Source: Oscillospiraceae bacterium (GTDB lineage Bacteria > Bacillota > Clostridia > Oscillospirales > Ruminococcaceae). From it: DNA of 54,515 nucleotides. The notes under the pieces were generated by a model. The model worked only from the letters and a program-made list of their open reading frames with translations. It did not search any database and was not told the DNA's origin. A program made the translations under genes and the position numbers. The stretch is from the NCBI GenBank assembly GCA_021200775.1, contig JAJQGB010000003.1:1-54515 (forward strand). Direction: 5' to 3'. Positions 1 through 54,515 of the stretch are shown here, in pieces (positions within the stretch are counted from its first letter, which is position 1; every line of letters starts with the position of its first letter).

Positions 1-69
1 GATGGTACACTTTGTATTGAGGGTGTTGTGCCGGAGGTGTTTGTGAGGAAAGACGCAACCTCAGAGTAA
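1..69 (+). CDS. C-terminal tail of an unidentified upstream gene (partial)
   Basis: The frame is open from base 1 to a TAA at 67-69 and encodes 22 residues ending in VFVRKDATSE. It would be the end of a gene cut by the window edge. The piece is too short to assign a family. It lies just upstream of a transposon gene, so it may belong to the same mobile element or to the host gene beside it. The open frame could also be chance. Confidence 0.3.
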   Translation, partial: DGTLCIEGVVPEVFVRKDATSE

Positions 70-106
70 CGAAATGCAATTACCTTGAAATATCCATCAT
101 CCCCTC

Positions 107-135
107 TTGCAATTCGGAATAGAATCCTGTATAAT
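107..135 (+). promoter_or_regulatory. sigma-A promoter for tnpV
   Basis: TTGCAA (107-112) and TATAAT (130-135) are separated by 17 bases. This places a transcription start near 142, about 70 bases before the tnpV start codon. Confidence 0.65.
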
Positions 136-214
136 AGAACCGTAAGTTTTAAGGCTTTAAAGCAGAAAAGTGCAGACAAAAGACAATCTATCTAAATTAC
201 AGGAGGAAACAACC

Positions 215-571
215 ATGAAAATAACTTATCACCGCAAAGGGAACTACCTGTTCCCAAATTTGACAGTTTCAGAGGATGAACCGGAAGTAATCGGAAAGTA
301 CGGAATGCTTCGGAAGCCTTACTTGCGGGAGAATCACCCGAGCTGGTACACTAGCATGACATTGACGGGAAAGCTGAATCGGCACTTAACGGAAATCGAG
401 AAATCGGCTCAGGAGATGATGGAGACGTTGATGCCGAAACTGCTTCAGAAGTATCCGGCACCTGATAAGTCGGAAGACCAGCTCAAGTGGGTAGCACATA
501 TGAACAACCTGACGGCAATGGCGGAAGAAGTTGTTCTGACAGAATTGGTGTATAACCGCTTTACAACCTGA
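215..571 (+). CDS. tnpV: TnpV family transposon-encoded protein
   Basis: The 118-residue product matches the TnpV family as I recall it: the N-terminus MKITYHRKGNYLFPNL, the motif IGKYGMLRKPYL, and a C-terminal alpha-helical part with WVAHMNNLTAMAEE and ELVYNR. TnpV proteins are small and of unclear function. They are carried by integrative elements of the Tn4451 type beside a large serine recombinase (TnpX). The start at 215 is chosen because AGGAGG at 201-206 sits nine bases upstream; a longer reading from 170 has no ribosome site. A truncated serine recombinase follows, so this is part of a degraded element. The gene itself looks complete. Confidence 0.85.
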   Translation: MKITYHRKGNYLFPNLTVSEDEPEVIGKYGMLRKPYLRENHPSWYTSMTLTGKLNRHLTEIEKSAQEMMETLMPKLLQKYPAPDKSEDQLKWVAHMNNLTAMAEEVVLTELVYNRFTT

Positions 572-588
572 TTCCACTATGATATAAT
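560..588 (+). promoter_or_regulatory. sigma-A promoter before the recombinase fragment
   Basis: TTTACA (560-565) and TATAAT (583-588) have a 17-base spacer. The promoter overlaps the end of tnpV and points at the recombinase stub at 621. Confidence 0.5.
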
Positions 589-620
589 ATGCAGAAAGAT
601 ATAAACAATGAGGTGCCACC

Positions 621-782
621 ATGAAACAACTCGACAAAAAGCAATACGTCATCTACTCCCGAAAGTCCAAGTTCACCGGGAAGGGAGAGTCCATCGAGAA
701 CCAGATTGAAATGTGCAGGCAGTACATTACTATGCATTTCGACGAGGAGGCGGCGGAGAGTACCTTGCTTTTCTCGTTCTGA
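621..782 (+). pseudogene. large serine recombinase (TnpX-like), N-terminal stub
   Basis: The 53-codon frame begins with a typical large serine recombinase N-terminus. YVIYSRKSKF carries the catalytic-serine segment (YSRKS), and ESIENQIEMCRQYI matches the following helix. Intact enzymes of this family run to about 500-700 residues. Here similarity stops after roughly codon 46 (DEEAAE), and seven unrelated codons lead to a TGA. The catalytic domain is therefore incomplete and the zinc-ribbon and coiled-coil DNA-binding parts are missing. With tnpV upstream, this is the scar of an integrative element that was deleted or imperfectly excised. The breakpoint lies near 758-765. Confidence 0.8.
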
Positions 783-793
783 CATGTTATACT
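765..793 (+). promoter_or_regulatory. sigma-A-like promoter for the SWIM protein gene
   Basis: TTGCTT (765-770) and TATACT (788-793) have a 17-base spacer, about 40 bases before the start at 832. The -35 box lies at the recombinase deletion junction, so the promoter may have been built or moved by that deletion. Confidence 0.45.
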
Positions 794-831
794 GATTAAA
801 ATCGCAATTGACAGAAAAACGGAGGGATAAA

Positions 832-1296
832 ATGGGTTTAATAGAATGTGCAAGTGGAGCATCCGCCTGGCGGGGATACGACTACTACAGGGAAAAGAAA
901 GTTCTTAGAATCATAAGCGTTGGTGATGGCGTGTTTGTAGCTACTGTTGCAGGCAGTTCAACAGAGCCTTATACTGTTACAATCGATGTAAATCATCCCA
1001 GAAAGTCCAAATGCAACTGCCCTCATGCTGATGGCAAGCGGATCGTTTGCAAGCACATGATTGCCGCCTATTTTGCGGCTTTTCCCGAAAAAGCGGACGA
1101 GTTCTATGAAGATTATTTGCAATCTGTTAAGGACGAAGAGGAGTGGGAGGAAGAAGTTTCGGAAAGACTGAGAGTGTATGTAAACAGTCAAGGAAAGAAA
1201 CAGCTTCAGGAAATAGTGCTTGAGCTTCTATATGATGGTCCTGATTGGCAGTATGACCGGTTTATCCGAGAGCATGAGTTGGATGAGGATTACTGA
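832..1296 (+). CDS. SWIM zinc-finger protein, function unknown
   Basis: The 154-residue product has a SWIM-type zinc finger at about residues 60-78: CNCPHADGKRIVCKHMI, giving C-x-C, then C-x-H ligands. SWIM fingers bind DNA or protein partners and occur in SWI2/SNF2 helicases, MuDR transposases and small stand-alone bacterial proteins. The N-terminal 55 residues resemble the short beta-rich segment that often precedes the finger. The rest is acidic and helical (a run of Asp and Glu near residues 100-115). No catalytic domain is present. The start at 832 follows GGAGGG at 821-826. Its role cannot be deduced; its position beside a transposon scar suggests it may be accessory. Confidence 0.7.
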   Translation: MGLIECASGASAWRGYDYYREKKVLRIISVGDGVFVATVAGSSTEPYTVTIDVNHPRKSKCNCPHADGKRIVCKHMIAAYFAAFPEKADEFYEDYLQSVKDEEEWEEEVSERLRVYVNSQGKKQLQEIVLELLYDGPDWQYDRFIREHELDEDY

Positions 1297-1342
1297 CTGT
1301 TGGCGAAAGCGCAAATCGGAATTAGGAAGGGATTATACCACT

Positions 1343-1792
1343 ATGAAAATAAGAAAAGCAGAAATCAAGGACTTGAATCTTGTAGTAAAAATGAAAATGG
1401 ATATGTTCAGAGAAGTGGGTTCCATTGTTTTACTACAGGATAATGTCGAGGAAAAAATATACGCAAAATATAAGGAATTGTATCAGGAGGAGAAGCTCTG
1501 CCATTATATTGTATATGAAGATGATAATCCGGTTGCTTGTGGCGGTGCGATAATTAAGGAAGATGTACCGTTTTGCTTCTTCAAAACCCCGATGTACGGA
1601 TATATCATGGACGTATATTGTGTTCGCGAAAAAAGAAGAAACGGCTATGCTTCAAGAATAATGGAAAAGTTAATTGATTGGTTACAAGATAAGGGCATAC
1701 ACAATGTAAAGCTAAAACCCTCCGCAGCAGGACGAGAAATGTATGAGAAGCTTGGCTTTGGCGATTCAGGCGAAATGGAATTGTGGTTATGA
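1343..1792 (+). CDS. GNAT family N-acetyltransferase
   Basis: This 149-residue protein has the GNAT fold. An N-terminal MKIRKAEIKDL segment is followed by the acetyl-CoA pyrophosphate-binding region near residues 93-107 (VYCVREKRRNGYASRIM, an R/Q-x-x-G-x-G/A pattern) and a C-terminal YEKLGF segment. Such enzymes move an acetyl group from acetyl-CoA to an amine on a small molecule or protein; the substrate cannot be read from sequence. The start at 1343 follows AGGAAGGG; a longer reading would overlap the SWIM gene. A clear terminator follows, so it closes this transcription unit. Confidence 0.85.
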   Translation: MKIRKAEIKDLNLVVKMKMDMFREVGSIVLLQDNVEEKIYAKYKELYQEEKLCHYIVYEDDNPVACGGAIIKEDVPFCFFKTPMYGYIMDVYCVREKRRNGYASRIMEKLIDWLQDKGIHNVKLKPSAAGREMYEKLGFGDSGEMELWL

Positions 1793-1815
1793 AAATTCCA
1801 GTTTCTTTATATCTA

Positions 1816-1842
1816 AGAGCGACCCGCGTCGCTCTTTTTTTG
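1816..1842 (+). terminator. rho-independent terminator after the GNAT gene
   Basis: AGAGCGAC (1816-1823) pairs with GTCGCTCT (1828-1835) around a CCGC loop and is followed by seven T residues. Confidence 0.85.
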
Positions 1843-1901
1843 TACAACTTCAATCCCTCATCATCCTCACCAGCTCCGAATATACTTAACGGGGTGATTG
1901 C

Positions 1902-2588
1902 ATGTTTTTAAGAATACTGTCAGATATTTTCAGCCGCCTGCTCTGGTTCGCACTCCACATCGAGGACAAGAGCTCGTTCCCGAAGCCGCTCGGTCCTACC
2001 GAGGAGGAACGCCTTTTCAAGGCATTTTCGGAGGGAGACACCGCCGCACGGGACTCTCTCATTCTCCACAATCTCCGGCTCGTGGCGCACATTGTGAAGA
2101 AGTACTATGTCACCGCTGACGAGCAGGAGGAGCTCATCTCCATTGGCACGGTCGGGCTCATCAAGGCGGTTAATTCGTTTGACCCGAGCAAGGGAAACCG
2201 CTTCGCGGCGTTTGGGGCGAGGTGTATTGAAAACGAAATCCTCATGCACTTCCGCTCCGTGAAGAAGACAGCGCAGGACGTGCATTTTGACGAGCCGATT
2301 GACACCGACAAGGACGGGAACCAGCTGACCTTAATGGACATCATCGCCGTTGACGGCGACATTGGGGAGGAGGTCGACCTTCTCATCAATTCCCAGCGGC
2401 TCTACAAGGCGATTGAAATCCTTGACGACAGGGAACGGGAAATCGTCATCCTCCGGTATGGGCTTTTCGGAAGACAGCCACTCACCCAGAGGGAGGCGGC
2501 TAGCCTTCTCGGAATCTCCCGCAGCTACGTCTCCCGAATCGAGAAGCGGGCAATCGAAAAGCTGAGGACGGAATTTGGGCTTGGTTAG
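1902..2588 (+). CDS. sigK: RNA polymerase sporulation sigma factor SigK
   Basis: The 228-residue protein is a sigma-70 family factor with the layout of SigK, the late mother-cell sigma factor that drives coat and cortex-stage genes. A hydrophobic pro-like N-terminus (residues 3-18) is followed by region 2 (HNLRLVAHIVKKY, then ISIGTVGLIKAV and ARCIENEILMHFR) and region 4 (LDDREREIVILRYG and GISRSYVSRIEKRA). Those last two stretches closely match B. subtilis SigK as I recall it. The gene is uninterrupted, with no skin-type element splitting it. GGGGTGATT precedes the start. The upstream stretch AATATACT loosely resembles a sigma-E -10 box but is not convincing. Confidence 0.9.
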   Translation: MFLRILSDIFSRLLWFALHIEDKSSFPKPLGPTEEERLFKAFSEGDTAARDSLILHNLRLVAHIVKKYYVTADEQEELISIGTVGLIKAVNSFDPSKGNRFAAFGARCIENEILMHFRSVKKTAQDVHFDEPIDTDKDGNQLTLMDIIAVDGDIGEEVDLLINSQRLYKAIEILDDREREIVILRYGLFGRQPLTQREAASLLGISRSYVSRIEKRAIEKLRTEFGLG

Positions 2589-2598
2589 CGATAATTTG

Positions 2599-2627
2599 TT
2601 GAAATATCCGGACGGATGTGCTATAAT
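2599..2627 (+). promoter_or_regulatory. sigma-A promoter for the hydrolase gene
   Basis: TTGAAA (2599-2604) and TATAAT (2622-2627) have a 17-base spacer. Transcription would start near 2634, downstream of a possible ATG at 2616, which supports the later start at 2658. Confidence 0.75.
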
Positions 2628-2657
2628 ACCCTAAAACGAAAGAAATCAGGCGAGTTT

Positions 2658-3395
2658 ATGGCAAAAATGAACGAAAACAAATCTAAAATTTCTGCGGGGA
2701 AGATAGTCATTATCGTGGTTATCGCTCTTTGCGTTATACTTGTTGCGGCGTTTGTCTGGTACGTTTCGGACTATTACCACGCCGATGTGGACGAATATAT
2801 TTCCAGCACAGACACGGTTTCAGTGGTTGAGACGGACAACGGGCTTCTTTTTGACGGAAGCGGAACCGACACGGCACTCATCTTCTATCCGGGAGCAAAG
2901 GTCGAGTACACCTCCTATGCGCCGATTATGATGAGCCTTGCCGAGAACGGCGTCGACTGCTTCCTTGTCGAAATGCCTTTCAATATGGCGTTTTTCGGGA
3001 TGAATCGGGCTATGGACATAATTTCCGAGTACGATTACGACAGCTTCTATATCTCCGGTCACTCTCTTGGAGGAGCGATGGCGGCGTCCTTTGCCTCAAA
3101 CCATCAGGATGAGCTTACGGGGGTTGTCTTCCTTGCGGCTTATTCGACGAGCTCTCTTGGAGACCTCCCCACGCTTTCAATCTACGGCAGTGAGGACGGA
3201 GTCCTGAATTTTGAGAAGGTGGAAAGCGGGCGGCAGTACGCAACCGACTACACCGAAATCTGCATTGAAGGCGGCAACCACGCCGGCTTCGGCTGTTACG
3301 GAGAGCAATCGGGCGACAATCCGGCAACAATCACCCAGGAAGAGCAGTGGCAGGAGACGGTTGAGACGATTCTTGAATGGATGGACGCAGAGTAA
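2658..3395 (+). CDS. membrane-anchored alpha/beta hydrolase
   Basis: The 245-residue protein has one N-terminal membrane helix (about residues 14-33) and an extracytoplasmic alpha/beta-hydrolase domain. The nucleophile elbow is GHSLGG (residues 134-139). The likely acid is the Asp in YGSEDG, and the likely histidine is in GGNHAGFG near the C-terminus, in the expected order. Such enzymes cleave esters or related bonds; the substrate is unknown. The start at 2658 is supported by the promoter at 2599-2627, although its ribosome site is weak. It probably forms an operon with the phosphatase gene 15 bases downstream. Confidence 0.85.
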   Translation: MAKMNENKSKISAGKIVIIVVIALCVILVAAFVWYVSDYYHADVDEYISSTDTVSVVETDNGLLFDGSGTDTALIFYPGAKVEYTSYAPIMMSLAENGVDCFLVEMPFNMAFFGMNRAMDIISEYDYDSFYISGHSLGGAMAASFASNHQDELTGVVFLAAYSTSSLGDLPTLSIYGSEDGVLNFEKVESGRQYATDYTEICIEGGNHAGFGCYGEQSGDNPATITQEEQWQETVETILEWMDAE

Positions 3396-3409
3396 TTCCG
3401 GAGGCAGAC

Positions 3410-4192
3410 ATGAATTCTGATAAAGTTATCGAAGAAATCCGCCGGGCGGTCTTGTCGGCAGGCGAGATAATCACGTCGGCGGCTCGGACGGAGCTTAAAA
3501 TCGACGAGAAGACCTCCTCCCGGGACTTGGTAACACAGTACGACAAGCTGGTTCAGGAGAAGCTTATTGCCGCCATTTCTGAGGCGCTCCCGGGTGCACA
3601 GTTCGTCTCGGAAGAATCGGCTGAAAAAGGCGACATTTACGCCGAAAACGCCTTCATCATCGACCCGATTGACGGGACGACCAACTTCATCCACTCGATG
3701 GGCAACTGTGCGATTTCTGTCGCATGGTATAAGTCGGGCGAACCCTTCTATGGCGCAGTTTACGACCCGAACGCAAAAGAATTTTTCGAGGCGAAGTCGG
3801 GCGAAGGTGCATTTTTAAACAGCGAGCCGATTCATATCAGCAACCAGACTCTTGAAAACTCAATCGTCCTTTTCGGAACGGCTCCCTATAACCCGGAGCT
3901 TGCGGATTTGACGTTCGACCTTGTCAGAAAAATTTTCGGAAAGTGTCAGGACGTTCGTCGGATGGGCTCAGCGGCGCTCGACATCTGCCACGTCGCATGT
4001 GGCAGGGCAGGGCTCTATTTTGAAGCGACTTTATCCCCGTGGGACTATGCTGCGGCGGCTCTTATTTTAAAAGAAAGCGGCGGAGAATTCGTCAATCTCT
4101 CGGGGCATGAGATTAAGCTGTCCCTTGAAAAGACCTCCGTCGTTGCAGGAAGCAAAAATATAATATCTGAAAGCTCGATTATAAATCACTGA
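3410..4192 (+). CDS. inositol monophosphatase family protein
   Basis: The 260-residue product has the hallmarks of the Mg-dependent, Li-sensitive phosphatase family. The metal site EES (residues 66-68) is followed by DPIDGTTNFIH (about 85-95) and the C-terminal SPWDYAAAALI motif with its metal-binding Asp. Family members hydrolyse inositol-1-phosphate or related sugar phosphates such as NADP or 3'-phosphoadenosine phosphate; the substrate here is undetermined. GGAGG at 3400-3404 fixes the start at 3410. It is cytoplasmic, with no signal peptide. It sits between a hydrolase and an SDR gene in one direction with short gaps, so co-transcription is likely. Confidence 0.9.
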   Translation: MNSDKVIEEIRRAVLSAGEIITSAARTELKIDEKTSSRDLVTQYDKLVQEKLIAAISEALPGAQFVSEESAEKGDIYAENAFIIDPIDGTTNFIHSMGNCAISVAWYKSGEPFYGAVYDPNAKEFFEAKSGEGAFLNSEPIHISNQTLENSIVLFGTAPYNPELADLTFDLVRKIFGKCQDVRRMGSAALDICHVACGRAGLYFEATLSPWDYAAAALILKESGGEFVNLSGHEIKLSLEKTSVVAGSKNIISESSIINH

Positions 4193-4213
4193 ATCACTGA
4201 AAGGATGACCGAA

Positions 4214-4960
4214 ATGGTAGACGTAAAAAATCGCTGGGCACTTATAACCGGCGCCAGCAGAGGAATCGGAAGACTTGATGCGCTTTTCCTTGCAGAGCGT
4301 GGCTGTAATCTTATCTTGCACAGCAGGAAGCTGGAACACACTGCGGGACTTTTGGAAGAAGTAAAAGCCTTCGGCGTGGAGGCATACGCTGTTGCGGCTG
4401 AACTCTCTAAGCCGGAGGAAGTCGAGGCGATGCTTCGTGAAATTGATGAAAAAGGAACCCAGGTCGACCTGATACTCAATAACGCCGGGCTTCAGATCGC
4501 CTACAGAGTGGACTATTACAAGACCCCGGTTGCAGACTACACCGACAGCTTCCAGATTAACACGATTTCGCCGATTATGATTTGCTATCACTTCCTGCCG
4601 AAGATGATTGAACGTGGTTTCGGAAGAATTTTGAATACGACAAGTGGAATCCGCCTTGAACCGGAGCAGGCAGGCTATTCCGCAAGCAAGGCGGCGCTCG
4701 ATAAGGTTACAATCGATTTAGGCTCCAAGCTTCAGGGGACGAATGTTATGATTAATCTGACAGATCCCGGCTGGTGCCGTACCGACCTCGGCGGTCCTTA
4801 CGCCCCGAACGCTCCCGAAAGCGCAATCCCCGGCGCAGTAGTCGGCATCTTCGTCGACGACAAGAAGTCGGGCAGATACCTAGGCGCCCAGAACTTCACC
4901 GGAATGACTCTTGAAGCCGCCGTAAAGAAGGCAGAAGCGGAGTTTGAGAGTCCATATTGA
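4214..4960 (+). CDS. SDR family NAD(P)-dependent oxidoreductase
   Basis: This roughly 248-residue short-chain dehydrogenase/reductase has the cofactor motif TGASRGIG near the N-terminus, the NNAG motif near residue 90, a catalytic Ser in TTSGI, and the active-site YSASK motif. The substrate is unknown; the family includes 3-ketoacyl-ACP and sugar/alcohol dehydrogenases. Two ATGs are possible. AAAGG is adjacent to the ATG at 4205 and about nine bases from the ATG at 4214, so 4214 is preferred. It is the last gene of the run before a large palindromic repeat. Confidence 0.88.
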   Translation: MVDVKNRWALITGASRGIGRLDALFLAERGCNLILHSRKLEHTAGLLEEVKAFGVEAYAVAAELSKPEEVEAMLREIDEKGTQVDLILNNAGLQIAYRVDYYKTPVADYTDSFQINTISPIMICYHFLPKMIERGFGRILNTTSGIRLEPEQAGYSASKAALDKVTIDLGSKLQGTNVMINLTDPGWCRTDLGGPYAPNAPESAIPGAVVGIFVDDKKSGRYLGAQNFTGMTLEAAVKKAEAEFESPY

Positions 4961-4973
4961 TTTTGATGCGTAA

Positions 4974-5198
4974 TTGTCGCCCTGCGGGCGACGCCGCTCC
5001 CATTGTGTCACTACGACTTGGCTAGCGCCAAGTCGGCAAGTTCGGCTTCGCCGAACTTGCACCCCTCCACCGGCTTCGCCGGTCCCCCTCCCCTTGACAG
5101 GGGAGGCTTTTTATTGCCCTAACAAACTTTTGGAAGAACAAAAAATAGCCTCCCCTGAAAGGGGAGGTGGACGCACCGCAGGTGCGGACGGAGGGGTT
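4974..5198. repeat. large palindromic repeat, copy 1 (full, with extra hairpins)
   Basis: The core (5061-5198) runs ACCCCTCC, hairpin, CTCCCC-TTGACA-GGGGAGG, T-tract, about 40-base spacer, then GCCTCCCC-TGAAA-GGGGAGG, hairpin, GGAGGGGT. The whole core is an inverted repeat, and each half folds by itself. Upstream of it lie three more hairpins with unrelated arms: GTCGCCC/GGGCGAC, GACTTGG/CCAAGTC and GCAAGTTCGGC/GCCGAACTTGC. T-tracts follow the GGGGAGG stems on both strands, so it can act as a two-way terminator between the convergent SDR and flavodiiron genes. Related copies are at 6649, 13979, 25198, 27985, 39033 and 51583. Confidence 0.85.
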
Positions 5199-5424
5199 TA
5201 CAACGGTTCAAAATTCTCCACCCCATGCTTGCACAGCGGGCAAACACGTAGACGTAACCGCAAATCTTGCAGACCCAGCCTTTCTTCTTCTCGTCCTTCG
5301 GATCTGGCTTCGGCTTGATGTGCTTGTGGTAGTAGTCGTAAGTTACCGATGGCTTGTCGGAGAGAATCTCAGCCTCGGTTACGGTCGCCGTGAAGAGGGT
5401 GTGGGAGCCGGCATAGTAGCCGCA
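5198..5424 (-). pseudogene. remnant of flavin reductase-rubredoxin fusion (Hrb-like)
   Basis: Reading the minus strand from about 5424 in the frame after the flavodiiron stop gives the end of a flavin reductase-like domain (GSHTLFTATVTEAEILSD, then YDYYHKHIKP), a Pro/Lys linker, and the start of a rubredoxin, GWVCKICGYVY. The second rubredoxin knuckle, CPLCKHGVENFE, follows in a different frame and reaches a natural TAA at 5198-5200. The roughly ten residues that normally separate the two knuckles are lost. The N-terminal part of the flavin reductase domain is missing, and the remnant is joined directly to the 3' end of the flavodiiron gene. Two deletions have therefore destroyed a high-molecular-weight rubredoxin gene. 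Known intact relatives pass electrons from NAD(P)H to flavodiiron proteins. Confidence 0.75.
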
Positions 5425-6614
5425 ATAGCATCTGCCAATGCGTCAATCTCACTGAGCTGGCTTTCTTTAAGAGATGATTTAATCGAAACGGTGCTCTCTA
5501 AGATATTCATGTTCTTCAGCCCGCCGATAATCTCACGCATCAGCTTGCCGCTGGTCGCCGCCCAGGAGCCGTTTTCGATGAATGCAACGGTTCTGTTCTG
5601 CAAATTGTGGGAAGAAATGTCTCTGAGGAGTTCGTCCATGCTGATGAAGATTCCTGCGTTATAAGTTGTCGAAGCGAAAACGAGGTGGCTGTATTCAAAC
5701 GCCGCCGCAACGATTTCTGAAGAAGCGGTTACGGAAACGTCAAAGACTTTGGTCTTTATGCCCTTTTCACGGAGCTTGCAGGCTAAAATATTCGCCGCAT
5801 TTTCTGTGTTCCCGTAGACGGAAGCATAGGCAATCATAACTCCCGTGACTTCCGGCTCATAGCGAGACCACTGCTGGTACTTCTCGACATAGTCGCCGAT
5901 GTTTCTTCTCCATACAAAGCCGTGAAGCGGGCAAATCATGCCGATTTCAACGGTGGCGGCTTTTTTGAGAAGTGCCTGCACCTGTGTGCCGTATTTGCCG
6001 ACGATATTCGTGTAGTATCTTCTCGCTTCGCCGAGGTAGTCTCCGAAAAAGTCTACTTCGTCGGCAAAGAGTGCGCCGTTGAGAGCGCCAAAAGTGCCGA
6101 AAGCGTCCGCTGAGAAGAGAATCTTGTCTACAGAATCGTAGCTTACCATAACCTCGGGCCAGTGAACCATCGGAGCCATCAGGAACGTTAGCTTGTGCTT
6201 GCCTGTTTCTAAGGTGTCTCCCTCGCCGACAAGGTGGTAATTCTTCACGACATTCTCGCCGAAGAACTGGTTAATCATCCCTTGAATTTTTTTGTTGCAG
6301 ACGACTGTCACGTCGGGGTAAATCGCAAGAATCGCCTTCATGGTCGCCGAATGGTCGGGCTCCATGTGGTGAATCACGAGATAGTCAAGGCTCCTGCCGT
6401 CCAAACCGTGCTCGATATTCTCTAAGAACACTTTTTCAACAGCATGGTCGACGGTGTCGAAGAGCACTGTTTTCTCGTCGAGCAGTAAGTACGAATTATA
6501 AGAAACTCCGTCCGGCACAGAATAGACGCCCTCGAACATAGCGAGCCGCCTGTCATCCGCCCCGACCCAGAGTAAATCGTCAGTAACTTTGCGTGTGCAA
6601 TACAAAGCCATCAT
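5379..6614 (-). CDS. fprA: flavodiiron protein (A-type flavoprotein, O2/NO reductase)
   Basis: An N-terminal metallo-beta-lactamase-like diiron domain shows the ligand set HxExDH (HMEPDH), a His in MVHWPEV, an Asp in SADAFG, and a His in CPLHGF. A C-terminal flavodoxin domain follows, with the FMN loop YASVYGNTENAA. Flavodiiron proteins reduce O2 to water or NO to N2O in the cytoplasm, protecting anaerobes. The natural start is one of two adjacent ATGs (6614/6611) behind GAAAGG; longer readings run through a repeat element. The last ten or so codons (MPAPTPSSRRP) are not native: they read across a deletion into the remnant of an Hrb-like gene in the wrong frame. The reductant is likely the rubredoxin encoded upstream. 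Confidence 0.93.
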   Translation of the reverse strand: MMALYCTRKVTDDLLWVGADDRRLAMFEGVYSVPDGVSYNSYLLLDEKTVLFDTVDHAVEKVFLENIEHGLDGRSLDYLVIHHMEPDHSATMKAILAIYPDVTVVCNKKIQGMINQFFGENVVKNYHLVGEGDTLETGKHKLTFLMAPMVHWPEVMVSYDSVDKILFSADAFGTFGALNGALFADEVDFFGDYLGEARRYYTNIVGKYGTQVQALLKKAATVEIGMICPLHGFVWRRNIGDYVEKYQQWSRYEPEVTGVMIAYASVYGNTENAANILACKLREKGIKTKVFDVSVTASSEIVAAAFEYSHLVFASTTYNAGIFISMDELLRDISSHNLQNRTVAFIENGSWAATSGKLMREIIGGLKNMNILESTVSIKSSLKESQLSEIDALADAIAATMPAPTPSSRRP

Positions 6615-6648
6615 CCTTTCAATCAAAAGTTGCATAGAATCATTTATG

Positions 6649-6756
6649 GCTCCCCTGTCAAGGGGAGCTGTCAGCCGAAGGCTGACTGAGAGGTGCCGCG
6701 ACCAAAGGGAGCGGCGTCGCCGTAGGCGACAAAATCGGGGCTCTCGCCCCGATTTT
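6649..6756. repeat. palindromic repeat, copy 2 (half element, inside the operon)
   Basis: GGCTCCCC-TGTCA-AGGGGAGC is followed by the hairpin TCAGCC-GAA-GGCTGA and then GAGAGGT, the half-element layout seen at 39033 and 51583. Further hairpins GTCGCC/GGCGAC and AATCGGGGC/GCCCCGATT extend it up to the rubredoxin stop codon. It separates rubredoxin from the flavodiiron gene on the minus strand. Confidence 0.75.
6731..6754 (-). terminator. partial terminator between rubredoxin and flavodiiron genes
   Basis: On the minus strand AATCGGGGC pairs with GCCCCGATT around a GAGA tetraloop and is followed by TTTTG. It starts a few bases after the rubredoxin stop. It could lower flavodiiron expression relative to rubredoxin. 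Confidence 0.55.
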
Positions 6757-6912
6757 TCATTCTTCCTCAAACATATCCTTGCCGACTCCGCAAAGTGGGC
6801 AGGTGAAATCTTCGGGCAAATCTTCAAACTTGGTGCCGGGAGCTATTCCGTTGTCGGGGTCTCCTAATTCCTCATCATAAACATATCCGCAAACTGTGCA
6901 TACATATTTCAT
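6757..6912 (-). CDS. rub: rubredoxin
   Basis: The 51-residue protein is a classical rubredoxin: [18 protein letters not shown], then [17 protein letters not shown], with two CxxC knuckles that bind one iron. The length and the conserved aromatic and Gly positions are standard. It carries single electrons, here most likely to the flavodiiron protein downstream for O2 or NO reduction. GAAAGGA precedes the ATG, and a consensus promoter lies about 65 bases upstream. Nothing in the sequence suggests impairment, so it may replace the rubredoxin domain lost from the decayed Hrb-like gene. Confidence 0.96.
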
Positions 6913-6975
6913 TTGAAGTCATCCTTTCAGTGTAAATTCATTTTTAAGAAGCATTCCTAAAAAGCTCTTATTGAT

Positions 6976-7004
6976 ATTATAACGAAATGCCATTGCGCTG
7001 TCAA
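6976..7004 (-). promoter_or_regulatory. consensus sigma-A promoter of the rubredoxin-flavodiiron operon
   Basis: Read on the minus strand, TTGACA (7004-6999) and TATAAT (6981-6976) are exact consensus boxes with a 17-base spacer. The site points to strong expression. Confidence 0.85.
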
Positions 7005-7013
7005 GTCTAATAA

Positions 7014-7040
7014 CAAAAAATCCCGCAGAAATCCTGCGGG
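7014..7040 (-). terminator. terminator of nrdR
   Basis: CCCGCAG and CTGCGGG (7022-7028 and 7034-7040) form the stem. On the minus strand it is followed by a run of T (the A-tract 7014-7020). It lies just after the nrdR stop codon. Confidence 0.85.
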
Positions 7041-7046
7041 AAAAGT

Positions 7047-7493
7047 TTATTCTTCACTAAGCTCGGTGATGACCTTTACAAAGCTTTCCGGGTCGTCGAA
7101 CTCCTTGTAAATAGATGCAAAGCGGACGTATGCCACAAGGTCGATGTCCTTTAGCGCCGAAAGAACGCTGTCGCCGATTTCGGATGTCGTGATTTCAGTT
7201 CTCATCTCGTTTGCAAGGCGATTTTCGATGTCGTCGACGATGTGCTCGATGGTTTCGGGGCTTACGGTACGCTTTTTGGTGGCAGACCTGATGCCGACGA
7301 TGACCTTCTCCCTCATGAACGGCTCATAGCTTCCGTTCTTTTTGATAACCATCAGAGCCGGGCGCTCGACAACCTCGTAGGTCGTGAACCTCCTGCCGCA
7401 TTGTGTGCACTCACGGCGGCGGCGAATCTTCTCGTCGCTCGGGCGTGAATCGATAACCTTGGTGTCGTCATAACCGCAGAACGGGCATTTCAT
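7047..7493 (-). CDS. nrdR: transcriptional repressor NrdR
   Basis: The 148-residue protein has the NrdR layout. A zinc ribbon, MKCPFCGYDDTKVIDSR and CTQCGRRFTTYE (four Cys), is followed by an ATP-cone domain with VIKKNGSYEPF and the conserved KRTVSPETIE region. NrdR represses ribonucleotide reductase genes in response to ATP/dATP. GGAGGG nine bases upstream selects the start at 7493. No nrd structural gene and no clear NrdR box are visible in this window. It has its own promoter and terminator, so it is a single-gene unit. Confidence 0.95.
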   Translation of the reverse strand: MKCPFCGYDDTKVIDSRPSDEKIRRRRECTQCGRRFTTYEVVERPALMVIKKNGSYEPFMREKVIVGIRSATKKRTVSPETIEHIVDDIENRLANEMRTEITTSEIGDSVLSALKDIDLVAYVRFASIYKEFDDPESFVKVITELSEE

Positions 7494-7551
7494 GATAGTC
7501 ATCCCTCCATAGTAAAGCAGGTCGCTGTTTTGTGAAATGTATCTTTCAATT

Positions 7552-7580
7552 ATTATAGCATATTTTCCGGATTTTTGCAA
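7552..7580 (-). promoter_or_regulatory. sigma-A promoter of nrdR
   Basis: On the minus strand, TTGCAA (7580-7575) and TATAAT (7557-7552) have a 17-base spacer, about 60 bases upstream of the start codon. Confidence 0.7.
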
Positions 7581-7616
7581 CAGAAAATTCCGGTTTCAAG
7601 CCACTTTTTTGTTCTA

Positions 7617-7985
7617 TTACAATATTCTCCCGAACGTCGGAATCTCCCGGTCTAAAATTCGTTTGGCATAGGATCTGAGTAGCTCGCACTGCGCCGTGAA
7701 CTCGTCAGAGCTTGATTCCAGCATCGGTCGGAGCATGTAGACTGCGCCCTCCATCTCCTCTAAAATGTCTTCGTCAACAATGCAGGAAAGCCGTTTTGAG
7801 TATTTTGCAAATGCTTCTTCAAGCTCGGTAACTGCTTCTTCCGCTTCTTCCAAAGAATCAGACTCCAAGACTTCTTGAATCTTCCCGTAAATTTTCGTGT
7901 TCTCCGCCTCGATTCCGGCAATGGCGAAGCACCCAGCCGCAATGATAGCGGCAATTATAACTATGCTGATAAAAATCCGCTTCAT
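7617..7985 (-). CDS. DUF4363 family small membrane protein
   Basis: The 122-residue protein has an N-terminal membrane helix or signal anchor (about residues 4-23) and an all-helical, acid-rich extracytoplasmic part of about 95 residues. It fits the DUF4363 family, small proteins of unknown function commonly paired with DUF421 in spore formers. GGAG eight bases upstream selects the ATG at 7985 over a GTG at 7991. It starts two bases after the DUF421 stop codon, so the two are translationally coupled. A spore-membrane role is inferred from the neighbours only. Confidence 0.75.
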   Translation of the reverse strand: MKRIFISIVIIAAIIAAGCFAIAGIEAENTKIYGKIQEVLESDSLEEAEEAVTELEEAFAKYSKRLSCIVDEDILEEMEGAVYMLRPMLESSSDEFTAQCELLRSYAKRILDREIPTFGRIL

Positions 7986-7987
7986 AA

Positions 7988-8659
7988 TCACTTCTCCTTC
8001 GGGATAATATAGAGCGAGTTGTCAGGGCGCATCATGCAAAGAAGTACGTCCGACGGGTCGAGATGCTTTCTTTTGAGCTCTTTTCGTAGCTCTTTTTCGT
8101 CGAGACCTGCCCCGTTCATTCCGCTTCCGATGATGTCGCCGTCTGAGATGAGCACCTGCGGAGGGTCGCTTGATGTCTCGGGAGCAGTAAGAGTTTCGGG
8201 AGTAACCGGTCGGTTATTGGCTTTCAGTAGTACGCTAATCGTTCCCGTAGTCTCAACGACGGCATACTGGACTTCATCGATATCGAAAACTCCGCTGTTC
8301 CTGAGCGCCGAGCAGACGTCGTCGACCGTAAATCTTAATTCTTTCATGACCGCCTGGTCGAGCTTCCCGTTCGAGATGATGACTTTAGGTCTCCCCGAGA
8401 TAACATGCCGGAGCTTTCTTGATTTGAGAGCCGCAAATGACGCTAAGATGTCAAGGCAGACAAGTGTCAGAATCGGCACAACTCCCGTTATAAGCGAAGC
8501 CTCAGGGTCCTCCATCGCAAGGGTGGCGATGTTTGATATCAGAATCGTGATGACGAGCTCCGACGGGGAGAGCTCGCCTAACTGTCTCTTTCCCATAACC
8601 CGGGTTGCGAAAATCACGAGAAAATAGACCATGATTCCTCTTATGAAAACTATGAGCAT
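7988..8659 (-). CDS. DUF421 domain (YetF-like) membrane protein
   Basis: The 223-residue protein has three N-terminal membrane helices (roughly residues 3-20, 33-50, 56-75), including the family motif GKRQLGELSPSELVI. A cytoplasmic DUF421 domain follows, with VISGRPKVIISNGK and ELRFTVDDVCSALR. The family is widespread in spore-forming bacteria and includes B. subtilis YetF; its biochemical role is not settled. AGAAAGGA precedes the start. It is divergent from the gerA operon, and a spore-type promoter on each strand shares overlapping -35 boxes between the two units, suggesting joint forespore expression. Confidence 0.88.
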   Translation of the reverse strand: MLIVFIRGIMVYFLVIFATRVMGKRQLGELSPSELVITILISNIATLAMEDPEASLITGVVPILTLVCLDILASFAALKSRKLRHVISGRPKVIISNGKLDQAVMKELRFTVDDVCSALRNSGVFDIDEVQYAVVETTGTISVLLKANNRPVTPETLTAPETSSDPPQVLISDGDIIGSGMNGAGLDEKELRKELKRKHLDPSDVLLCMMRPDNSLYIIPKEK

Positions 8660-8687
8660 GATTTTATCCTTTCTGAGTTTCTGAACC

Positions 8688-8716
8688 TATTTTTGCCGGG
8701 ACGCTCCCGAATATCC
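8688..8716 (-). promoter_or_regulatory. candidate forespore (sigma-G-like) promoter for DUF421
   Basis: Read on the minus strand, GGATA (8716-8712), 17 bases, AAAAATA (8694-8688). The layout equals those before gerAA and spoVAD. Known sigma-G promoters have a G-H-A-T-R -35 box and a CATnnTA-like -10 box; GGATA departs at the second base. Confidence 0.4.
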
Positions 8717-8737
8717 GAAGAATCTCTGCAAAAACTA
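8709..8737 (+). promoter_or_regulatory. candidate sigma-G promoter for the gerA operon
   Basis: GAATA (8709-8713), 17 bases, AAAACTA (8731-8737), ending 23 bases before the gerAA start codon. Its -35 box overlaps that of the divergent DUF421 promoter. The gerA operon is a known sigma-G target in Bacillus. Confidence 0.45.
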
Positions 8738-8760
8738 ACCCAAAAAGAAAGGGTGATTGC

Positions 8761-10212
8761 ATGAATTTAAGCGAAAATCTCGAACGGTCGCTTTCGGGAA
8801 TCAGGGATTTATTCGGCGATTCAAAAGACTTGAATATAGTCAGATTCGAGACTTCGGGGATAAAGTGCGCCGTCCTGACGCTTGAAGGGATGACAAGCTC
8901 TTCCGATTTATCGAAAATGCTCTTCTCGCCGCTTATGGACTTCAAGAAGCTTTTTGCCGAGCCTGCGGATATTTATAACTATCTCATGAGAAAAGGTCTC
9001 TTCTCTACCGAGAGCAAGCCGGTCAGGACATATCAGGACGTTTCTGAGCGTCTCTGCTCCGGCTTTGCGGTGGTTTTAATAAACGGTGAGAAGCGTGGAG
9101 CGGCAATCGGAGCTCAGGGCTTCAAGACCCGAAGCATCTCCGAGCCTGCAACCGAGAACAACATAAAAGGCTGTATGGAAGCCTTTTCCGACAATCTGAA
9201 AACCAGCATGTCACTTGTCCGCAGACGTGTAAAAAGCCCGCTTCTTCGATTCGAGACCCTCAAAGCCGGCAAAATCAGCCAGACCGAGCTCGCAATCGCC
9301 TACATTTCCGGGAAAGCTTCCGAAAGTCTTGTCGAAGAAGTCAAATCCCGGCTCGGCGAAATCGAGCTTGATATAATCTCCGGAACCGGATGTCTGGAGC
9401 CGTTTTTGTCGCAGAATCCGGGCTCGTTTTTCTCCGGTTGTTCGACAACTGAAAGACCGGACACCCTGGTTGCGAAAATCAACGAGGGCAGAATCGCTGT
9501 TCTTATAGATGGCGTGCCGTTTGCTGTCGTCTGCCCGGCACTTTTCATGGAGAACTTCCAGGCGGTCGACGATTACGAGGAGAAGCCCTACTTCGCATTT
9601 CTTCAAAGGCTTCTTAGGTATCTTTCGTTTCTTATGGCAGGCTTCCTCCCGGGAATATATCTCGCCGCCACGATTCATCATCCCGAAATCCTTGCGAAAA
9701 CCATCATGACGAATCTGATTTCATCCGAAGAGGACACGCCATTTCCGCTGATGCTGGAAATGATAATAGTTGTCGTTCTTTTCGAGATAATGCGTGAAGC
9801 GGGACTTCGGCTCCCGAAAGCAGTCGGAGGTGCCGTCTCGATTGTCGGAGGGCTCGTCATCGGCGACGCCGCAGTCACAAGTGGGCTGATTTCATCGCCG
9901 CTTCTCATCATAATCGGAATCACTGCAACCTGCTCGTTCGTTCTCCCGAGTCTGAATCCGCAACTTACGGCGCTCAGATTTATCGGAATTTTTGCAGGAG
10001 GACTCTGGGGATTCTTCGGGATGGCTGTATTCTGCCTTCTGGTGCTCGTGAACGCCTCGGCGAGCGACTGCCTTAATGTCCCGTATCTTTCGCCTGCGGC
10101 ACCGTTTACTATGAAGGCAACCCGTGATTTACTCTGGCGTGTAGGATATAAGAAAATGCAGAAGCGAAAAATCACGGTCGAGAGCCTTAACGGCTCGGGG
10201 AGGGAATCGTAA
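8761..10212 (+). CDS. gerAA: spore germination protein, GerAA family
   Basis: The 483-residue protein has the GerA A-subunit layout: a cytoplasmic N-terminal domain of about 270 residues, then a membrane region with four to five helices (FLMAGFLPGIYLAATIHHPE, PLMLEMIIVVVLFEIMREAG, VGGAVSIVGGLVIGDAAV and two more), then a short basic tail. GerA receptors sit in the inner spore membrane and open in response to nutrients. The stop codon overlaps the gerAB start (TAATG). AAAGGGTGATT precedes the ATG. Which nutrient is sensed cannot be read from sequence. Confidence 0.95.
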   Translation: MNLSENLERSLSGIRDLFGDSKDLNIVRFETSGIKCAVLTLEGMTSSSDLSKMLFSPLMDFKKLFAEPADIYNYLMRKGLFSTESKPVRTYQDVSERLCSGFAVVLINGEKRGAAIGAQGFKTRSISEPATENNIKGCMEAFSDNLKTSMSLVRRRVKSPLLRFETLKAGKISQTELAIAYISGKASESLVEEVKSRLGEIELDIISGTGCLEPFLSQNPGSFFSGCSTTERPDTLVAKINEGRIAVLIDGVPFAVVCPALFMENFQAVDDYEEKPYFAFLQRLLRYLSFLMAGFLPGIYLAATIHHPEILAKTIMTNLISSEEDTPFPLMLEMIIVVVLFEIMREAGLRLPKAVGGAVSIVGGLVIGDAAVTSGLISSPLLIIIGITATCSFVLPSLNPQLTALRFIGIFAGGLWGFFGMAVFCLLVLVNASASDCLNVPYLSPAAPFTMKATRDLLWRVGYKKMQKRKITVESLNGSGRES

Positions 10213-11273
10213 TGGCAAAAATCAGCTCGGGGCAGATGTTCATTCTCCTGATTCTCGCTCGAATCATGCACACGATGGTCTTCCATTCTGCCGATTTTTC
10301 GGTGGGAACCTACATGCTCCCGACACTTCTGGTGACTACACTTATCGAAGCCGCACTTTCCCTTCCGGCGGTGATTCTAATTGACAATAGAAGCAATATC
10401 TTAAAAGAGCTTTCCTGCGGTTATAAGTGGTTGCATATTTTTCTTCGGGCACTCTACAGTCTCTACTTTCTCTATATTGCCACCGGCACAATCAAGTATA
10501 TCGCCGAGTTTATGCACGACGAGTTCGAGCGAGTTATCAGCCCGGTTGCGGTTGTCCTGATTCTCGCTGTCGCATCTGCATATTGCGCTCACTTGGGCAT
10601 AGAAGCGCTTGCAAGAGCCGGAACGGTCGTCTTCTGGATTTTCATCGCACTTTTCATCTCGATGTCGGCAGTAAGTCAGGGAACTTTTCATCCTGAGAAC
10701 CTGACGCCCATAACTTATAGAGACTTTCCTGCCATGCTCGACTATGCCGTCCGGGACCTGTCTTCAAGCTGGTGGCTTCCGATGCTGGTTGTGCTGGGAA
10801 CTCACCTTAACGGTTCGAAAAACGGCGCCGGAAAGGCAACTTTGGGGTATCTTGGCTTCAAGTTCATCATGCTCGAAGTGCTTGCGCTTCTTATAATACT
10901 GGTGCTCGGCAAATTTGCCGATATCTTGGGCTATCCGCTTCTTGCGCTCGGAGCATATGCCCGAACCGTCTTTATCCGGAGCTTCGACGCCGTCAACATG
11001 TTCGTCTGGTGCATGAACGTTGTGCTGGTCTCGGGAATCTATCTCTTCATTGCAACGGATGGCTTGAAAGGCAAGAAGCGGACGGCAGGTGAGCTTTCAG
11101 CAATGGCAGTCACAGCTATAGCCGCAATATTTGCATATCATGCAAATTTGGACTTCAACGGCGAGGTAGCACTGGTAATCAAAACCGCCGGAATACTTCT
11201 TCTTGGAGTGATTCTGCCGGTTGTACTGATGATAGAAAGGGGAGTGAGAAAATGCGCAAGCTCATTGCAATAG
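10212..11273 (+). CDS. gerAB: spore germination permease, GerAB family
   Basis: The 353-residue polytopic protein begins with MAKISSGQMFILLILARIM, a typical B-subunit start. It has about ten hydrophobic segments in the amino acid-polyamine-organocation transporter fold. The B subunit binds the germinant in characterised receptors. It overlaps gerAA by one base and gerAC by 22 bases, so the three are translated together. The length is normal for the family. Confidence 0.95.
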   Translation: MAKISSGQMFILLILARIMHTMVFHSADFSVGTYMLPTLLVTTLIEAALSLPAVILIDNRSNILKELSCGYKWLHIFLRALYSLYFLYIATGTIKYIAEFMHDEFERVISPVAVVLILAVASAYCAHLGIEALARAGTVVFWIFIALFISMSAVSQGTFHPENLTPITYRDFPAMLDYAVRDLSSSWWLPMLVVLGTHLNGSKNGAGKATLGYLGFKFIMLEVLALLIILVLGKFADILGYPLLALGAYARTVFIRSFDAVNMFVWCMNVVLVSGIYLFIATDGLKGKKRTAGELSAMAVTAIAAIFAYHANLDFNGEVALVIKTAGILLLGVILPVVLMIERGVRKCASSLQ

Positions 11274-11809
11274 TGGCGTCGGTGTTACTGCTAACCGGTT
11301 GCACAAGCACGGATGTCCAGAAGCGCCTTGTCGTCACGGCGATAGGAATCGGCGAGGACAGCATCTCATTTCAGACATTCTCCCCCGAAAACGAAATAGA
11401 AATCTATACTTTCGAGCGTCACAATCTCCGGGAAGCCACCGAGGATTTATCTCTCAGAACGGGAAAAGAAGTCTTTTTGGGCGATGCTGAACTGATTATT
11501 TTCTCGGGAAATGAGAATATCGAGCCGTATCTCGTCACACTCTGGCACAGCCCTGACATCTTCATGGGCACTCCGGTTGCGTTTGCGGAAGCTCCTCCCG
11601 AGGAAATCCTGAAAATCCCATCGGAAGATATCACGGCGATTCTCACTGTTTCAGGCAAAGAAGTGGGTCTTATCGACCTCTACAACGAAATCTATTCTGT
11701 TGAAAAGAGTGCAAAATTGCCTCTTCTTTCTGAAACCGGCGAAATTTCGGGCGAAATACTCTTGAAATCATCTTTAGAATGTGGTATCATAGTTTTGTAT
11801 AATGAGTAA
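11252..11809 (+). CDS. gerAC: GerAC-like lipoprotein, N-terminal domain only
   Basis: The 185-residue protein has a lipoprotein signal peptide (LLLTGC, lipidated Cys at 17) followed by the GerAC N-terminal domain, with VVTAIGIGED, then LSLRTGKEVFLGDAELIIF. Full GerAC proteins are about 370-400 residues and have a larger C-terminal domain, which is absent. After the stop at 11807 there are only about 65 bases before the next gene, and no GerAC-like sequence continues in another frame. GGGGAG precedes the ATG. It is probably still the outer-face lipoprotein of the receptor, but minimal. Whether this is a lineage trait or a recent loss cannot be told here. Confidence 0.82.
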   Translation: MRKLIAIVASVLLLTGCTSTDVQKRLVVTAIGIGEDSISFQTFSPENEIEIYTFERHNLREATEDLSLRTGKEVFLGDAELIIFSGNENIEPYLVTLWHSPDIFMGTPVAFAEAPPEEILKIPSEDITAILTVSGKEVGLIDLYNEIYSVEKSAKLPLLSETGEISGEILLKSSLECGIIVLYNE

Positions 11810-11818
11810 ATGTGGCTT

Positions 11819-11844
11819 TTGGGGAGAAATCCCCGGGCTTTTTC
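11819..11844 (+). terminator. possible terminator after gerAC
   Basis: GGGGA-GAAA-TCCCC forms a short stem with a GNRA tetraloop, followed after GGGC by TTTTT. The stem is only five pairs and the T-run is offset, so it may be weak. Confidence 0.4.
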
Positions 11845-11875
11845 GGAAATCCTACGAAAGGGATGGTACTGTTTA

Positions 11876-12247
11876 ATGATAAAGATTGAGAATCATCTGG
11901 GAACGATAGCTATGACCGATTCGTATCTCACTTCGCTCATCGGGCACGCCGCAACAAGCTGCTTCGGCGTAGTAAGAATGAGTCCTGTCGGGGCGAAGCA
12001 GGGAGTCAAGACGAACTTACTCGGCTTGGGCGGAATCGACAATGGCGTCAGAATCTATACTCCCGCAAGAAAAGACCATGAAAATCAGAACAAGATGTCT
12101 ATCGACCTTCACATCTGCGTGACATACGGAATCAACGTAAACGCAATCGTCGACAGCATTGTAAATAAGGTACGCTACGTCGTCGAGAGCGAAACGGGCA
12201 TCGAAGTAAAGAAGATAAACGTCTATGTTGACGGTATGGAATCATAA
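11876..12247 (+). CDS. Asp23/Gls24 family protein (YloU-like)
   Basis: The 123-residue protein has the Asp23/Gls24 pattern: MIKIENHLGTIAMTDSYL, IGHAATSCFGVV, VDLHICVTYGI-like core strands and a final KINVYVDG strand. Family members are envelope-stress or membrane-associated cytoplasmic proteins. As in B. subtilis (yloU-yloV), the next gene is the fatty acid kinase FakA. The start at 11876 lies about 12 bases after GAAAGGGATGG. An upstream ATG would run through the hairpin at 11819. Confidence 0.88.
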   Translation: MIKIENHLGTIAMTDSYLTSLIGHAATSCFGVVRMSPVGAKQGVKTNLLGLGGIDNGVRIYTPARKDHENQNKMSIDLHICVTYGINVNAIVDSIVNKVRYVVESETGIEVKKINVYVDGMES

Positions 12248-12269
12248 TAAAAAGGATAGGTACTGAATA

Positions 12270-13934
12270 ATGATAACAGGTAGTATGCTGAGGGACGCAT
12301 TTATAAGTGCCTCAAACTGCATTTCAAACAATAAGAAGGCTATTGACGAGCTGAATGTCTTTCCCGTCCCTGACGGCGACACCGGCACTAACATGTCGAT
12401 GACACTTTCCAATGCGAAAAAAGAGCTTGAACTGATGGCTGATGATGTCACAGTTGCACAAGTTGCCAAAGTAATGGCTTCGGGACTTTTAAGAGGCGCC
12501 AGAGGAAACTCGGGAGTCATCACATCACTTCTCTTCAAGGGCTTCGACAAAGCACTTAGCGGGCAGGAAACCGCCGACATCGAGCTTATGACGCAGTCTT
12601 TAGAAAAGGGCGTCGAAAGAGCCTACAAGGCAGTCATGAAGCCGACTGAGGGAACTATTCTGACTGTAGCAAGACTCGCTTCCGTCAAGGCGAGAGAGCT
12701 TGCAGGCGTTGAGACAGATTTAGTCTCTTATTGGGAGCAGGTTTGCATTGAGGCTGAGAGAGTTCTCGAAACAACACCCGATTTACTCCCGACTCTGAAG
12801 AAAGCCGGAGTTGTGGACGCCGGAGGCAAGGGTCTTTGCATGATTTTCAGAGCCATGCTAAAGGTATTCAAGGGCGAAGGAATTGTAGCTGACGAGTCCC
12901 AGAAAAAGCAAGCGGAGGCGGTCACCATCGAAACCTATGCATCAGTAGTCGGAAGCTTCGAGGATGAAATCCACTATACCTACTGCACCGAATACATAGT
13001 CAAGAAGGAGTCCAAAGCTGAGGGCAATGCTTTGAAACTCAGAGCCTATCTCGAATCAATCGGCGACTGCGTTGTGGTTGTCGAGGATGACGAGATTATC
13101 AAGGTTCACGTCCACACCAACAACCCCGGACTCGCAGTTGAAAAGGGTCTTGAATTCGGCTCGATGAACCTGCCAAAGATTGAGAATATGCGCGACCAGC
13201 ATAAGGCGAAGAAGGACGGGGACAAAGTAACCGTTTCGAGCTCAAATAAAGTCTACAAGTCGGTTCCTCCCGAGAAGGATTACGGCTTCGTAGCCGTTGC
13301 AACCGGCGAGGGAATCGAAGCGATGTTCAAGGATGCCGGCGCCGACTGCATTGTCCGTGGCGGTCAGACGATGAATCCTTCTACTGAAGACATTTTGGCG
13401 GCAATCCAGTCAACTCCCGCAAGAACCGTTTTCGTTCTTCCTAACAACAAGAATATCATTATGGCGGCTGAGCAGGCTGTCAAACTGGCGGACAGAAAGG
13501 TCTGTGTTTTGCAGACAAGAACCATTCCGCAGGGTCTTTCGGCACTTTTGGCATTCGACCCGACAGCTGACTTCAAGACCAACAGCACTGAGATGACAAA
13601 GGCGTTCGAGCGTGTCCAGACAGGACAGGTAACATTCGCCGCAAGAGACAGTGAGTTCGACGGCGTCGAGATTCACGAGGGCGAAATCTTAGCTATGGAT
13701 AACGGCAAGCTTTCGCTTGTTGAAAAGGACGCAGTCAAGGCGGCATATCGCTTAACAAAGCGCCTGGTGCGTCAGGACAGCGAGTTCGTTTCCGTAATCT
13801 ACGGCAAGGACGTCAAGGAATCGGAGGCAGAAGCTTTACGAGCCAAGCTCGAAGAAAAGTTTGGTTCACGACTTGACATCAACGTCATCAACGGCGGTCA
13901 GCCGGTTTACTACTACATCATCAGTGTTGAATAA
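12270..13934 (+). CDS. fakA: fatty acid kinase catalytic subunit FakA (DAK2 domain, YloV-like)
   Basis: The 554-residue protein has an N-terminal DAK2 kinase domain of about 200 residues. NVFPVPDGDTGTNMSMT carries the Mg-ATP-binding Asp residues, and LLRGARGNSGVI and GVVDAGGKGL are also present. A middle domain and a C-terminal domain ending in GGQPVYYYIISVE match YloV/FakA. FakA phosphorylates fatty acids held by FakB (DegV) proteins, feeding exogenous fatty acids into phospholipids. No fakB is nearby. It follows the Asp23-like gene by 22 bases with AAAGGATAGG before the start, so the two are an operon. Confidence 0.93.
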   Translation: MITGSMLRDAFISASNCISNNKKAIDELNVFPVPDGDTGTNMSMTLSNAKKELELMADDVTVAQVAKVMASGLLRGARGNSGVITSLLFKGFDKALSGQETADIELMTQSLEKGVERAYKAVMKPTEGTILTVARLASVKARELAGVETDLVSYWEQVCIEAERVLETTPDLLPTLKKAGVVDAGGKGLCMIFRAMLKVFKGEGIVADESQKKQAEAVTIETYASVVGSFEDEIHYTYCTEYIVKKESKAEGNALKLRAYLESIGDCVVVVEDDEIIKVHVHTNNPGLAVEKGLEFGSMNLPKIENMRDQHKAKKDGDKVTVSSSNKVYKSVPPEKDYGFVAVATGEGIEAMFKDAGADCIVRGGQTMNPSTEDILAAIQSTPARTVFVLPNNKNIIMAAEQAVKLADRKVCVLQTRTIPQGLSALLAFDPTADFKTNSTEMTKAFERVQTGQVTFAARDSEFDGVEIHEGEILAMDNGKLSLVEKDAVKAAYRLTKRLVRQDSEFVSVIYGKDVKESEAEALRAKLEEKFGSRLDINVINGGQPVYYYIISVE

Positions 13935-13942
13935 AAATTTAA

Positions 13943-13969
13943 GAATGCCGTTCATTATGGACGGCATTC
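13943..13969 (+). other. stem-loop after fakA
   Basis: GAATGCCGT (13943-13951) pairs perfectly with ACGGCATTC (13961-13969) around a nine-base loop. No T-run follows, so it is an RNA 3'-end stem or a weak terminator helped by the repeat just downstream. Confidence 0.5.
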
Positions 13970-13978
13970 GTTATCGGA

Positions 13979-14154
13979 AACCCCTCCGCCGGCTTCGCCG
14001 GCACCTCCCCTTTCAGGGGAGGCTATTTTCCTTCTCCCAAAAGCTTCTGAAAGAGGCAGTTAAAGCCTCCCCTGTTAAGGGGAGGGGGACCGCCACGCGA
14101 AGCGTGGTGGTGGAGGGGTGCGCCGACGAAGTCGGCGTGTCGCCGAAGGCGACA
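13979..14154. repeat. large palindromic repeat, copy 3 (full, with extra hairpins)
   Basis: ACCCCTCC, hairpin GCCGGC-TTC-GCCGGC, CTCCCC-TTTCA-GGGGAGG, spacer containing AAAAGCTTCTGAAAGAGG, GCCTCCCC-TGTTAA-GGGGAGG, hairpin CCACGC-GAA-GCGTGG, GGAGGGGT (ends 14119). Then two more hairpins, GCCGAC-GAA-GTCGGC and TCGCC-GAA-GGCGA. It lies between fakA and the ABC genes, both on the plus strand, ending 26 bases before the ABC start codon. Confidence 0.85.
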
Positions 14155-14180
14155 TTACCACTAATTTTTCGGAGGAAAAT

Positions 14181-15902
14181 ATGCGAAAGCTTCTTAAATA
14201 CTTCAAAGGCTTCAGGCTTCAGGCTGTTTGTGCGCCGCTGTTCAAGATTATTGAGGTCATATTTGAGCTTATGGTGCCGCTTGTCGTTGCGGAGATTGTG
14301 GACACGGGAATACCTGCGGGGGACAAGCCGTACATTTACAAAATGTGCGGTATACTTGTGCTGTTCGGAGCTTGCGGACTTGCGAGCACCCTTACGGCAC
14401 AGTATTTCTCAGCAAAAGCTTCTGTCGGATTCACGGGAGCCGTCAGGCAGGCTTTGTTCGACCATATTCAGTCTCTTTCGTTCACGGAGGTAGACAAGCT
14501 CGGAACCTCAACACTTATCACAAGACTCACAAGCGATTTAAATCAGGTTCAGACCGGCGTCAACCTGACTTTAAGACTTCTCATGCGCTCGCCGGTAGTC
14601 GTCATCGGCGCTACTGTAATGGCGTTCAGAATTGACGCACAGGCGGCACTCATCTTCGTTGCCGTAATCCCGATTCTGTCGGTAGTCGTCTTCGGAATCA
14701 TGCTGGGGACAATCCCGCTTTATACAGCCGTTCAGAAGAAGCTTGATGCGGTTTTGCTGAGAACCAAAGAGAACCTAACCGGCGCCCGGGTAGTCCGTGC
14801 ATTCTGCATGGAGGAAGAGGAGACAGAGGACTTCAACGAGAAGAACAATTCCCTTGCCAAAGCTCAGAAATTCGTCGGCAGGATTTCCTCCGTCATGAAC
14901 CCGATGACATATGCAATCGTGAATATCGGAATCGTCGTCTTAATCTATACCGGAGCAGTCAAGGTTAGCACCGGAGTCCTCACTCAGGGCTTGGTAATCG
15001 CACTCTATAATTACATGTCGCAGATTTTGGTGGAGCTCGTCAAGCTTGCGAACCTCATCATCAGCGTCACAAAGAGCCTTGCGTGTGCCAGAAGAATCGA
15101 AGAAGTCTTCGAGATTCAGCCCTCGATGATAAGTGGCAGTTATACCGGCGAGAAATCCTCCGAAAGCGAATATGCAGTCGAGCTCAGCGACGTGTCCTTC
15201 AAGTATTCGGGAGCCGCCGCAGATTCGCTCGAAAATATCAGTATCAAAGTCAGAAACGGCGAGAAAATCGGAATCATCGGCTCGACAGGCAGTGGCAAGA
15301 CAACTCTTGTAAGCCTTGTTCCGAGATTTTATGACGCCACCGAAGGCTACGTTAAAGTCGGCGGAGTTGACGTCAGGGACTGGAACGAAGAAGCACTACG
15401 TGACAACGTCGCAGTCGTAATGCAACGCTCAAGCCTCTTCTCTAGAACGATTCGGGACAATATCAGATTCGGCAACGAAAATGCAACTGACGAAGAGATA
15501 ATGGAAGCAATTTCGGAAGCTCAGGCTGAAAACGTCGTTGAGGCGAAGCCGGAGGGACTTGACAGCATGATTGAGCAGGGCGGCAAGAACCTTTCCGGCG
15601 GACAGATTCAGCGCCTCACAATCGCCCGTGCTCTTGTCAAGAAGCCGAAGATTCTGATTTTAGATGACAGCTCGTCGGCACTCGACTTTGCGACCGATGC
15701 CGCTTTGAGAAAATCTATATCCAATCTTGACTACCATCCGACAGTCTTAACCGTCTCGCAGAGAGTTTCGACCGTCATGCACTCTGACAGGGTTCTCATG
15801 CTCGAAGATGGTGTTGCAGTTGGCTTGGGAACTCATGAAGAGCTACTTGAAAGCTGCCCCGAGTATCTCGAACTCTACCAGTCCCAGATTAAAAACTCGT
15901 AA
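14181..15902 (+). CDS. ABC exporter half-transporter, degenerate-site subunit
   Basis: The 573-residue protein has six membrane helices in a type-1 exporter domain (residues about 10-310) and a C-terminal ATPase. The ATPase has Walker A GSTGSGKTT, signature LSGGQ and Walker B ILILDD. The residue after Walker B is Asp instead of the catalytic Glu, the usual mark of the degenerate site in heterodimeric exporters of the TM287/288, BmrCD and LmrCD type. GGAGG at 14170-14174 selects the start at 14181. The partner gene follows after 17 bases. Substrates of such pairs are often drugs or lipids; none can be assigned here. Confidence 0.93.
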   Translation: MRKLLKYFKGFRLQAVCAPLFKIIEVIFELMVPLVVAEIVDTGIPAGDKPYIYKMCGILVLFGACGLASTLTAQYFSAKASVGFTGAVRQALFDHIQSLSFTEVDKLGTSTLITRLTSDLNQVQTGVNLTLRLLMRSPVVVIGATVMAFRIDAQAALIFVAVIPILSVVVFGIMLGTIPLYTAVQKKLDAVLLRTKENLTGARVVRAFCMEEEETEDFNEKNNSLAKAQKFVGRISSVMNPMTYAIVNIGIVVLIYTGAVKVSTGVLTQGLVIALYNYMSQILVELVKLANLIISVTKSLACARRIEEVFEIQPSMISGSYTGEKSSESEYAVELSDVSFKYSGAAADSLENISIKVRNGEKIGIIGSTGSGKTTLVSLVPRFYDATEGYVKVGGVDVRDWNEEALRDNVAVVMQRSSLFSRTIRDNIRFGNENATDEEIMEAISEAQAENVVEAKPEGLDSMIEQGGKNLSGGQIQRLTIARALVKKPKILILDDSSSALDFATDAALRKSISNLDYHPTVLTVSQRVSTVMHSDRVLMLEDGVAVGLGTHEELLESCPEYLELYQSQIKNS

Positions 15903-15919
15903 GAAAGGGGAGTCAGATT

Positions 15920-17683
15920 ATGAGCAATAAAAAATCAAAAGTACAATCAACCGAGTCGACTTCCCAGACCTTAAAGAAGCTTCTTGTGTTCATAAAGAAG
16001 TACAGCGTTCTACTTGTGCTGTCAATAATCTTAGCGGCGGTTTCAGTGGTTCTGACACTTTACGTCCCGATTCTCTTCGGCGACGCTATTGATTATATCA
16101 CCGAAAACGGTGTGGATTTGCAGATGGTCGTCAGCTTTTTGGTAAGAGCCGCAATAATCGCTATTATAGCGGCACTCTTGCAGTGGCTGATGAACGTCAT
16201 CAACAACCGAATCACCTATGAGACGGTCAGGGATTTGCGTGAAAAGGCGTTCTTGAAGATAGAGAACCTGCCCTTAAAGTATATCGACTCCCACGCCCAC
16301 GGCGATCTGGTTTCAAGGGTTATTTCCGACGTCGACCAGCTTGCGGACGGACTTCTCCTCGGCTTTTCACAGTTCTTCACCGGAATCGCCACCATCATCT
16401 GCACGCTTCTCTTCATGCTCTCAATCAGCTGGAAGATTACGATTATCGCAGTAGTCCTGACGCCTTTGTCACTCTTCGTCGCAAAGTTTCTGGCGCAGTC
16501 GACCTATAACCTCTTCAAGAAGCAATCGGAAATCCGAGGCAGTCAGACCGCACTCATCGACGAAATGGTAGGCGGTGCGAAGACGGTCAAGGCGTACAAT
16601 TACACTGAGCGTAGCCACGACCGCTTCAAGAAGATTAACGACGACCTTACGGAGACTTCTTCAAAGGCTATCTTCTATTCTTCGCTCGTCAATCCTTCGA
16701 CAAGATTCGTCAACGCCGTTGTCTATGCGGCTGTTGGACTTGCAGGAGCTCTTTCAGTTGTTGCCGGAACGGTCACCGTCGGAGGACTTACATGTATTTT
16801 GAGTTACGCCAACCAGTATACCAAACCGTTCAACGAAATCAGCGGCGTTATAACCGAGCTTCAGAACGCAATCGCCTGCGCCGCAAGAATCTTCGAGCTT
16901 ATCGAAGCCGAGCCTCAGCCTTCTGATGAAGGACTCCCAGAGCTTTCGGAAGTCGACGGCAACATCGAGCTTCGGGACGTATCCTTCTCATATAATCCCG
17001 ACACAAGTTTAATAGAGAACTTCAATCTAAATGTCAGAGCCGGTCAGAGAATCGCCATAGTCGGTCCCACCGGTTGCGGCAAGACAACCCTTATAAATCT
17101 TCTCATGCGTTTCTATGACGTTGACAGCGGAAGTATCAAAGTCGAGGGCGAAGACATCCGGGACGTCACCCGCCACAGCCTCCGCCAGAATTACGGCATG
17201 GTTTTGCAGGACACCTGGCTGAAATCCGGCACAATTCGTGATAACCTGAAAATCGGCAAGCCGGATTCTTCGGACGAAGAGATGATAGCCGCCGCCAAGA
17301 CCACCCACGCCGACAGCTTCATCCGGCGCCTTCCACAGGGCTATGACACCCCAATCGGCGAGGATGGCGGAAATCTCTCGGCAGGTCAGAAACAGCTTCT
17401 CTGCATAACAAGAGTCATGCTGACAAAGCCACCAATGCTTATCTTAGATGAAGCTACTTCTTCGATAGATACGAAGACCGAATTCCGTGTCCAGCGTTCG
17501 TTCGAGAAGCTCATGCAGGGCAAGACCACCTTCATAGTCGCCCACAGATTATCCACAATCATGAGCGCCGACCTGATTCTCGTCATGAAGGACGGTCACA
17601 TTATCGAGCAGGGCAAGCACGACGAGCTTCTCGCCAAGCACGGCTTCTACTACGAACTCTACAACAGCCAATTTGCCCACTGA
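15920..17683 (+). CDS. ABC exporter half-transporter, catalytic-site subunit
   Basis: The 587-residue partner has six membrane helices and an ATPase with Walker A GPTGCGKTT, Walker B MLILDEATSSID (catalytic Glu present), a switch His in VAHRLST, and signature LSAGQ rather than LSGGQ. Together with the upstream subunit it completes the usual asymmetry: one competent and one degenerate ATP site. A longer N-terminal cytoplasmic tail (about 30 residues, Ser/Lys rich) precedes the first helix. GAAAGGGGAG precedes the start. Confidence 0.93.
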   Translation: MSNKKSKVQSTESTSQTLKKLLVFIKKYSVLLVLSIILAAVSVVLTLYVPILFGDAIDYITENGVDLQMVVSFLVRAAIIAIIAALLQWLMNVINNRITYETVRDLREKAFLKIENLPLKYIDSHAHGDLVSRVISDVDQLADGLLLGFSQFFTGIATIICTLLFMLSISWKITIIAVVLTPLSLFVAKFLAQSTYNLFKKQSEIRGSQTALIDEMVGGAKTVKAYNYTERSHDRFKKINDDLTETSSKAIFYSSLVNPSTRFVNAVVYAAVGLAGALSVVAGTVTVGGLTCILSYANQYTKPFNEISGVITELQNAIACAARIFELIEAEPQPSDEGLPELSEVDGNIELRDVSFSYNPDTSLIENFNLNVRAGQRIAIVGPTGCGKTTLINLLMRFYDVDSGSIKVEGEDIRDVTRHSLRQNYGMVLQDTWLKSGTIRDNLKIGKPDSSDEEMIAAAKTTHADSFIRRLPQGYDTPIGEDGGNLSAGQKQLLCITRVMLTKPPMLILDEATSSIDTKTEFRVQRSFEKLMQGKTTFIVAHRLSTIMSADLILVMKDGHIIEQGKHDELLAKHGFYYELYNSQFAH

Positions 17684-17748
17684 TAACTTCTAACCGCCGT
17701 GAAACGTGCATACAATTCACCAAAAGACAACTTTTCGGAGGGATAAGT

Positions 17749-18207
17749 ATGTTTGTTAAGACGGTGAAGGTTAAAAAGGTGGCACAGGTGCTGGGATATA
17801 TCCTTCTGGCACTTCTACTCGTATTCGTAGCGGTGTTTCTCTTCAACAGATTTTATGGCGGGAATAAGACGATTTCTCTGCCGGATGAGGCGTCACAGCT
17901 GGAATTTCTCAGAGAATTGGGCTGGGAGACGTCCGAATCCGCAATCGATGTCCGGAGCGTCATCATCCCTGAGGACTGGAACGACGTTTACAACCAATAT
18001 AACGACCTGCAATTAGAGCAGGGACTCGACCTGAGCGACTACAAGGGCTGTGCGGTGGAAATCTACACTTACGAAATCTATAATTACGGCGAAGAGGACA
18101 ACATCGTCGTCAACCTGATGATTTGCGACGGAATCCTGATTGCCGGCGACGTCTGCTGTACCGAGCTCGGTGGCTTCATGCAGGGACTTGTCAAAACCAC
18201 AACATAA
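17749..18207 (+). CDS. DUF4830 domain membrane-anchored protein
   Basis: The 152-residue protein has one N-terminal membrane helix (about residues 12-34). The extracytoplasmic domain has features I associate with DUF4830: FLRELGWETSESAIDV, VIIPEDWNDVYNQYN and a C-terminal GDVCCTELGGFMQGL. The function of the family is unknown. GGAGGG eight bases upstream fixes the start. A CATACAAT stretch at 17709-17716 resembles a sigma-E -10 box but lacks a properly spaced -35, so sporulation control is not claimed. Confidence 0.75.
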   Translation: MFVKTVKVKKVAQVLGYILLALLLVFVAVFLFNRFYGGNKTISLPDEASQLEFLRELGWETSESAIDVRSVIIPEDWNDVYNQYNDLQLEQGLDLSDYKGCAVEIYTYEIYNYGEEDNIVVNLMICDGILIAGDVCCTELGGFMQGLVKTTT

Positions 18208-18220
18208 ACGGTGATAAAAG

Positions 18221-18927
18221 ATGTATAAAACCTGTATATTCGACTTCTACGGGACTCTCTGCGATATCCGCACAGATGAGACAAAGCCGGAACTATGGGA
18301 GAAGCTGGCGCTTTTCTATGGCTTCTGCGGTGCGGATTACACTCCCGAAGAGCTTAAAAACAGCTATTTCCGGATAGTCTCCGAACTTGAAAAAGAGTTC
18401 CGGGAGATTCAGATTGAACGTGTTTTCAAAGAGTTGTTTCTTAAAAAAGGCGTTCCTTCGGACGACACTCTCGCAATCCATACGGGACAGTTCTTCCGGA
18501 TTATTTCAATCGAGCATTTAAGGCTCTATGACGGCGCAAAGGAAATGCTCGGGAGACTCAGGGCAAGCGGCAAAAAGTCTATCTTCTCTCAAACGCCCAG
18601 CGGATTTTCACCGAGTACGAGCTGAAATACTTGGGAATCTGGTTTTCGTTCGACGACATCTTCATCTCGTCCGACCATAACTCGAAGAAGCCGGATATTG
18701 AGTTTTATAACAAACTTATCGAAAAACACGATATCGATGTCAGTACTGCAATCATGATAGGAAACGACGGCACCTGTGATATCGAGGGCGGCAAGTCTGT
18801 GGGACTTCATACTTTGTATATAAAATCGAACATTTCGCCGGATGAGCCGATTCCCGAAGCCGACCATGTTCTGCTGGAACCGGATATGCCAAAATTAGCA
18901 GAGATATTACTTAGTGAGGATGATTGA
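18221..18927 (+). pseudogene. HAD-family hydrolase broken by a -1 frameshift
   Basis: The first frame (from 18221) holds HAD motif I, FDFYGTLCD (nucleophile Asp), and the helical cap domain, then goes out of frame and stops at 18625. The second frame carries the rest: the strand YLLSNAQRIF with motif II Ser, motif III KKPD, and motif IV GNDGTCDIEGG, ending at 18927. The switch falls at C-AAAAA-G (18571-18577). One extra A, or a -1 slip, would give Lys-Lys-Val-Tyr-Leu-Leu-Ser-Asn with no other change. So this is a homopolymer deletion, a sequencing error or, less likely, programmed frameshifting. An intact product would have about 235 residues. Confidence 0.85.
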
Positions 18928-18928
18928 A

Positions 18929-19642
18929 GTGCCACTTATGCGCCTTGACAAATTTATATCCGGACAGATGCCTTCGGTTTCCCGTAACGACGCCAAAGAG
19001 CTCCTCAAACAGGGACTTGTCACCGTCGATGGCGTGGTGGAAAAGCATTATGATTTCAAGCTTGACCCCGAGAAATCGGTTGTCGCCGTCTCGGGAAACG
19101 TAATCACATATCGTGAGTATTTGTACATAATGCTGAATAAGCCTTCGGGAGTGGTCTGTGCCGTCAAGGATAAAATCTCGCAGACCGTTATGGAGCTTCT
19201 GCCGCCGGAATTACGGCGACCGGGGCTTTTTCCTGCCGGAAGACTGGACAAGGATAGCGTCGGGTTCGTGCTTTTAACAGACGACGGCGAGCTTGCGCAC
19301 AAAATGCTTTCTCCCGTAAGTCACGTCCCAAAAAAGTACTTTGTCCGGCTTGCAAAGCCGGTTCCAGAGAGTGTCCCGGAGCTCTTCAGATCCGGAATGA
19401 CTATTGATGGCAAAGAGAAATGCCTGCCCGCCGAGCTAGAAATACTGAGCCCCAGGGAGTGCTTCGTCACGCTTCACGAGGGCAAGTATCACCAGATAAA
19501 GCGGATGTTCCAGGCGACCGGAAATATGGTTATATACTTGAAGAGAATCGCTATTGGTGGAGTCACTCTGGACGACAAACTGAGTGAGGGAGAAGCACGA
19601 CTTCTGGAAGAAAATGAGATTAAGTCTCTTATTTCCTATTAA
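18929..19642 (+). CDS. rsuA: pseudouridine synthase, RsuA/RluB family
   Basis: The roughly 237-residue protein has an N-terminal S4 RNA-binding domain (RLDKFISGQ, then QGLVTVDGVV) and a catalytic domain with YIMLNKPSGVVC, the active-site Asp in AGRLDKDSVG, and EGKYHQIKRMF. The size and spacing fit RsuA, which modifies small-subunit rRNA; RluB or RluF-type specificity cannot be excluded. The GTG at 18929 is preferred because GAGG lies nine bases upstream. An alternative start at 18938 (ATG) exists, and upstream codons at 18914/18920 have no ribosome site. It follows the HAD gene directly. Confidence 0.88.
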   Translation: MPLMRLDKFISGQMPSVSRNDAKELLKQGLVTVDGVVEKHYDFKLDPEKSVVAVSGNVITYREYLYIMLNKPSGVVCAVKDKISQTVMELLPPELRRPGLFPAGRLDKDSVGFVLLTDDGELAHKMLSPVSHVPKKYFVRLAKPVPESVPELFRSGMTIDGKEKCLPAELEILSPRECFVTLHEGKYHQIKRMFQATGNMVIYLKRIAIGGVTLDDKLSEGEARLLEENEIKSLISY

Positions 19643-19713
19643 CAAAATTTTCTAGAAGACCCTATAGTCAAATTGCATAAAAACGCACCGGAAACTTTGG
19701 TGAAAACGCCGTC

Positions 19714-19742
19714 TTGTAAAGGCGGGCTCAATATAGTATAAT
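19714..19742 (+). promoter_or_regulatory. sigma-A promoter of the sugar ABC ATPase gene
   Basis: TTGTAA (19714-19719) and TATAAT (19737-19742) have a 17-base spacer. The leader to the start codon is about 55 bases. Confidence 0.7.
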
Positions 19743-19803
19743 TAACACAGACGCTAATTCAAGGGATTAGCAAGTTTTAAAAATTCGGCGAGGAGGCCTT
19801 TTG

Positions 19804-20946
19804 ATGGCAAGCTTATCACTAAAGCATATTTACAAGAAGTATCCCGGCGGGGTTGTTGCAGTTTCCGACTTCTGTCTCGAAGTTAAGGACAAGGAATTCA
19901 TTATCTTTGTAGGACCTTCAGGATGCGGCAAATCCACCACCTTGAGAATGATTGCAGGTCTTGAGGAAATCACAGACGGCGAGCTCTATATCGGCAACAG
20001 ATTGGTTAATGATATCGCTCCTAAGGACAGAGATATCGCAATGGTATTCCAGAACTACGCTCTCTATCCTCATATGACAGTTTTCGAGAACATGGCATTC
20101 GGTCTTAAATTAAGAAAGACCCCGAAGGATCAGATTGCCCGTAAGGTTGAGGAAGCAGCAAGAATCCTCGACATCTCCCACCTCCTCGACAGAAAGCCGA
20201 AGGCTTTGTCCGGCGGTCAGAGACAGCGTGTTGCTCTTGGACGTGCACTCGTTCGTGAGCCTCAGGTATTCCTTCTTGACGAGCCTCTTTCCAACCTCGA
20301 TGCTAAACTCCGTGCTCAGATGAGAACCGAGATTACTCTTCTCCACAAGAGACTCGGAACCACATTTATCTATGTAACCCATGACCAGACCGAGGCTATG
20401 ACAATGGCTGACAGAATCGTCGTTATGAAGGACGGTTTCATTCAGCAGGTCGACACTCCTCAGAACCTCTACAGCTATCCTTGCAACCTCTTCGTAGCAG
20501 GATTCATCGGCTCTCCTCAGATGAACTTCATCGACTCCAAGCTCGTCAAGATTGACGGCAAGTACAACGTAGAGTTCGGTTCTGAAGACACCAAGGAAAC
20601 CAGAGGAAGAAAGTTCTATATCGAGCTCCCTGAAGCAAAGGTCAACGAAGAAGTTTTGGCTCCTTACCTCAATAAGGAAATCATCTGCGGCGTTCGTCCC
20701 GAGTGCATCCATGACGAAGAGATGTTCATTTCCTCCGCCAAGACCGGTATCATCGAAGCTACCGTAAGTGTTGCTGAAATGATGGGTGCTGAGACTTATC
20801 TCTACCTCACCTGCGAGGGCATCAACCTCACAGCTCGTGTTTCCAACCGTTCGACTGCAAGACCTCAGGATGTTATCACCTGCGCTCTTGACGCCAACAG
20901 AATCCACCTCTTCGACAAGGAAACTGAGAAGACAATTATCAACTGA
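19804..20946 (+). CDS. sugar ABC transporter ATP-binding protein (MsmK/MsmX/UgpC-like)
   Basis: The 380-residue ATPase has Walker [12 protein letters not shown]-loop [13 protein letters not shown], signature [15 protein letters not shown] and Walker [18 protein letters not shown]-terminal TOBE-type domain of about 140 residues is present, as in the MalK/MsmX group. No permease or binding protein lies beside it, which fits the known shared multi-sugar ATPases that energise several importers. Codon use is strongly biased (many GCT, CTC, GTT), like groEL here, suggesting high expression. GGAGG seven bases upstream selects the ATG at 19804 over a TTG at 19801. Confidence 0.92.
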
Positions 20947-20973
20947 TAGTAACTTTACGAACGTATAGAATTA

Positions 20974-21003
20974 AATGCGGCTGCACATAGTAGCCGCATT
21001 TTT
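20974..21003 (+). terminator. terminator after the sugar ABC ATPase gene
   Basis: AATGCGGCT (20974-20982) pairs with AGCCGCATT (20992-21000), followed by TTT; the T-run is TTTTT counting the end of the stem. The next gene starts 19 bases later with no visible promoter of its own, so read-through may feed it. Confidence 0.8.
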
Positions 21004-21021
21004 CTTAGAAAGGCTTGTATT

Positions 21022-22239
21022 ATGAAGAAAATCATATCATTAATTCTGGCGGTGGCACTGATTTGCAGCTGTTTCACTGCCTGCGGAAAGGAAGATACAT
21101 CGGTGGCTCTTGAAACTATTGAAAACCCCACAACCTATGAAGAATACCTCAACAATGCGAAGATAATTTCCCTGACCCAGACCGGCAACACCTATCGGCT
21201 GAAGAACGCAATCGATAAAGCCGAGAGTGGGGAGGACTGCAACATCGTCTACATCGGCGGATCAATCACCGAGGGCGAAGGCTTGGAGACCTGCTATGCC
21301 TACCGGTCGTTCACCTATTTCCAGGAGAAGTTCGGCAAGGGCGACGGAAGTAATGTACACTACTACAACTCCGGAATAAGCGGAACTCCGTCGACTTTGG
21401 GAGCACTCAGATTCGAGGACGACGTTGAGGCATACAACCCGGATATCGTATTCATCGAATTTGCCGTCAACGACGGAAGCGACAGCGAATATTACGACGC
21501 CTTCGAGAGCCTTATCCGTGACTGCTTGCAGTGCGAGTCTCAGCCGGCAGTAATCCTTCTGTTCGCAAGAATGGAGGAAGGCTGGACTTCTCAGGACTGG
21601 AAAAAAGAAATCGGCAAGTACTATGACCTGCCGATGATAAGCTATGCTGACGGTATCACTTATCTCTTCGATAACGGCGCTCTCGAATGGAGCGAATTTT
21701 CGGACGACTATACCCACCCGAATGCCGACGGCAACGCAGTTGTAGCCGAGTTCATTGCCTACTTCTTCGACGAAATCGACCGCCTGGATGGTAGTACCTC
21801 CGACATCACCATTCCCGACGCCATGTACGAGTGCACCTATGAGAACGCCCATATGCTCCAGCACTCGAATTATGAAGCCGAAGATTTGGGCTCCTGGAAG
21901 GAAAAGAGCTCCGGCTTCCATTACAGTGACGGCTGGACAAAGACCTTTGACGAGTCGAACGACCCGCTTGTCTTCACCTTCACCGGCACGAACGCCTATG
22001 TAGTATATCCGACTTCATCCAGCGGAGAATTTGGCACCCTCGAAGCCAAAGTCTACTTCAACGGCGAACTCGTGAACAGCGAAATCTTCAACGAATATGA
22101 CGCCAGCGGCTGGATGTGCCCGTCAGTCGGAATCCTCTACAGAGCCGAAGAAAGCGGCGAATTCAGAGTAGAATTCACCGCCTATGGTGACAGCGTCAAG
22201 TGTGACCTGCAGGTTCTGGCTGTGGCTTATACGGACTGA
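21022..22239 (+). CDS. SGNH/GDSL-type esterase lipoprotein
   Basis: The 405-residue protein has a lipoprotein signal (MKKIISLILAVALICSC, then FTAC) and an SGNH hydrolase domain. Block I is IGGSITEG (catalytic Ser near 81), block III is EFAVND, and block V is DDYTHPN with the Asp-x-x-His pair. A C-terminal beta-rich domain of about 130 residues (from ECTYENAHML) may bind carbohydrate. Secreted enzymes of this kind often remove acetyl groups from plant or host glycans; that is inference. It overlaps the convergent proC gene by 13 bases. Confidence 0.85.
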   Translation: MKKIISLILAVALICSCFTACGKEDTSVALETIENPTTYEEYLNNAKIISLTQTGNTYRLKNAIDKAESGEDCNIVYIGGSITEGEGLETCYAYRSFTYFQEKFGKGDGSNVHYYNSGISGTPSTLGALRFEDDVEAYNPDIVFIEFAVNDGSDSEYYDAFESLIRDCLQCESQPAVILLFARMEEGWTSQDWKKEIGKYYDLPMISYADGITYLFDNGALEWSEFSDDYTHPNADGNAVVAEFIAYFFDEIDRLDGSTSDITIPDAMYECTYENAHMLQHSNYEAEDLGSWKEKSSGFHYSDGWTKTFDESNDPLVFTFTGTNAYVVYPTSSSGEFGTLEAKVYFNGELVNSEIFNEYDASGWMCPSVGILYRAEESGEFRVEFTAYGDSVKCDLQVLAVAYTD

Positions 22240-23042
22240 GCCATCAATTTCGATTTCTCCTCGCACGCCTCAACCGCCTTGACAACAATATTCTCAAATC
22301 CCTGCTCTTCCAGCACCTTCACCGCCTCTATGGTGGTGCCGCCGGGGGAGCAGACGTTTATTTTGAGCTGTTCGGGGGAGATGTCCGACTTAAGCACCAT
22401 CTCCGCGGCGCCTTTTACTGTCTGGGCGGCGAAAAGCTTGGCGGACGCTTCGTCCATGCCGCCTGCGACTCCTGCCTTGATTAGTGCGTCGATGAACATG
22501 TATACATATGCCGGTCCCGAGCCGCTTATTCCGGTTACGATGTCCATGAGACTCTCGTCAACTACAGCCGCTTTCCCAAATGATGAGAATATTTCGACAA
22601 CCTTCGACATTTCCTCGTCAGAGACATTCTGATTTCTGCAAATTCCGCTCATTCCGACTCCCACGAGTGCCGGAGTGTTCGGCATGACACGGACAATTTT
22701 CGCATCACTTCCGAAAAATCCTTCAAGAGTGGAAATCTTCTTTCCTGCGAGGATTGAGACGATAACTGCCGACTTCTTGACCTCGCCGATTCCTGACATC
22801 AGAGCTTCAAGCGACTGTGGCTTGACGGCGAGAATCACCAAATCTGCGTCCGAAACAGCTTCGCCTGCATCCGGAACCGCCCTGACTCCGAGTTTCTCCG
22901 CCTTCATGCGGCATATATCCGACTTGTCAGCTCCCATAATAGCCTCCGCCGGCAGTATTCCGCCCGAAACGACCCCATTAAGTATCGCCCCGCCCATATT
23001 GCCGAGCCCGACAATAGCGGCTTTTTTTATGCTAGTACCCAT
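22227..23042 (-). CDS. proC: pyrroline-5-carboxylate reductase ProC
   Basis: The 271-residue protein has the ProC N-terminal Rossmann motif AIVGLGNMGGAI, the conserved VRVMPNTPALVGVG, and the C-terminal signature GISGSGPAYVYMF with SPGGTTIEAVKVLE. It reduces pyrroline-5-carboxylate to proline with NAD(P)H. GGAGG eight bases upstream selects the start at 23042. No proA or proB is in the window. A sigma-A promoter lies just upstream. Confidence 0.95.
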   Translation of the reverse strand: MGTSIKKAAIVGLGNMGGAILNGVVSGGILPAEAIMGADKSDICRMKAEKLGVRAVPDAGEAVSDADLVILAVKPQSLEALMSGIGEVKKSAVIVSILAGKKISTLEGFFGSDAKIVRVMPNTPALVGVGMSGICRNQNVSDEEMSKVVEIFSSFGKAAVVDESLMDIVTGISGSGPAYVYMFIDALIKAGVAGGMDEASAKLFAAQTVKGAAEMVLKSDISPEQLKINVCSPGGTTIEAVKVLEEQGFENIVVKAVEACEEKSKLMAQSV

Positions 23043-23067
23043 GCTGATGACCTCCTTTATTTGAAGT

Positions 23068-23096
23068 ATCATAGCACAAACTGTGGGAAAAGGCAA
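23068..23096 (-). promoter_or_regulatory. sigma-A promoter of proC
   Basis: On the minus strand, TTGCCT (23096-23091) and TATGAT (23073-23068) have a 17-base spacer. Confidence 0.55.
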
Positions 23097-23117
23097 GAGG
23101 AACCCGTAGGTGCTTTC

Positions 23118-23132
23118 TATGCAATCTGCACA
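23118..23132. promoter_or_regulatory. operator-like palindrome, third copy
   Basis: TATGCA-ATC-TGCACA differs by one base from the TGTGCA-N3-TGCACA palindromes before the two CBM9-like genes at 33665 and 35609. It lies between divergent proC and the beta-helix surface gene. Its centre is 52 nt from the first base of the proC -10 box and 89 nt from that of the surface gene, so the spacing differs from the other two. Confidence 0.4.
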
Positions 23133-23181
23133 ACAATCTTTCGGCAGGTTTATCTGTAACAATTAACTGTCTGAAATTGCG

Positions 23182-23219
23182 CAAACCCGCTTGCAATGCG
23201 GGTTTGAGTGTGATATTAT
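23182..23219 (+). promoter_or_regulatory. promoter with a palindrome over its -35 box
   Basis: TTGCAA (23191-23196) and TATTAT (23214-23219) have a 17-base spacer. CAAACCCGC (23182-23190) and GCGGGTTTG (23198-23206) form a perfect nine-base inverted repeat with the -35 box as its loop. This layout suits a repressor operator; an RNA role is unlikely because the palindrome lies upstream of the predicted start site. Confidence 0.55.
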
Positions 23220-23282
23220 GTGTACATCTTCAGGGAGGGTATTATACCCATATACCCGAAAGACATTTGAGGAGGAAACCAT

Positions 23283-25199
23283 ATGAAAAAATTATTACGT
23301 CTTGTGAGTGCTTTGCTTGTCATTGCACTGACATGCACCACGCTCGCAGTAACCAGCTTTGCGGATGGCAACGTCGCCGCAGTCACCATCGACGGTGTCA
23401 CCACCGAGTACGCAACACTCAAAGAGGCATTTGCTGTCCTTACAAGTAGCACTACCGCAACTATTGACCTTTTGTGCGACACTTCTTACTCCGGCACTGC
23501 CGCTTTGCAGTTCAACGGCACTGTTACACTTAATCTGAACGGTCATACCGTTACCGGTACATCTACAGGCGCTGTCTTTGGCACCAAGGCTAGTTCAACA
23601 GTCACCATCTGCAATGGTACCATTACCGGCAATAGCAATTCCGGCGTAGTCGCAGTAAACAACAAAAACACTGTTGTCACCCTTGAAAATCTGACTTTGT
23701 CAAACACGAGCACTTCAAGCAGTTCATTGTTTGCATATAGCGCACTTCAGATGGCGCACACCGTGTCTATAACCGTAACTGCGACAAATTGCACCTTCAC
23801 CAGTGCTAGCTCGGCTGGTTCTGCTGTCAGCTATTCTACTTCGTCTAGTTCAAGAAGCGCATCTCAGACTATCACTCTGAATGACTGCACTTTGACTGCA
23901 CCGAAGTATGGAATTTATATCTATGGCGGTCATTCGTCGGGCTATTTCAATATAACTCTGAACGATTGCGAAGTTACTACCACAGGAACTAACTCAACCG
24001 CTTTTTATGTAAAGGGACAGTCGAAATCCTATTATGCAAAGTTTGCACTGACTATCAATGATACCGACATCACCAGCACAAATCTCTTGTCCAATGAGAA
24101 CGCCTACATAAAGGATTCTTCCACCGTCACCGTTTCCGGTAGCAGTAACTTGAATGTCAGCTCGCTGGACGGTAAAGCGGCTCTGGATTACGTAACTTTG
24201 ACTGTTACCGGAGGAAACTCCAGCGTCGATGTTGAAGAGTACGTTGACACTACCTCCGACTCGAATCTTCAGTATGTTGAGACTGAGGGTGGCGCTTATG
24301 TAGCTGGATACAGCACTACTCTTGAATACAAGGCAGAAGAAGGAGAGGCTGAAGAAGTTGGAACAGTCGAGGGAGTCGAGTCGGTAATTGCACCCGATTC
24401 TGTAGTTACCTTTACTGTAACCTGTCAAATCGGCTACCAGGTTTCCAAAGTAGCTGTTTATGAGATTATTGGCGCCAATGTCGATATGTCCGAGGTCACC
24501 ATCATCGACAATCAGGACGGCACATACAGCTTCACAATGCCTTCGGACCCTGTATACGTGTCTGTAGCCTTCGAAAAGACCGTCTACCAAGCTTCTGAAA
24601 GCGAAGTAGTAGAAGTTGAGAACGGCTCGTACACGGTACAGACCACAGCAACCTATGGTGAAACCGTCACCATTACCACGAATCCCAACAAGCACTACAA
24701 GGTTTCCGAGGTTGTTGTAATTGATGATAATACCAACGAGCCCATCGAGGTCACCTATAATGAACTTAACGGTACCTACAGCTTCGTAATGCCTGCTGGT
24801 ATGGTCAGCATTTCTGTCAGCTACTATCAGTTCTCTGCGGAGGTAAGCGGAATCATCTATGTTGATTCCGAGCACCACGGTATGTTCATAAACGGACATC
24901 TGGCGACCTACCCGCACACAGTCGACGAGAACGGCTACTGCACCGTCTGCAAGGAATACATAGGTCTTGCAACTGAGGAGACTGAAACCCCGGTAGAGGA
25001 GGAGACTTCCACCCTCACCGAGGAGACGGTCAATATCGAAGAGCCCGTCGAGGACACAAACACCGAGTCCGAGCCTGATGAAGAGCCGGAGGAAATCGAA
25101 GTCTCCGAGACAGAGACTAACCCGACCACCGGAGCTGTTCTTATGCTATTGCCGATGGCAATGGCGGTTGCTGGGGTTGTTGCGAGCAAGCGTCGGTAA
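23283..25199 (+). CDS. secreted beta-helix surface protein with NPTTG-type C-terminus
   Basis: The 638-residue protein has a signal peptide (residues 1-27, ending SFADG). Residues about 30-350 are a Thr/Ser/Asn-rich region with repeating short strands (VTLNLNGHTVTG, STVTICNGTITGN, TVVTLENLTLSN) typical of a right-handed parallel beta-helix. Two repeats ending NQDGTYSFTMPSDPVYVSV and LNGTYSFVMPAGMVSISV follow; these resemble bacterial surface repeats. An acidic Pro/Glu/Thr stretch comes next, then NPTTGAVLMLLPMAMAVAG and a basic tail, like a sortase sorting signal of the NPxTG kind. No sortase gene is nearby. The role is probably carbohydrate or surface binding; no catalytic site was recognised. 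Confidence 0.8.
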   Translation: MKKLLRLVSALLVIALTCTTLAVTSFADGNVAAVTIDGVTTEYATLKEAFAVLTSSTTATIDLLCDTSYSGTAALQFNGTVTLNLNGHTVTGTSTGAVFGTKASSTVTICNGTITGNSNSGVVAVNNKNTVVTLENLTLSNTSTSSSSLFAYSALQMAHTVSITVTATNCTFTSASSAGSAVSYSTSSSSRSASQTITLNDCTLTAPKYGIYIYGGHSSGYFNITLNDCEVTTTGTNSTAFYVKGQSKSYYAKFALTINDTDITSTNLLSNENAYIKDSSTVTVSGSSNLNVSSLDGKAALDYVTLTVTGGNSSVDVEEYVDTTSDSNLQYVETEGGAYVAGYSTTLEYKAEEGEAEEVGTVEGVESVIAPDSVVTFTVTCQIGYQVSKVAVYEIIGANVDMSEVTIIDNQDGTYSFTMPSDPVYVSVAFEKTVYQASESEVVEVENGSYTVQTTATYGETVTITTNPNKHYKVSEVVVIDDNTNEPIEVTYNELNGTYSFVMPAGMVSISVSYYQFSAEVSGIIYVDSEHHGMFINGHLATYPHTVDENGYCTVCKEYIGLATEETETPVEEETSTLTEETVNIEEPVEDTNTESEPDEEPEEIEVSETETNPTTGAVLMLLPMAMAVAGVVASKRR

Positions 25200-25360
25200 A
25201 CCCCTCAGGCAGCCACTTCGTGACTGCCAGCTCCCCTTTCAGGGGAGCCTTTTTTTGACCTTTTGCAAGCTTTCGTGAGAACGACACTAAGCCTCACCTG
25301 AAAGGGGAGGGGGACCGTGCGAAGCACGGTGGAGGGGTGGAAGTTCGCGTCAGCGAACTG
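25198..25360. repeat. large palindromic repeat, copy 4 (full)
   Basis: The core starts at the stop codon of the surface gene: ACCCCTC, hairpin GGCAG-CCACTTCGTGA-CTGCC, CTCCCC-TTTCA-GGGGAG, T-tract, spacer with GCAAGCTTTCGTGAGAACGA, GCCTCACC-TGAAA-GGGGAGG, hairpin CCGTGC-GAA-GCACGG, GGAGGGGT (ends 25338). One extra hairpin GTTCGC/GCGAAC follows, and the tatD promoter begins at once (25362). Confidence 0.85.
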
Positions 25361-25361
25361 C

Positions 25362-25390
25362 TTGACACATTACGCCAAATCCACTATAAT
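25362..25390 (+). promoter_or_regulatory. consensus sigma-A promoter of tatD
   Basis: TTGACA (25362-25367) and TATAAT (25385-25390) are exact consensus boxes 17 bases apart. Transcription would start about 22 bases before the ATG at 25418. Confidence 0.85.
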
Positions 25391-25417
25391 ATCTACAAAA
25401 CCATTCCGGAGGTACCT

Positions 25418-26191
25418 ATGCTCTCCCACATTTTCGACACCCATTCCCACTATGACGACCCGAAGTTCGATGGCTTGCGGGATTACCTGATTCCGGCTTT
25501 GTTCGAGCTCAATATTTCGGGGATAATGCACGCCGCTACCGATTTGAAATCCTCCGAATTCGGCGTCAGAATGGCAAATAAATACGATAAATACTACACC
25601 GCCGTCGGGGTTCATCCCGAGAATCTTTATGACGCTAAGGGCGATTATCTCGACCGGCTTCGGGAGCTTGCAAATGATAGCAATGTCAAGGCAATCGGCG
25701 AAATCGGGCTTGATTATCACTACGAAGGCTACGACCGTGAGGCTCAGATTAAGGCTTTCAGAGAGCAGGTGGAGCTTGCAAACAGCCTGAATCTTCCTGT
25801 AATAGTCCACAGCCGTGACGCAACGGGAGATTGCATGGAAATCCTGCGGGAACTGAAGCCAAAAGGCGTTATGCACTGCTTCTCCGGCTCGGTTGAAACC
25901 GCAAGGGAGATAATCGACCTCGGCATGTACATCAGCTTCACCGGCGTTCTCACGTTCAAGAACGCCAAAAAGTCGGTCGAGGTGTTGAAATCCATCCCGA
26001 TAGACAGGTATCTTTTGGAGACCGATTGCCCCTACATGTCTCCCGAACCACACCGAGGCAAAATCTGTGACAGCGCAATGATAAAATACACCGCCCGAAA
26101 AGCGGCAGAAATTTTGGACATGAGTTATGAAGATTTGGTAGTTCAGACTGAAAAGAACGCAAAGAGATTGTTTTCAATTAATTGCCCTTGA
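25418..26191 (+). CDS. tatD: TatD family metal-dependent hydrolase (DNase)
   Basis: The 257-residue protein has TatD metal-ligand motifs in order: DTHSHYDD, Glu in EIGLDYHYE, His in PVIVHSRDA, His in MHCFSGS, and Asp in LLETDCPYMSP. TatD enzymes have 3'-5' DNase activity and have been linked to DNA repair and peptide or RNA processing. GGAGGT precedes the start at 25418, and the promoter position rules out the longer reading from 25337, which would begin in the repeat. Confidence 0.93.
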   Translation: MLSHIFDTHSHYDDPKFDGLRDYLIPALFELNISGIMHAATDLKSSEFGVRMANKYDKYYTAVGVHPENLYDAKGDYLDRLRELANDSNVKAIGEIGLDYHYEGYDREAQIKAFREQVELANSLNLPVIVHSRDATGDCMEILRELKPKGVMHCFSGSVETAREIIDLGMYISFTGVLTFKNAKKSVEVLKSIPIDRYLLETDCPYMSPEPHRGKICDSAMIKYTARKAAEILDMSYEDLVVQTEKNAKRLFSINCP

Positions 26192-26216
26192 CAAACTCCC
26201 CGAAATGTGGTATTGT
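26188..26216 (+). promoter_or_regulatory. sigma-A promoter of the ACT-hom operon
   Basis: TTGACA (26188-26193) overlaps the tatD stop codon; TATTGT (26211-26216) follows after 17 bases. Confidence 0.7.
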
Positions 26217-26275
26217 ATTCATGCTGAATACAGTTGTATTTTCAGCACAAACTTTTTTGCGAGAAGGTGACTGAT

Positions 26276-26713
26276 ATGGACGAAAAATATGTCGTTGTGA
26301 GGGCGGATGTTCTGCCGGACGTAATTCTTAAAGTAATAGAGGCAAAGAAGCTTCTCGCAACCGGCGAGTGCAGGTCATCATCTGAGGCTTGTAGTACTGC
26401 CGGAATTTCGAGAAGTGCTTTCTATAAATACAAGGATACAGCGTTTATGTACAGCGACGGCTTCGGCTCCCGAATCGTCACCTATTATCTCACTCTTTGC
26501 GACCGTGCAGGAGTTTTCAGCGAGGTGCTTCGGTGCCTCTACAGCCACGGCGCAAATATCCTGACAATGAATCAGAACATCCCCATTGACTCTGCCGCCA
26601 CCGCTACCGTCACCGTCCGTTTCGACGACGGCGACTACAACGCTGCTTCAATCTGCGAGGAGCTTTCCCGGATTGACGGAGTAATTCGTGCCGGTACGTC
26701 ATACGGGAGATAA
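26276..26713 (+). CDS. ACT domain protein, PheB/UPF0735 family
   Basis: The 145-residue protein has an N-terminal helical part with a helix-turn-helix-like segment (SEACSTAGISRSAFYKYKD) and a C-terminal ACT domain (about residues 70-145, with DRAGVFSEVLRCLYSHGANILTM split across two strands and a helix). The family is often named PheB-like but its function is not established. In many Clostridia it sits just before homoserine dehydrogenase, as here (21-base gap), so an amino-acid-sensing regulatory role is a fair inference. The start at 26276 follows GAGAAGG. Confidence 0.88.
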   Translation: MDEKYVVVRADVLPDVILKVIEAKKLLATGECRSSSEACSTAGISRSAFYKYKDTAFMYSDGFGSRIVTYYLTLCDRAGVFSEVLRCLYSHGANILTMNQNIPIDSAATATVTVRFDDGDYNAASICEELSRIDGVIRAGTSYGR

Positions 26714-26734
26714 TACACTTTCGGAGGAAAAACA

Positions 26735-27985
26735 ATGCCAGTAACACAGATTGCCGTAATGGGCTTCGGAGTAGTAGGTTCCGGAACGGTTGAGCTTTTT
26801 TATCAGAATAAGGACGTCATCGAGAAGCGGTGCGGGCGGGAGCTCGACATCAAGTATATTCTCGATTTGAGAGATTTCCCGGGAAGCCCATTTGAATCTA
26901 AATTCACGAAGAATTTTGACGATATCTTAAACGACCCCGAGATAAAAGTCGTCGCCGAGGTTATGGGCGGAAAGACATTCGCCTATGACTATACCAAGCG
27001 GCTTCTCAGTAAGGGCGTAAGCGTCGTCACTTCAAATAAAGAGCTCGTTGCCACACACGGCGCAGAGCTCCTCAAAATTGCGAAGGCGAATAACTGCAAC
27101 TATCTTTTCGAGGCGAGCGTCGGCGGGGGAATCCCGATTATCAGACCTCTTCACCAGTGCCTCGCCGCAAACAGATTCTCAAGGATTGCGGGAATCCTGA
27201 ACGGCACCACAAACTATATTCTTACGAAAATGATTTACGACCAGCGCTCCTTCGACCAGGCTCTTTCCCAGGCTCAACAGCTCGGCTATGCCGAGAAGGA
27301 CCCGTCCGCCGATGTCGACGGTCACGACGCCACAAGAAAGCTCTGTATTTTGGGCTCCCTTGCCTTCGGAAAGCATATCTATCCCGAATATGTCCACTGC
27401 TCCGGCATCAGAGAGATTACCCTTGACGACGTCGAGTATGCCGAGAGTGCCGGCTATGCCATCAAGCTCATAGGTCTTATTGAGAACACCGACACCGGAA
27501 TTGTTGCGACAGTCTGCCCGAGACTCGTCAGCGTCAACAATCCTCTTTCGAGTGTAAACGACGTCTATAACGCCATCATGGTGACCGGCGATGCCGTTGG
27601 CGACTGCCTATTCTATGGCAGAGGAGCCGGTAAATTCCCGACCGCCTCGGCAGTTGTCGGTGACATCATCGACGCCGCCAAGCACGAGGGCAAGGACATC
27701 GTCTCCCTCAATTGGGAGGAGAGCGAATCAAACGACTTCATCCGTCCCTACAAGTCCGCAGAAGTCAGCATCTATGCCAGAATCCGCACCGAAAACCAGG
27801 ACGCCGACAGTTTGAAGAGTGAAATCACCAACCTCTTTGGCTACGTCGACTTCATCCCAAGAAAGCAACGCTCCCAGCACGAACTCGCCTTCATAACTCC
27901 GACTATGGTCGAAAGCGAAATTGATGAGCGCCTCAAAAAGCTTACAGAAAAGTGCAAGCTGATGAAGAAGATAAGGCTGCTGTAA
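26735..27985 (+). CDS. hom: homoserine dehydrogenase
   Basis: The 416-residue protein has the NAD(P)-binding motif GFGVVGSGTVELF, TSNKELVATHG, the catalytic-region GGIPIIRPL and LNGTTNYIL, and the signature YAEKDPSADVDGHDA. A C-terminal ACT-like domain is present. It reduces aspartate semialdehyde to homoserine in threonine and methionine synthesis; the aspartate kinase of the same pathway is at 45305. GGAGG precedes the ATG. Its stop codon abuts palindromic repeat copy 5. Confidence 0.95.
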   Translation: MPVTQIAVMGFGVVGSGTVELFYQNKDVIEKRCGRELDIKYILDLRDFPGSPFESKFTKNFDDILNDPEIKVVAEVMGGKTFAYDYTKRLLSKGVSVVTSNKELVATHGAELLKIAKANNCNYLFEASVGGGIPIIRPLHQCLAANRFSRIAGILNGTTNYILTKMIYDQRSFDQALSQAQQLGYAEKDPSADVDGHDATRKLCILGSLAFGKHIYPEYVHCSGIREITLDDVEYAESAGYAIKLIGLIENTDTGIVATVCPRLVSVNNPLSSVNDVYNAIMVTGDAVGDCLFYGRGAGKFPTASAVVGDIIDAAKHEGKDIVSLNWEESESNDFIRPYKSAEVSIYARIRTENQDADSLKSEITNLFGYVDFIPRKQRSQHELAFITPTMVESEIDERLKKLTEKCKLMKKIRLL

Positions 27986-28114
27986 ACCCTTCAGTCACGC
28001 TTCGCGTGCCAGCTCCCCTTTCAGGGGAGCCTTTTTTGCTCCTATGAAACCTTTGAGAGAATAAAAAAGCCTCCCCTGAAAGGGGAGGTGCCGGCGCAAG
28101 CCGGCGGAGAGGTT
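27985..28114. repeat. large palindromic repeat, copy 5 (full)
   Basis: It exactly fills the gap between the hom stop codon (ends 27985) and the htrA stop codon (28113). Order: AACCCTTC, hairpin CACGC-TTC-GCGTG, GCTCCCC-TTTCA-GGGGAGC, T-tract, spacer with GAAACCTTTGAGAGAA, GCCTCCCC-TGAAA-GGGGAGG, hairpin GCCGGC-GCAA-GCCGGC, GAGAGGTT. T-tracts on both strands make it a two-way terminator for the convergent genes. Confidence 0.88.
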
Positions 28115-29513
28115 ACTCCGTCTCCTGAATCGAACTTGTCGTGTCCTCTTCAAGCTTGAAGGTTATTTCAAACTCATCCCAGTTGCCGTCGTCGTCCATC
28201 CTAAGGACGGTGGCGGTTATTTCGTCGCCGGGGCTGAGGTCGAAGATTATTTCGTAGACGTCCTCGGCGGAGGTGACGGATACGCCATTCATCTCTGTGA
28301 TGACGTCGTCAATCTGCAAGTCGGTGTTCGAGATATCGCAGGTCTCGTCGATAGAAGCGATATAGAGTCCTGCAGGGAGACCATAGACGGAGGACATAGT
28401 CTCGGAAATCGCATAGAAGCTGATTCCGACCTTCGGTCTGCCCAAAACTGCGCCGTTTTCAATAAGCTCTTCGATAATCGGAATTGCGGCGTTGATGGAG
28501 ATTGCGAAGCCGATGTTGTCGTACTCAACCGCTTCGAGCTTTGAAGAGGTGATACCGACGACCTGTCCCCACATGTTGACGAGCGCTCCTCCCGAGTTTC
28601 CGGGGTTGATTGCGGCGTCAATCTGTATACACTCCATGCTGATGTTGTCCGACTCGACACTAATCATTCGGTTGAGTCCCGAAACAACGCCCGTCGTGAC
28701 TGTAGATTCAAGACCGGCAGGGGAGCCGAGAGTTACAACCTGCTCGCCTAGCTCCAACTGGTCGGAATCTCCGAACTGGGCGGCTGTCAGGTCGCTGGCG
28801 TTGATTTTAAGGACTGCAAGGTCGGTTCTTGTATCGCTCCCGACGATGGTTGCGTTGTATTCCGTTCCGTCGCTGAGACGGACGATGATTGTCAGATTGG
28901 CATCCTCAACGACGTGTGCGTTTGTGATGATGTAGCCGTCGGAGGTCATGATGATTCCGGAGCCCTGCGAGTAGGATGCAAAGATGGTGTTTCCGGTGTA
29001 GGCTTCGATGGTGACGATTGATGGCGTGCAGGTGAGTGCTACGCCCTCAACGGTGTATCTTCCGTCGTCCTGATAGTATCTGTCTTCGAGTTCTTCGTGC
29101 TGAACCGTGGGAATCGTGAAGGTCTGGAAGTTTCCGGTGCCGTTAATCATGTTCGTAATCCAGCCGGAGCCGAAAACATTGTGTGCGGTGACAAAGAAGA
29201 GCACCACAAACAGAATGAAGAAGAACAGGAAGCTGAACAAAAACGGGTGACCGTTTCTGCGGGTCTTTGTAATCGGCTTCGGGAGATAGTCAAGGTCTGC
29301 CGCCTCCAGGTAGGCAAGCTCCCTTAGTTCATCTTCAACCGACTGCTCTTCACGTACTTTCTTTTTCTTTGCCGGCTTTTCCTCTGCGGTGGCTTCTGCG
29401 GGAGCTTCCTCCGGGACGGTTTCTACAGGATTATCCTCCACAGGTACAATCTCTTCGGGAGCTGTCTCCAAGCCGTCGTTTCTTACTTCATTCTCTGGGG
29501 TAAATTCATTCAT
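28113..29513 (-). CDS. htrA: HtrA/DegP-like membrane-anchored serine protease with PDZ domain
   Basis: The 466-residue protein has an acidic, Pro/Glu-rich cytoplasmic N-terminus of about 85 residues, one membrane helix (about 92-112), and a trypsin-like S1C domain. His is in TNAHVVED, Asp in RTDLAVLKI, and Ser in NPGNSGGALV. A C-terminal PDZ domain (about 355-450) follows. HtrA proteases degrade or refold damaged proteins outside the membrane. It is the last gene of an operon with a response regulator and an acidic membrane protein. The acidic N-terminus resembles that neighbour in composition, so they may interact; this is inference. Confidence 0.93.
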   Translation of the reverse strand: MNEFTPENEVRNDGLETAPEEIVPVEDNPVETVPEEAPAEATAEEKPAKKKKVREEQSVEDELRELAYLEAADLDYLPKPITKTRRNGHPFLFSFLFFFILFVVLFFVTAHNVFGSGWITNMINGTGNFQTFTIPTVQHEELEDRYYQDDGRYTVEGVALTCTPSIVTIEAYTGNTIFASYSQGSGIIMTSDGYIITNAHVVEDANLTIIVRLSDGTEYNATIVGSDTRTDLAVLKINASDLTAAQFGDSDQLELGEQVVTLGSPAGLESTVTTGVVSGLNRMISVESDNISMECIQIDAAINPGNSGGALVNMWGQVVGITSSKLEAVEYDNIGFAISINAAIPIIEELIENGAVLGRPKVGISFYAISETMSSVYGLPAGLYIASIDETCDISNTDLQIDDVITEMNGVSVTSAEDVYEIIFDLSPGDEITATVLRMDDDGNWDEFEITFKLEEDTTSSIQETE

Positions 29514-29538
29514 AAATGGTATTGCCTTTCAAGATTGC

Positions 29539-30423
29539 TTAATCGTCGTCTTTCCTGTCGAGCAGTTTTACAGCCGCCGCGGTAGCCGCAACGATTGCGC
29601 TGACCTGCAAGAGAGTACGGGTGTTGATGCTGACGGTGTGGTCGTTTTTCTTCTTGGCGGTTTTCTTAACCGTGGCTTTCTTGGCTGTGGTTTTCTGTGG
29701 CTTCTTGTACAACTCGGGATATTTGTACGCCGGAGTCTCCTCCTCGGCAAAATATCTGTCGTCATATTCATAGTTGAATCCGGTTTCTTCCTCGTCCTGC
29801 TCTTTTGTCTGAGCACTTGCGGCTCTTGCCTGTTCGAGAGAATCGACCGTCTTCTCCATGCTGTCAAGCTTTTCGAGCAGTCTTTGCAACTCATCGTGAA
29901 GAGAATTATCCGGCTCGGCAGAAGCTTCTTCCTCAACCGGTTCTTCTTCGGCAACAGGTTCTTCTTCGGGAAGAATAACTGCTTCTTCATCGACGCTCTC
30001 ATCCGAGAAGGAAATATTGACGTCGGGAAGGTGCTCCTCCACAGGAGCAGGTTCCGGCTCAGGCTCGACTTCCGGCTCTTCTTCCGGTTCAATTTCTTCA
30101 GGAGCTTCTTCTACAATCGGCTCAGGCTCCGGTTCGGACATAGGCTCAACTTCCGGCTCGGGTTCGGCTTCGACCTCCGGCTCCGGTTCCGAAATCTCTT
30201 CAGGGACTTCTTCGGGAGTCTCTTCGACAATCGGTTCGGGTTCCGGTTCAGAAACAGCTTCCGGTTCTTCAGTTACAGGTTCAATTTCCGGCTCTTCGGG
30301 CATCGGCTCTTCGACGACTGCTTCTGCCTCCGCTTCTTTAGCCTTCTGCTCCTCTTCAAGCTTCTTCTGAAGCTCCTCCTGCTTTTTCGTCAATGGGAAA
30401 TCTTCGTCAAAGAAATCTATCAT
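29539..30423 (-). CDS. acidic Pro/Glu-repeat protein with C-terminal membrane anchor
   Basis: The 294-residue protein is not a recognised family. A charged helix (residues 10-35, [20 protein letters not shown]) precedes about 130 residues of short E-P repeats ([24 protein letters not shown]). A predicted coiled coil follows ([20 protein letters not shown] and onward), then a Lys-rich stretch. A single hydrophobic helix lies near the C-terminus ([18 protein letters not shown]), before RKDDD. It looks tail-anchored with a long acidic cytoplasmic rod. Its ATG overlaps the regulator stop (ATGA), so translation is coupled; htrA follows by 25 bases. The plus-strand reading of this repeat is a shadow. 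Confidence 0.8.
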
Positions 30424-31145
30424 GGCTTTTTCCTTTCCTGTTCTTTATCGGCGCCCGAGCCTTCAAGCTCGAACTTGTACCCGACGCTCCAGACCGTCGT
30501 AAGCTTCCAGTTTTCCGAAACTCCGTCAATCTTTTTGCGGAGCCTTTTTATGTGGACGTCAATCGTCCGTGAGCTTCCATAGTAGTCATATCCCCAGACT
30601 TCATCGAGAAGCTGGTCCCGGTTGAACACCGTGTTCGGGTGCGACGCCATATAATATAGTAGTTCAAGCTCCTTCGGCGGAGTCGGGATAATCTCACCCT
30701 TGACTTTAAGCTCGTAGCGGTTCATGTCGATGTCCAAGCCATCGTAGTGAATCTCTTTTGATTGAGACGTCGGCTTCGAAAGCCCGTAACGCCTGAGAAC
30801 TGCCTTCACTCTTGCGGCGACTTCTCTTGTGTCAAACGGTTTGACGATGTAGTCGTCCGCTCCTAGCTCCAGTCCCAGAACTTTATCGAATACTTCCGAC
30901 TTCGACGTTATAAATATAATAGGTATGTCGGACTTTTTCCGGATTTCCCGGCAGACCTGCCAGCCGTCGACCGACGGAAGCGTCACTTCGAGTAGTACCA
31001 AATCCGGCTTCAGAGCGGAGAACTGAACAAGTCCTTCCTCGCCGTCGAGGGCAATCATAACGCTGTAGCCTTCCTTTTCGAGGCTCAGCCGAACCAGCTC
31101 GCAGATATTTCTGTCACTGTCTATTATAAGAACTCTTCCGCTCAC
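30420..31145 (-). CDS. OmpR/PhoB-type response regulator with altered receiver site
   Basis: The 241-residue protein has a receiver domain (1-120) and an OmpR-type winged helix with [41 protein letters not shown] and VGYKFE. In the receiver the phospho-acceptor Asp is Glu (E53 in [10 protein letters not shown]; codon GAA). The second residue of the acidic pair is Ser (IIDSD), while T80 and K102 are kept. Asp-to-Glu at this site can mimic phosphorylation in known regulators, so it may be always active. No histidine kinase is adjacent. GGGAG nine bases upstream favours the GTG at 31145 over a TTG at 31154. Confidence 0.9.
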
Positions 31146-31191
31146 AAATACCAACTCCCTTCGGAAGCATTCACATAAATATCTATCCTAT

Positions 31192-31220
31192 ATTATAGAC
31201 TATAATTCGCTCTTTTTCAA
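31192..31220 (-). promoter_or_regulatory. sigma-A promoter of the regulator-acidic protein-htrA operon
   Basis: On the minus strand, TTGAAA (31220-31215) and TATAAT (31197-31192) have a 17-base spacer, about 45 bases upstream of the GTG start. Confidence 0.75.
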
Positions 31221-31420
31221 GGGTTTCTGCGATTTTTGTTGCCAAAAGATTAATAAAAGCCAAAACGCATAATATTCACATTCAAGGTTAAGTATTGCCC
31301 GAATCGGGAAATTAAACGCTTTCTCACATTTTTGACGGTGCAAATTGGGAGTTTTTAATTGTGGCGAAGATTGATTTGTTGTGCAATCTGCCGAAAATCG
31401 AATTTCGTGACAAATATCGC
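31221..31420. other. AT-rich intergenic stretch between the regulator operon and groES
   Basis: No gene is visible in these 200 bases. They hold a degenerate copy of the TGTGCA palindrome (TGTGCA-ATC-TGCCGA, 31380-31394) and short inverted repeats only. Confidence 0.5.
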
Positions 31421-31448
31421 TTGATTTTTTTGCGGGGCGTGGTACAAT
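31421..31448 (+). promoter_or_regulatory. sigma-A promoter of groESL
   Basis: TTGATT (31421-31426) and TACAAT (31443-31448) have a 16-base spacer, placing the start site at the CIRCE element just downstream. Confidence 0.65.
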
Positions 31449-31452
31449 AGAT

Positions 31453-31479
31453 TTAGCACTCGGGAGCGAAGAGTGCCAA
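31453..31479. promoter_or_regulatory. CIRCE element (HrcA operator)
   Basis: TTAGCACTC (31453-31461), nine bases, GAGTGCCAA (31471-31479). It matches the known CIRCE consensus TTAGCACTC-N9-GAGTGCTAA with one mismatch. HrcA would repress groESL here; hrcA itself is not in the window. Confidence 0.92.
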
Positions 31480-31522
31480 AACCAAAGATTTTATATTATA
31501 ATCCATAAAGGAGGAAACATTC

Positions 31523-33470
<1,948 letters not shown>

Positions 33471-33506
33471 TTCCGAAACCTCAGATAGCAAGTAAACCGC
33501 CATATA

Positions 33507-33545
33507 AAATCCGTCGTCTCACATGCTGAGATGGCGGATTTCTTT
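33507..33545 (+). terminator. terminator of groESL
   Basis: AAATCCG (33507-33513) pairs with CGGATTT (33535-33541), with an inner GTCTCA/TGAGAT pairing, followed by TTTCTTT. Confidence 0.75.
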
Positions 33546-33555
33546 GAATATAAGT

Positions 33556-33602
33556 TGTGCAAACTGCACAAAAATATTTTCAATGTTTGTTGGATTTGCT
33601 AA
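33556..33602 (+). promoter_or_regulatory. operator pair before the first CBM9-like gene
   Basis: Site 1 is the perfect palindrome TGTGCA-AAC-TGCACA (33556-33570). Site 2, centred 32 bases downstream at 33595, is degenerate (TGTTGG-ATT-TGCTAA). Site 1 is centred 63 bases before the -10 box TAAAAT (33626-33631), the same distance as in the next gene. No good -35 box is present, which fits activation. Confidence 0.6.
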
Positions 33603-33625
33603 TAGCAATCAAAATGAGCTTGTGG

Positions 33626-33631
33626 TAAAAT
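33626..33631 (+). promoter_or_regulatory. -10 box of the first CBM9-like gene
   Basis: TAAAAT preceded by CTTGTGG, the same position and a similar context (TTTGTGT-TATAAT) as in the promoter of the paralogue. A consensus -35 is missing. Confidence 0.45.
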
Positions 33632-33664
33632 GTATACCATAAAATATCTTGGAGGATTACATTT

Positions 33665-35386
33665 ATGAAAAGATTATTAAGCATCCTGTGCGTAGTATTG
33701 ATTCTCAGCCTTACTATGACAGCATTTCCGTTCGCCGCAACGGCGGATATTGTGAACACATCAATTGAGGGAACAGCCATTGTCGACGGCGTCAAGGATG
33801 ACGCTTACGCTGGTGCGACCGCCCTTGAATTTGTCCAGAAGGGCGTCAATTATGGTGCGAACGTAGTTTTAGATGAGCCGATAGGCTATGCGTATATCAT
33901 CAACGACAGCGAATGGGTTTATGTCTACATTGACGTTATTGACGACAGCATCGACAAGTCAAACGTCAACACCTATGAGCAGGATTCAACCGAAGTATTC
34001 TGGATGGACGACAACGTCAAGTATCAGCTGAGGTGCAACTTTGACAGCGAGACCAGTGTCTCTGGCTCAGGAACCGACTGGGCTGAAAAGGGCGCAGAGG
34101 TCGTCGGAGTCACAACTGACACCGGCTATGCGGTTGAGTACAAATTCCCGATAACCGACGTTCTTAACAACCAGATTGAAATGTGCATACAGATTAACGC
34201 CTGCACTAATGGTACCCGTAACTACACCTGCTACATCCTGGGCAACCAGGACGGCGACAATGCAGTTCGCAGACTCAGCCGTGATGTTACTGACTGGGAC
34301 GTCTGGTGGACTTTGACCCTTGCCGGCGAATTTGAGGACACAAGAGAAGAGACGGTTGAACCGGCTATGGAAATCACCGTAGACAACTATCAGGAAATCC
34401 GGTCTGTTCCGTTCTCGGTTCAGGGCTACATGCAAGATCACATCAACTGGACGTGGAATTCAGCAGGTTCATATACAACCGGAAAGCTTGGTGACACCCT
34501 TTCGATCAGTTGGAATTACGACCAGTTCTCATTTGATGGCTATCTGACAGCCGACAACACCACCGATTGGATAGTCAATCCGACATTTGCAATCTCCGTC
34601 GGAGATGCGCAGTATCTTCAGCTTCCAGACGACGCAGTAGCCGGCACTACAGGCGAAAGCGCAAGATACTCATTCACCTACTCTGACGTCACGATAACCG
34701 CAACCGGCTATGACGATGTAGTCATCTCAGGCGATGTGGTTGATGCAATAAGATTCACAGTCAAGCAGGAGAATGGCTACACCTCCGGCGTTTCAAAGGA
34801 TATTGACCTTCTTTCCGGAATTTTGGAACAGACCGGTCTTACTTTGGAGCAGTTCGCTTCCGACTATCTTCCGAACCTCACGAACATCTCGTTTGACATC
34901 ACCTTCGACGCTTACGAGCTTGTAACACTTGCAGATATAGATGCGTTCTTAGTAGAGCTTGATGCCGAGGACGAGGAAGTGCTCGCTTCATTGCAGGAGT
35001 ACATCGACCGTGTCGACGCCGCAGAGGAGATAATCAACGACGAGACAACCACCCTTGAAGAGAAGGAAGAGGCACTTGACGACGCAAAGAAGGCGGCAAA
35101 CCGTGCTACAAAGGGCGCTGAGGGCTATACAAAGTCGACTGCCGCCGCAGATGAACTTCAAGATAGGGTTGCAACACTCACCGCAACAGTCGAGGCACTT
35201 CAGACAGAGGCAGAACCTGCCGAGGAAGTAGCAGAGGAAGAAGTCACAGCCGATGAGGAAACATCTTCGTCCGACAGCTCGTCTTCGGGCTCCGCAGGCT
35301 TGATTGTCGGGATAGTGATTCTTGTAGTAGTAATCGTTGTAGTGGTTGTCGTGGCAGTAGTCACCGGCAAAAAGAAAAAGGCATAA
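33665..35386 (+). CDS. CBM9-like surface protein, membrane-anchored (tandem copy 1)
   Basis: The 573-residue protein has a signal peptide (cut near AATA-DIV). A CBM9/DOMON-like domain spans about residues 28-215 (AIVDGVKDDAYAGATALEF, TYEQDSTEVFWMDD, VEYKFPITDV, DVWWTLTLAG). A second beta-rich domain (about 225-420) and a helical coiled coil (about 425-520, DEEVLASLQEYIDRVDAAEE) follow. A Ser/Glu linker leads to a C-terminal Val-rich membrane helix with GKKKKA. CBM9 modules bind sugar ends in xylanases, but no enzyme domain is present. So it is a display or receptor-like protein with its N-terminus outside. GGAGG precedes the ATG. A paralogue of the same length follows. Confidence 0.85.
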   Translation: MKRLLSILCVVLILSLTMTAFPFAATADIVNTSIEGTAIVDGVKDDAYAGATALEFVQKGVNYGANVVLDEPIGYAYIINDSEWVYVYIDVIDDSIDKSNVNTYEQDSTEVFWMDDNVKYQLRCNFDSETSVSGSGTDWAEKGAEVVGVTTDTGYAVEYKFPITDVLNNQIEMCIQINACTNGTRNYTCYILGNQDGDNAVRRLSRDVTDWDVWWTLTLAGEFEDTREETVEPAMEITVDNYQEIRSVPFSVQGYMQDHINWTWNSAGSYTTGKLGDTLSISWNYDQFSFDGYLTADNTTDWIVNPTFAISVGDAQYLQLPDDAVAGTTGESARYSFTYSDVTITATGYDDVVISGDVVDAIRFTVKQENGYTSGVSKDIDLLSGILEQTGLTLEQFASDYLPNLTNISFDITFDAYELVTLADIDAFLVELDAEDEEVLASLQEYIDRVDAAEEIINDETTTLEEKEEALDDAKKAANRATKGAEGYTKSTAAADELQDRVATLTATVEALQTEAEPAEEVAEEEVTADEETSSSDSSSSGSAGLIVGIVILVVVIVVVVVVAVVTGKKKKA

Positions 35387-35408
35387 TGGATAGAGTTTGA
35401 TAGATTTT

Positions 35409-35441
35409 GCCGTCTCTCAGAAATGGGAGGCGGCGATTTTT
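35409..35441 (+). terminator. terminator of the first CBM9-like gene
   Basis: GCCGTCTC (35409-35416) pairs with GAGGCGGC (35427-35434, one G-T pair) and is followed by GATTTTTA. Confidence 0.7.
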
Positions 35442-35496
35442 AAAATTTACCGACAACAGTATTTAATCAAAATCAGATATTGCGCTGACTTGCACC

Positions 35497-35543
35497 TGTG
35501 CAACTTGCACAAAAAACAGGTTTTTATTTGTGCAAGTTGTCAA
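35497..35543 (+). promoter_or_regulatory. operator pair before the second CBM9-like gene
   Basis: Site 1 is the perfect palindrome TGTGCA-ACT-TGCACA (35497-35511). Site 2 is TGTGCA-AGT-TGTCAA (35529-35543). Centres are 32 bases apart, about three helical turns. Site 1 is centred 63 bases and site 2 31 bases before the first base of the -10 box, so site 2 abuts the -35 region. Confidence 0.65.
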
Positions 35544-35566
35544 TGGAATATCCCGACGATTTGTGT

Positions 35567-35572
35567 TATAAT
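35567..35572 (+). promoter_or_regulatory. -10 box of the second CBM9-like gene
   Basis: TATAAT is an exact -10 box. The -35 region 17 bases upstream (TGGAAT) is poor, as expected of an activated promoter. Confidence 0.6.
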
Positions 35573-35608
35573 AAATCTCGCCAAATACTTTTAGGAGGTA
35601 TTATAATA

Positions 35609-37330
35609 ATGAAGAGGCTAATTGGTATTATCTGCGTAGTCCTGGCTTTGACCATGGCTATGACAGCTATCTCATTCGCCGCTACAGCAGACATCGTAAA
35701 CGAGTCTGTTGAAGGAACCGCCACTGTTGACGGTACAAAGGACGAGGCTTATGACGCCGCTACTGCTCTTGAATTTGTACAGAAGGGCTCCAGCAACGGC
35801 GGAAGCGAAGTTCTCAGCGAACCGATAGGACGCGCATACATCATTAACGACACTGAGTGGGTATACGTCTGGTTTGAGGTCTATGACGACTCTCTCGATC
35901 AGGGCTCAGCTAACACTTACGAGCAGGACTCTGTTGAGTTCTTCTGGATGGACAACAACTCCAAGTATCAGCTCCGTGTCCGTTACGACGGCTCTATCAG
36001 TGCTGATACCGGCTCCGACTGGGCTGACAAGGGTGCTGAGTTCGTAGCAGTTGAGACCGACAACGGTTTCGCTGTAGAAGCTAAGTTCCCGATTACCGAC
36101 GTCAAGTCGAACCAGATTGAAATGACCTTGCAGATTAACGCCTGCACCGACGGTGCTCGTGATTACACCTGCTACATCCTCGGCAATGACGACGCTGATA
36201 ACGCTTATCAGAGAACCAGCCGTGACACCGATTACGATGTTTGGTGGACTCTCACCCTCGCTGGCGAATTCGAAGACACCAGAGTTGAGACTGCTGATCT
36301 CCCGATGGAGCTCACTGCTGAGAACTACACCACCGTTCAGGGCTTGAAGATTGGCGCACAGGCTTATGGTCAGGAAAACGTAACCTGGTCTAACTGGACC
36401 TCTGTTGGTTCCTACACATCTGTTGGCTACGGTGATTCTGTAGACATCAGCTGGGATTATGATGCTTACACCTTCGATGGACTCTTCACCGAAGAGAACA
36501 CCAGCGGATGGACTGTAAACCCTGCACTCGCAATCCAGATTCAGGACGACGGATATCTCCAGCTTCCTGACGATGCACAGACCGGCGACACCGGTGACAG
36601 TGCTAGATTCACATTCACCTATTCCGACATCACCATCACCGCTGAAGGCTATGATGATATCGTTATCCCTGGCGACACTGTAACTACCAGATGGACCATC
36701 AAGGAAGAGGGCGGCTGGACTTCCGGTACCTCCAAGGCTATCGACATCCTCGCTCCTATCATGTCCTCGACCGGTCTTGACCTTCAGGGCGTAGTTGAAC
36801 AGTATCTTCCTGCTATGACCAACGTTTCCTTCAGTCTTAGCTTCGACGCTTTCGAGCTCGTATATCCTGAGGATATCGACGCATTCTTAGTTGAACTCGA
36901 TGCTGAGGACGAAGAAGTACTCGCTTCCTTGCAGGAATACATAGACAGAGTTGACGCCGCTGAAGAAATCATCAACAATTCCGAGTCCACCGTTGAAGAG
37001 ATGGAAGAGGCTCTTGACGATGCCAAGAAGGCTGCTAACCGTTCAACCAAGGCTGCTGAGGGTTATCCGAAGGCAGAAGCTGCTGCTCAGGAACTTCAGG
37101 ACAGAGTAACCGAACTCACCGCTACAGTTGAAGCCGCTCAGGCAGCTGCTGCTCCCGCTGAGGAAGAGGTTGTTGAGGATACAGACAGCACCGCTGACTC
37201 CAGCTCCAGCTCATCTTCGAGCTCCAGCTCAAGCTCCACCGGCGTTATCGTTGGAATCATCATCGTTATCGTAGTAATCGTTGTCGTTGTCGTCGTAGTA
37301 GTCGTCACCGGCAAGAAAAAGAAGAAGTAA
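35609..37330 (+). CDS. CBM9-like surface protein, membrane-anchored (tandem copy 2)
   Basis: The 573-residue protein has the same length and architecture as the upstream gene: signal peptide, CBM9/DOMON-like domain (TATVDGTKDEAYDAATALEF, TYEQDSVEFFWMDNN, DVWWTLTLAGEF), second beta domain, coiled coil, a run of 13 Ser, then a membrane helix of mostly Val and Ile and GKKKKK. The coiled-coil segment is nearly identical between copies, while the beta domains differ more. Codon use here is much more biased (GCT, CTC, GTT) than in copy 1, so this copy is probably made in large amounts. GGAGG ten bases upstream of 35609 sets the start. Confidence 0.86.
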   Translation: MKRLIGIICVVLALTMAMTAISFAATADIVNESVEGTATVDGTKDEAYDAATALEFVQKGSSNGGSEVLSEPIGRAYIINDTEWVYVWFEVYDDSLDQGSANTYEQDSVEFFWMDNNSKYQLRVRYDGSISADTGSDWADKGAEFVAVETDNGFAVEAKFPITDVKSNQIEMTLQINACTDGARDYTCYILGNDDADNAYQRTSRDTDYDVWWTLTLAGEFEDTRVETADLPMELTAENYTTVQGLKIGAQAYGQENVTWSNWTSVGSYTSVGYGDSVDISWDYDAYTFDGLFTEENTSGWTVNPALAIQIQDDGYLQLPDDAQTGDTGDSARFTFTYSDITITAEGYDDIVIPGDTVTTRWTIKEEGGWTSGTSKAIDILAPIMSSTGLDLQGVVEQYLPAMTNVSFSLSFDAFELVYPEDIDAFLVELDAEDEEVLASLQEYIDRVDAAEEIINNSESTVEEMEEALDDAKKAANRSTKAAEGYPKAEAAAQELQDRVTELTATVEAAQAAAAPAEEEVVEDTDSTADSSSSSSSSSSSSSTGVIVGIIIVIVVIVVVVVVVVVTGKKKKK

Positions 37331-37366
37331 TATCGATTAGCCGATAATAGATAAACCCTAAAAGAG

Positions 37367-37398
37367 CATCGCCACCCGTAATGGATGGCGATGTTTTT
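37367..37398 (+). terminator. terminator of the second CBM9-like gene
   Basis: CATCGCCA (37367-37374) pairs with TGGCGATG (37386-37393), followed by TTTTTA. Confidence 0.85.
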
Positions 37399-37424
37399 AT
37401 TAGCTACAGTCTCAAAATTTTGGA

Positions 37425-37454
37425 TTGACTTTAGCCTTTCCAATATGCTAAAAT
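37425..37454 (+). promoter_or_regulatory. extended -10 promoter of the MATE gene
   Basis: TTGACT (37425-37430), 18 bases, then TGC-TAAAAT (37446-37454), an extended -10. Transcription would start near 37461, leaving a leader of about 110 bases. Confidence 0.65.
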
Positions 37455-37474
37455 CCATAAGTCGAACAGCGAAG

Positions 37475-37511
37475 GAAGCGTAGAATCACGACAGGTTCTG
37501 CGCTTCTTTTT
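37475..37511 (+). terminator. intrinsic terminator inside the MATE leader (attenuator)
   Basis: A 13-pair stem joins 37475-37487 (GAAGCGTAGAATC) to 37494-37506 (GGTTCTGCGCTTC) with wobbles, loop ACGACA, then TTTTT. It begins about 15 bases after the predicted start site and lies 60 bases before the MATE start codon. It should stop most transcripts unless relieved. Confidence 0.7.
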
Positions 37512-37573
37512 GTGCGTTTTACAGCTATTTTCGCCATATAAGGCAAATTATGTATTAAAAAGGAGTCAATCTA

Positions 37574-38974
37574 ATGGAACAAAGCAATTATTTGGGAACT
37601 GAAAGGGTAGGGAAGTTATTTCGACAATTCGCAATCCCTTGCATCTGCTCACTCATCATTTCCTGCCTCTATAACATCGTCGACCAGATTTTCGTCGGCA
37701 ACATGATAGGCTACGTCGCAAACGGCGCAACCGGAATCATCTTCCCGATAACGGTTGTCGGCTGGGGAATGTCCCTGCTCTTCGGCGACGGCGTTGCGGC
37801 AATGCTTTCGATGTGCCTCGGCAGTAATAAGACTGAGGACATCCACCGCTATGTCGGAAACGGCATTATCTGGACGGTCGTTTCGGGACTCGTTATCATC
37901 CTCATCAGCTACACCGCCGGCGACAGTCTTCTCTGGCTCATCGGCGCAACAAGTGAGAATATCGAGATGGCTCATGCCTACGGCTTCATCATCTATGCCA
38001 TGATGCCGCTTGCGATGCTTCAGAACTGCTTGGCGGCAATCATCCGTGCAGACGGAAGCCCGAAGTATTCAATGCTTGCAATGACAGTCGGTGCCGTAAT
38101 CAACATCGTCGGCGACCCGATTTGCATCTCCTTCTGGGGAATCAGAGGTGCCGCAGTCGCAACGATAATCGGTCAGTTCGTGAGCTTCTCAATCTGCTTC
38201 GCATACCTTTTCAGGAGCAAGAACTTCAGGCTCTCGCTTTCGAGCTTCAAGCCGAGCTTCAGGCTCACGAAGAAGGTAATGTCACTCGGCACCTCGAGCC
38301 TTCTTACACAGCTCTTCATCATGATTATAACCGTCGTCAACAACATTCTTCTCGTCAAGTTCGGCGCAATGTCCGAATACGGTTCCGACATCCCACTTTC
38401 GGCGTTCGTCGTAATCATGAAGCTGTTTCAGATTGTCCTCAATATCGCAATCGGAATTGCCGCCGGTGCACAGCCGATTGTCGGCTATAACTACGGCGCA
38501 AAGAAGTACGACAGGGTAATGGATTTGCTGAAATTGGTAGTGAAGTGGACGGCGGTCGTCTGCATCATCTGCACGGTTCTCTTTGAGGCAATCCCGCAGG
38601 CGTTCATCCTCATGTTCGGCGCCGACAGCGAGCTCTATCTTGAATTCGCAGTTCAGTGCCTGAGAATTTATCTCTCACTCATCCTCTTCACCTGCCTGCA
38701 GAAGGTCTGCGCTATATTCCTACAGTCCATCGGTCACGCCAGGGAAGCGGCTCCGCTTTCGGCTTTGAGAGATGTGCTTCTCATAATCTTCTCGCTCATC
38801 GCAACTCAGCTTGTCGGAGTCACTGGTGTATTCTGGGCGGCACCGCTTGCCGACATTCTTGCAATGGGAATAACGACAATAGTTATGGCGAAGCTATGGA
38901 AATCTCTGAAGCTTGAAAAGCTGGCGGAGGAAAAGGCGCAGATGGTCTTAAAACCTCTGACATCCAAGCACTAA
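37574..38974 (+). CDS. MATE family efflux transporter
   Basis: The 466-residue polytopic protein has about 12 membrane helices and MATE features: an N-terminal FAIPCICSLIISCLYNIVDQIFVG, LQNCLAAIIRADGSPKYSM, and AAGAQPIVGYNYGAKKYDRV in the second half. MATE pumps export cationic compounds, drugs or metabolites using Na+ or H+ gradients; the MepA/DinF-like Clostridial branch is the likely one. AGGAG precedes the ATG. The leader terminator suggests induction by a ligand or by slowed translation. A terminator follows at 38982. Confidence 0.92.
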   Translation: MEQSNYLGTERVGKLFRQFAIPCICSLIISCLYNIVDQIFVGNMIGYVANGATGIIFPITVVGWGMSLLFGDGVAAMLSMCLGSNKTEDIHRYVGNGIIWTVVSGLVIILISYTAGDSLLWLIGATSENIEMAHAYGFIIYAMMPLAMLQNCLAAIIRADGSPKYSMLAMTVGAVINIVGDPICISFWGIRGAAVATIIGQFVSFSICFAYLFRSKNFRLSLSSFKPSFRLTKKVMSLGTSSLLTQLFIMIITVVNNILLVKFGAMSEYGSDIPLSAFVVIMKLFQIVLNIAIGIAAGAQPIVGYNYGAKKYDRVMDLLKLVVKWTAVVCIICTVLFEAIPQAFILMFGADSELYLEFAVQCLRIYLSLILFTCLQKVCAIFLQSIGHAREAAPLSALRDVLLIIFSLIATQLVGVTGVFWAAPLADILAMGITTIVMAKLWKSLKLEKLAEEKAQMVLKPLTSKH

Positions 38975-38981
38975 AATAGAT

Positions 38982-39018
38982 ACGCTCCCTTCGGTTGCGA
39001 CCAAAGGGAGCGTTTTTT
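38982..39018 (+). terminator. terminator of the MATE gene
   Basis: ACGCTCCCTT (38982-38991) pairs with AAGGGAGCGT (39004-39013), followed by TTTTTT. The stem and the GCGACCAAAGGGAGCG part also occur near 6696, so this terminator seems related to the palindromic repeat family. Confidence 0.88.
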
Positions 39019-39032
39019 ATGTTTATGTAGAG

Positions 39033-39080
39033 ATAGCCTCCCCGAAAGGGGAGGTTGCGACGAAGTCGCCGGAGAGGTTT
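39033..39080. repeat. palindromic repeat, copy 6 (half element)
   Basis: GCCTCCCC-GAAA-GGGGAGG, hairpin GCGAC-GAA-GTCGC, then GGAGAGGTT. It ends two bases before the rpoD stop codon, between convergent MATE and rpoD. Confidence 0.82.
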
Positions 39081-39082
39081 CC

Positions 39083-40207
39083 TCAATCAATAAAGTCCTT
39101 GACCTTGTTCGAGCGGTTCGGGTGTCTGAGCTTTCTAAGTGCCTTCGCCTCAATCTGGCGGATACGCTCTCTGGTGACGTTGAACATCTGCCCGACCTCT
39201 TCAAGGGTTCTGCTTCTGCCGTCTTCAAGACCGAATCTGAGCCTTAAAACCTTCTCTTCACGTTCAGTAAGGGTGCCCAAAACCTGGTCGATTTGCTCTT
39301 TAAGGAGAACCTGCGAAGCGGCTTCTGTAGGCTCGGGGGCGTTGTCGTCGGGGATGAAGTCGCCTAAGTGGCTGTCCTCCTCCTCGCCGATAGGAGTTTC
39401 CAAAGAAACGGGGTCCTGTGCTATCCGCATAATCTCACAAACCTTGTCGACCGGCATATCGAGCTCCTCGGCAATCTCCTCAGCCGTCGGGTCTCTGCCG
39501 TTCTGGTGGAGAAGGGTGCTCGAAGCCTTCTTGACCTTCGTAATCGTCTCGACCATGTGAACAGGGATTCGGATGGTTCTTGCCTGGTCGGCAATCGCAC
39601 GTGTTATCGACTGGCGAATCCACCATGTCGCATAAGTAGAGAACTTGAAGCCCTTGGTATAGTCGAACTTCTCAACCGCCTTGATGAGTCCCAGGTTTCC
39701 TTCCTGAATGAGGTCTAGGAAGCTCATTCCTCTTCCGCCGTATCTCTTTGCAATGGAGACTACAAGTCTCAGGTTAGCCTCAGCAAGGCGCTTCTTTGCT
39801 TCCTTGTCGCCCTGCTGGATTCTCTTGGCAAGTTCAATCTCTTCCTCGGAAGTGAGCAAGGGAACTCTGCCTATCTCCTTCAGATAAATCTTGACCGGGT
39901 CGTCGATGGCAATTCCTTCTGCCAGCGAGATGTCATAGTCATCCTCGTTGACGTCCGGAACCTCGGCATCGTCCGGCATGTCTTCAAGCTCCATGTCGAT
40001 GTCGATTTCAGAGAACGGGTCCGGCTCAATCTCGACGTCGTCGATGATTTCGATGCCGTTTGTGGAGCAGGCATCGTAGAATTTGTCAATCTGCTCGGCG
40101 TCAAAGTCGGCGTCTTCGAGTGCGTCAGTAATCTGCTGTGTCGAGAGCTTTCCCGAAGCCTTGCCGGTTTCTATAAGACTGTCGATTACATTTTTCTTAT
40201 CGCTCAT
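39083..40207 (-). CDS. rpoD: primary RNA polymerase sigma factor RpoD (SigA)
   Basis: The 374-residue protein has a sigma-1.1-like N-terminus, an acidic linker, region 1.2 ([18 protein letters not shown]), region 2 ([30 protein letters not shown]), region 3, and region 4 ending [20 protein letters not shown]. It directs housekeeping transcription, matching the many TTGACA/TATAAT promoters seen here. It follows dnaG by 19 bases in the conserved dgt-dnaG-rpoD order. Confidence 0.97.
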
Positions 40208-40226
40208 GATTTATTCCTCCATTTTG

Positions 40227-41993
40227 TCAGTTTTTCTCCCTGCGGAGCTTCGATGTGTAGGCGAGCAAATCGTCGTCCGACATTTTCGATGCGTCTTCGG
40301 GAGTTTCACTATCGCTGTTAAGAATCCTGATATAGTCAGCAAGGGTATTTTCGTCAATCATTATTTCTCTCGATTGATTTAAAATATGGCTTATTTTGTC
40401 CATATCCTCGCCGTAAAATTCGTTTTCAAGGGTTGTAATAGTTGCATATCCGCCGTTTTCGTAGCAATTCCGGAGAGTTTCATACGCTTTTCTGAAAAAT
40501 TCGTCCGAAAATCGCTCCGATTCAAGGCTTCCGAATATCTCGCCCTGCTTCTCGTGATGATTGAGTGCATAGGCGATAACCCCGGCTTCCGCTTTTTCAC
40601 GCTTTGTAAGAGTCCTGTTCGGATTGGCTGTGCGTGAGCCGCTGACAGTGCGGACAAGCTCTCTGTCGTCCTGTTTTTTGGCTTCCCGGTTTCTGTTTCT
40701 CAGATAAGCCTTGACTTCCTCCGAAAGATAGTCCTTCGTGACGCTGTTTTCAAGCGCAACCTTCGAGATGTAAACGTCTCTCTGAACCGGGCTTTCGATT
40801 CCGGCAAGAACCGCAACCGTTCGTTTGAGATATTCGACCTTGCCCATGTCCGTCTCGACATCTAAGTCCTGTTTGCACTTCGCAAGCTCAAACTCGATTG
40901 AACCTTCCGAACCGTTGAGTAACAGCCTGAACCGGTCAGCACCGAGCTTATTTATGTAGTCGTCGACGTCCTTGACTCCGTCGCCCGAAATCCTCACAAC
41001 CTTCGATTTAAGACCAGCCGCCGAGAGAAGTCCAATCGCCGCCGAAGTAGCCTTTTGCCCTGCCGCATCGGCGTCGTAGCAGATGTAGACTTCGTCGCAA
41101 TACTGCGCCATAAGCCGTGCGTGCTCAGAGGTTATAGCCGTTCCACAGGTTGCGACTGCTTCTGTAAACCCAGCCTGATGAAGGGTGATGACGTCAAGGT
41201 TTCCTTCACATAGGATAAGCCGCTTCGATTTCGCCGCCGAGTTCTTTGCAAAGTTCATCGCAAAGAGCGTCCGACTCTTCTCATAAACCGGAGTTCCCCG
41301 GGAATTTAGGTACTTCATGCCCTGAGGATTCGGGTCTAATGTCCTCCCGGAGAACGCAACCACGTTGCCACGCAAATCGAAAATAGGGAACATGACCCGG
41401 TTCACGAAGAAGTCAAAGCACCTGCCGTTTTTCTTGCTGATTAAAGACCCGGCAAGGAGCTCCTCCTCGGTGTACCCAAGAGAAAGCATGTGGTTCGTAA
41501 GGCTTGTCCACCGGTTCACGGCAACTCCAAGCCCGAAGCTTTTTATCGTCTCGGGACGAAGCCGCCTTTTCTGAATCAGATATTCAAGCCCTGCCTTGCC
41601 GTCGGGGGTTTTTAAATTCGCATAGAAGAATTTTGCGGCGTCCTTGTTCATCTGTAGGATTCGCTTTTTCGACTCTGCCCTCGGGTCCTCAAAGCCGTTT
41701 TCCGGAACTGCAATCCCGGCTCTGTCCGCCAGAAACTTGACCGACTCCGCAAAATCCAGGTTTTCAATTTTACTTATAAATGTGATGACTGATCCTCCTG
41801 CGCCGCAACCGAAGCAATAGAAGCTTCCGTTGTCTGGATATATCACGCAGGACGGAGTTTTTTCTGAATGGAACGGGCAGTTGCACTTGTAGAGCCGCCC
41901 GGAACGCTTCAAAGAGACATACTGCCGGGCAACGTCTTCAATTCTGTTTGCATCCTTGACCCGCTCCAAAAATTCGTCCGAAAACCGCGGCAT
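40227..41993 (-). CDS. dnaG: DNA primase DnaG
   Basis: The 588-residue protein has an N-terminal CHC2 zinc finger (CPFHSEKTPS, then FYCFGCG) and a catalytic TOPRIM domain (LILCEGNLDVITLHQAGF and YICYDADAAGQKA). A C-terminal DnaB-interaction domain follows. It makes RNA primers at the replication fork. The length is normal. It is placed between dgt and rpoD. Confidence 0.97.
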   Translation of the reverse strand: MPRFSDEFLERVKDANRIEDVARQYVSLKRSGRLYKCNCPFHSEKTPSCVIYPDNGSFYCFGCGAGGSVITFISKIENLDFAESVKFLADRAGIAVPENGFEDPRAESKKRILQMNKDAAKFFYANLKTPDGKAGLEYLIQKRRLRPETIKSFGLGVAVNRWTSLTNHMLSLGYTEEELLAGSLISKKNGRCFDFFVNRVMFPIFDLRGNVVAFSGRTLDPNPQGMKYLNSRGTPVYEKSRTLFAMNFAKNSAAKSKRLILCEGNLDVITLHQAGFTEAVATCGTAITSEHARLMAQYCDEVYICYDADAAGQKATSAAIGLLSAAGLKSKVVRISGDGVKDVDDYINKLGADRFRLLLNGSEGSIEFELAKCKQDLDVETDMGKVEYLKRTVAVLAGIESPVQRDVYISKVALENSVTKDYLSEEVKAYLRNRNREAKKQDDRELVRTVSGSRTANPNRTLTKREKAEAGVIAYALNHHEKQGEIFGSLESERFSDEFFRKAYETLRNCYENGGYATITTLENEFYGEDMDKISHILNQSREIMIDENTLADYIRILNSDSETPEDASKMSDDDLLAYTSKLRREKN

Positions 41994-42047
41994 TATTCTC
42001 CCTCCTTCGCCTGATTATGGGACTAAAATTGTCTCAGCTGAAAGCTG

Positions 42048-43055
42048 TCAGCATACGCTCCAGCTCTTCGGGACGTACAAGTCCATGAAGAGGTTTATGC
42101 AGAACTTGTCGGTCATTCCGGCAATATAGTCGCAGACCGCCGTGTCGGCATCGAACCTGTCGGCAAGCGCAATATAGTCCGATGGAAGCCGCTTCGGGTC
42201 GTCGAGGAAGTATTTATACAGCTTTTCGAGCATAACTCGTGCCTTTTTCTCCTCCGACTTGCAAAGTGGATTCGTGTAGACCTGTTCGTACATGAACTTG
42301 TGAAGGATATTCTCGGCATTGCCGATATCTTCATCAAAGTGGATGTTCTCAGCGCCGTTCTTGACTAAGTTAGAGACAAGCGTCGTGATTCTTTTTGATT
42401 TCGTATCGCCCAAGACTTCGACCGCTTCCTGCGGCAGGTCTTCATTACGAAGAACTCCAGCCCTGATTGCGTCTTCAATGTCGTGATTTATATAGGCGAT
42501 GACGTCGGCGAGACGCACGACATAGCCTTCGCGGGTCTCGGCAATCTCGTTTGTGTGCTTCACAATTCCGTCCCGCACTTCATATGTAAGGTTCAAGCCT
42601 TTGCCGTCCTTCTCCAAGACATCGACAACACGTAAACTCTGCTGATAGTGCTTGAAGCCTTTTGGGGAGAGCTCGTTTAAAACAGCTTCTCCTGCATGTC
42701 CGAAAGGTGTGTGCCCGAGGTCGTGCCCGAGAGCAACAGCTTCGGTAAGGTCTTCGTTGAGCCTCATAGCCCTTGCAATAGTCCTTGCAATCTGACTCAC
42801 TTCGAGGGTGTGCGTGAGTCGGGTTCTGTAGTGGTCGCCAGTCGGGTTCAGAAAGACCTGAGTCTTCTGCTTCAGTCTCGAAAAGGCGTTGCAGTGGATA
42901 ATCCTGTCCCGGTCCCTTTGGTAGCATGTCCTTAGTGGGTCGGGCGAAAGATATCTTTCTCTGCCTTTTGAGTCCTTTGACTTTGAGGCAAACTCGCAAA
43001 GCACATTTTCTTCGATCATTTCCGTATAAACACGTGCATCAATATTTTCGTTCAC
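42048..43055 (-). CDS. dgt: deoxyguanosinetriphosphate triphosphohydrolase (HD domain)
   Basis: The 335-residue HD-domain protein has RTRLTHTLEVSQIARTI, then the HD pair in ALGHDLGHTPFGHAGE and a later Asp in LADVIAYINHDIEDAI. This fits dNTP triphosphohydrolases of the Dgt type, which cut dGTP or other dNTPs to nucleoside and triphosphate. In Clostridia it commonly precedes dnaG, as here (54-base gap). GGAGGG precedes the start. Confidence 0.92.
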   Translation of the reverse strand: MNENIDARVYTEMIEENVLCEFASKSKDSKGRERYLSPDPLRTCYQRDRDRIIHCNAFSRLKQKTQVFLNPTGDHYRTRLTHTLEVSQIARTIARAMRLNEDLTEAVALGHDLGHTPFGHAGEAVLNELSPKGFKHYQQSLRVVDVLEKDGKGLNLTYEVRDGIVKHTNEIAETREGYVVRLADVIAYINHDIEDAIRAGVLRNEDLPQEAVEVLGDTKSKRITTLVSNLVKNGAENIHFDEDIGNAENILHKFMYEQVYTNPLCKSEEKKARVMLEKLYKYFLDDPKRLPSDYIALADRFDADTAVCDYIAGMTDKFCINLFMDLYVPKSWSVC

Positions 43056-43091
43056 GCATATCCCTCCTTTTGTGGTTCTATTACTTTATAC

Positions 43092-43143
43092 AAAATAAAA
43101 CACGAATTTCCTTCATTTGTTCTGTGAAAAGAGAAAATTCGTG
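43092..43143 (-). terminator. possible terminator of yigZ
   Basis: On the minus strand CACGAATTT pairs with AAATTCGTG (43143-43135 with 43109-43101) around a 25-base loop and is followed by TTTTATTTTG. The loop is long, so strength is uncertain. Confidence 0.5.
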
Positions 43144-43158
43144 AGATATTACAAATTA

Positions 43159-43779
43159 TCAGGAGAAGTCAATCGTGGTTTCGTCAGATTTGACAATGTT
43201 CACACTGCCGTTTGTGAGGTCCGTAAGCGCTTCCATCAGCCTTTCGCAGGCTTCAGCCCTGATTGCGGCAACGATTTTCACGTTTTCGGAAAATTCCGTA
43301 CTGTCAACTCTTGCGCCCTGCTCTCCCAAGCACCGGATGATTCTCTCATACCACGAATAGTCGCTTTCGATTTGAAGATAGTATCCCGACAGCATCTCGA
43401 CCACTTCAGCGGCATTTACGGCAAGACTTGCCGCATTGGAATAAGCCCGTGTAAGTCCGCCTTTTCCCAGGAGTATTCCTCCGAAATATCTCGTCACGAC
43501 AATGCAAACGTCGGTGAGCCCTGTTTTCTGAATTACATCTAAGATTGGAAGCCCCGCAGTGCCCTGAGGTTCGCCGTCGTCCGAATATCTCGTGATGAAT
43601 CCGTCACGTAGCACATAGGCATAGCAGTTGTGCCGGGCTTTGCGGTTTTCCGACCGGATTTTTTCTATAAATGCGACCGCTTCTTCATCCGTCCTGACAG
43701 GGGAAATAGCGCCTATAAACTCGGATTTTTCGATGGTTATGCTGTCAGATGCAGTTTTTCTGATTGTTTTATAGCTCAT
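43159..43779 (-). CDS. yigZ: YigZ/IMPACT family protein
   Basis: The 206-residue protein has the UPF0029/IMPACT N-terminal domain (KSEFIGAISPV, HNCYAYVLRDG, YSDDGEPQGTAGLPIL, VTRYFGGILLGKGGLTRAYS) and the C-terminal ferredoxin-like domain. The family may regulate translation or bind nucleic acids; its exact role is unknown. It is a single-gene unit with hairpins on both sides. Confidence 0.92.
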   Translation of the reverse strand: MSYKTIRKTASDSITIEKSEFIGAISPVRTDEEAVAFIEKIRSENRKARHNCYAYVLRDGFITRYSDDGEPQGTAGLPILDVIQKTGLTDVCIVVTRYFGGILLGKGGLTRAYSNAASLAVNAAEVVEMLSGYYLQIESDYSWYERIIRCLGEQGARVDSTEFSENVKIVAAIRAEACERLMEALTDLTNGSVNIVKSDETTIDFS

Positions 43780-43802
43780 TACATCGCCCCCGAATCATAG
43801 AA

Positions 43803-43835
43803 TGAACAAAGCGGCAACCCGGGACGGCTACCGCT
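43803..43835 (-). terminator. terminator of rpmE
   Basis: On the minus strand AGCGGTAGCC pairs with GGTTGCCGCT (wobbles included) around GTCCCG, followed by TTTGTTC. It lies 25 bases after the rpmE stop codon. Confidence 0.6.
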
Positions 43836-43859
43836 AAAGTCATCATTCTTATACAAGAA

Positions 43860-44075
43860 TTACTTGTTGTCCTTGTTAAGACCGTAACGCTTGTTGAATC
43901 TGTCAACACGTCCGCCGGTATCTACAAGCTTCTGCTTGCCGGTGAAGAACGGATGGCACTTTGAGCAAATTTCAACCTTGATGTCCTTCTTGGTGGAGCC
44001 GGTATGAATTACGTTTCCGCAAGCACAGGTGATGGTTGTCTGCTGATAGTTAGGGTGGATTCCTTCCTTAGCCAT
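43860..44075 (-). CDS. rpmE: 50S ribosomal protein L31
   Basis: The 71-residue protein is L31 of the zinc-binding (C+) type. CACGN and [13 protein letters not shown] supply the four Cys ligands, and the N-terminus is [10 protein letters not shown]. It sits at the small-large subunit bridge. AAAGGAGG precedes the ATG, and an upstream hairpin overlaps the approach to this site. Confidence 0.97.
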
Positions 44076-44087
44076 GAGATTTCCTCC

Positions 44088-44186
44088 TTTCTGAACTTAT
44101 AAACATAGTAGCCCATCTTCCTAAGTTCAGACAGTAGTACTATGGAATTTACATATAGACTGCAACCGCAGTTTTCGACGGTGACT
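44088..44186 (-). ncRNA. rpmE 5' leader, candidate L31 autoregulatory structure
   Basis: The leader from about 44180 to the start codon is roughly 100 bases. CTGAACTTA (44130-44122 on the minus strand) pairs perfectly with TAAGTTCAG (44099-44091) around a 22-base loop, ending just before the AAAGGAGG site. An L31 leader motif in Firmicutes is known; I infer, but cannot confirm, that this belongs to it. Confidence 0.5.
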
Positions 44187-44215
44187 ATTATATCACAAAG
44201 CGAATAGAAATGCAA
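44187..44215 (-). promoter_or_regulatory. sigma-A promoter of rpmE
   Basis: On the minus strand, TTGCAT (44215-44210) and TATAAT (44192-44187) have a 17-base spacer. Confidence 0.75.
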
Positions 44216-44229
44216 GAGTTTTTTTGAAA

Positions 44230-45288
44230 CTATCCTGCTCCAATATTAATCGACTCCAAGTCTACGTTTTCAAGACTGCTCCTGTCGACTGCGACCGCTA
44301 AAAGATACCACTGTTCATCCGCTTCGTCGAAGTCGTAGGTGAGGTTTGATATCGACATGAAAATCTGGCGGTTGTAGATGAAGACATCTGAGATCTCCGG
44401 CTTTGAAAGCGTCTTGTCGAACGGGAGAACCACTACGAGAAGTACATACTCCTCAAACATCGCCTCGTCGAAAACGGCGCCGAAGTACTTTACAAACAGC
44501 GTGTCGAGGTCGAAATCGCCTTTGTAGGTCTCATAGAACCCGAGCATTTCGTCGTAGGTTTCAAGTGCGCTGACGTGTGTGCTGGCATCCTCCACGAGCG
44601 CCGGAGTCTTGAAGATAAAAGCCCAGTATTCCGGATAGACATAGGTGAATCTTTCCGAGTCGTATGCACCCATGCTGTCACTGTCGGTGATTTCCGTGAC
44701 GTCCACGGCTATATTGTCAACATCGATGTCGTCAAAGCCGCCTTTCGGGGCTGTGAACACGAGGTGGTATACCGTCCCGTCGCTTAAAATCGCATTTTCC
44801 GGGATGTGCCGGGTAAGATTTATTATGAATGAGCCGTCCTCATAGAGCTCCATATCCTCAACCGAGTGGCTGGCATAAATCGACGGCTCGCTTATGACGA
44901 CGATAAGGACGTCGTTATCCTCGAAATAATCGTCCGTGAACGACGCCATCGTGATGGTGAATCTGGCACCGAATGAATAAATCTTCTCGGTTGCGTAGTA
45001 GTACTCCTCAATCTCCGAGTAGGAGTGCATGACATAGGCTTTCGGATAGACGTCTTCATCGCTCGAAGACAGAACCATCGTCAGAAAACTTCCGTAGAAG
45101 TTGCCGTCGTGCGGGGCTCCGGAAATAGAAATAATATCCTCCGGGTCGGGAGTAGACGTCATTTCAGCCGAATCTTCGGTGACTACAGTGTCATTATTGA
45201 CGCCACTGCAACCGCTGAAAAGTGCTAGTATTATCAAGCAGGCGGTGAAAACTGCCGTTATTCGATTAAAAACAGTTTTCGTAGACAT
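44230..45288 (-). CDS. lipoprotein with two tandem homologous domains, unknown function
   Basis: The 352-residue protein has a lipoprotein signal (LALFSGC, Cys near 27). Two related halves follow. The first has FTDDYFEDNDVLIVVIS, then a strand with NLTRHIP and WYHL-like VYHLVFTAP. The second has YFGAVFDEAMFEEYVLLVVVL, then ISNLTYDFDEADEQWYLLAVAV. Each half ends in a segment with DVDNIAVDV or DLESINIG. No known family is claimed; the repeated F/Y-E-D-x-x-L-V-V-V pattern resembles protease-inhibitor-like extracellular domains, without proof. It starts 16 bases after lysC and probably shares its transcript. The start at 45288 follows GAAGGAAGG. Confidence 0.75.
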   Translation of the reverse strand: MSTKTVFNRITAVFTACLIILALFSGCSGVNNDTVVTEDSAEMTSTPDPEDIISISGAPHDGNFYGSFLTMVLSSSDEDVYPKAYVMHSYSEIEEYYYATEKIYSFGARFTITMASFTDDYFEDNDVLIVVISEPSIYASHSVEDMELYEDGSFIINLTRHIPENAILSDGTVYHLVFTAPKGGFDDIDVDNIAVDVTEITDSDSMGAYDSERFTYVYPEYWAFIFKTPALVEDASTHVSALETYDEMLGFYETYKGDFDLDTLFVKYFGAVFDEAMFEEYVLLVVVLPFDKTLSKPEISDVFIYNRQIFMSISNLTYDFDEADEQWYLLAVAVDRSSLENVDLESINIGAG

Positions 45289-45304
45289 CGCCTTCCTTCG
45301 ACTG

Positions 45305-46630
45305 TTATAGATTCTGCGTGACAAAGATATCGTAGATAGCTTTGATTGAGGTCTCGAAGTCCTCGTTCGAGATTCCGACGATGATGTTAAGCTCGCTGGA
45401 ACCCTGGTCTATCATCTTAACGTTTACTTTTGCGTGAGCAAGTGCCGCAAAGATTCTTGCCGCAGTACCACGCTGTTTTCTCATTCCTCGACCGACGACC
45501 GCAACGAGTGCAACGTCTCTGTCGACGTCGATTCTGTCCGGGTGAACGGTTCTGTCAAGAGACCGGAGAATCTGCTCTTCCTTTTCTTCAAACTCGCTCT
45601 TGTGGACGACGATACTCATCGTGTCGATTCCTGAGGGCATGTGCTCGAACGAGATGCCGAAGTTCTCGAAAACTTCGAGAACCTTTCTGCCGAATCCGAG
45701 CTCCGAGTTCATCATATCTTTTTCAATAGTTACGGTTACGAAGCCGCAGTGACCGGCAATTCCGGTGACTACATACTGGCTCGAATCTCCGCCGTCGTTC
45801 TCGACAATCATCGTTCCCGGGTCGTCCGGCTTATTCGTGTTCTTTATGTTAATCGGAATACATGACCTGCGGACAGGGAAGATGGCATCCTCATGCAGAA
45901 CTCCTGCACCCATGTAAGAGAGCTCTCTTAATTCCTGATAGGTGATTGTCTTAATCGGAACCGGGTCGGGGACAATTCTCGGGTCGCATACCAAAAATCC
46001 CGATACATCCGTCCAGTTCTCGTATAAATCCACTCCCATAGCCGCCGCAACGATTGAACCGGTGATGTCCGAACCACCACGTGAAAATGTCTTGATGGTG
46101 TCGTTCGGCATCGAACCGTAGAATCCGGGGATGACGGCATTTCCGACTTCGTCAAGCCTTTCCTTGACTGCATGGCAGGTCTCTTCAAGCTTTAATTTCG
46201 AGTCGTTCGCAAAGAATATGACTTCTGCGGCGTCTACAAATGCAAACCCGAGATAAGCCGCTAAAATCTTGCCGTTAAGGTATTCTCCTCTTGAAGCGGC
46301 ATAGTCACGTCCGGCTCTTGCCTTGAAGCCACGTTCTATCGTCTCGAACTCTTCGTCTAAGCTCATATCGAGCCCCAAGCCTTCGATAATGTCCATATAC
46401 CGGCTCTTGATTGCCGAGAACATCCCTTCAAAATCTCCGCCACGGGTTGCCATGTCATAGCAGGCATAGAGCATGTCGGTGACCTTCGTGTCCTTCGAGT
46501 TTCTCTTTCCGGGAGCTGACGGCACGACATACTTTCTTGCCGGGTCGGCTTTAATTATGTTTGCAACCTTTATAAACTGGTTGGCGTCGGCAAGAGAGCT
46601 TCCGCCAAACTTGACTACTTTTACTGACAC
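45305..46630 (-). CDS. lysC: aspartate kinase
   Basis: The 441-residue protein has the kinase motif VVKFGGSSLADANQF, a SRGGSDITGSIVAAAMG segment, and C-terminal tandem ACT domains (VTIEKDMMNSELGFG and VALVAVVGRGM) for feedback control. It phosphorylates aspartate, the first step to lysine, threonine and methionine. The start is a GTG at 46630, with GGAG eight bases upstream. A strong promoter lies about 70 bases upstream. The leader is too short for a lysine riboswitch. Confidence 0.95.
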   Translation of the reverse strand: MSVKVVKFGGSSLADANQFIKVANIIKADPARKYVVPSAPGKRNSKDTKVTDMLYACYDMATRGGDFEGMFSAIKSRYMDIIEGLGLDMSLDEEFETIERGFKARAGRDYAASRGEYLNGKILAAYLGFAFVDAAEVIFFANDSKLKLEETCHAVKERLDEVGNAVIPGFYGSMPNDTIKTFSRGGSDITGSIVAAAMGVDLYENWTDVSGFLVCDPRIVPDPVPIKTITYQELRELSYMGAGVLHEDAIFPVRRSCIPINIKNTNKPDDPGTMIVENDGGDSSQYVVTGIAGHCGFVTVTIEKDMMNSELGFGRKVLEVFENFGISFEHMPSGIDTMSIVVHKSEFEEKEEQILRSLDRTVHPDRIDVDRDVALVAVVGRGMRKQRGTAARIFAALAHAKVNVKMIDQGSSELNIIVGISNEDFETSIKAIYDIFVTQNL

Positions 46631-46702
46631 TCTAAAATCTCCTTACTGTTAGCTTGGGCGTCGGTTCATGAGAAACAAAGCCCTCACAAAACGGCTCATA
46701 AC

Positions 46703-46731
46703 ATTATATTATTTTGTGCGCCCAGAGTCAA
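46703..46731 (-). promoter_or_regulatory. sigma-A promoter of lysC
   Basis: On the minus strand, TTGACT (46731-46726) and TATAAT (46708-46703) have a 17-base spacer. Confidence 0.75.
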
Positions 46732-46840
46732 CAGAAATCTGCCCGAAATCTCAAAAAAATTCTTTCAGACGAGGGCAACTGTCTTTCGCTGGAAGACAAA
46801 TCCCGCCAATCGTTTTTTTGAGAGTTCGGGAAGCGAAATA

Positions 46841-47320
46841 TCACTGCTGAGACTGCTCCGCCTCGACCTGTTTGCCGGCGTTCTTAATTGTCTCACGCAT
46901 CGACTTGATTTCGTTCAAGGACTTCGTCATAGACTTTTCGGTTTCACCAAGGATATTGTCGAGCTTTTCAACCATAGCCTTCTTGATTGAAAGGTCCATA
47001 GCGTGTGACTGAGCAGTCAGATCCTGAGCCGCCGCCTTCGCCTGCTTGACAATCTCTTCTTCCGAGACAATCTTCTTCGCCTTTTCCTCAGCATCCTTGA
47101 TAATCTGCTCCGCCTTGTCGTTGGCATCCTGAATGATGGTGGAACGGTCGGCAACCATTTCCTTTGCCTTCCTTATCTCAGTAGGCAGGTTGTAGCGGAT
47201 GTTGTCAATGCAGTCACGAAGCTGGTCGGTGTCGACCATGCTCTTCTTGTTCGAAAAGGGAACGGTAACCGCCTTGTCAAGAATCTCATCCATCATTTCA
47301 AGGATTTCATCAATAGTCAT
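46841..47320 (-). CDS. coiled-coil protein downstream of coaD, function unknown
   Basis: The 159-residue protein is almost entirely helical. An N-terminal segment, MTIDEILEMMDEILDKA, precedes a long Ala/Lys/Glu coiled coil (KAEQIIKDAEEKAKKIVSEEE) and a second amphipathic part. It resembles DivIVA-like or ATP-synthase b-like rods in pattern only, and genes like it are often loosely labelled ATPase; no nucleotide-binding motif is present. Its ATG overlaps the coaD stop (TAATG), so it belongs to the coaD operon. A cytoskeletal or division role is possible but unsupported. Confidence 0.75.
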   Translation of the reverse strand: MTIDEILEMMDEILDKAVTVPFSNKKSMVDTDQLRDCIDNIRYNLPTEIRKAKEMVADRSTIIQDANDKAEQIIKDAEEKAKKIVSEEEIVKQAKAAAQDLTAQSHAMDLSIKKAMVEKLDNILGETEKSMTKSLNEIKSMRETIKNAGKQVEAEQSQQ

Positions 47321-47859
47321 TAGTTTTCTACTCCTTCGCATTTATTAGTGCCAGAACTCAGTTTTGCGATTCTGGCGGCAATTCTTTCCTTGATTTCAGC
47401 AGGCACAAAGCCACTGATATCCCCACCGAAGTAGGCAATCTGCTTTACCATGCTTGAACTTAAATACATGTTTTCCGAGCGTGTGACGAGGAAAATCGTC
47501 TCCGCTTCCGGGCAGAGCTTCTTGTTTGCCAAAGCCATCTGGAACTCATATTCAAAGTCGGAAACAGCCCGAAGTCCCTTGACAATCGCAGTAGCTCCAC
47601 GGCTCTTCACGAAGTCCGCAAGAAGTCCGCCGTATGTCTCGACTTCAACGTTCGTAAGGTTTTTCGTGACGGTTTTAATCATCTCGACTCTCTCCTCGGG
47701 TGAAAACATCGGCTCCTTCGTCGGGTTTATAGAGACGAGAACGATTACTTTATCGAAAACCGCCGCCGCACGCTGGATTATGTCTACGTGACCTAAGGTC
47801 ACGGGGTCGAAGCTTCCGGGACAGACTGCAATTCGCTGGTTGCTTGCAACCGTACTCAT
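47320..47859 (-). CDS. coaD: phosphopantetheine adenylyltransferase
   Basis: The 179-residue protein is CoaD. It has the nucleotidyltransferase motif PGSFDPVTLGHVDII (TxGH), the GLRAVSDFEYEFQMA segment, and YLSSSMVKQIA near the C-terminus. It joins AMP to phosphopantetheine in coenzyme A synthesis. It overlaps rsmD by four bases, the common rsmD-coaD pair. Confidence 0.96.
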   Translation of the reverse strand: MSTVASNQRIAVCPGSFDPVTLGHVDIIQRAAAVFDKVIVLVSINPTKEPMFSPEERVEMIKTVTKNLTNVEVETYGGLLADFVKSRGATAIVKGLRAVSDFEYEFQMALANKKLCPEAETIFLVTRSENMYLSSSMVKQIAYFGGDISGFVPAEIKERIAARIAKLSSGTNKCEGVEN

Positions 47860-48425
47860 ACTTCGTCACCGTCCCCGTTGTCTTTTATAAACACGCTGAG
47901 AGCAGTTTTCTTGCCACAGCTGTATCGCTTTCTCAGCTTCAAGCCCGCCATTTTCTCAGGAAGAACCAGTCTCGCCTCATGCTCGCAGACTACGATGCAT
48001 TTGTCGCTCATAATCTCTGCGCAGAGTTCAAGCGATTTCTCCGTCAAGCCCTCCTCATAGGGTGGGTCCATGAGAATAATGTCGAACTTTTCGTGTCCGC
48101 TTGCCGCCATTTTAAGGTAATTTATGGCGTCGGTGGTGATAATCTTCGACTTGTCCTGAAGATTGCAGGCTTTCACGTTTTCCTTGATGATTCCGACTGC
48201 GTCCCTTGCTCTTTCAACGAATACAGCGCTGTTTGCTCCCCGGGAAAGTGCCTCGATTCCAAGCTGTCCGCTTCCCGCATAGAGGTCTAAAACCCTCGTA
48301 TATGGAACGTCAAACTGAATTATCGAGAATATAGTTCCCTTTAATTTGTCGGTAGTCGGTCTTGTCTCTTCGCCCTCCAGGGCTTTCAGTTTTCTTCCTC
48401 TCAGACTGCCGGTAATAACTCTCAT
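47856..48425 (-). CDS. rsmD: 16S rRNA (guanine966-N2)-methyltransferase RsmD
   Basis: The 189-residue protein has MRVITGSLRGRKL, TRPTTDKLKGTIFSII, the SAM site LDLYAGSGQLGIEALSRGA, and the catalytic MDPPYEEG (N-DPPY-type). It methylates a guanine of 16S rRNA. It is part of the ppiB-uvrC-rsmD-coaD minus-strand run. Confidence 0.95.
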   Translation of the reverse strand: MRVITGSLRGRKLKALEGEETRPTTDKLKGTIFSIIQFDVPYTRVLDLYAGSGQLGIEALSRGANSAVFVERARDAVGIIKENVKACNLQDKSKIITTDAINYLKMAASGHEKFDIILMDPPYEEGLTEKSLELCAEIMSDKCIVVCEHEARLVLPEKMAGLKLRKRYSCGKKTALSVFIKDNGDGDEV

Positions 48426-48453
48426 ACCATAGCCGCCTTTCTTATATTATAGT

Positions 48454-49134
48454 TTATTGGTTTCCGGTACTGTATCTTTCGCGGTATTTCCTCATCGATT
48501 CCGCAAAGACCTCGCCGTTCGACGGCGGAGTGTAGGTGATTGCATTTGCACCAGCCGCAATCGTCTCGGAAATCGATTCGTCGGTCGGTCCTCCCGTTGC
48601 GATAATCGGGAAGTCGGGGAACTCGTCACGGATTCTCCGAACCAATGCCGGGGTCTTAGTCGAAGCCGCAACGTTAAGGATGTCCGCACCTGCGGAGATT
48701 CTTCTTCTGATGTCCTGATTTTCTGAGACGACAGTCGCAACCACCGGGATGTCAATCTTTGTCTTAATCTGTGTTATAATTTGCGGGTCGATTGGAGCGT
48801 TCACAACAACGGCAAAAGCTCCTTGATTTTCGGCGGTTTCTGCAAGTCTTACGGACCTTTCTCCGCCTGTCACGCCTCCTCCGACTCCAACGAAAACGGG
48901 AACATTCGAGACTTCGATAATCGCCTGGGAGATGACCGGCTGTGGGGTGAACGGATAGACCGCAATCACTGCGTCCGCATTGATATTATTGATAATTGCA
49001 ACGTCCGTCGAGAATACAAGCGACTTGATTCGCTTGCCGAAAATCACTATTCCCGAACTCTGGTAAATTGTATCTGGCACGCTGAGTGTATGGCTTCTTA
49101 AAACGCCTGAGTATTCGGGTATCTTTTTTTGCAT
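48454..49134 (-). CDS. TIM-barrel phosphate-binding protein, unassigned
   Basis: The 226-residue protein has a barrel pattern: beta-alpha units ending in phosphate-binding loops, VFVGVGGGVTGGERSV, VVATVVSENQDIRRRISAGADILNVAA, and IIATGGPTDESISETIAAGANAITYTPPS. These resemble the thiazole-synthase/nitronate-monooxygenase/NanE group, but no catalytic set of any one was recognised. Relatives are often labelled hydrolase without proof. It sits between uvrC and rsmD with gaps of 42 and 28 bases, so it is in the operon. Its substrate is unknown. Confidence 0.7.
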   Translation of the reverse strand: MQKKIPEYSGVLRSHTLSVPDTIYQSSGIVIFGKRIKSLVFSTDVAIINNINADAVIAVYPFTPQPVISQAIIEVSNVPVFVGVGGGVTGGERSVRLAETAENQGAFAVVVNAPIDPQIITQIKTKIDIPVVATVVSENQDIRRRISAGADILNVAASTKTPALVRRIRDEFPDFPIIATGGPTDESISETIAAGANAITYTPPSNGEVFAESMRKYRERYSTGNQ

Positions 49135-49176
49135 TGTAGTTCCTTTCCCTGAAATTTTGCGTGGTGAATGGTATTG

Positions 49177-51027
49177 CTATTGCAGTTGGTCGATGAACTT
49201 TTCTTTTACTTCAGCCGCCTTTTCGGGGCTGATTTTCATTACTGCCGCTATGTCTTCTATTGTCGCCGACTTTAACTGTTGCTTGGTTTTGAATTCGTTA
49301 AGTAAAGCCTGCGCCTTCTTCTCGCCGATGCCGTAGATTTTCGTGAGTTCCGTCTCATGAGTGTGGGTTGAGCGCTTCTGCTTCTGGAAGGTGATAGTGT
49401 AACGGTGCACCTCGTCCTGAAGCTTTGTTAAGAGTGCGAATACTGACCGTGACTTTGAAATCTGGATTTCGCTTCCGTCAGCCGTGACGACAGCACGTGT
49501 GTGGTGCTTGTTGTCCTTGACGAGTCCGAATAATGGTATGTCCAGTCCGTATTCTTCCAGTAACGGCAGAACCGCTGAAACGTGCCCTTTTCCGCCATCG
49601 AGGAAGATGACATCAGGCAAACGCTTGAAGCCTTCGTCTTTGCAGTCAGGGTTTAAGTAGTTTTCAAGCCGTCTTGAAATGACTTCACGCATACTGGCGT
49701 AGTCGTTCTGCTCCACGACCGTTTTTATGTTGAATTTCTTGTAATACTTCTTTGCGAACCGGCACTTGTCCATAACGACCATTCCGGCAACCATGTCGGT
49801 GGAGCCGAGGTTTGAAATGTCGTAGCACTCAATGTAGTTCGGCGTTTTCGTGAGCCCGAGAAGCTCTCCGAGCTCTTCCAAAACCGCAACTTCTTTTCCG
49901 GTTCTGCCGATTCTGACGGAAAGCTGTTCGACGGCGTTCTTTTCGGCGAGGTCGAGTAACCCTTTCATCTCGCCACGCTTCGGGTTCGCAATGCTTACAG
50001 CGTGCCCCGACTTTTCGGCGAGAAATCGCCTTATGTTGTCTGATTCTCTTAACTCTTCGTCGATGTAAATCTCACGTGGAATCTTGACCGCCCGGTCGTA
50101 GTACTGAATCAAAAACTCTTCCCGGGTGGAAATGTCATCTGTCGTCTCGCCCAATATGAAATCCTGCTTGTCATAGAGCCTTCCCACACGGTAGTTGAGC
50201 ACGGAAATGCAGGTGATACCGCCGTTTTTGGCGAGTGCAAAGATGTCTGTGTCGGGCATGTTCTCTTCAAAAATCTTCTGGGTGTCGGCGGAACGGTTGA
50301 TGGCGGCGATTCTGTCACGGATGACTGCCGCCTTCTCAAATTCGAGGTTTTCGGAAAGCCGGTTCATCTCTTCCGTCAGCTCTTCGACAGATTGCTTGCT
50401 TCCACTTTTAATATAGTCGACCGCCTGGTTGATAATTTCGGCGTAGTCTTCTTTCGAGAAGCAACCCCGACAGAGCCCGATGCACCGTTTAATCTGGAAG
50501 TTGAGGCAGGGTCTTTCTTTTCCAAAGTCTCTCGGAAAGACTTTTTTGCAGGTGGGGAGCATGAAAACCCGGTTGACTTCTTCGACAGCCTGACTCGAAG
50601 TGAATCCGCTTGTGTAGGGACCGATGAATGTGCCGGGACCCTTTTTCTGCATCTCCCGGGTGATTCGTGGGTACTCCTCATCAGAAATTCTGATGTAGGA
50701 ATAGCCCTTGTCGTCCTTCAAGAGAATATTATATTTCGGCTTGTGCTGTTTTATAAGGGACGCTTCGAGGACAAGAGCCTCATAGTCGGAGGAAGTGCAG
50801 ATGAAGTCATAATCCCAGACGTTCGAGACCATCTTTGCAACTTTTGGCAGGTGGTCGTTGTCGTGAAAATAGGTCGAAACCCGGTTTCTTAGATTCTTCG
50901 CCTTGCCGATATAGATGATGGTGCCGGCATGGTTTTTCATGATGTAGCACCCGGGCGAAGTGGTTAAGGCACGGGTCTTCTCCCTGAGGTATTCAAGCCG
51001 CGGGTTGTCCTCTGTTGTCACACGCAT
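49177..51027 (-). CDS. uvrC: excinuclease ABC subunit C
   Basis: The 616-residue protein has the GIY-YIG nuclease domain (GCYIMKNHAGTIIYIGKAKNLRNRV) and a Cys-rich region (CLNFQIKRCIGLCRGC). A UVR motif (LEFEKAAVIRDRI), the RNase H-like C-terminal nuclease (CYDISNLGSTDMVAGMV, FLDGGKGHVSAVL), and helix-hairpin-helix motifs at the end follow. It makes both incisions in nucleotide excision repair. The start at 51027 is followed by a normal N-terminus. Confidence 0.97.
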   Translation of the reverse strand: MRVTTEDNPRLEYLREKTRALTTSPGCYIMKNHAGTIIYIGKAKNLRNRVSTYFHDNDHLPKVAKMVSNVWDYDFICTSSDYEALVLEASLIKQHKPKYNILLKDDKGYSYIRISDEEYPRITREMQKKGPGTFIGPYTSGFTSSQAVEEVNRVFMLPTCKKVFPRDFGKERPCLNFQIKRCIGLCRGCFSKEDYAEIINQAVDYIKSGSKQSVEELTEEMNRLSENLEFEKAAVIRDRIAAINRSADTQKIFEENMPDTDIFALAKNGGITCISVLNYRVGRLYDKQDFILGETTDDISTREEFLIQYYDRAVKIPREIYIDEELRESDNIRRFLAEKSGHAVSIANPKRGEMKGLLDLAEKNAVEQLSVRIGRTGKEVAVLEELGELLGLTKTPNYIECYDISNLGSTDMVAGMVVMDKCRFAKKYYKKFNIKTVVEQNDYASMREVISRRLENYLNPDCKDEGFKRLPDVIFLDGGKGHVSAVLPLLEEYGLDIPLFGLVKDNKHHTRAVVTADGSEIQISKSRSVFALLTKLQDEVHRYTITFQKQKRSTHTHETELTKIYGIGEKKAQALLNEFKTKQQLKSATIEDIAAVMKISPEKAAEVKEKFIDQLQ

Positions 51028-51054
51028 ATGACTTCACTGTTTCTCCTTACGAAA

Positions 51055-51540
51055 TCATTGATCAAAATAGTTCTCAATCCTGATAGTCTTGATTCTCTGA
51101 GGAACTACCGGTCGGTCGTTGACGTCCGTCTTGACGGAGGCAATCTCGTCGACAACGTCCATTCCCTCAACAACATTTCCGAAAGCCGCATAGGAGCCGT
51201 CGAGATAGAGAGAATCCTTGTGGACGATGAAAAACTGCGACGAAGCCGAGTTCGGATCCTGAGCCCTTGCCATCGAGATGGTTCCTCTTTTGTGCTTCAG
51301 AGTGTTGTTGACGCCGTTAAGCCGGAACTCGCCGCGGATATTTTCGTCAGAACCGCCCATACCGGTGCCTGTCGGGTCGCCGCCCTGAATCATAAAGTTT
51401 TTGATAACCCTGTGGAAGATAAGCCCATCATAGAAGTGCTCGTTTACAAGCTTCTCGAAGTTCTTGACCGTCAGAGGCGCCTCCTTCGGGCAAAGCTCAA
51501 TCTTGATTTTCCCACCGTTTTCCATTTCAATTACTACCAT
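51055..51540 (-). CDS. ppiB: peptidyl-prolyl cis-trans isomerase, cyclophilin type
   Basis: The 161-residue protein is a cytoplasmic cyclophilin: IKIELCPKEAPLTVKNF, the active-site GLIFHRVIKNFMIQGGDP, TGMGGSDENIRGEF and NSASSQFFIVH. It speeds proline isomerisation in folding. It has no signal peptide. It is the first gene of the ppiB-uvrC run. Confidence 0.95.
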   Translation of the reverse strand: MVVIEMENGGKIKIELCPKEAPLTVKNFEKLVNEHFYDGLIFHRVIKNFMIQGGDPTGTGMGGSDENIRGEFRLNGVNNTLKHKRGTISMARAQDPNSASSQFFIVHKDSLYLDGSYAAFGNVVEGMDVVDEIASVKTDVNDRPVVPQRIKTIRIENYFDQ

Positions 51541-51582
51541 AATTATCGTCTCCTTTAGTACAAAGTTTGCATAATGCAGTCA

Positions 51583-51629
51583 TAGACTCCCCTGAAAGGG
51601 GAGGTGGTGCGAAGCGCCGGAGGGGTTTC
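51583..51629. repeat. palindromic repeat, copy 7 (half element)
   Basis: GACTCCCC-TGAAA-GGGGAGG, then GTGC-GAA-GCGC and GGAGGGGTT, ending two bases before the stop codon of the lipoprotein gene. Unlike most copies it lies between two genes of the same strand. Confidence 0.82.
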
Positions 51630-51631
51630 CG

Positions 51632-52477
51632 CTAAAACTCGCTCGCTTCCGTCTCCGTAAGCCCGCTTGGAATAGTCATATCCATTCCGCTTGTATCGCT
51701 TTCGGCAATCTCGAAAGAATACCTCGTGAACGAGCCAGAGTCGGGATTTTTGTCAACGACGGTGAAAGTGCCGTCTGTATAGAACGTCCAGGTGGACGTT
51801 AAAGTGCTTCCGTGGGACAGGACGGTGTACTCTTCAATCACGCAGTCGCTTTCCTCACTTGTCGAAACGAGAGTGTAGTACTCTTTGCTGTAGCCGAACT
51901 CGATTTCCGAAGCGGTCGAAGTTCTTGCGTAGGAGTAATAGGTGTACGCATCCAAATCAATAACCGTGACAGTGTCAGCCGTCATGACTATTTTCTGAGA
52001 ATTGTTGATATAAACTTTATTGACGCCACTGATATAGTATTCCCGTTCATAGAGGACAACCGTCTCGCCGTCGTAGGAAACCGCTTCGGTAAGCTTTGCA
52101 TGGACGGATGTCGAGTTAAGAAGCGTCAGATAGTCCATCGCAATAGTGTCGGGAATGTAAGTTACTTCTTCCCCGTCGTCAATCTCGACCGAATCTTCGT
52201 CGTCGGTGGTGACTTCGCTCGGCGATTCGTCTTCGGCAGTTGTCACTTCGGGGGTCTCTTCAGAAGTTTCAGTCTCAGAAACTGTGTCCGCTTCCGTATA
52301 TTCTACAGAAGTGACGGCTTCGGCATCACTGTCGGCTGAAGCTGTGACGACATTGTCCGGGATTCCGTTATAGGACGTGGTGGCATCGCTCTGGGTGCTC
52401 TCTTCTTCGGCATTGCCGCATGAGCACATAGTTATCAGCATACAAAAAGCCATTAAGACCGCAAGTGTTCTCTTCAT
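51632..52477 (-). CDS. lipoprotein with acidic Thr/Ser linker, unknown function
   Basis: The 281-residue protein has a lipoprotein-type signal (MKRTLAVLMAFCMLITMCSC). A low-complexity Ser/Thr/Glu/Asp linker spans about residues 22-110 (TVSETETSEETPEVTTAEDE). A beta-rich C-terminal domain of about 165 residues follows, with many Tyr and repeated strands (VVLYEREYYISGVNKVYI, STWTFYTDGTFTVVDKN). The domain could be LolA- or LppX-like in shape, but no family is claimed. AAAGGA eight bases before 52477 sets the start. It has its own promoter and is divergent from spoVAD. Confidence 0.75.
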   Translation of the reverse strand: MKRTLAVLMAFCMLITMCSCGNAEEESTQSDATTSYNGIPDNVVTASADSDAEAVTSVEYTEADTVSETETSEETPEVTTAEDESPSEVTTDDEDSVEIDDGEEVTYIPDTIAMDYLTLLNSTSVHAKLTEAVSYDGETVVLYEREYYISGVNKVYINNSQKIVMTADTVTVIDLDAYTYYSYARTSTASEIEFGYSKEYYTLVSTSEESDCVIEEYTVLSHGSTLTSTWTFYTDGTFTVVDKNPDSGSFTRYSFEIAESDTSGMDMTIPSGLTETEASEF

Positions 52478-52529
52478 AAAAACCGTCCTTTCCGGCGGAG
52501 CCTGTCTTTCTACAGAAAATACCAAGCTT

Positions 52530-52558
52530 ATTATATCACAGTCTTCCCAATAATTCAA
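52530..52558 (-). promoter_or_regulatory. sigma-A promoter of the lipoprotein gene
   Basis: On the minus strand, TTGAAT (52558-52553) and TATAAT (52535-52530) have a 17-base spacer. Confidence 0.7.
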
Positions 52559-52576
52559 GCTTTCATATTTCAAAAC

Positions 52577-52605
52577 GCATAAATTAAACTGTTCTTGGAA
52601 AAATA
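52577..52605 (+). promoter_or_regulatory. candidate sigma-G promoter of spoVAD
   Basis: GCATA (52577-52581), 17 bases, AAAAATA (52599-52605), ending 29 bases before the ATG. It has the same layout as the candidate promoters of gerAA and DUF421. The spoVA operon is a known sigma-G target. Confidence 0.45.
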
Positions 52606-52634
52606 GAAGCAAATAAAGCAGGGGAGTTGGATTT

Positions 52635-53654
52635 ATGTCACAAAGACTGGGTCAGGCAACAATAATGATGGACAATGCGGTTTCGATAAAGAGCTGGGCG
52701 TCGGTCGTCGGCAAGAAGGAGGGCGAAGGACCCTTCGGCGACTGCTTCGATTATGTCGATAAGGACGACCGCTTCGGTCAGGAGAGCTTCGAGAAGGCGG
52801 AAAGCGCAATGCAGGGTCTTGCCGTGCAGACGGCGCTTGAAAAGTGCCAGTTGAATCCGGACGACCTGTCGTTCATGTTCGGCGGAGACCTCCTGAATCA
52901 GTGCATCGGCACCAGCTTCGGAATATCCGATTTCAATGTGCCATTCTTAGGAATCTACGGCGCCTGCTCCACCATCGCTGAGGGCATACTTCTAGCCGCA
53001 CTGACGGTCGATTCGGGTGCTGGGGACATAGTTGCGGCGGTGACTTCCTCCCACTTCTGCACGGCAGAAAGGCAGTATCGCTTCCCACTCGAATACGGCG
53101 GACAGCGCACTCCGACATCCCAGTGGACGGCGACCGCTTCGGGAGCAGTGATTTTGGATAGAAGCAACGCCTCGCCGTTCGTCCGGGCAGTCACCATTGG
53201 AAAGATTGAAGATAAAGGCATAAAAGATGCAAACAACATGGGTGCCGCAATGGCTCCTGCGGCGTACTCCACGATAAAGCAGTTCCTTTCGGACACGAAA
53301 AAATCGCCTCTTGATTTCGACCATATCGTCACCGGCGACCTGGGAAGCGTGGGCTCCCGTATTCTTATAGAACTGTTGCATAGAGACGGCATAGAGATTG
53401 CGGACAAGCATTTAGATTGCGGATGTATGCTCTTCGACCCGGAGAACCAGGACGTTCACGCTGGCGGCTCAGGCTGTGGTTGCTCGGCAAGTATTCTTGC
53501 GGGGCACTTTCTCCCGGAACTCCGGTCCGGCAGGCTCAAAAACATTCTCTTTGCCGCAACGGGAGCGCTTCTCTCAACCACTTCGAGCCAGCAGGGAATG
53601 ACAATTCCGGGAATCTCGCACCTAATCTGGCTTTCAAGCGAAATCGGGCTTTAA
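52635..53654 (+). CDS. spoVAD: stage V sporulation protein AD
   Basis: The 339-residue protein is SpoVAD, a thiolase-fold protein: DNAVSIKSWASVVGKKEGEGP, LGIYGACSTIAEG, SSHFCTAERQYRFPLEYGGQR, and AGGSGCGCSA. It binds dipicolinic acid and helps load it into the forespore. In most spore formers spoVAC precedes it; here the gene upstream is a lipoprotein on the other strand, so spoVAC is not at the usual place. GGGGAG precedes the start. Confidence 0.96.
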   Translation: MSQRLGQATIMMDNAVSIKSWASVVGKKEGEGPFGDCFDYVDKDDRFGQESFEKAESAMQGLAVQTALEKCQLNPDDLSFMFGGDLLNQCIGTSFGISDFNVPFLGIYGACSTIAEGILLAALTVDSGAGDIVAAVTSSHFCTAERQYRFPLEYGGQRTPTSQWTATASGAVILDRSNASPFVRAVTIGKIEDKGIKDANNMGAAMAPAAYSTIKQFLSDTKKSPLDFDHIVTGDLGSVGSRILIELLHRDGIEIADKHLDCGCMLFDPENQDVHAGGSGCGCSASILAGHFLPELRSGRLKNILFAATGALLSTTSSQQGMTIPGISHLIWLSSEIGL

Positions 53655-53666
53655 GGAGGAATCACA

Positions 53667-54023
53667 ATGCAGTATTTATGGGCATTTTTAGTCGGAGGAA
53701 TCATCTGCGCCATCGGTCAGCTTCTCATCGACTTCACGAAACTGACTCCCGCAAGAATCCTGACACTCTATGTCGTGGCGGGAGTGATACTCAGTGGCGT
53801 TGGAATCTATCAGTACCTCGCCGACTTTGCCGGAGCCGGCGCCACGGTGCCACTAACCGGCTTCGGAAATTCGATAGCCAAAGGAATCCGTGAAGCCGTC
53901 GACGAAAAAGGCTTCTTAGGAGTCTTCACCGGAGGACTCACCGCCTGTTCCGGAGGAATAACGGCGGCAATGGTCTTCTCCCTCCTGGCGGCACTTATTT
54001 TCAAACCGAAGGCGAAGAGTTAA
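53667..54023 (+). CDS. spoVAE: stage V sporulation protein AE
   Basis: The 118-residue membrane protein has four hydrophobic segments and the SpoVAE (AEb) pattern: FLVGGIICAIGQLLIDFTKLTPAR-type start, PLTGFGNSIAKG, and VFTGGLTACSGGITAA. It is part of the SpoVA channel for dipicolinic acid. It follows spoVAD by 12 bases with GGAGG before the ATG, and a strong terminator follows. Confidence 0.95.
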   Translation: MQYLWAFLVGGIICAIGQLLIDFTKLTPARILTLYVVAGVILSGVGIYQYLADFAGAGATVPLTGFGNSIAKGIREAVDEKGFLGVFTGGLTACSGGITAAMVFSLLAALIFKPKAKS

Positions 54024-54027
54024 AATC

Positions 54028-54056
54028 CAGCGCAGAGTGAAATCTGCGCTGTTTTT
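54028..54056 (+). terminator. terminator of spoVAD-spoVAE
   Basis: CAGCGCAGA (54028-54036) pairs with TCTGCGCTG (54043-54051), loop GTGAAA, followed by TTTTT. Confidence 0.9.
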
Positions 54057-54068
54057 ATAATGCAACCC

Positions 54069-54097
54069 TTGATTTATGCCTTACTTTGTGCTATAAT
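54069..54097 (+). promoter_or_regulatory. sigma-A promoter of the Rpn-like gene
   Basis: TTGATT (54069-54074) and TATAAT (54092-54097) have a 17-base spacer, about 30 bases before the ATG. Confidence 0.75.
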
Positions 54098-54127
54098 AAA
54101 ATCACAACAGGAGAACGGGGCGATGAG

Positions 54128-54515
54128 ATGGGCGATTATTCAGAAGTAATACGAAAAGGCGCAGAGGAAATTCTGAAACAGAATCTGTTTAGCGACACGC
54201 TTGCTTCGATTGCGCTGGAAGATATCGGCGCTTGCCAGCACGTTGTCCGCACGATTCTCGGCAGGGACGATATAGAAATTATCAGCGTAAAAGGACAGTA
54301 TCGCCTGCTGAACATCACATCGAAAGACACTATTTTAGACGCCTATGCGCAGGACAGCACAGGTCGGAAGATAAACATCGAAATCCAGCGCAGAGACACA
54401 GTCGACCATGCAAGGCGCATAAGATACTATGGTTCGATGATTGATAAGAGTATTCTCGATAAGGGAGCTTATTATGACGAGTTGCCGGATGTGTATATTA
54501 TATACATCAGCGAGA
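54128..54515 (+). CDS. Rpn family PD-(D/E)XK nuclease/putative transposase (partial, cut by window end)
   Basis: The first 129 residues are present. DTILDAYAQDSTGRKINIEIQ gives the PD-(D/E)XK core (Asp in LDAYA, Glu-x-Gln in IEIQ), after an N-terminal helical part with DIGACQHVVRTILG. This fits the Rpn/PDDEXK_2 family, recombination-promoting nucleases often annotated as transposases and found in many copies in Clostridia. ATG 54128 is used: an overlapping ATG at 54123 stops after eight codons. The C-terminal part lies beyond the window. Confidence 0.82.
   Translation, partial: MGDYSEVIRKGAEEILKQNLFSDTLASIALEDIGACQHVVRTILGRDDIEIISVKGQYRLLNITSKDTILDAYAQDSTGRKINIEIQRRDTVDHARRIRYYGSMIDKSILDKGAYYDELPDVYIIYISE

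Follow-up and report, generated by a model that had tools for sequence, protein, structure and literature searches.

What factor reads the palindromes in front of two tandem surface-protein genes, and how far beyond this gene pair does its control extend? The genes lie in a stretch of 54,515 nt (the window) from an Oscillospiraceae bacterium (GCA_021200775.1, contig JAJQGB010000003.1, positions 1 to 54,515, forward strand) and encode two CBM9-domain proteins in which a signal peptide and a C-terminal membrane segment were recognized by eye. A sequence-only reading had pointed to a perfect TGTGCA-N3-TGCACA palindrome upstream of each gene, and both were recovered exactly where it had placed them (Table 1). 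From each centre (33563 and 35504) to the first base of the -10 box, the distance was exactly 63 nt, as it had stated, and the second site that it had described 32 nt further on was present at both promoters, with the copy at the first promoter being degenerate (7/12 arm positions matching by hand count). At the second promoter, sites 1 and 2 together span 47 bp (15 + 17 + 15, with a 17-bp gap). The -35 boxes, which it had called missing, were degenerate instead of absent, and the upstream TG makes both promoters extended -10 promoters.

Table 1. Positions of putative regulatory sites, promoter elements, and genes in the window
Feature	Position	Strand	Basis
Third site, one mismatch, TATGCA-ATC-TGCACA (TATGCAATCTGCACA)	23118..23132	+	pattern search
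638-aa protein encoded 3' of third site; by eye, signal peptide and C-terminal membrane segment	23283..25199	+	
Site 1, first CBM9 promoter, TGTGCA-AAC-TGCACA	33556..33570	+	sequence; pattern search
Site 2, first promoter, degenerate TGTTGG-ATT-TGCTAA	33588..33602	+	sequence
-35, first promoter, degenerate TAGCAA, 17-bp spacer	33603-33608	+	sequence; 3/6 to TTGACA
-10 box TAAAAT, first promoter, TG at 33623-33624	33626..33631	+	sequence; 63 nt from site-1 centre
CBM9-domain surface protein 1, 573 aa	33665..35386	+	PF06452, E 1.7e-12
Site 1, second CBM9 promoter, TGTGCA-ACT-TGCACA	35497..35511	+	sequence; arms kept in 11/11 clade orthologues
Site 2, second promoter, TGTGCA-AGT-TGTCAA	35529..35543	+	sequence; kept in 11/11 clade orthologues
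-35, second promoter, degenerate TGGAAT, 17-bp spacer	35544..35549	+	sequence; 3/6 to TTGACA
-10 box TATAAT, second promoter, TG at 35564-35565	35567..35572	+	sequence
CBM9-domain surface protein 2, 65% identical to protein 1	35609..37330	+	profile search; sequence comparison

A third copy of the palindrome, overlooked in the sequence-only reading, was found elsewhere in the window. A promoter (TTGCAA-17-TATTAT) lies downstream of it, with the -10 box 89 nt from the site centre, and the 638-aa protein that follows gave a weak match to Flg_new_2, under the family cut-off. A search that tolerated at most one mismatch gave three matches in the window, compared to 0.03 expected (100 shuffles, none with three). 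No Rfam family was found over threshold in the window.

Conservation was assessed within a clade of 11 same-genus genomes (G000, G001, G002, G006, G009, G014, G020, G025, G026, G029, and G030) defined by CBM9 identity of at least 79%; 10 loci with close relatives were MAGs, and these bacteria are probably gut dwellers. The 11 orthologous promoters of the second CBM9 gene aligned without gaps, and all 11 matched a pattern that required both arms, a gap of fixed length, and site 2. Invariant positions comprised 6/6 of the left arm, 0/3 of the spacer, 6/6 of the right arm, and 15/15 of site 2, with flanking values of 0/60 upstream, 13/17 in the gap, 7/16 in the stretch of the -35 box and its spacer, and 12/12 around the -10 box. 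At the first promoter, site 1 was exact in 4/4 clade genomes in which that paralogue was found, and the position of site 2 read TGTGAA-AAC-TGTCAA (G001), TGTGAG-AAA-TGCCAA (G020), or TGGCTG-GAT-TGCCCA (G029). The expectation that orthologous promoters retain the palindrome therefore held in the close clade, where all 11 keep both sites, but failed outside it: the exact palindrome was not found in 19 more distant CBM9 orthologues of the same genus (190 nt examined), and the CBM9 operator as such is therefore clade-specific. Related blocks (ATGTGCAAA, TTTGT, and TTGAAA at the -35 position) were, by eye, similarly placed in many of these distant orthologues.

The proposal that the gene pair shares a regulator was upheld as regards the common site but proved too narrow, as the 2.06-Mb genome contained 11 exact copies of TGTGCA-N3-TGCACA in a regulon that includes translation genes. 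With up to one mismatch, 24 copies were found in this genome, compared to 1 for the reversed control, and the one-mismatch copies included more L19, S10, and binding-lipoprotein sites. Among 31 same-genus genomes, the 11 of the clade had 5 to 13 exact copies each, with the reversed control at 0 in all 11, and the remaining 20 had 0 to 3. The reversed control matched 5 of the 99 genomes scanned, all outside the clade (G024, G050, G072, G086, and G096, with eight matches in G050).

The scan of related genomes that had been suggested along with the original observation returned 96 exact sites in the clade, 15 of which preceded genes for CBM9 surface proteins in 11/11 genomes. Sites were sorted by downstream gene with a script, and five unassigned ones were placed by hand; 89 were upstream of recurring gene classes, and the other 7, inside a serpin gene, were regarded as inherited coincidence. 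The further classes were binding lipoproteins (SBP; 16 sites in 11 genomes), an EF-G-like factor (11 sites in 11 genomes), secreted proteins starting MKKILAV (11 sites, one of which, L074, was placed by promoter only), an ABC operon (10 sites in 10 genomes), secreted proteins of the MAKKLLC type (6 sites), FGGY kinase/murA (6 sites), L19 (4 sites), a putative rRNA promoter (4 sites), the S10 operon (3 sites), and rpoB (3 sites). Pfam matches backed the class names in the examples tested, namely, SBP (L014 and L016), EF-G, FGGY, rpoB, L19, L3 of the S10 operon, and serpin; the murA example matched the EPSP-synthase family, and a third SBP paralogue (L019) had no Pfam match. In a crude check, 12 of the 96 sites fell within an open frame of at least 200 codons, comprising the 7 serpin sites and 5 others whose frames resemble antisense readings of ABC or lipoprotein genes. 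A HigA-like antitoxin gene adjoins one target (L010).

The four sites assigned to a putative rRNA promoter came from four genomes in which the site and a TGTGCA half-site 32 nt on precede two successive TTGACA/TATAAT-like promoters, with the contig stopping within ~20 nt of the second. These sites probably front the rRNA operon, because the contig ends there, as the repeated rRNA operon makes assemblies do; an Rfam search of these loci returned no rRNA and only a T-box-like match elsewhere in L006.

The resulting logo was T-TGTGCA-NNN-TGCACA-AA, with at most 0.15 bit in the spacer. The two-site motif is almost surely a regulatory element. Chance, a hairpin, or a relic of duplication was rejected given the genome-wide enrichment, the clean reversed control in the clade, and the arms kept around a free N3 in 11 orthologues.

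The spacing of the two sites recurred at unrelated promoters. Among 163 promoter-side families (all fetched exact sites in both directions, merged at 60% identity and not fully independent), TGTGCA started 31 to 33 nt after the site start in 10, compared to a total of 13 for all other offsets from 15 to 99, with offset 17 accounting for six; the average for control hexamers was 0.05 per offset. Many promoters had no recognizable site 2. Distances from the site centre to the -10 box clustered at 54, 63 to 65, and 73 to 77 nt, with smaller groups near 85 and 90 nt, and their helical phasing was weak (R, 0.29; 371 of 20,000 random draws equally good). At the CBM9, SBP, EF-G, and L19 promoters, the site was 54 to 74 nt upstream of the -10 box. 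At the ABC operon, the palindrome follows the apparent promoter, and its centre was 39 to 41 nt before the start codon in 10/10 clade sites; in the clade, a half-site is also located ~62 nt upstream of the palindrome. The geometry of the CBM9-type promoters points to activation, and the position of the ABC-operon site downstream of the apparent promoter suggests repression there.

Sites were also found beyond the clade. Four distant same-genus genomes (G019, G023, G024, and G028) had a single exact site, before the ABC operon that also has one in the clade, with 28, 27, 194, and 39 nt, respectively, from site centre to start codon. The 17-mer TTGTGCA-N3-TGCACAA occurred in 73/397 family genomes and 37/122 genera, and a control match was noticed in one genome only. 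Among 30 wider-family loci fetched, two from another genus front S10-operon genes (S10 at L316 and L3 at L314), and many others front genes that resisted grouping. One genome (G046) had a site before rpoB and another before a GH9 cellulase gene, and in another (G049) two sites flank the EF-G promoter; one-mismatch counts in these genomes were 11 and 15, compared to control counts of 0 and 1, respectively. A further genome, G070, was discarded, as its one-mismatch count of 7 was barely above the control count of 4. Because the motif occurs at the ABC operon in distant same-genus genomes and in other genera, the factor seems to predate the clade, as does its specificity, and the regulon seems to have expanded within the clade.

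The candidate regulator is a 292-aa protein of the RpiR/MurR family encoded on contig C15 near position 25300 of this genome (L231:1784-2659), with HTH_6 (PF01418; 62.0 bits) and SIS (PF01380; 85.1 bits) domains that both scored over cut-off. It matched RpiR proteins in the PDB (best, 8.2e-24), and the RccR structure 8k3b aligned with its HTH. Exactly one such protein was present per genome in 31/31 genus genomes, and the recognition-helix stretch SESTVVR was identical in 20/20 aligned proteins (11 from the clade and 9 others), which accords with the constancy of the operator arms at the ABC operon of the four distant genomes, of which only G024 is in both sets. The protein was also present where the exact site was absent (G008, G010, G017, G021, and G027), and its presence therefore does not discriminate. 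Its gene neighbours (L231) encode a metallo-beta-lactamase-fold protein and an HI0933-like oxidoreductase, with no sugar operon, and no site within two mismatches was found in its 3.5- to 4-kb locus in 11/11 clade genomes.

This family was named because the published layouts of RccR, MurR, and NanR match the element, as far as the portions of these sources consulted here describe them. RccR binds the 15-bp site TGTAGT-N3-ACTACA (PMC5489143), which has the same 6-3-6 layout and TGT/ACA ends but differs in the inner bases of the half-site (AGT, versus GCA here); it also uses a 28-bp site and is autoregulated (PMC5489143), whereas the candidate's own locus has no near match. A preprint proposes that a tetramer of Escherichia coli MurR spans a total of 47 bp by joining two sites with 17 bp between them (PMC12713135), the same gap and span as at the second CBM9 promoter. 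In the same preprint, Streptococcus pneumoniae NanR is proposed to activate from a palindrome and a degenerate half-site beside an alpha-CTD site (PMC12713135); it thus resembles the reading favoured here in being an activator with a degenerate downstream half-site near polymerase but differs in its 18-bp near-palindrome and in a half-site 23 bp downstream. In Lactococcus, the RpiR-family protein GlaR acts as an activator (PMC6528599), and HexR regulons have a small core and a lineage-specific periphery (PMC5343134). The Pseudomonas HexR operator, TTGT-N7-8-ACAA, differs from the motif in spacing, and in the texts consulted, RccR and HexR of Pseudomonas are carbon regulators with known targets in carbon metabolism, unlike the ribosomal genes preceded by the motif here. 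MurR and NanR control local operons there, unlike the regulon described here. Among the papers listed in literature searches, none reported an RpiR protein acting on ribosomal promoters, and we know of no such case.

The best explanation, to which we assign a probability of about 0.48, is that TTGTGCA-N3-TGCACAA is the operator of one global factor, an activator whose tetramer occupies both sites, and that this factor is the single-copy RpiR/MurR regulator. Site 1 would tightly hold one dimer of the factor. At CBM9 promoters, with their poor -35 boxes, the second dimer of the tetramer would occupy the weak site 2, next to the -35 box, and recruit polymerase, and at the EF-G-like and L19 promoters, site 1 alone would act from upstream. 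At the ABC operon, where the site is downstream of the start, the factor would repress through a roadblock or loop. Through a phosphorylated sugar, the synthesis of ribosomes and RNA polymerase would be tied to the surface and uptake genes; this link and the RpiR identity are the least certain parts of the explanation.

Several regulator families could accommodate an odd-centred 15-bp dyad, and the profile searches in the 31 genus genomes covered six families (PF00196, PF13545, PF01037, PF00126, PF01418, and PF02954). That a regulator of another family (TetR, GntR, LacI, MarR, AraC, XRE, MerR, Fur, or an unmodelled fold) works through the proposed operator and two-site logic is thus a possibility to be taken seriously. 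We know of none in these families that combines a TGTxxx-N3-xxxACA dyad with a 47-bp two-site span. Both features have been described for RpiR members (PMC5489143 and PMC12713135).

Mainly repressive use of the sites would suit the ABC-operon palindromes, and E. coli MurR is described as a repressor (PMC12713135) and RccR as chiefly one (PMC5489143) in the sections consulted, which sets MurR apart from the activator reading. It is unlikely, as a site 54 to 74 nt upstream of the -10 box would not block polymerase and the CBM9 promoters have poor -35 boxes.

The regulator might instead be the single Lrp/AsnC (feast/famine) protein, which was present in exactly one copy per genome in 31/31 genomes, wrapping DNA over sites three helical turns apart. 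Lrp proteins favour 15-bp dyads and spacings of about 31 nt, in agreement with the dyad length and spacing here. This identity is nevertheless quite unlikely: among the 22 proteins listed, the recognition helix was of the RTEEEVAHDISELE type in the clade versus, for example, TDEKDVREQIKSLE in G019, with operator arms unchanged at the ABC operon of G019, and no site within two mismatches was found near the Lrp gene at 11/11 clade loci. A CRP/FNR-family protein adjoining an NMT1-type ABC transporter is very improbable, as CRP/FNR sites are even-centred (TGTGA-N6-TCACA type) versus a motif searched as odd-centred and found at 5 to 13 sites per clade genome, its own operon promoter had no such dyad in 9 aligned of 11 loci, 10/11 of its loci had no site within two mismatches (the one in L154 being ~2 kb from the gene), and its recognition helix differed between the clade and the outgroup, although every clade genome had one strong PF13545 protein and CRP proteins activate from phased sites.

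Two other families, LysR and Fis, were rejected. LysR-type activators use a strong upstream dyad and a weaker site abutting the -35 box, like the element here. The single LysR gene in this genome, however, is the first gene of a metQ-metN operon (encoding an NlpA lipoprotein and a NIL-domain ATPase) that has a conserved box of its own (TATAG-N7-CTATA in 7 of the 8 metQ promoters examined), and the gene was frameshifted or truncated in two clade genomes, G009 and G025, with 6 and 5 sites, respectively. Fis-type HTH domains (PF02954) matched in 0/11 clade genomes and 2/31 genus genomes. The published consensuses of IclR (GKTYC... and TGRAACA...) and GntR (NyGTNxACNy), as given in the portions consulted, do not fit the motif. 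The motif resembles the TraR box of a LuxR-type protein, and matches to the LuxR-type HTH (PF00196) were present in genus genomes.

The motif string, in four spellings of one consensus, was not found in 5.39 million open-access papers, nor was the motif found among the titles listed in broader literature searches. To our knowledge, no sequence-specific activator common to ribosomal, RNA-polymerase, and nutrient-capture genes is known in Gram-positive bacteria, and none appeared among the papers listed in literature searches. A bolder reading, which is somewhat doubtful, is that a sugar-phosphate-sensing RpiR activator is the master regulator of growth for some members of this Clostridia family, with one tetramer on a 47-bp element serving rRNA, S10, L19, EF-G-like, and RNA-polymerase genes together with sugar- and polysaccharide-binding surface genes, such that carbohydrate supply would set ribosome synthesis. 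If true, it would link carbohydrate status directly to ribosome synthesis in bacteria of the Ruminococcus group, for which the 96 sites are a ready set of promoters for testing. Whatever the regulator, sharing a regulon with growth genes hints at what the orphan binding lipoproteins and the variable secreted proteins are used for.

The two successive strong promoters at the contig ends of four genomes (see the table) are probably P1 and P2 of an rRNA operon. In the promoters of the EF-G-like factor gene (L011 and 10 orthologues), a third inverted box, of the TTGCACA or TTGCAnA type, was found directly upstream of the palindrome in most cases, and the count of half-sites showed a second peak at an offset of 17. 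An S10-Clostridia ribosomal leader (RF03136) was also preceded, at a distance of approximately 115 nt, by a site with one mismatch.

The HigBA-like pair is preceded by two sites 32 nt apart, the two-site geometry of the CBM9 promoters of the window. The −10 box here is TATACT, and its distances from the two sites are 32 and 64 nt. Both sites are common to this pair and a divergent secreted-protein gene.

In the clade (11 same-genus genomes) and in four distant genomes of the same genus, the distance from the palindrome to the start codon of an ABC operon was 27 to 41 nt, but it was 194 nt at locus L299. In the clade, a TTGTGCAAAATTTCGG half-site lies approximately 62 nt further upstream of the palindrome, and inverted AAGCAAATA/TATTTGCTT copies were found in L302 to L304. 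The last gene read in this operon has a solute-binding domain at its end. No permease gene was seen by eye adjoining the binding-lipoprotein genes of the regulon that were inspected in this genome (loci L014 and L016); a gene for an ABC ATPase is located in the window. An exact copy of the operator was also found within the coding region of a serpin-like (protease inhibitor) gene in seven clade genomes.

The clade's own LysR gene is the first gene in metQ-metN (L208, with orthologues L209 to L218), with a conserved TATAG-N7-CTATA box; this gene contains a frameshift in genome G009 and is truncated in genome G025. A CRP-like regulator (L154 and orthologues) adjoins an NMT1-type ABC transporter; the sequence directly after the −10 box of this regulator is very conserved.

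In ten clade genomes, one class of secreted-protein genes combines a shared operator (−10 box at 75) with a signal peptide of the MKKILAVATALVLAISSLCVF type that is almost the same in all of them. The residues past this signal peptide (first ~80 residues seen) vary widely among most of the ten genomes. Judged from sequence, this class appears to encode a variable secreted protein under a constant promoter.

Features and loci (L, fetched locus; G, genome; C, contig)
Feature	Location	Other loci
Contig ends with site 1, a half-site 32 nt on, then two strong promoters in succession	L006:3030-3305	L071, L100, L124
EF-G-like factor gene promoter	L011:885-1000	10 orthologues
One-mismatch site and S10-Clostridia leader	L016:7928-8138	
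HigBA-like pair (Gp49-family and HTH_3 proteins)	L010:2355-3119 (G000 C6)	
ABC operon, palindrome before start codon	L007:2573-2735	L302, L303, L304, L299
ABC operon, last gene read	L007:4527-7520	
MalK/UgpC-type ABC ATPase gene	window 19801-20946	
Serpin-like gene	L008:3249-4517	six clade orthologues
MKKILAVATALVLAISSLCVF-type gene class		L009, L069, L083, L086, L094, L110, L112, L121, L125, L130
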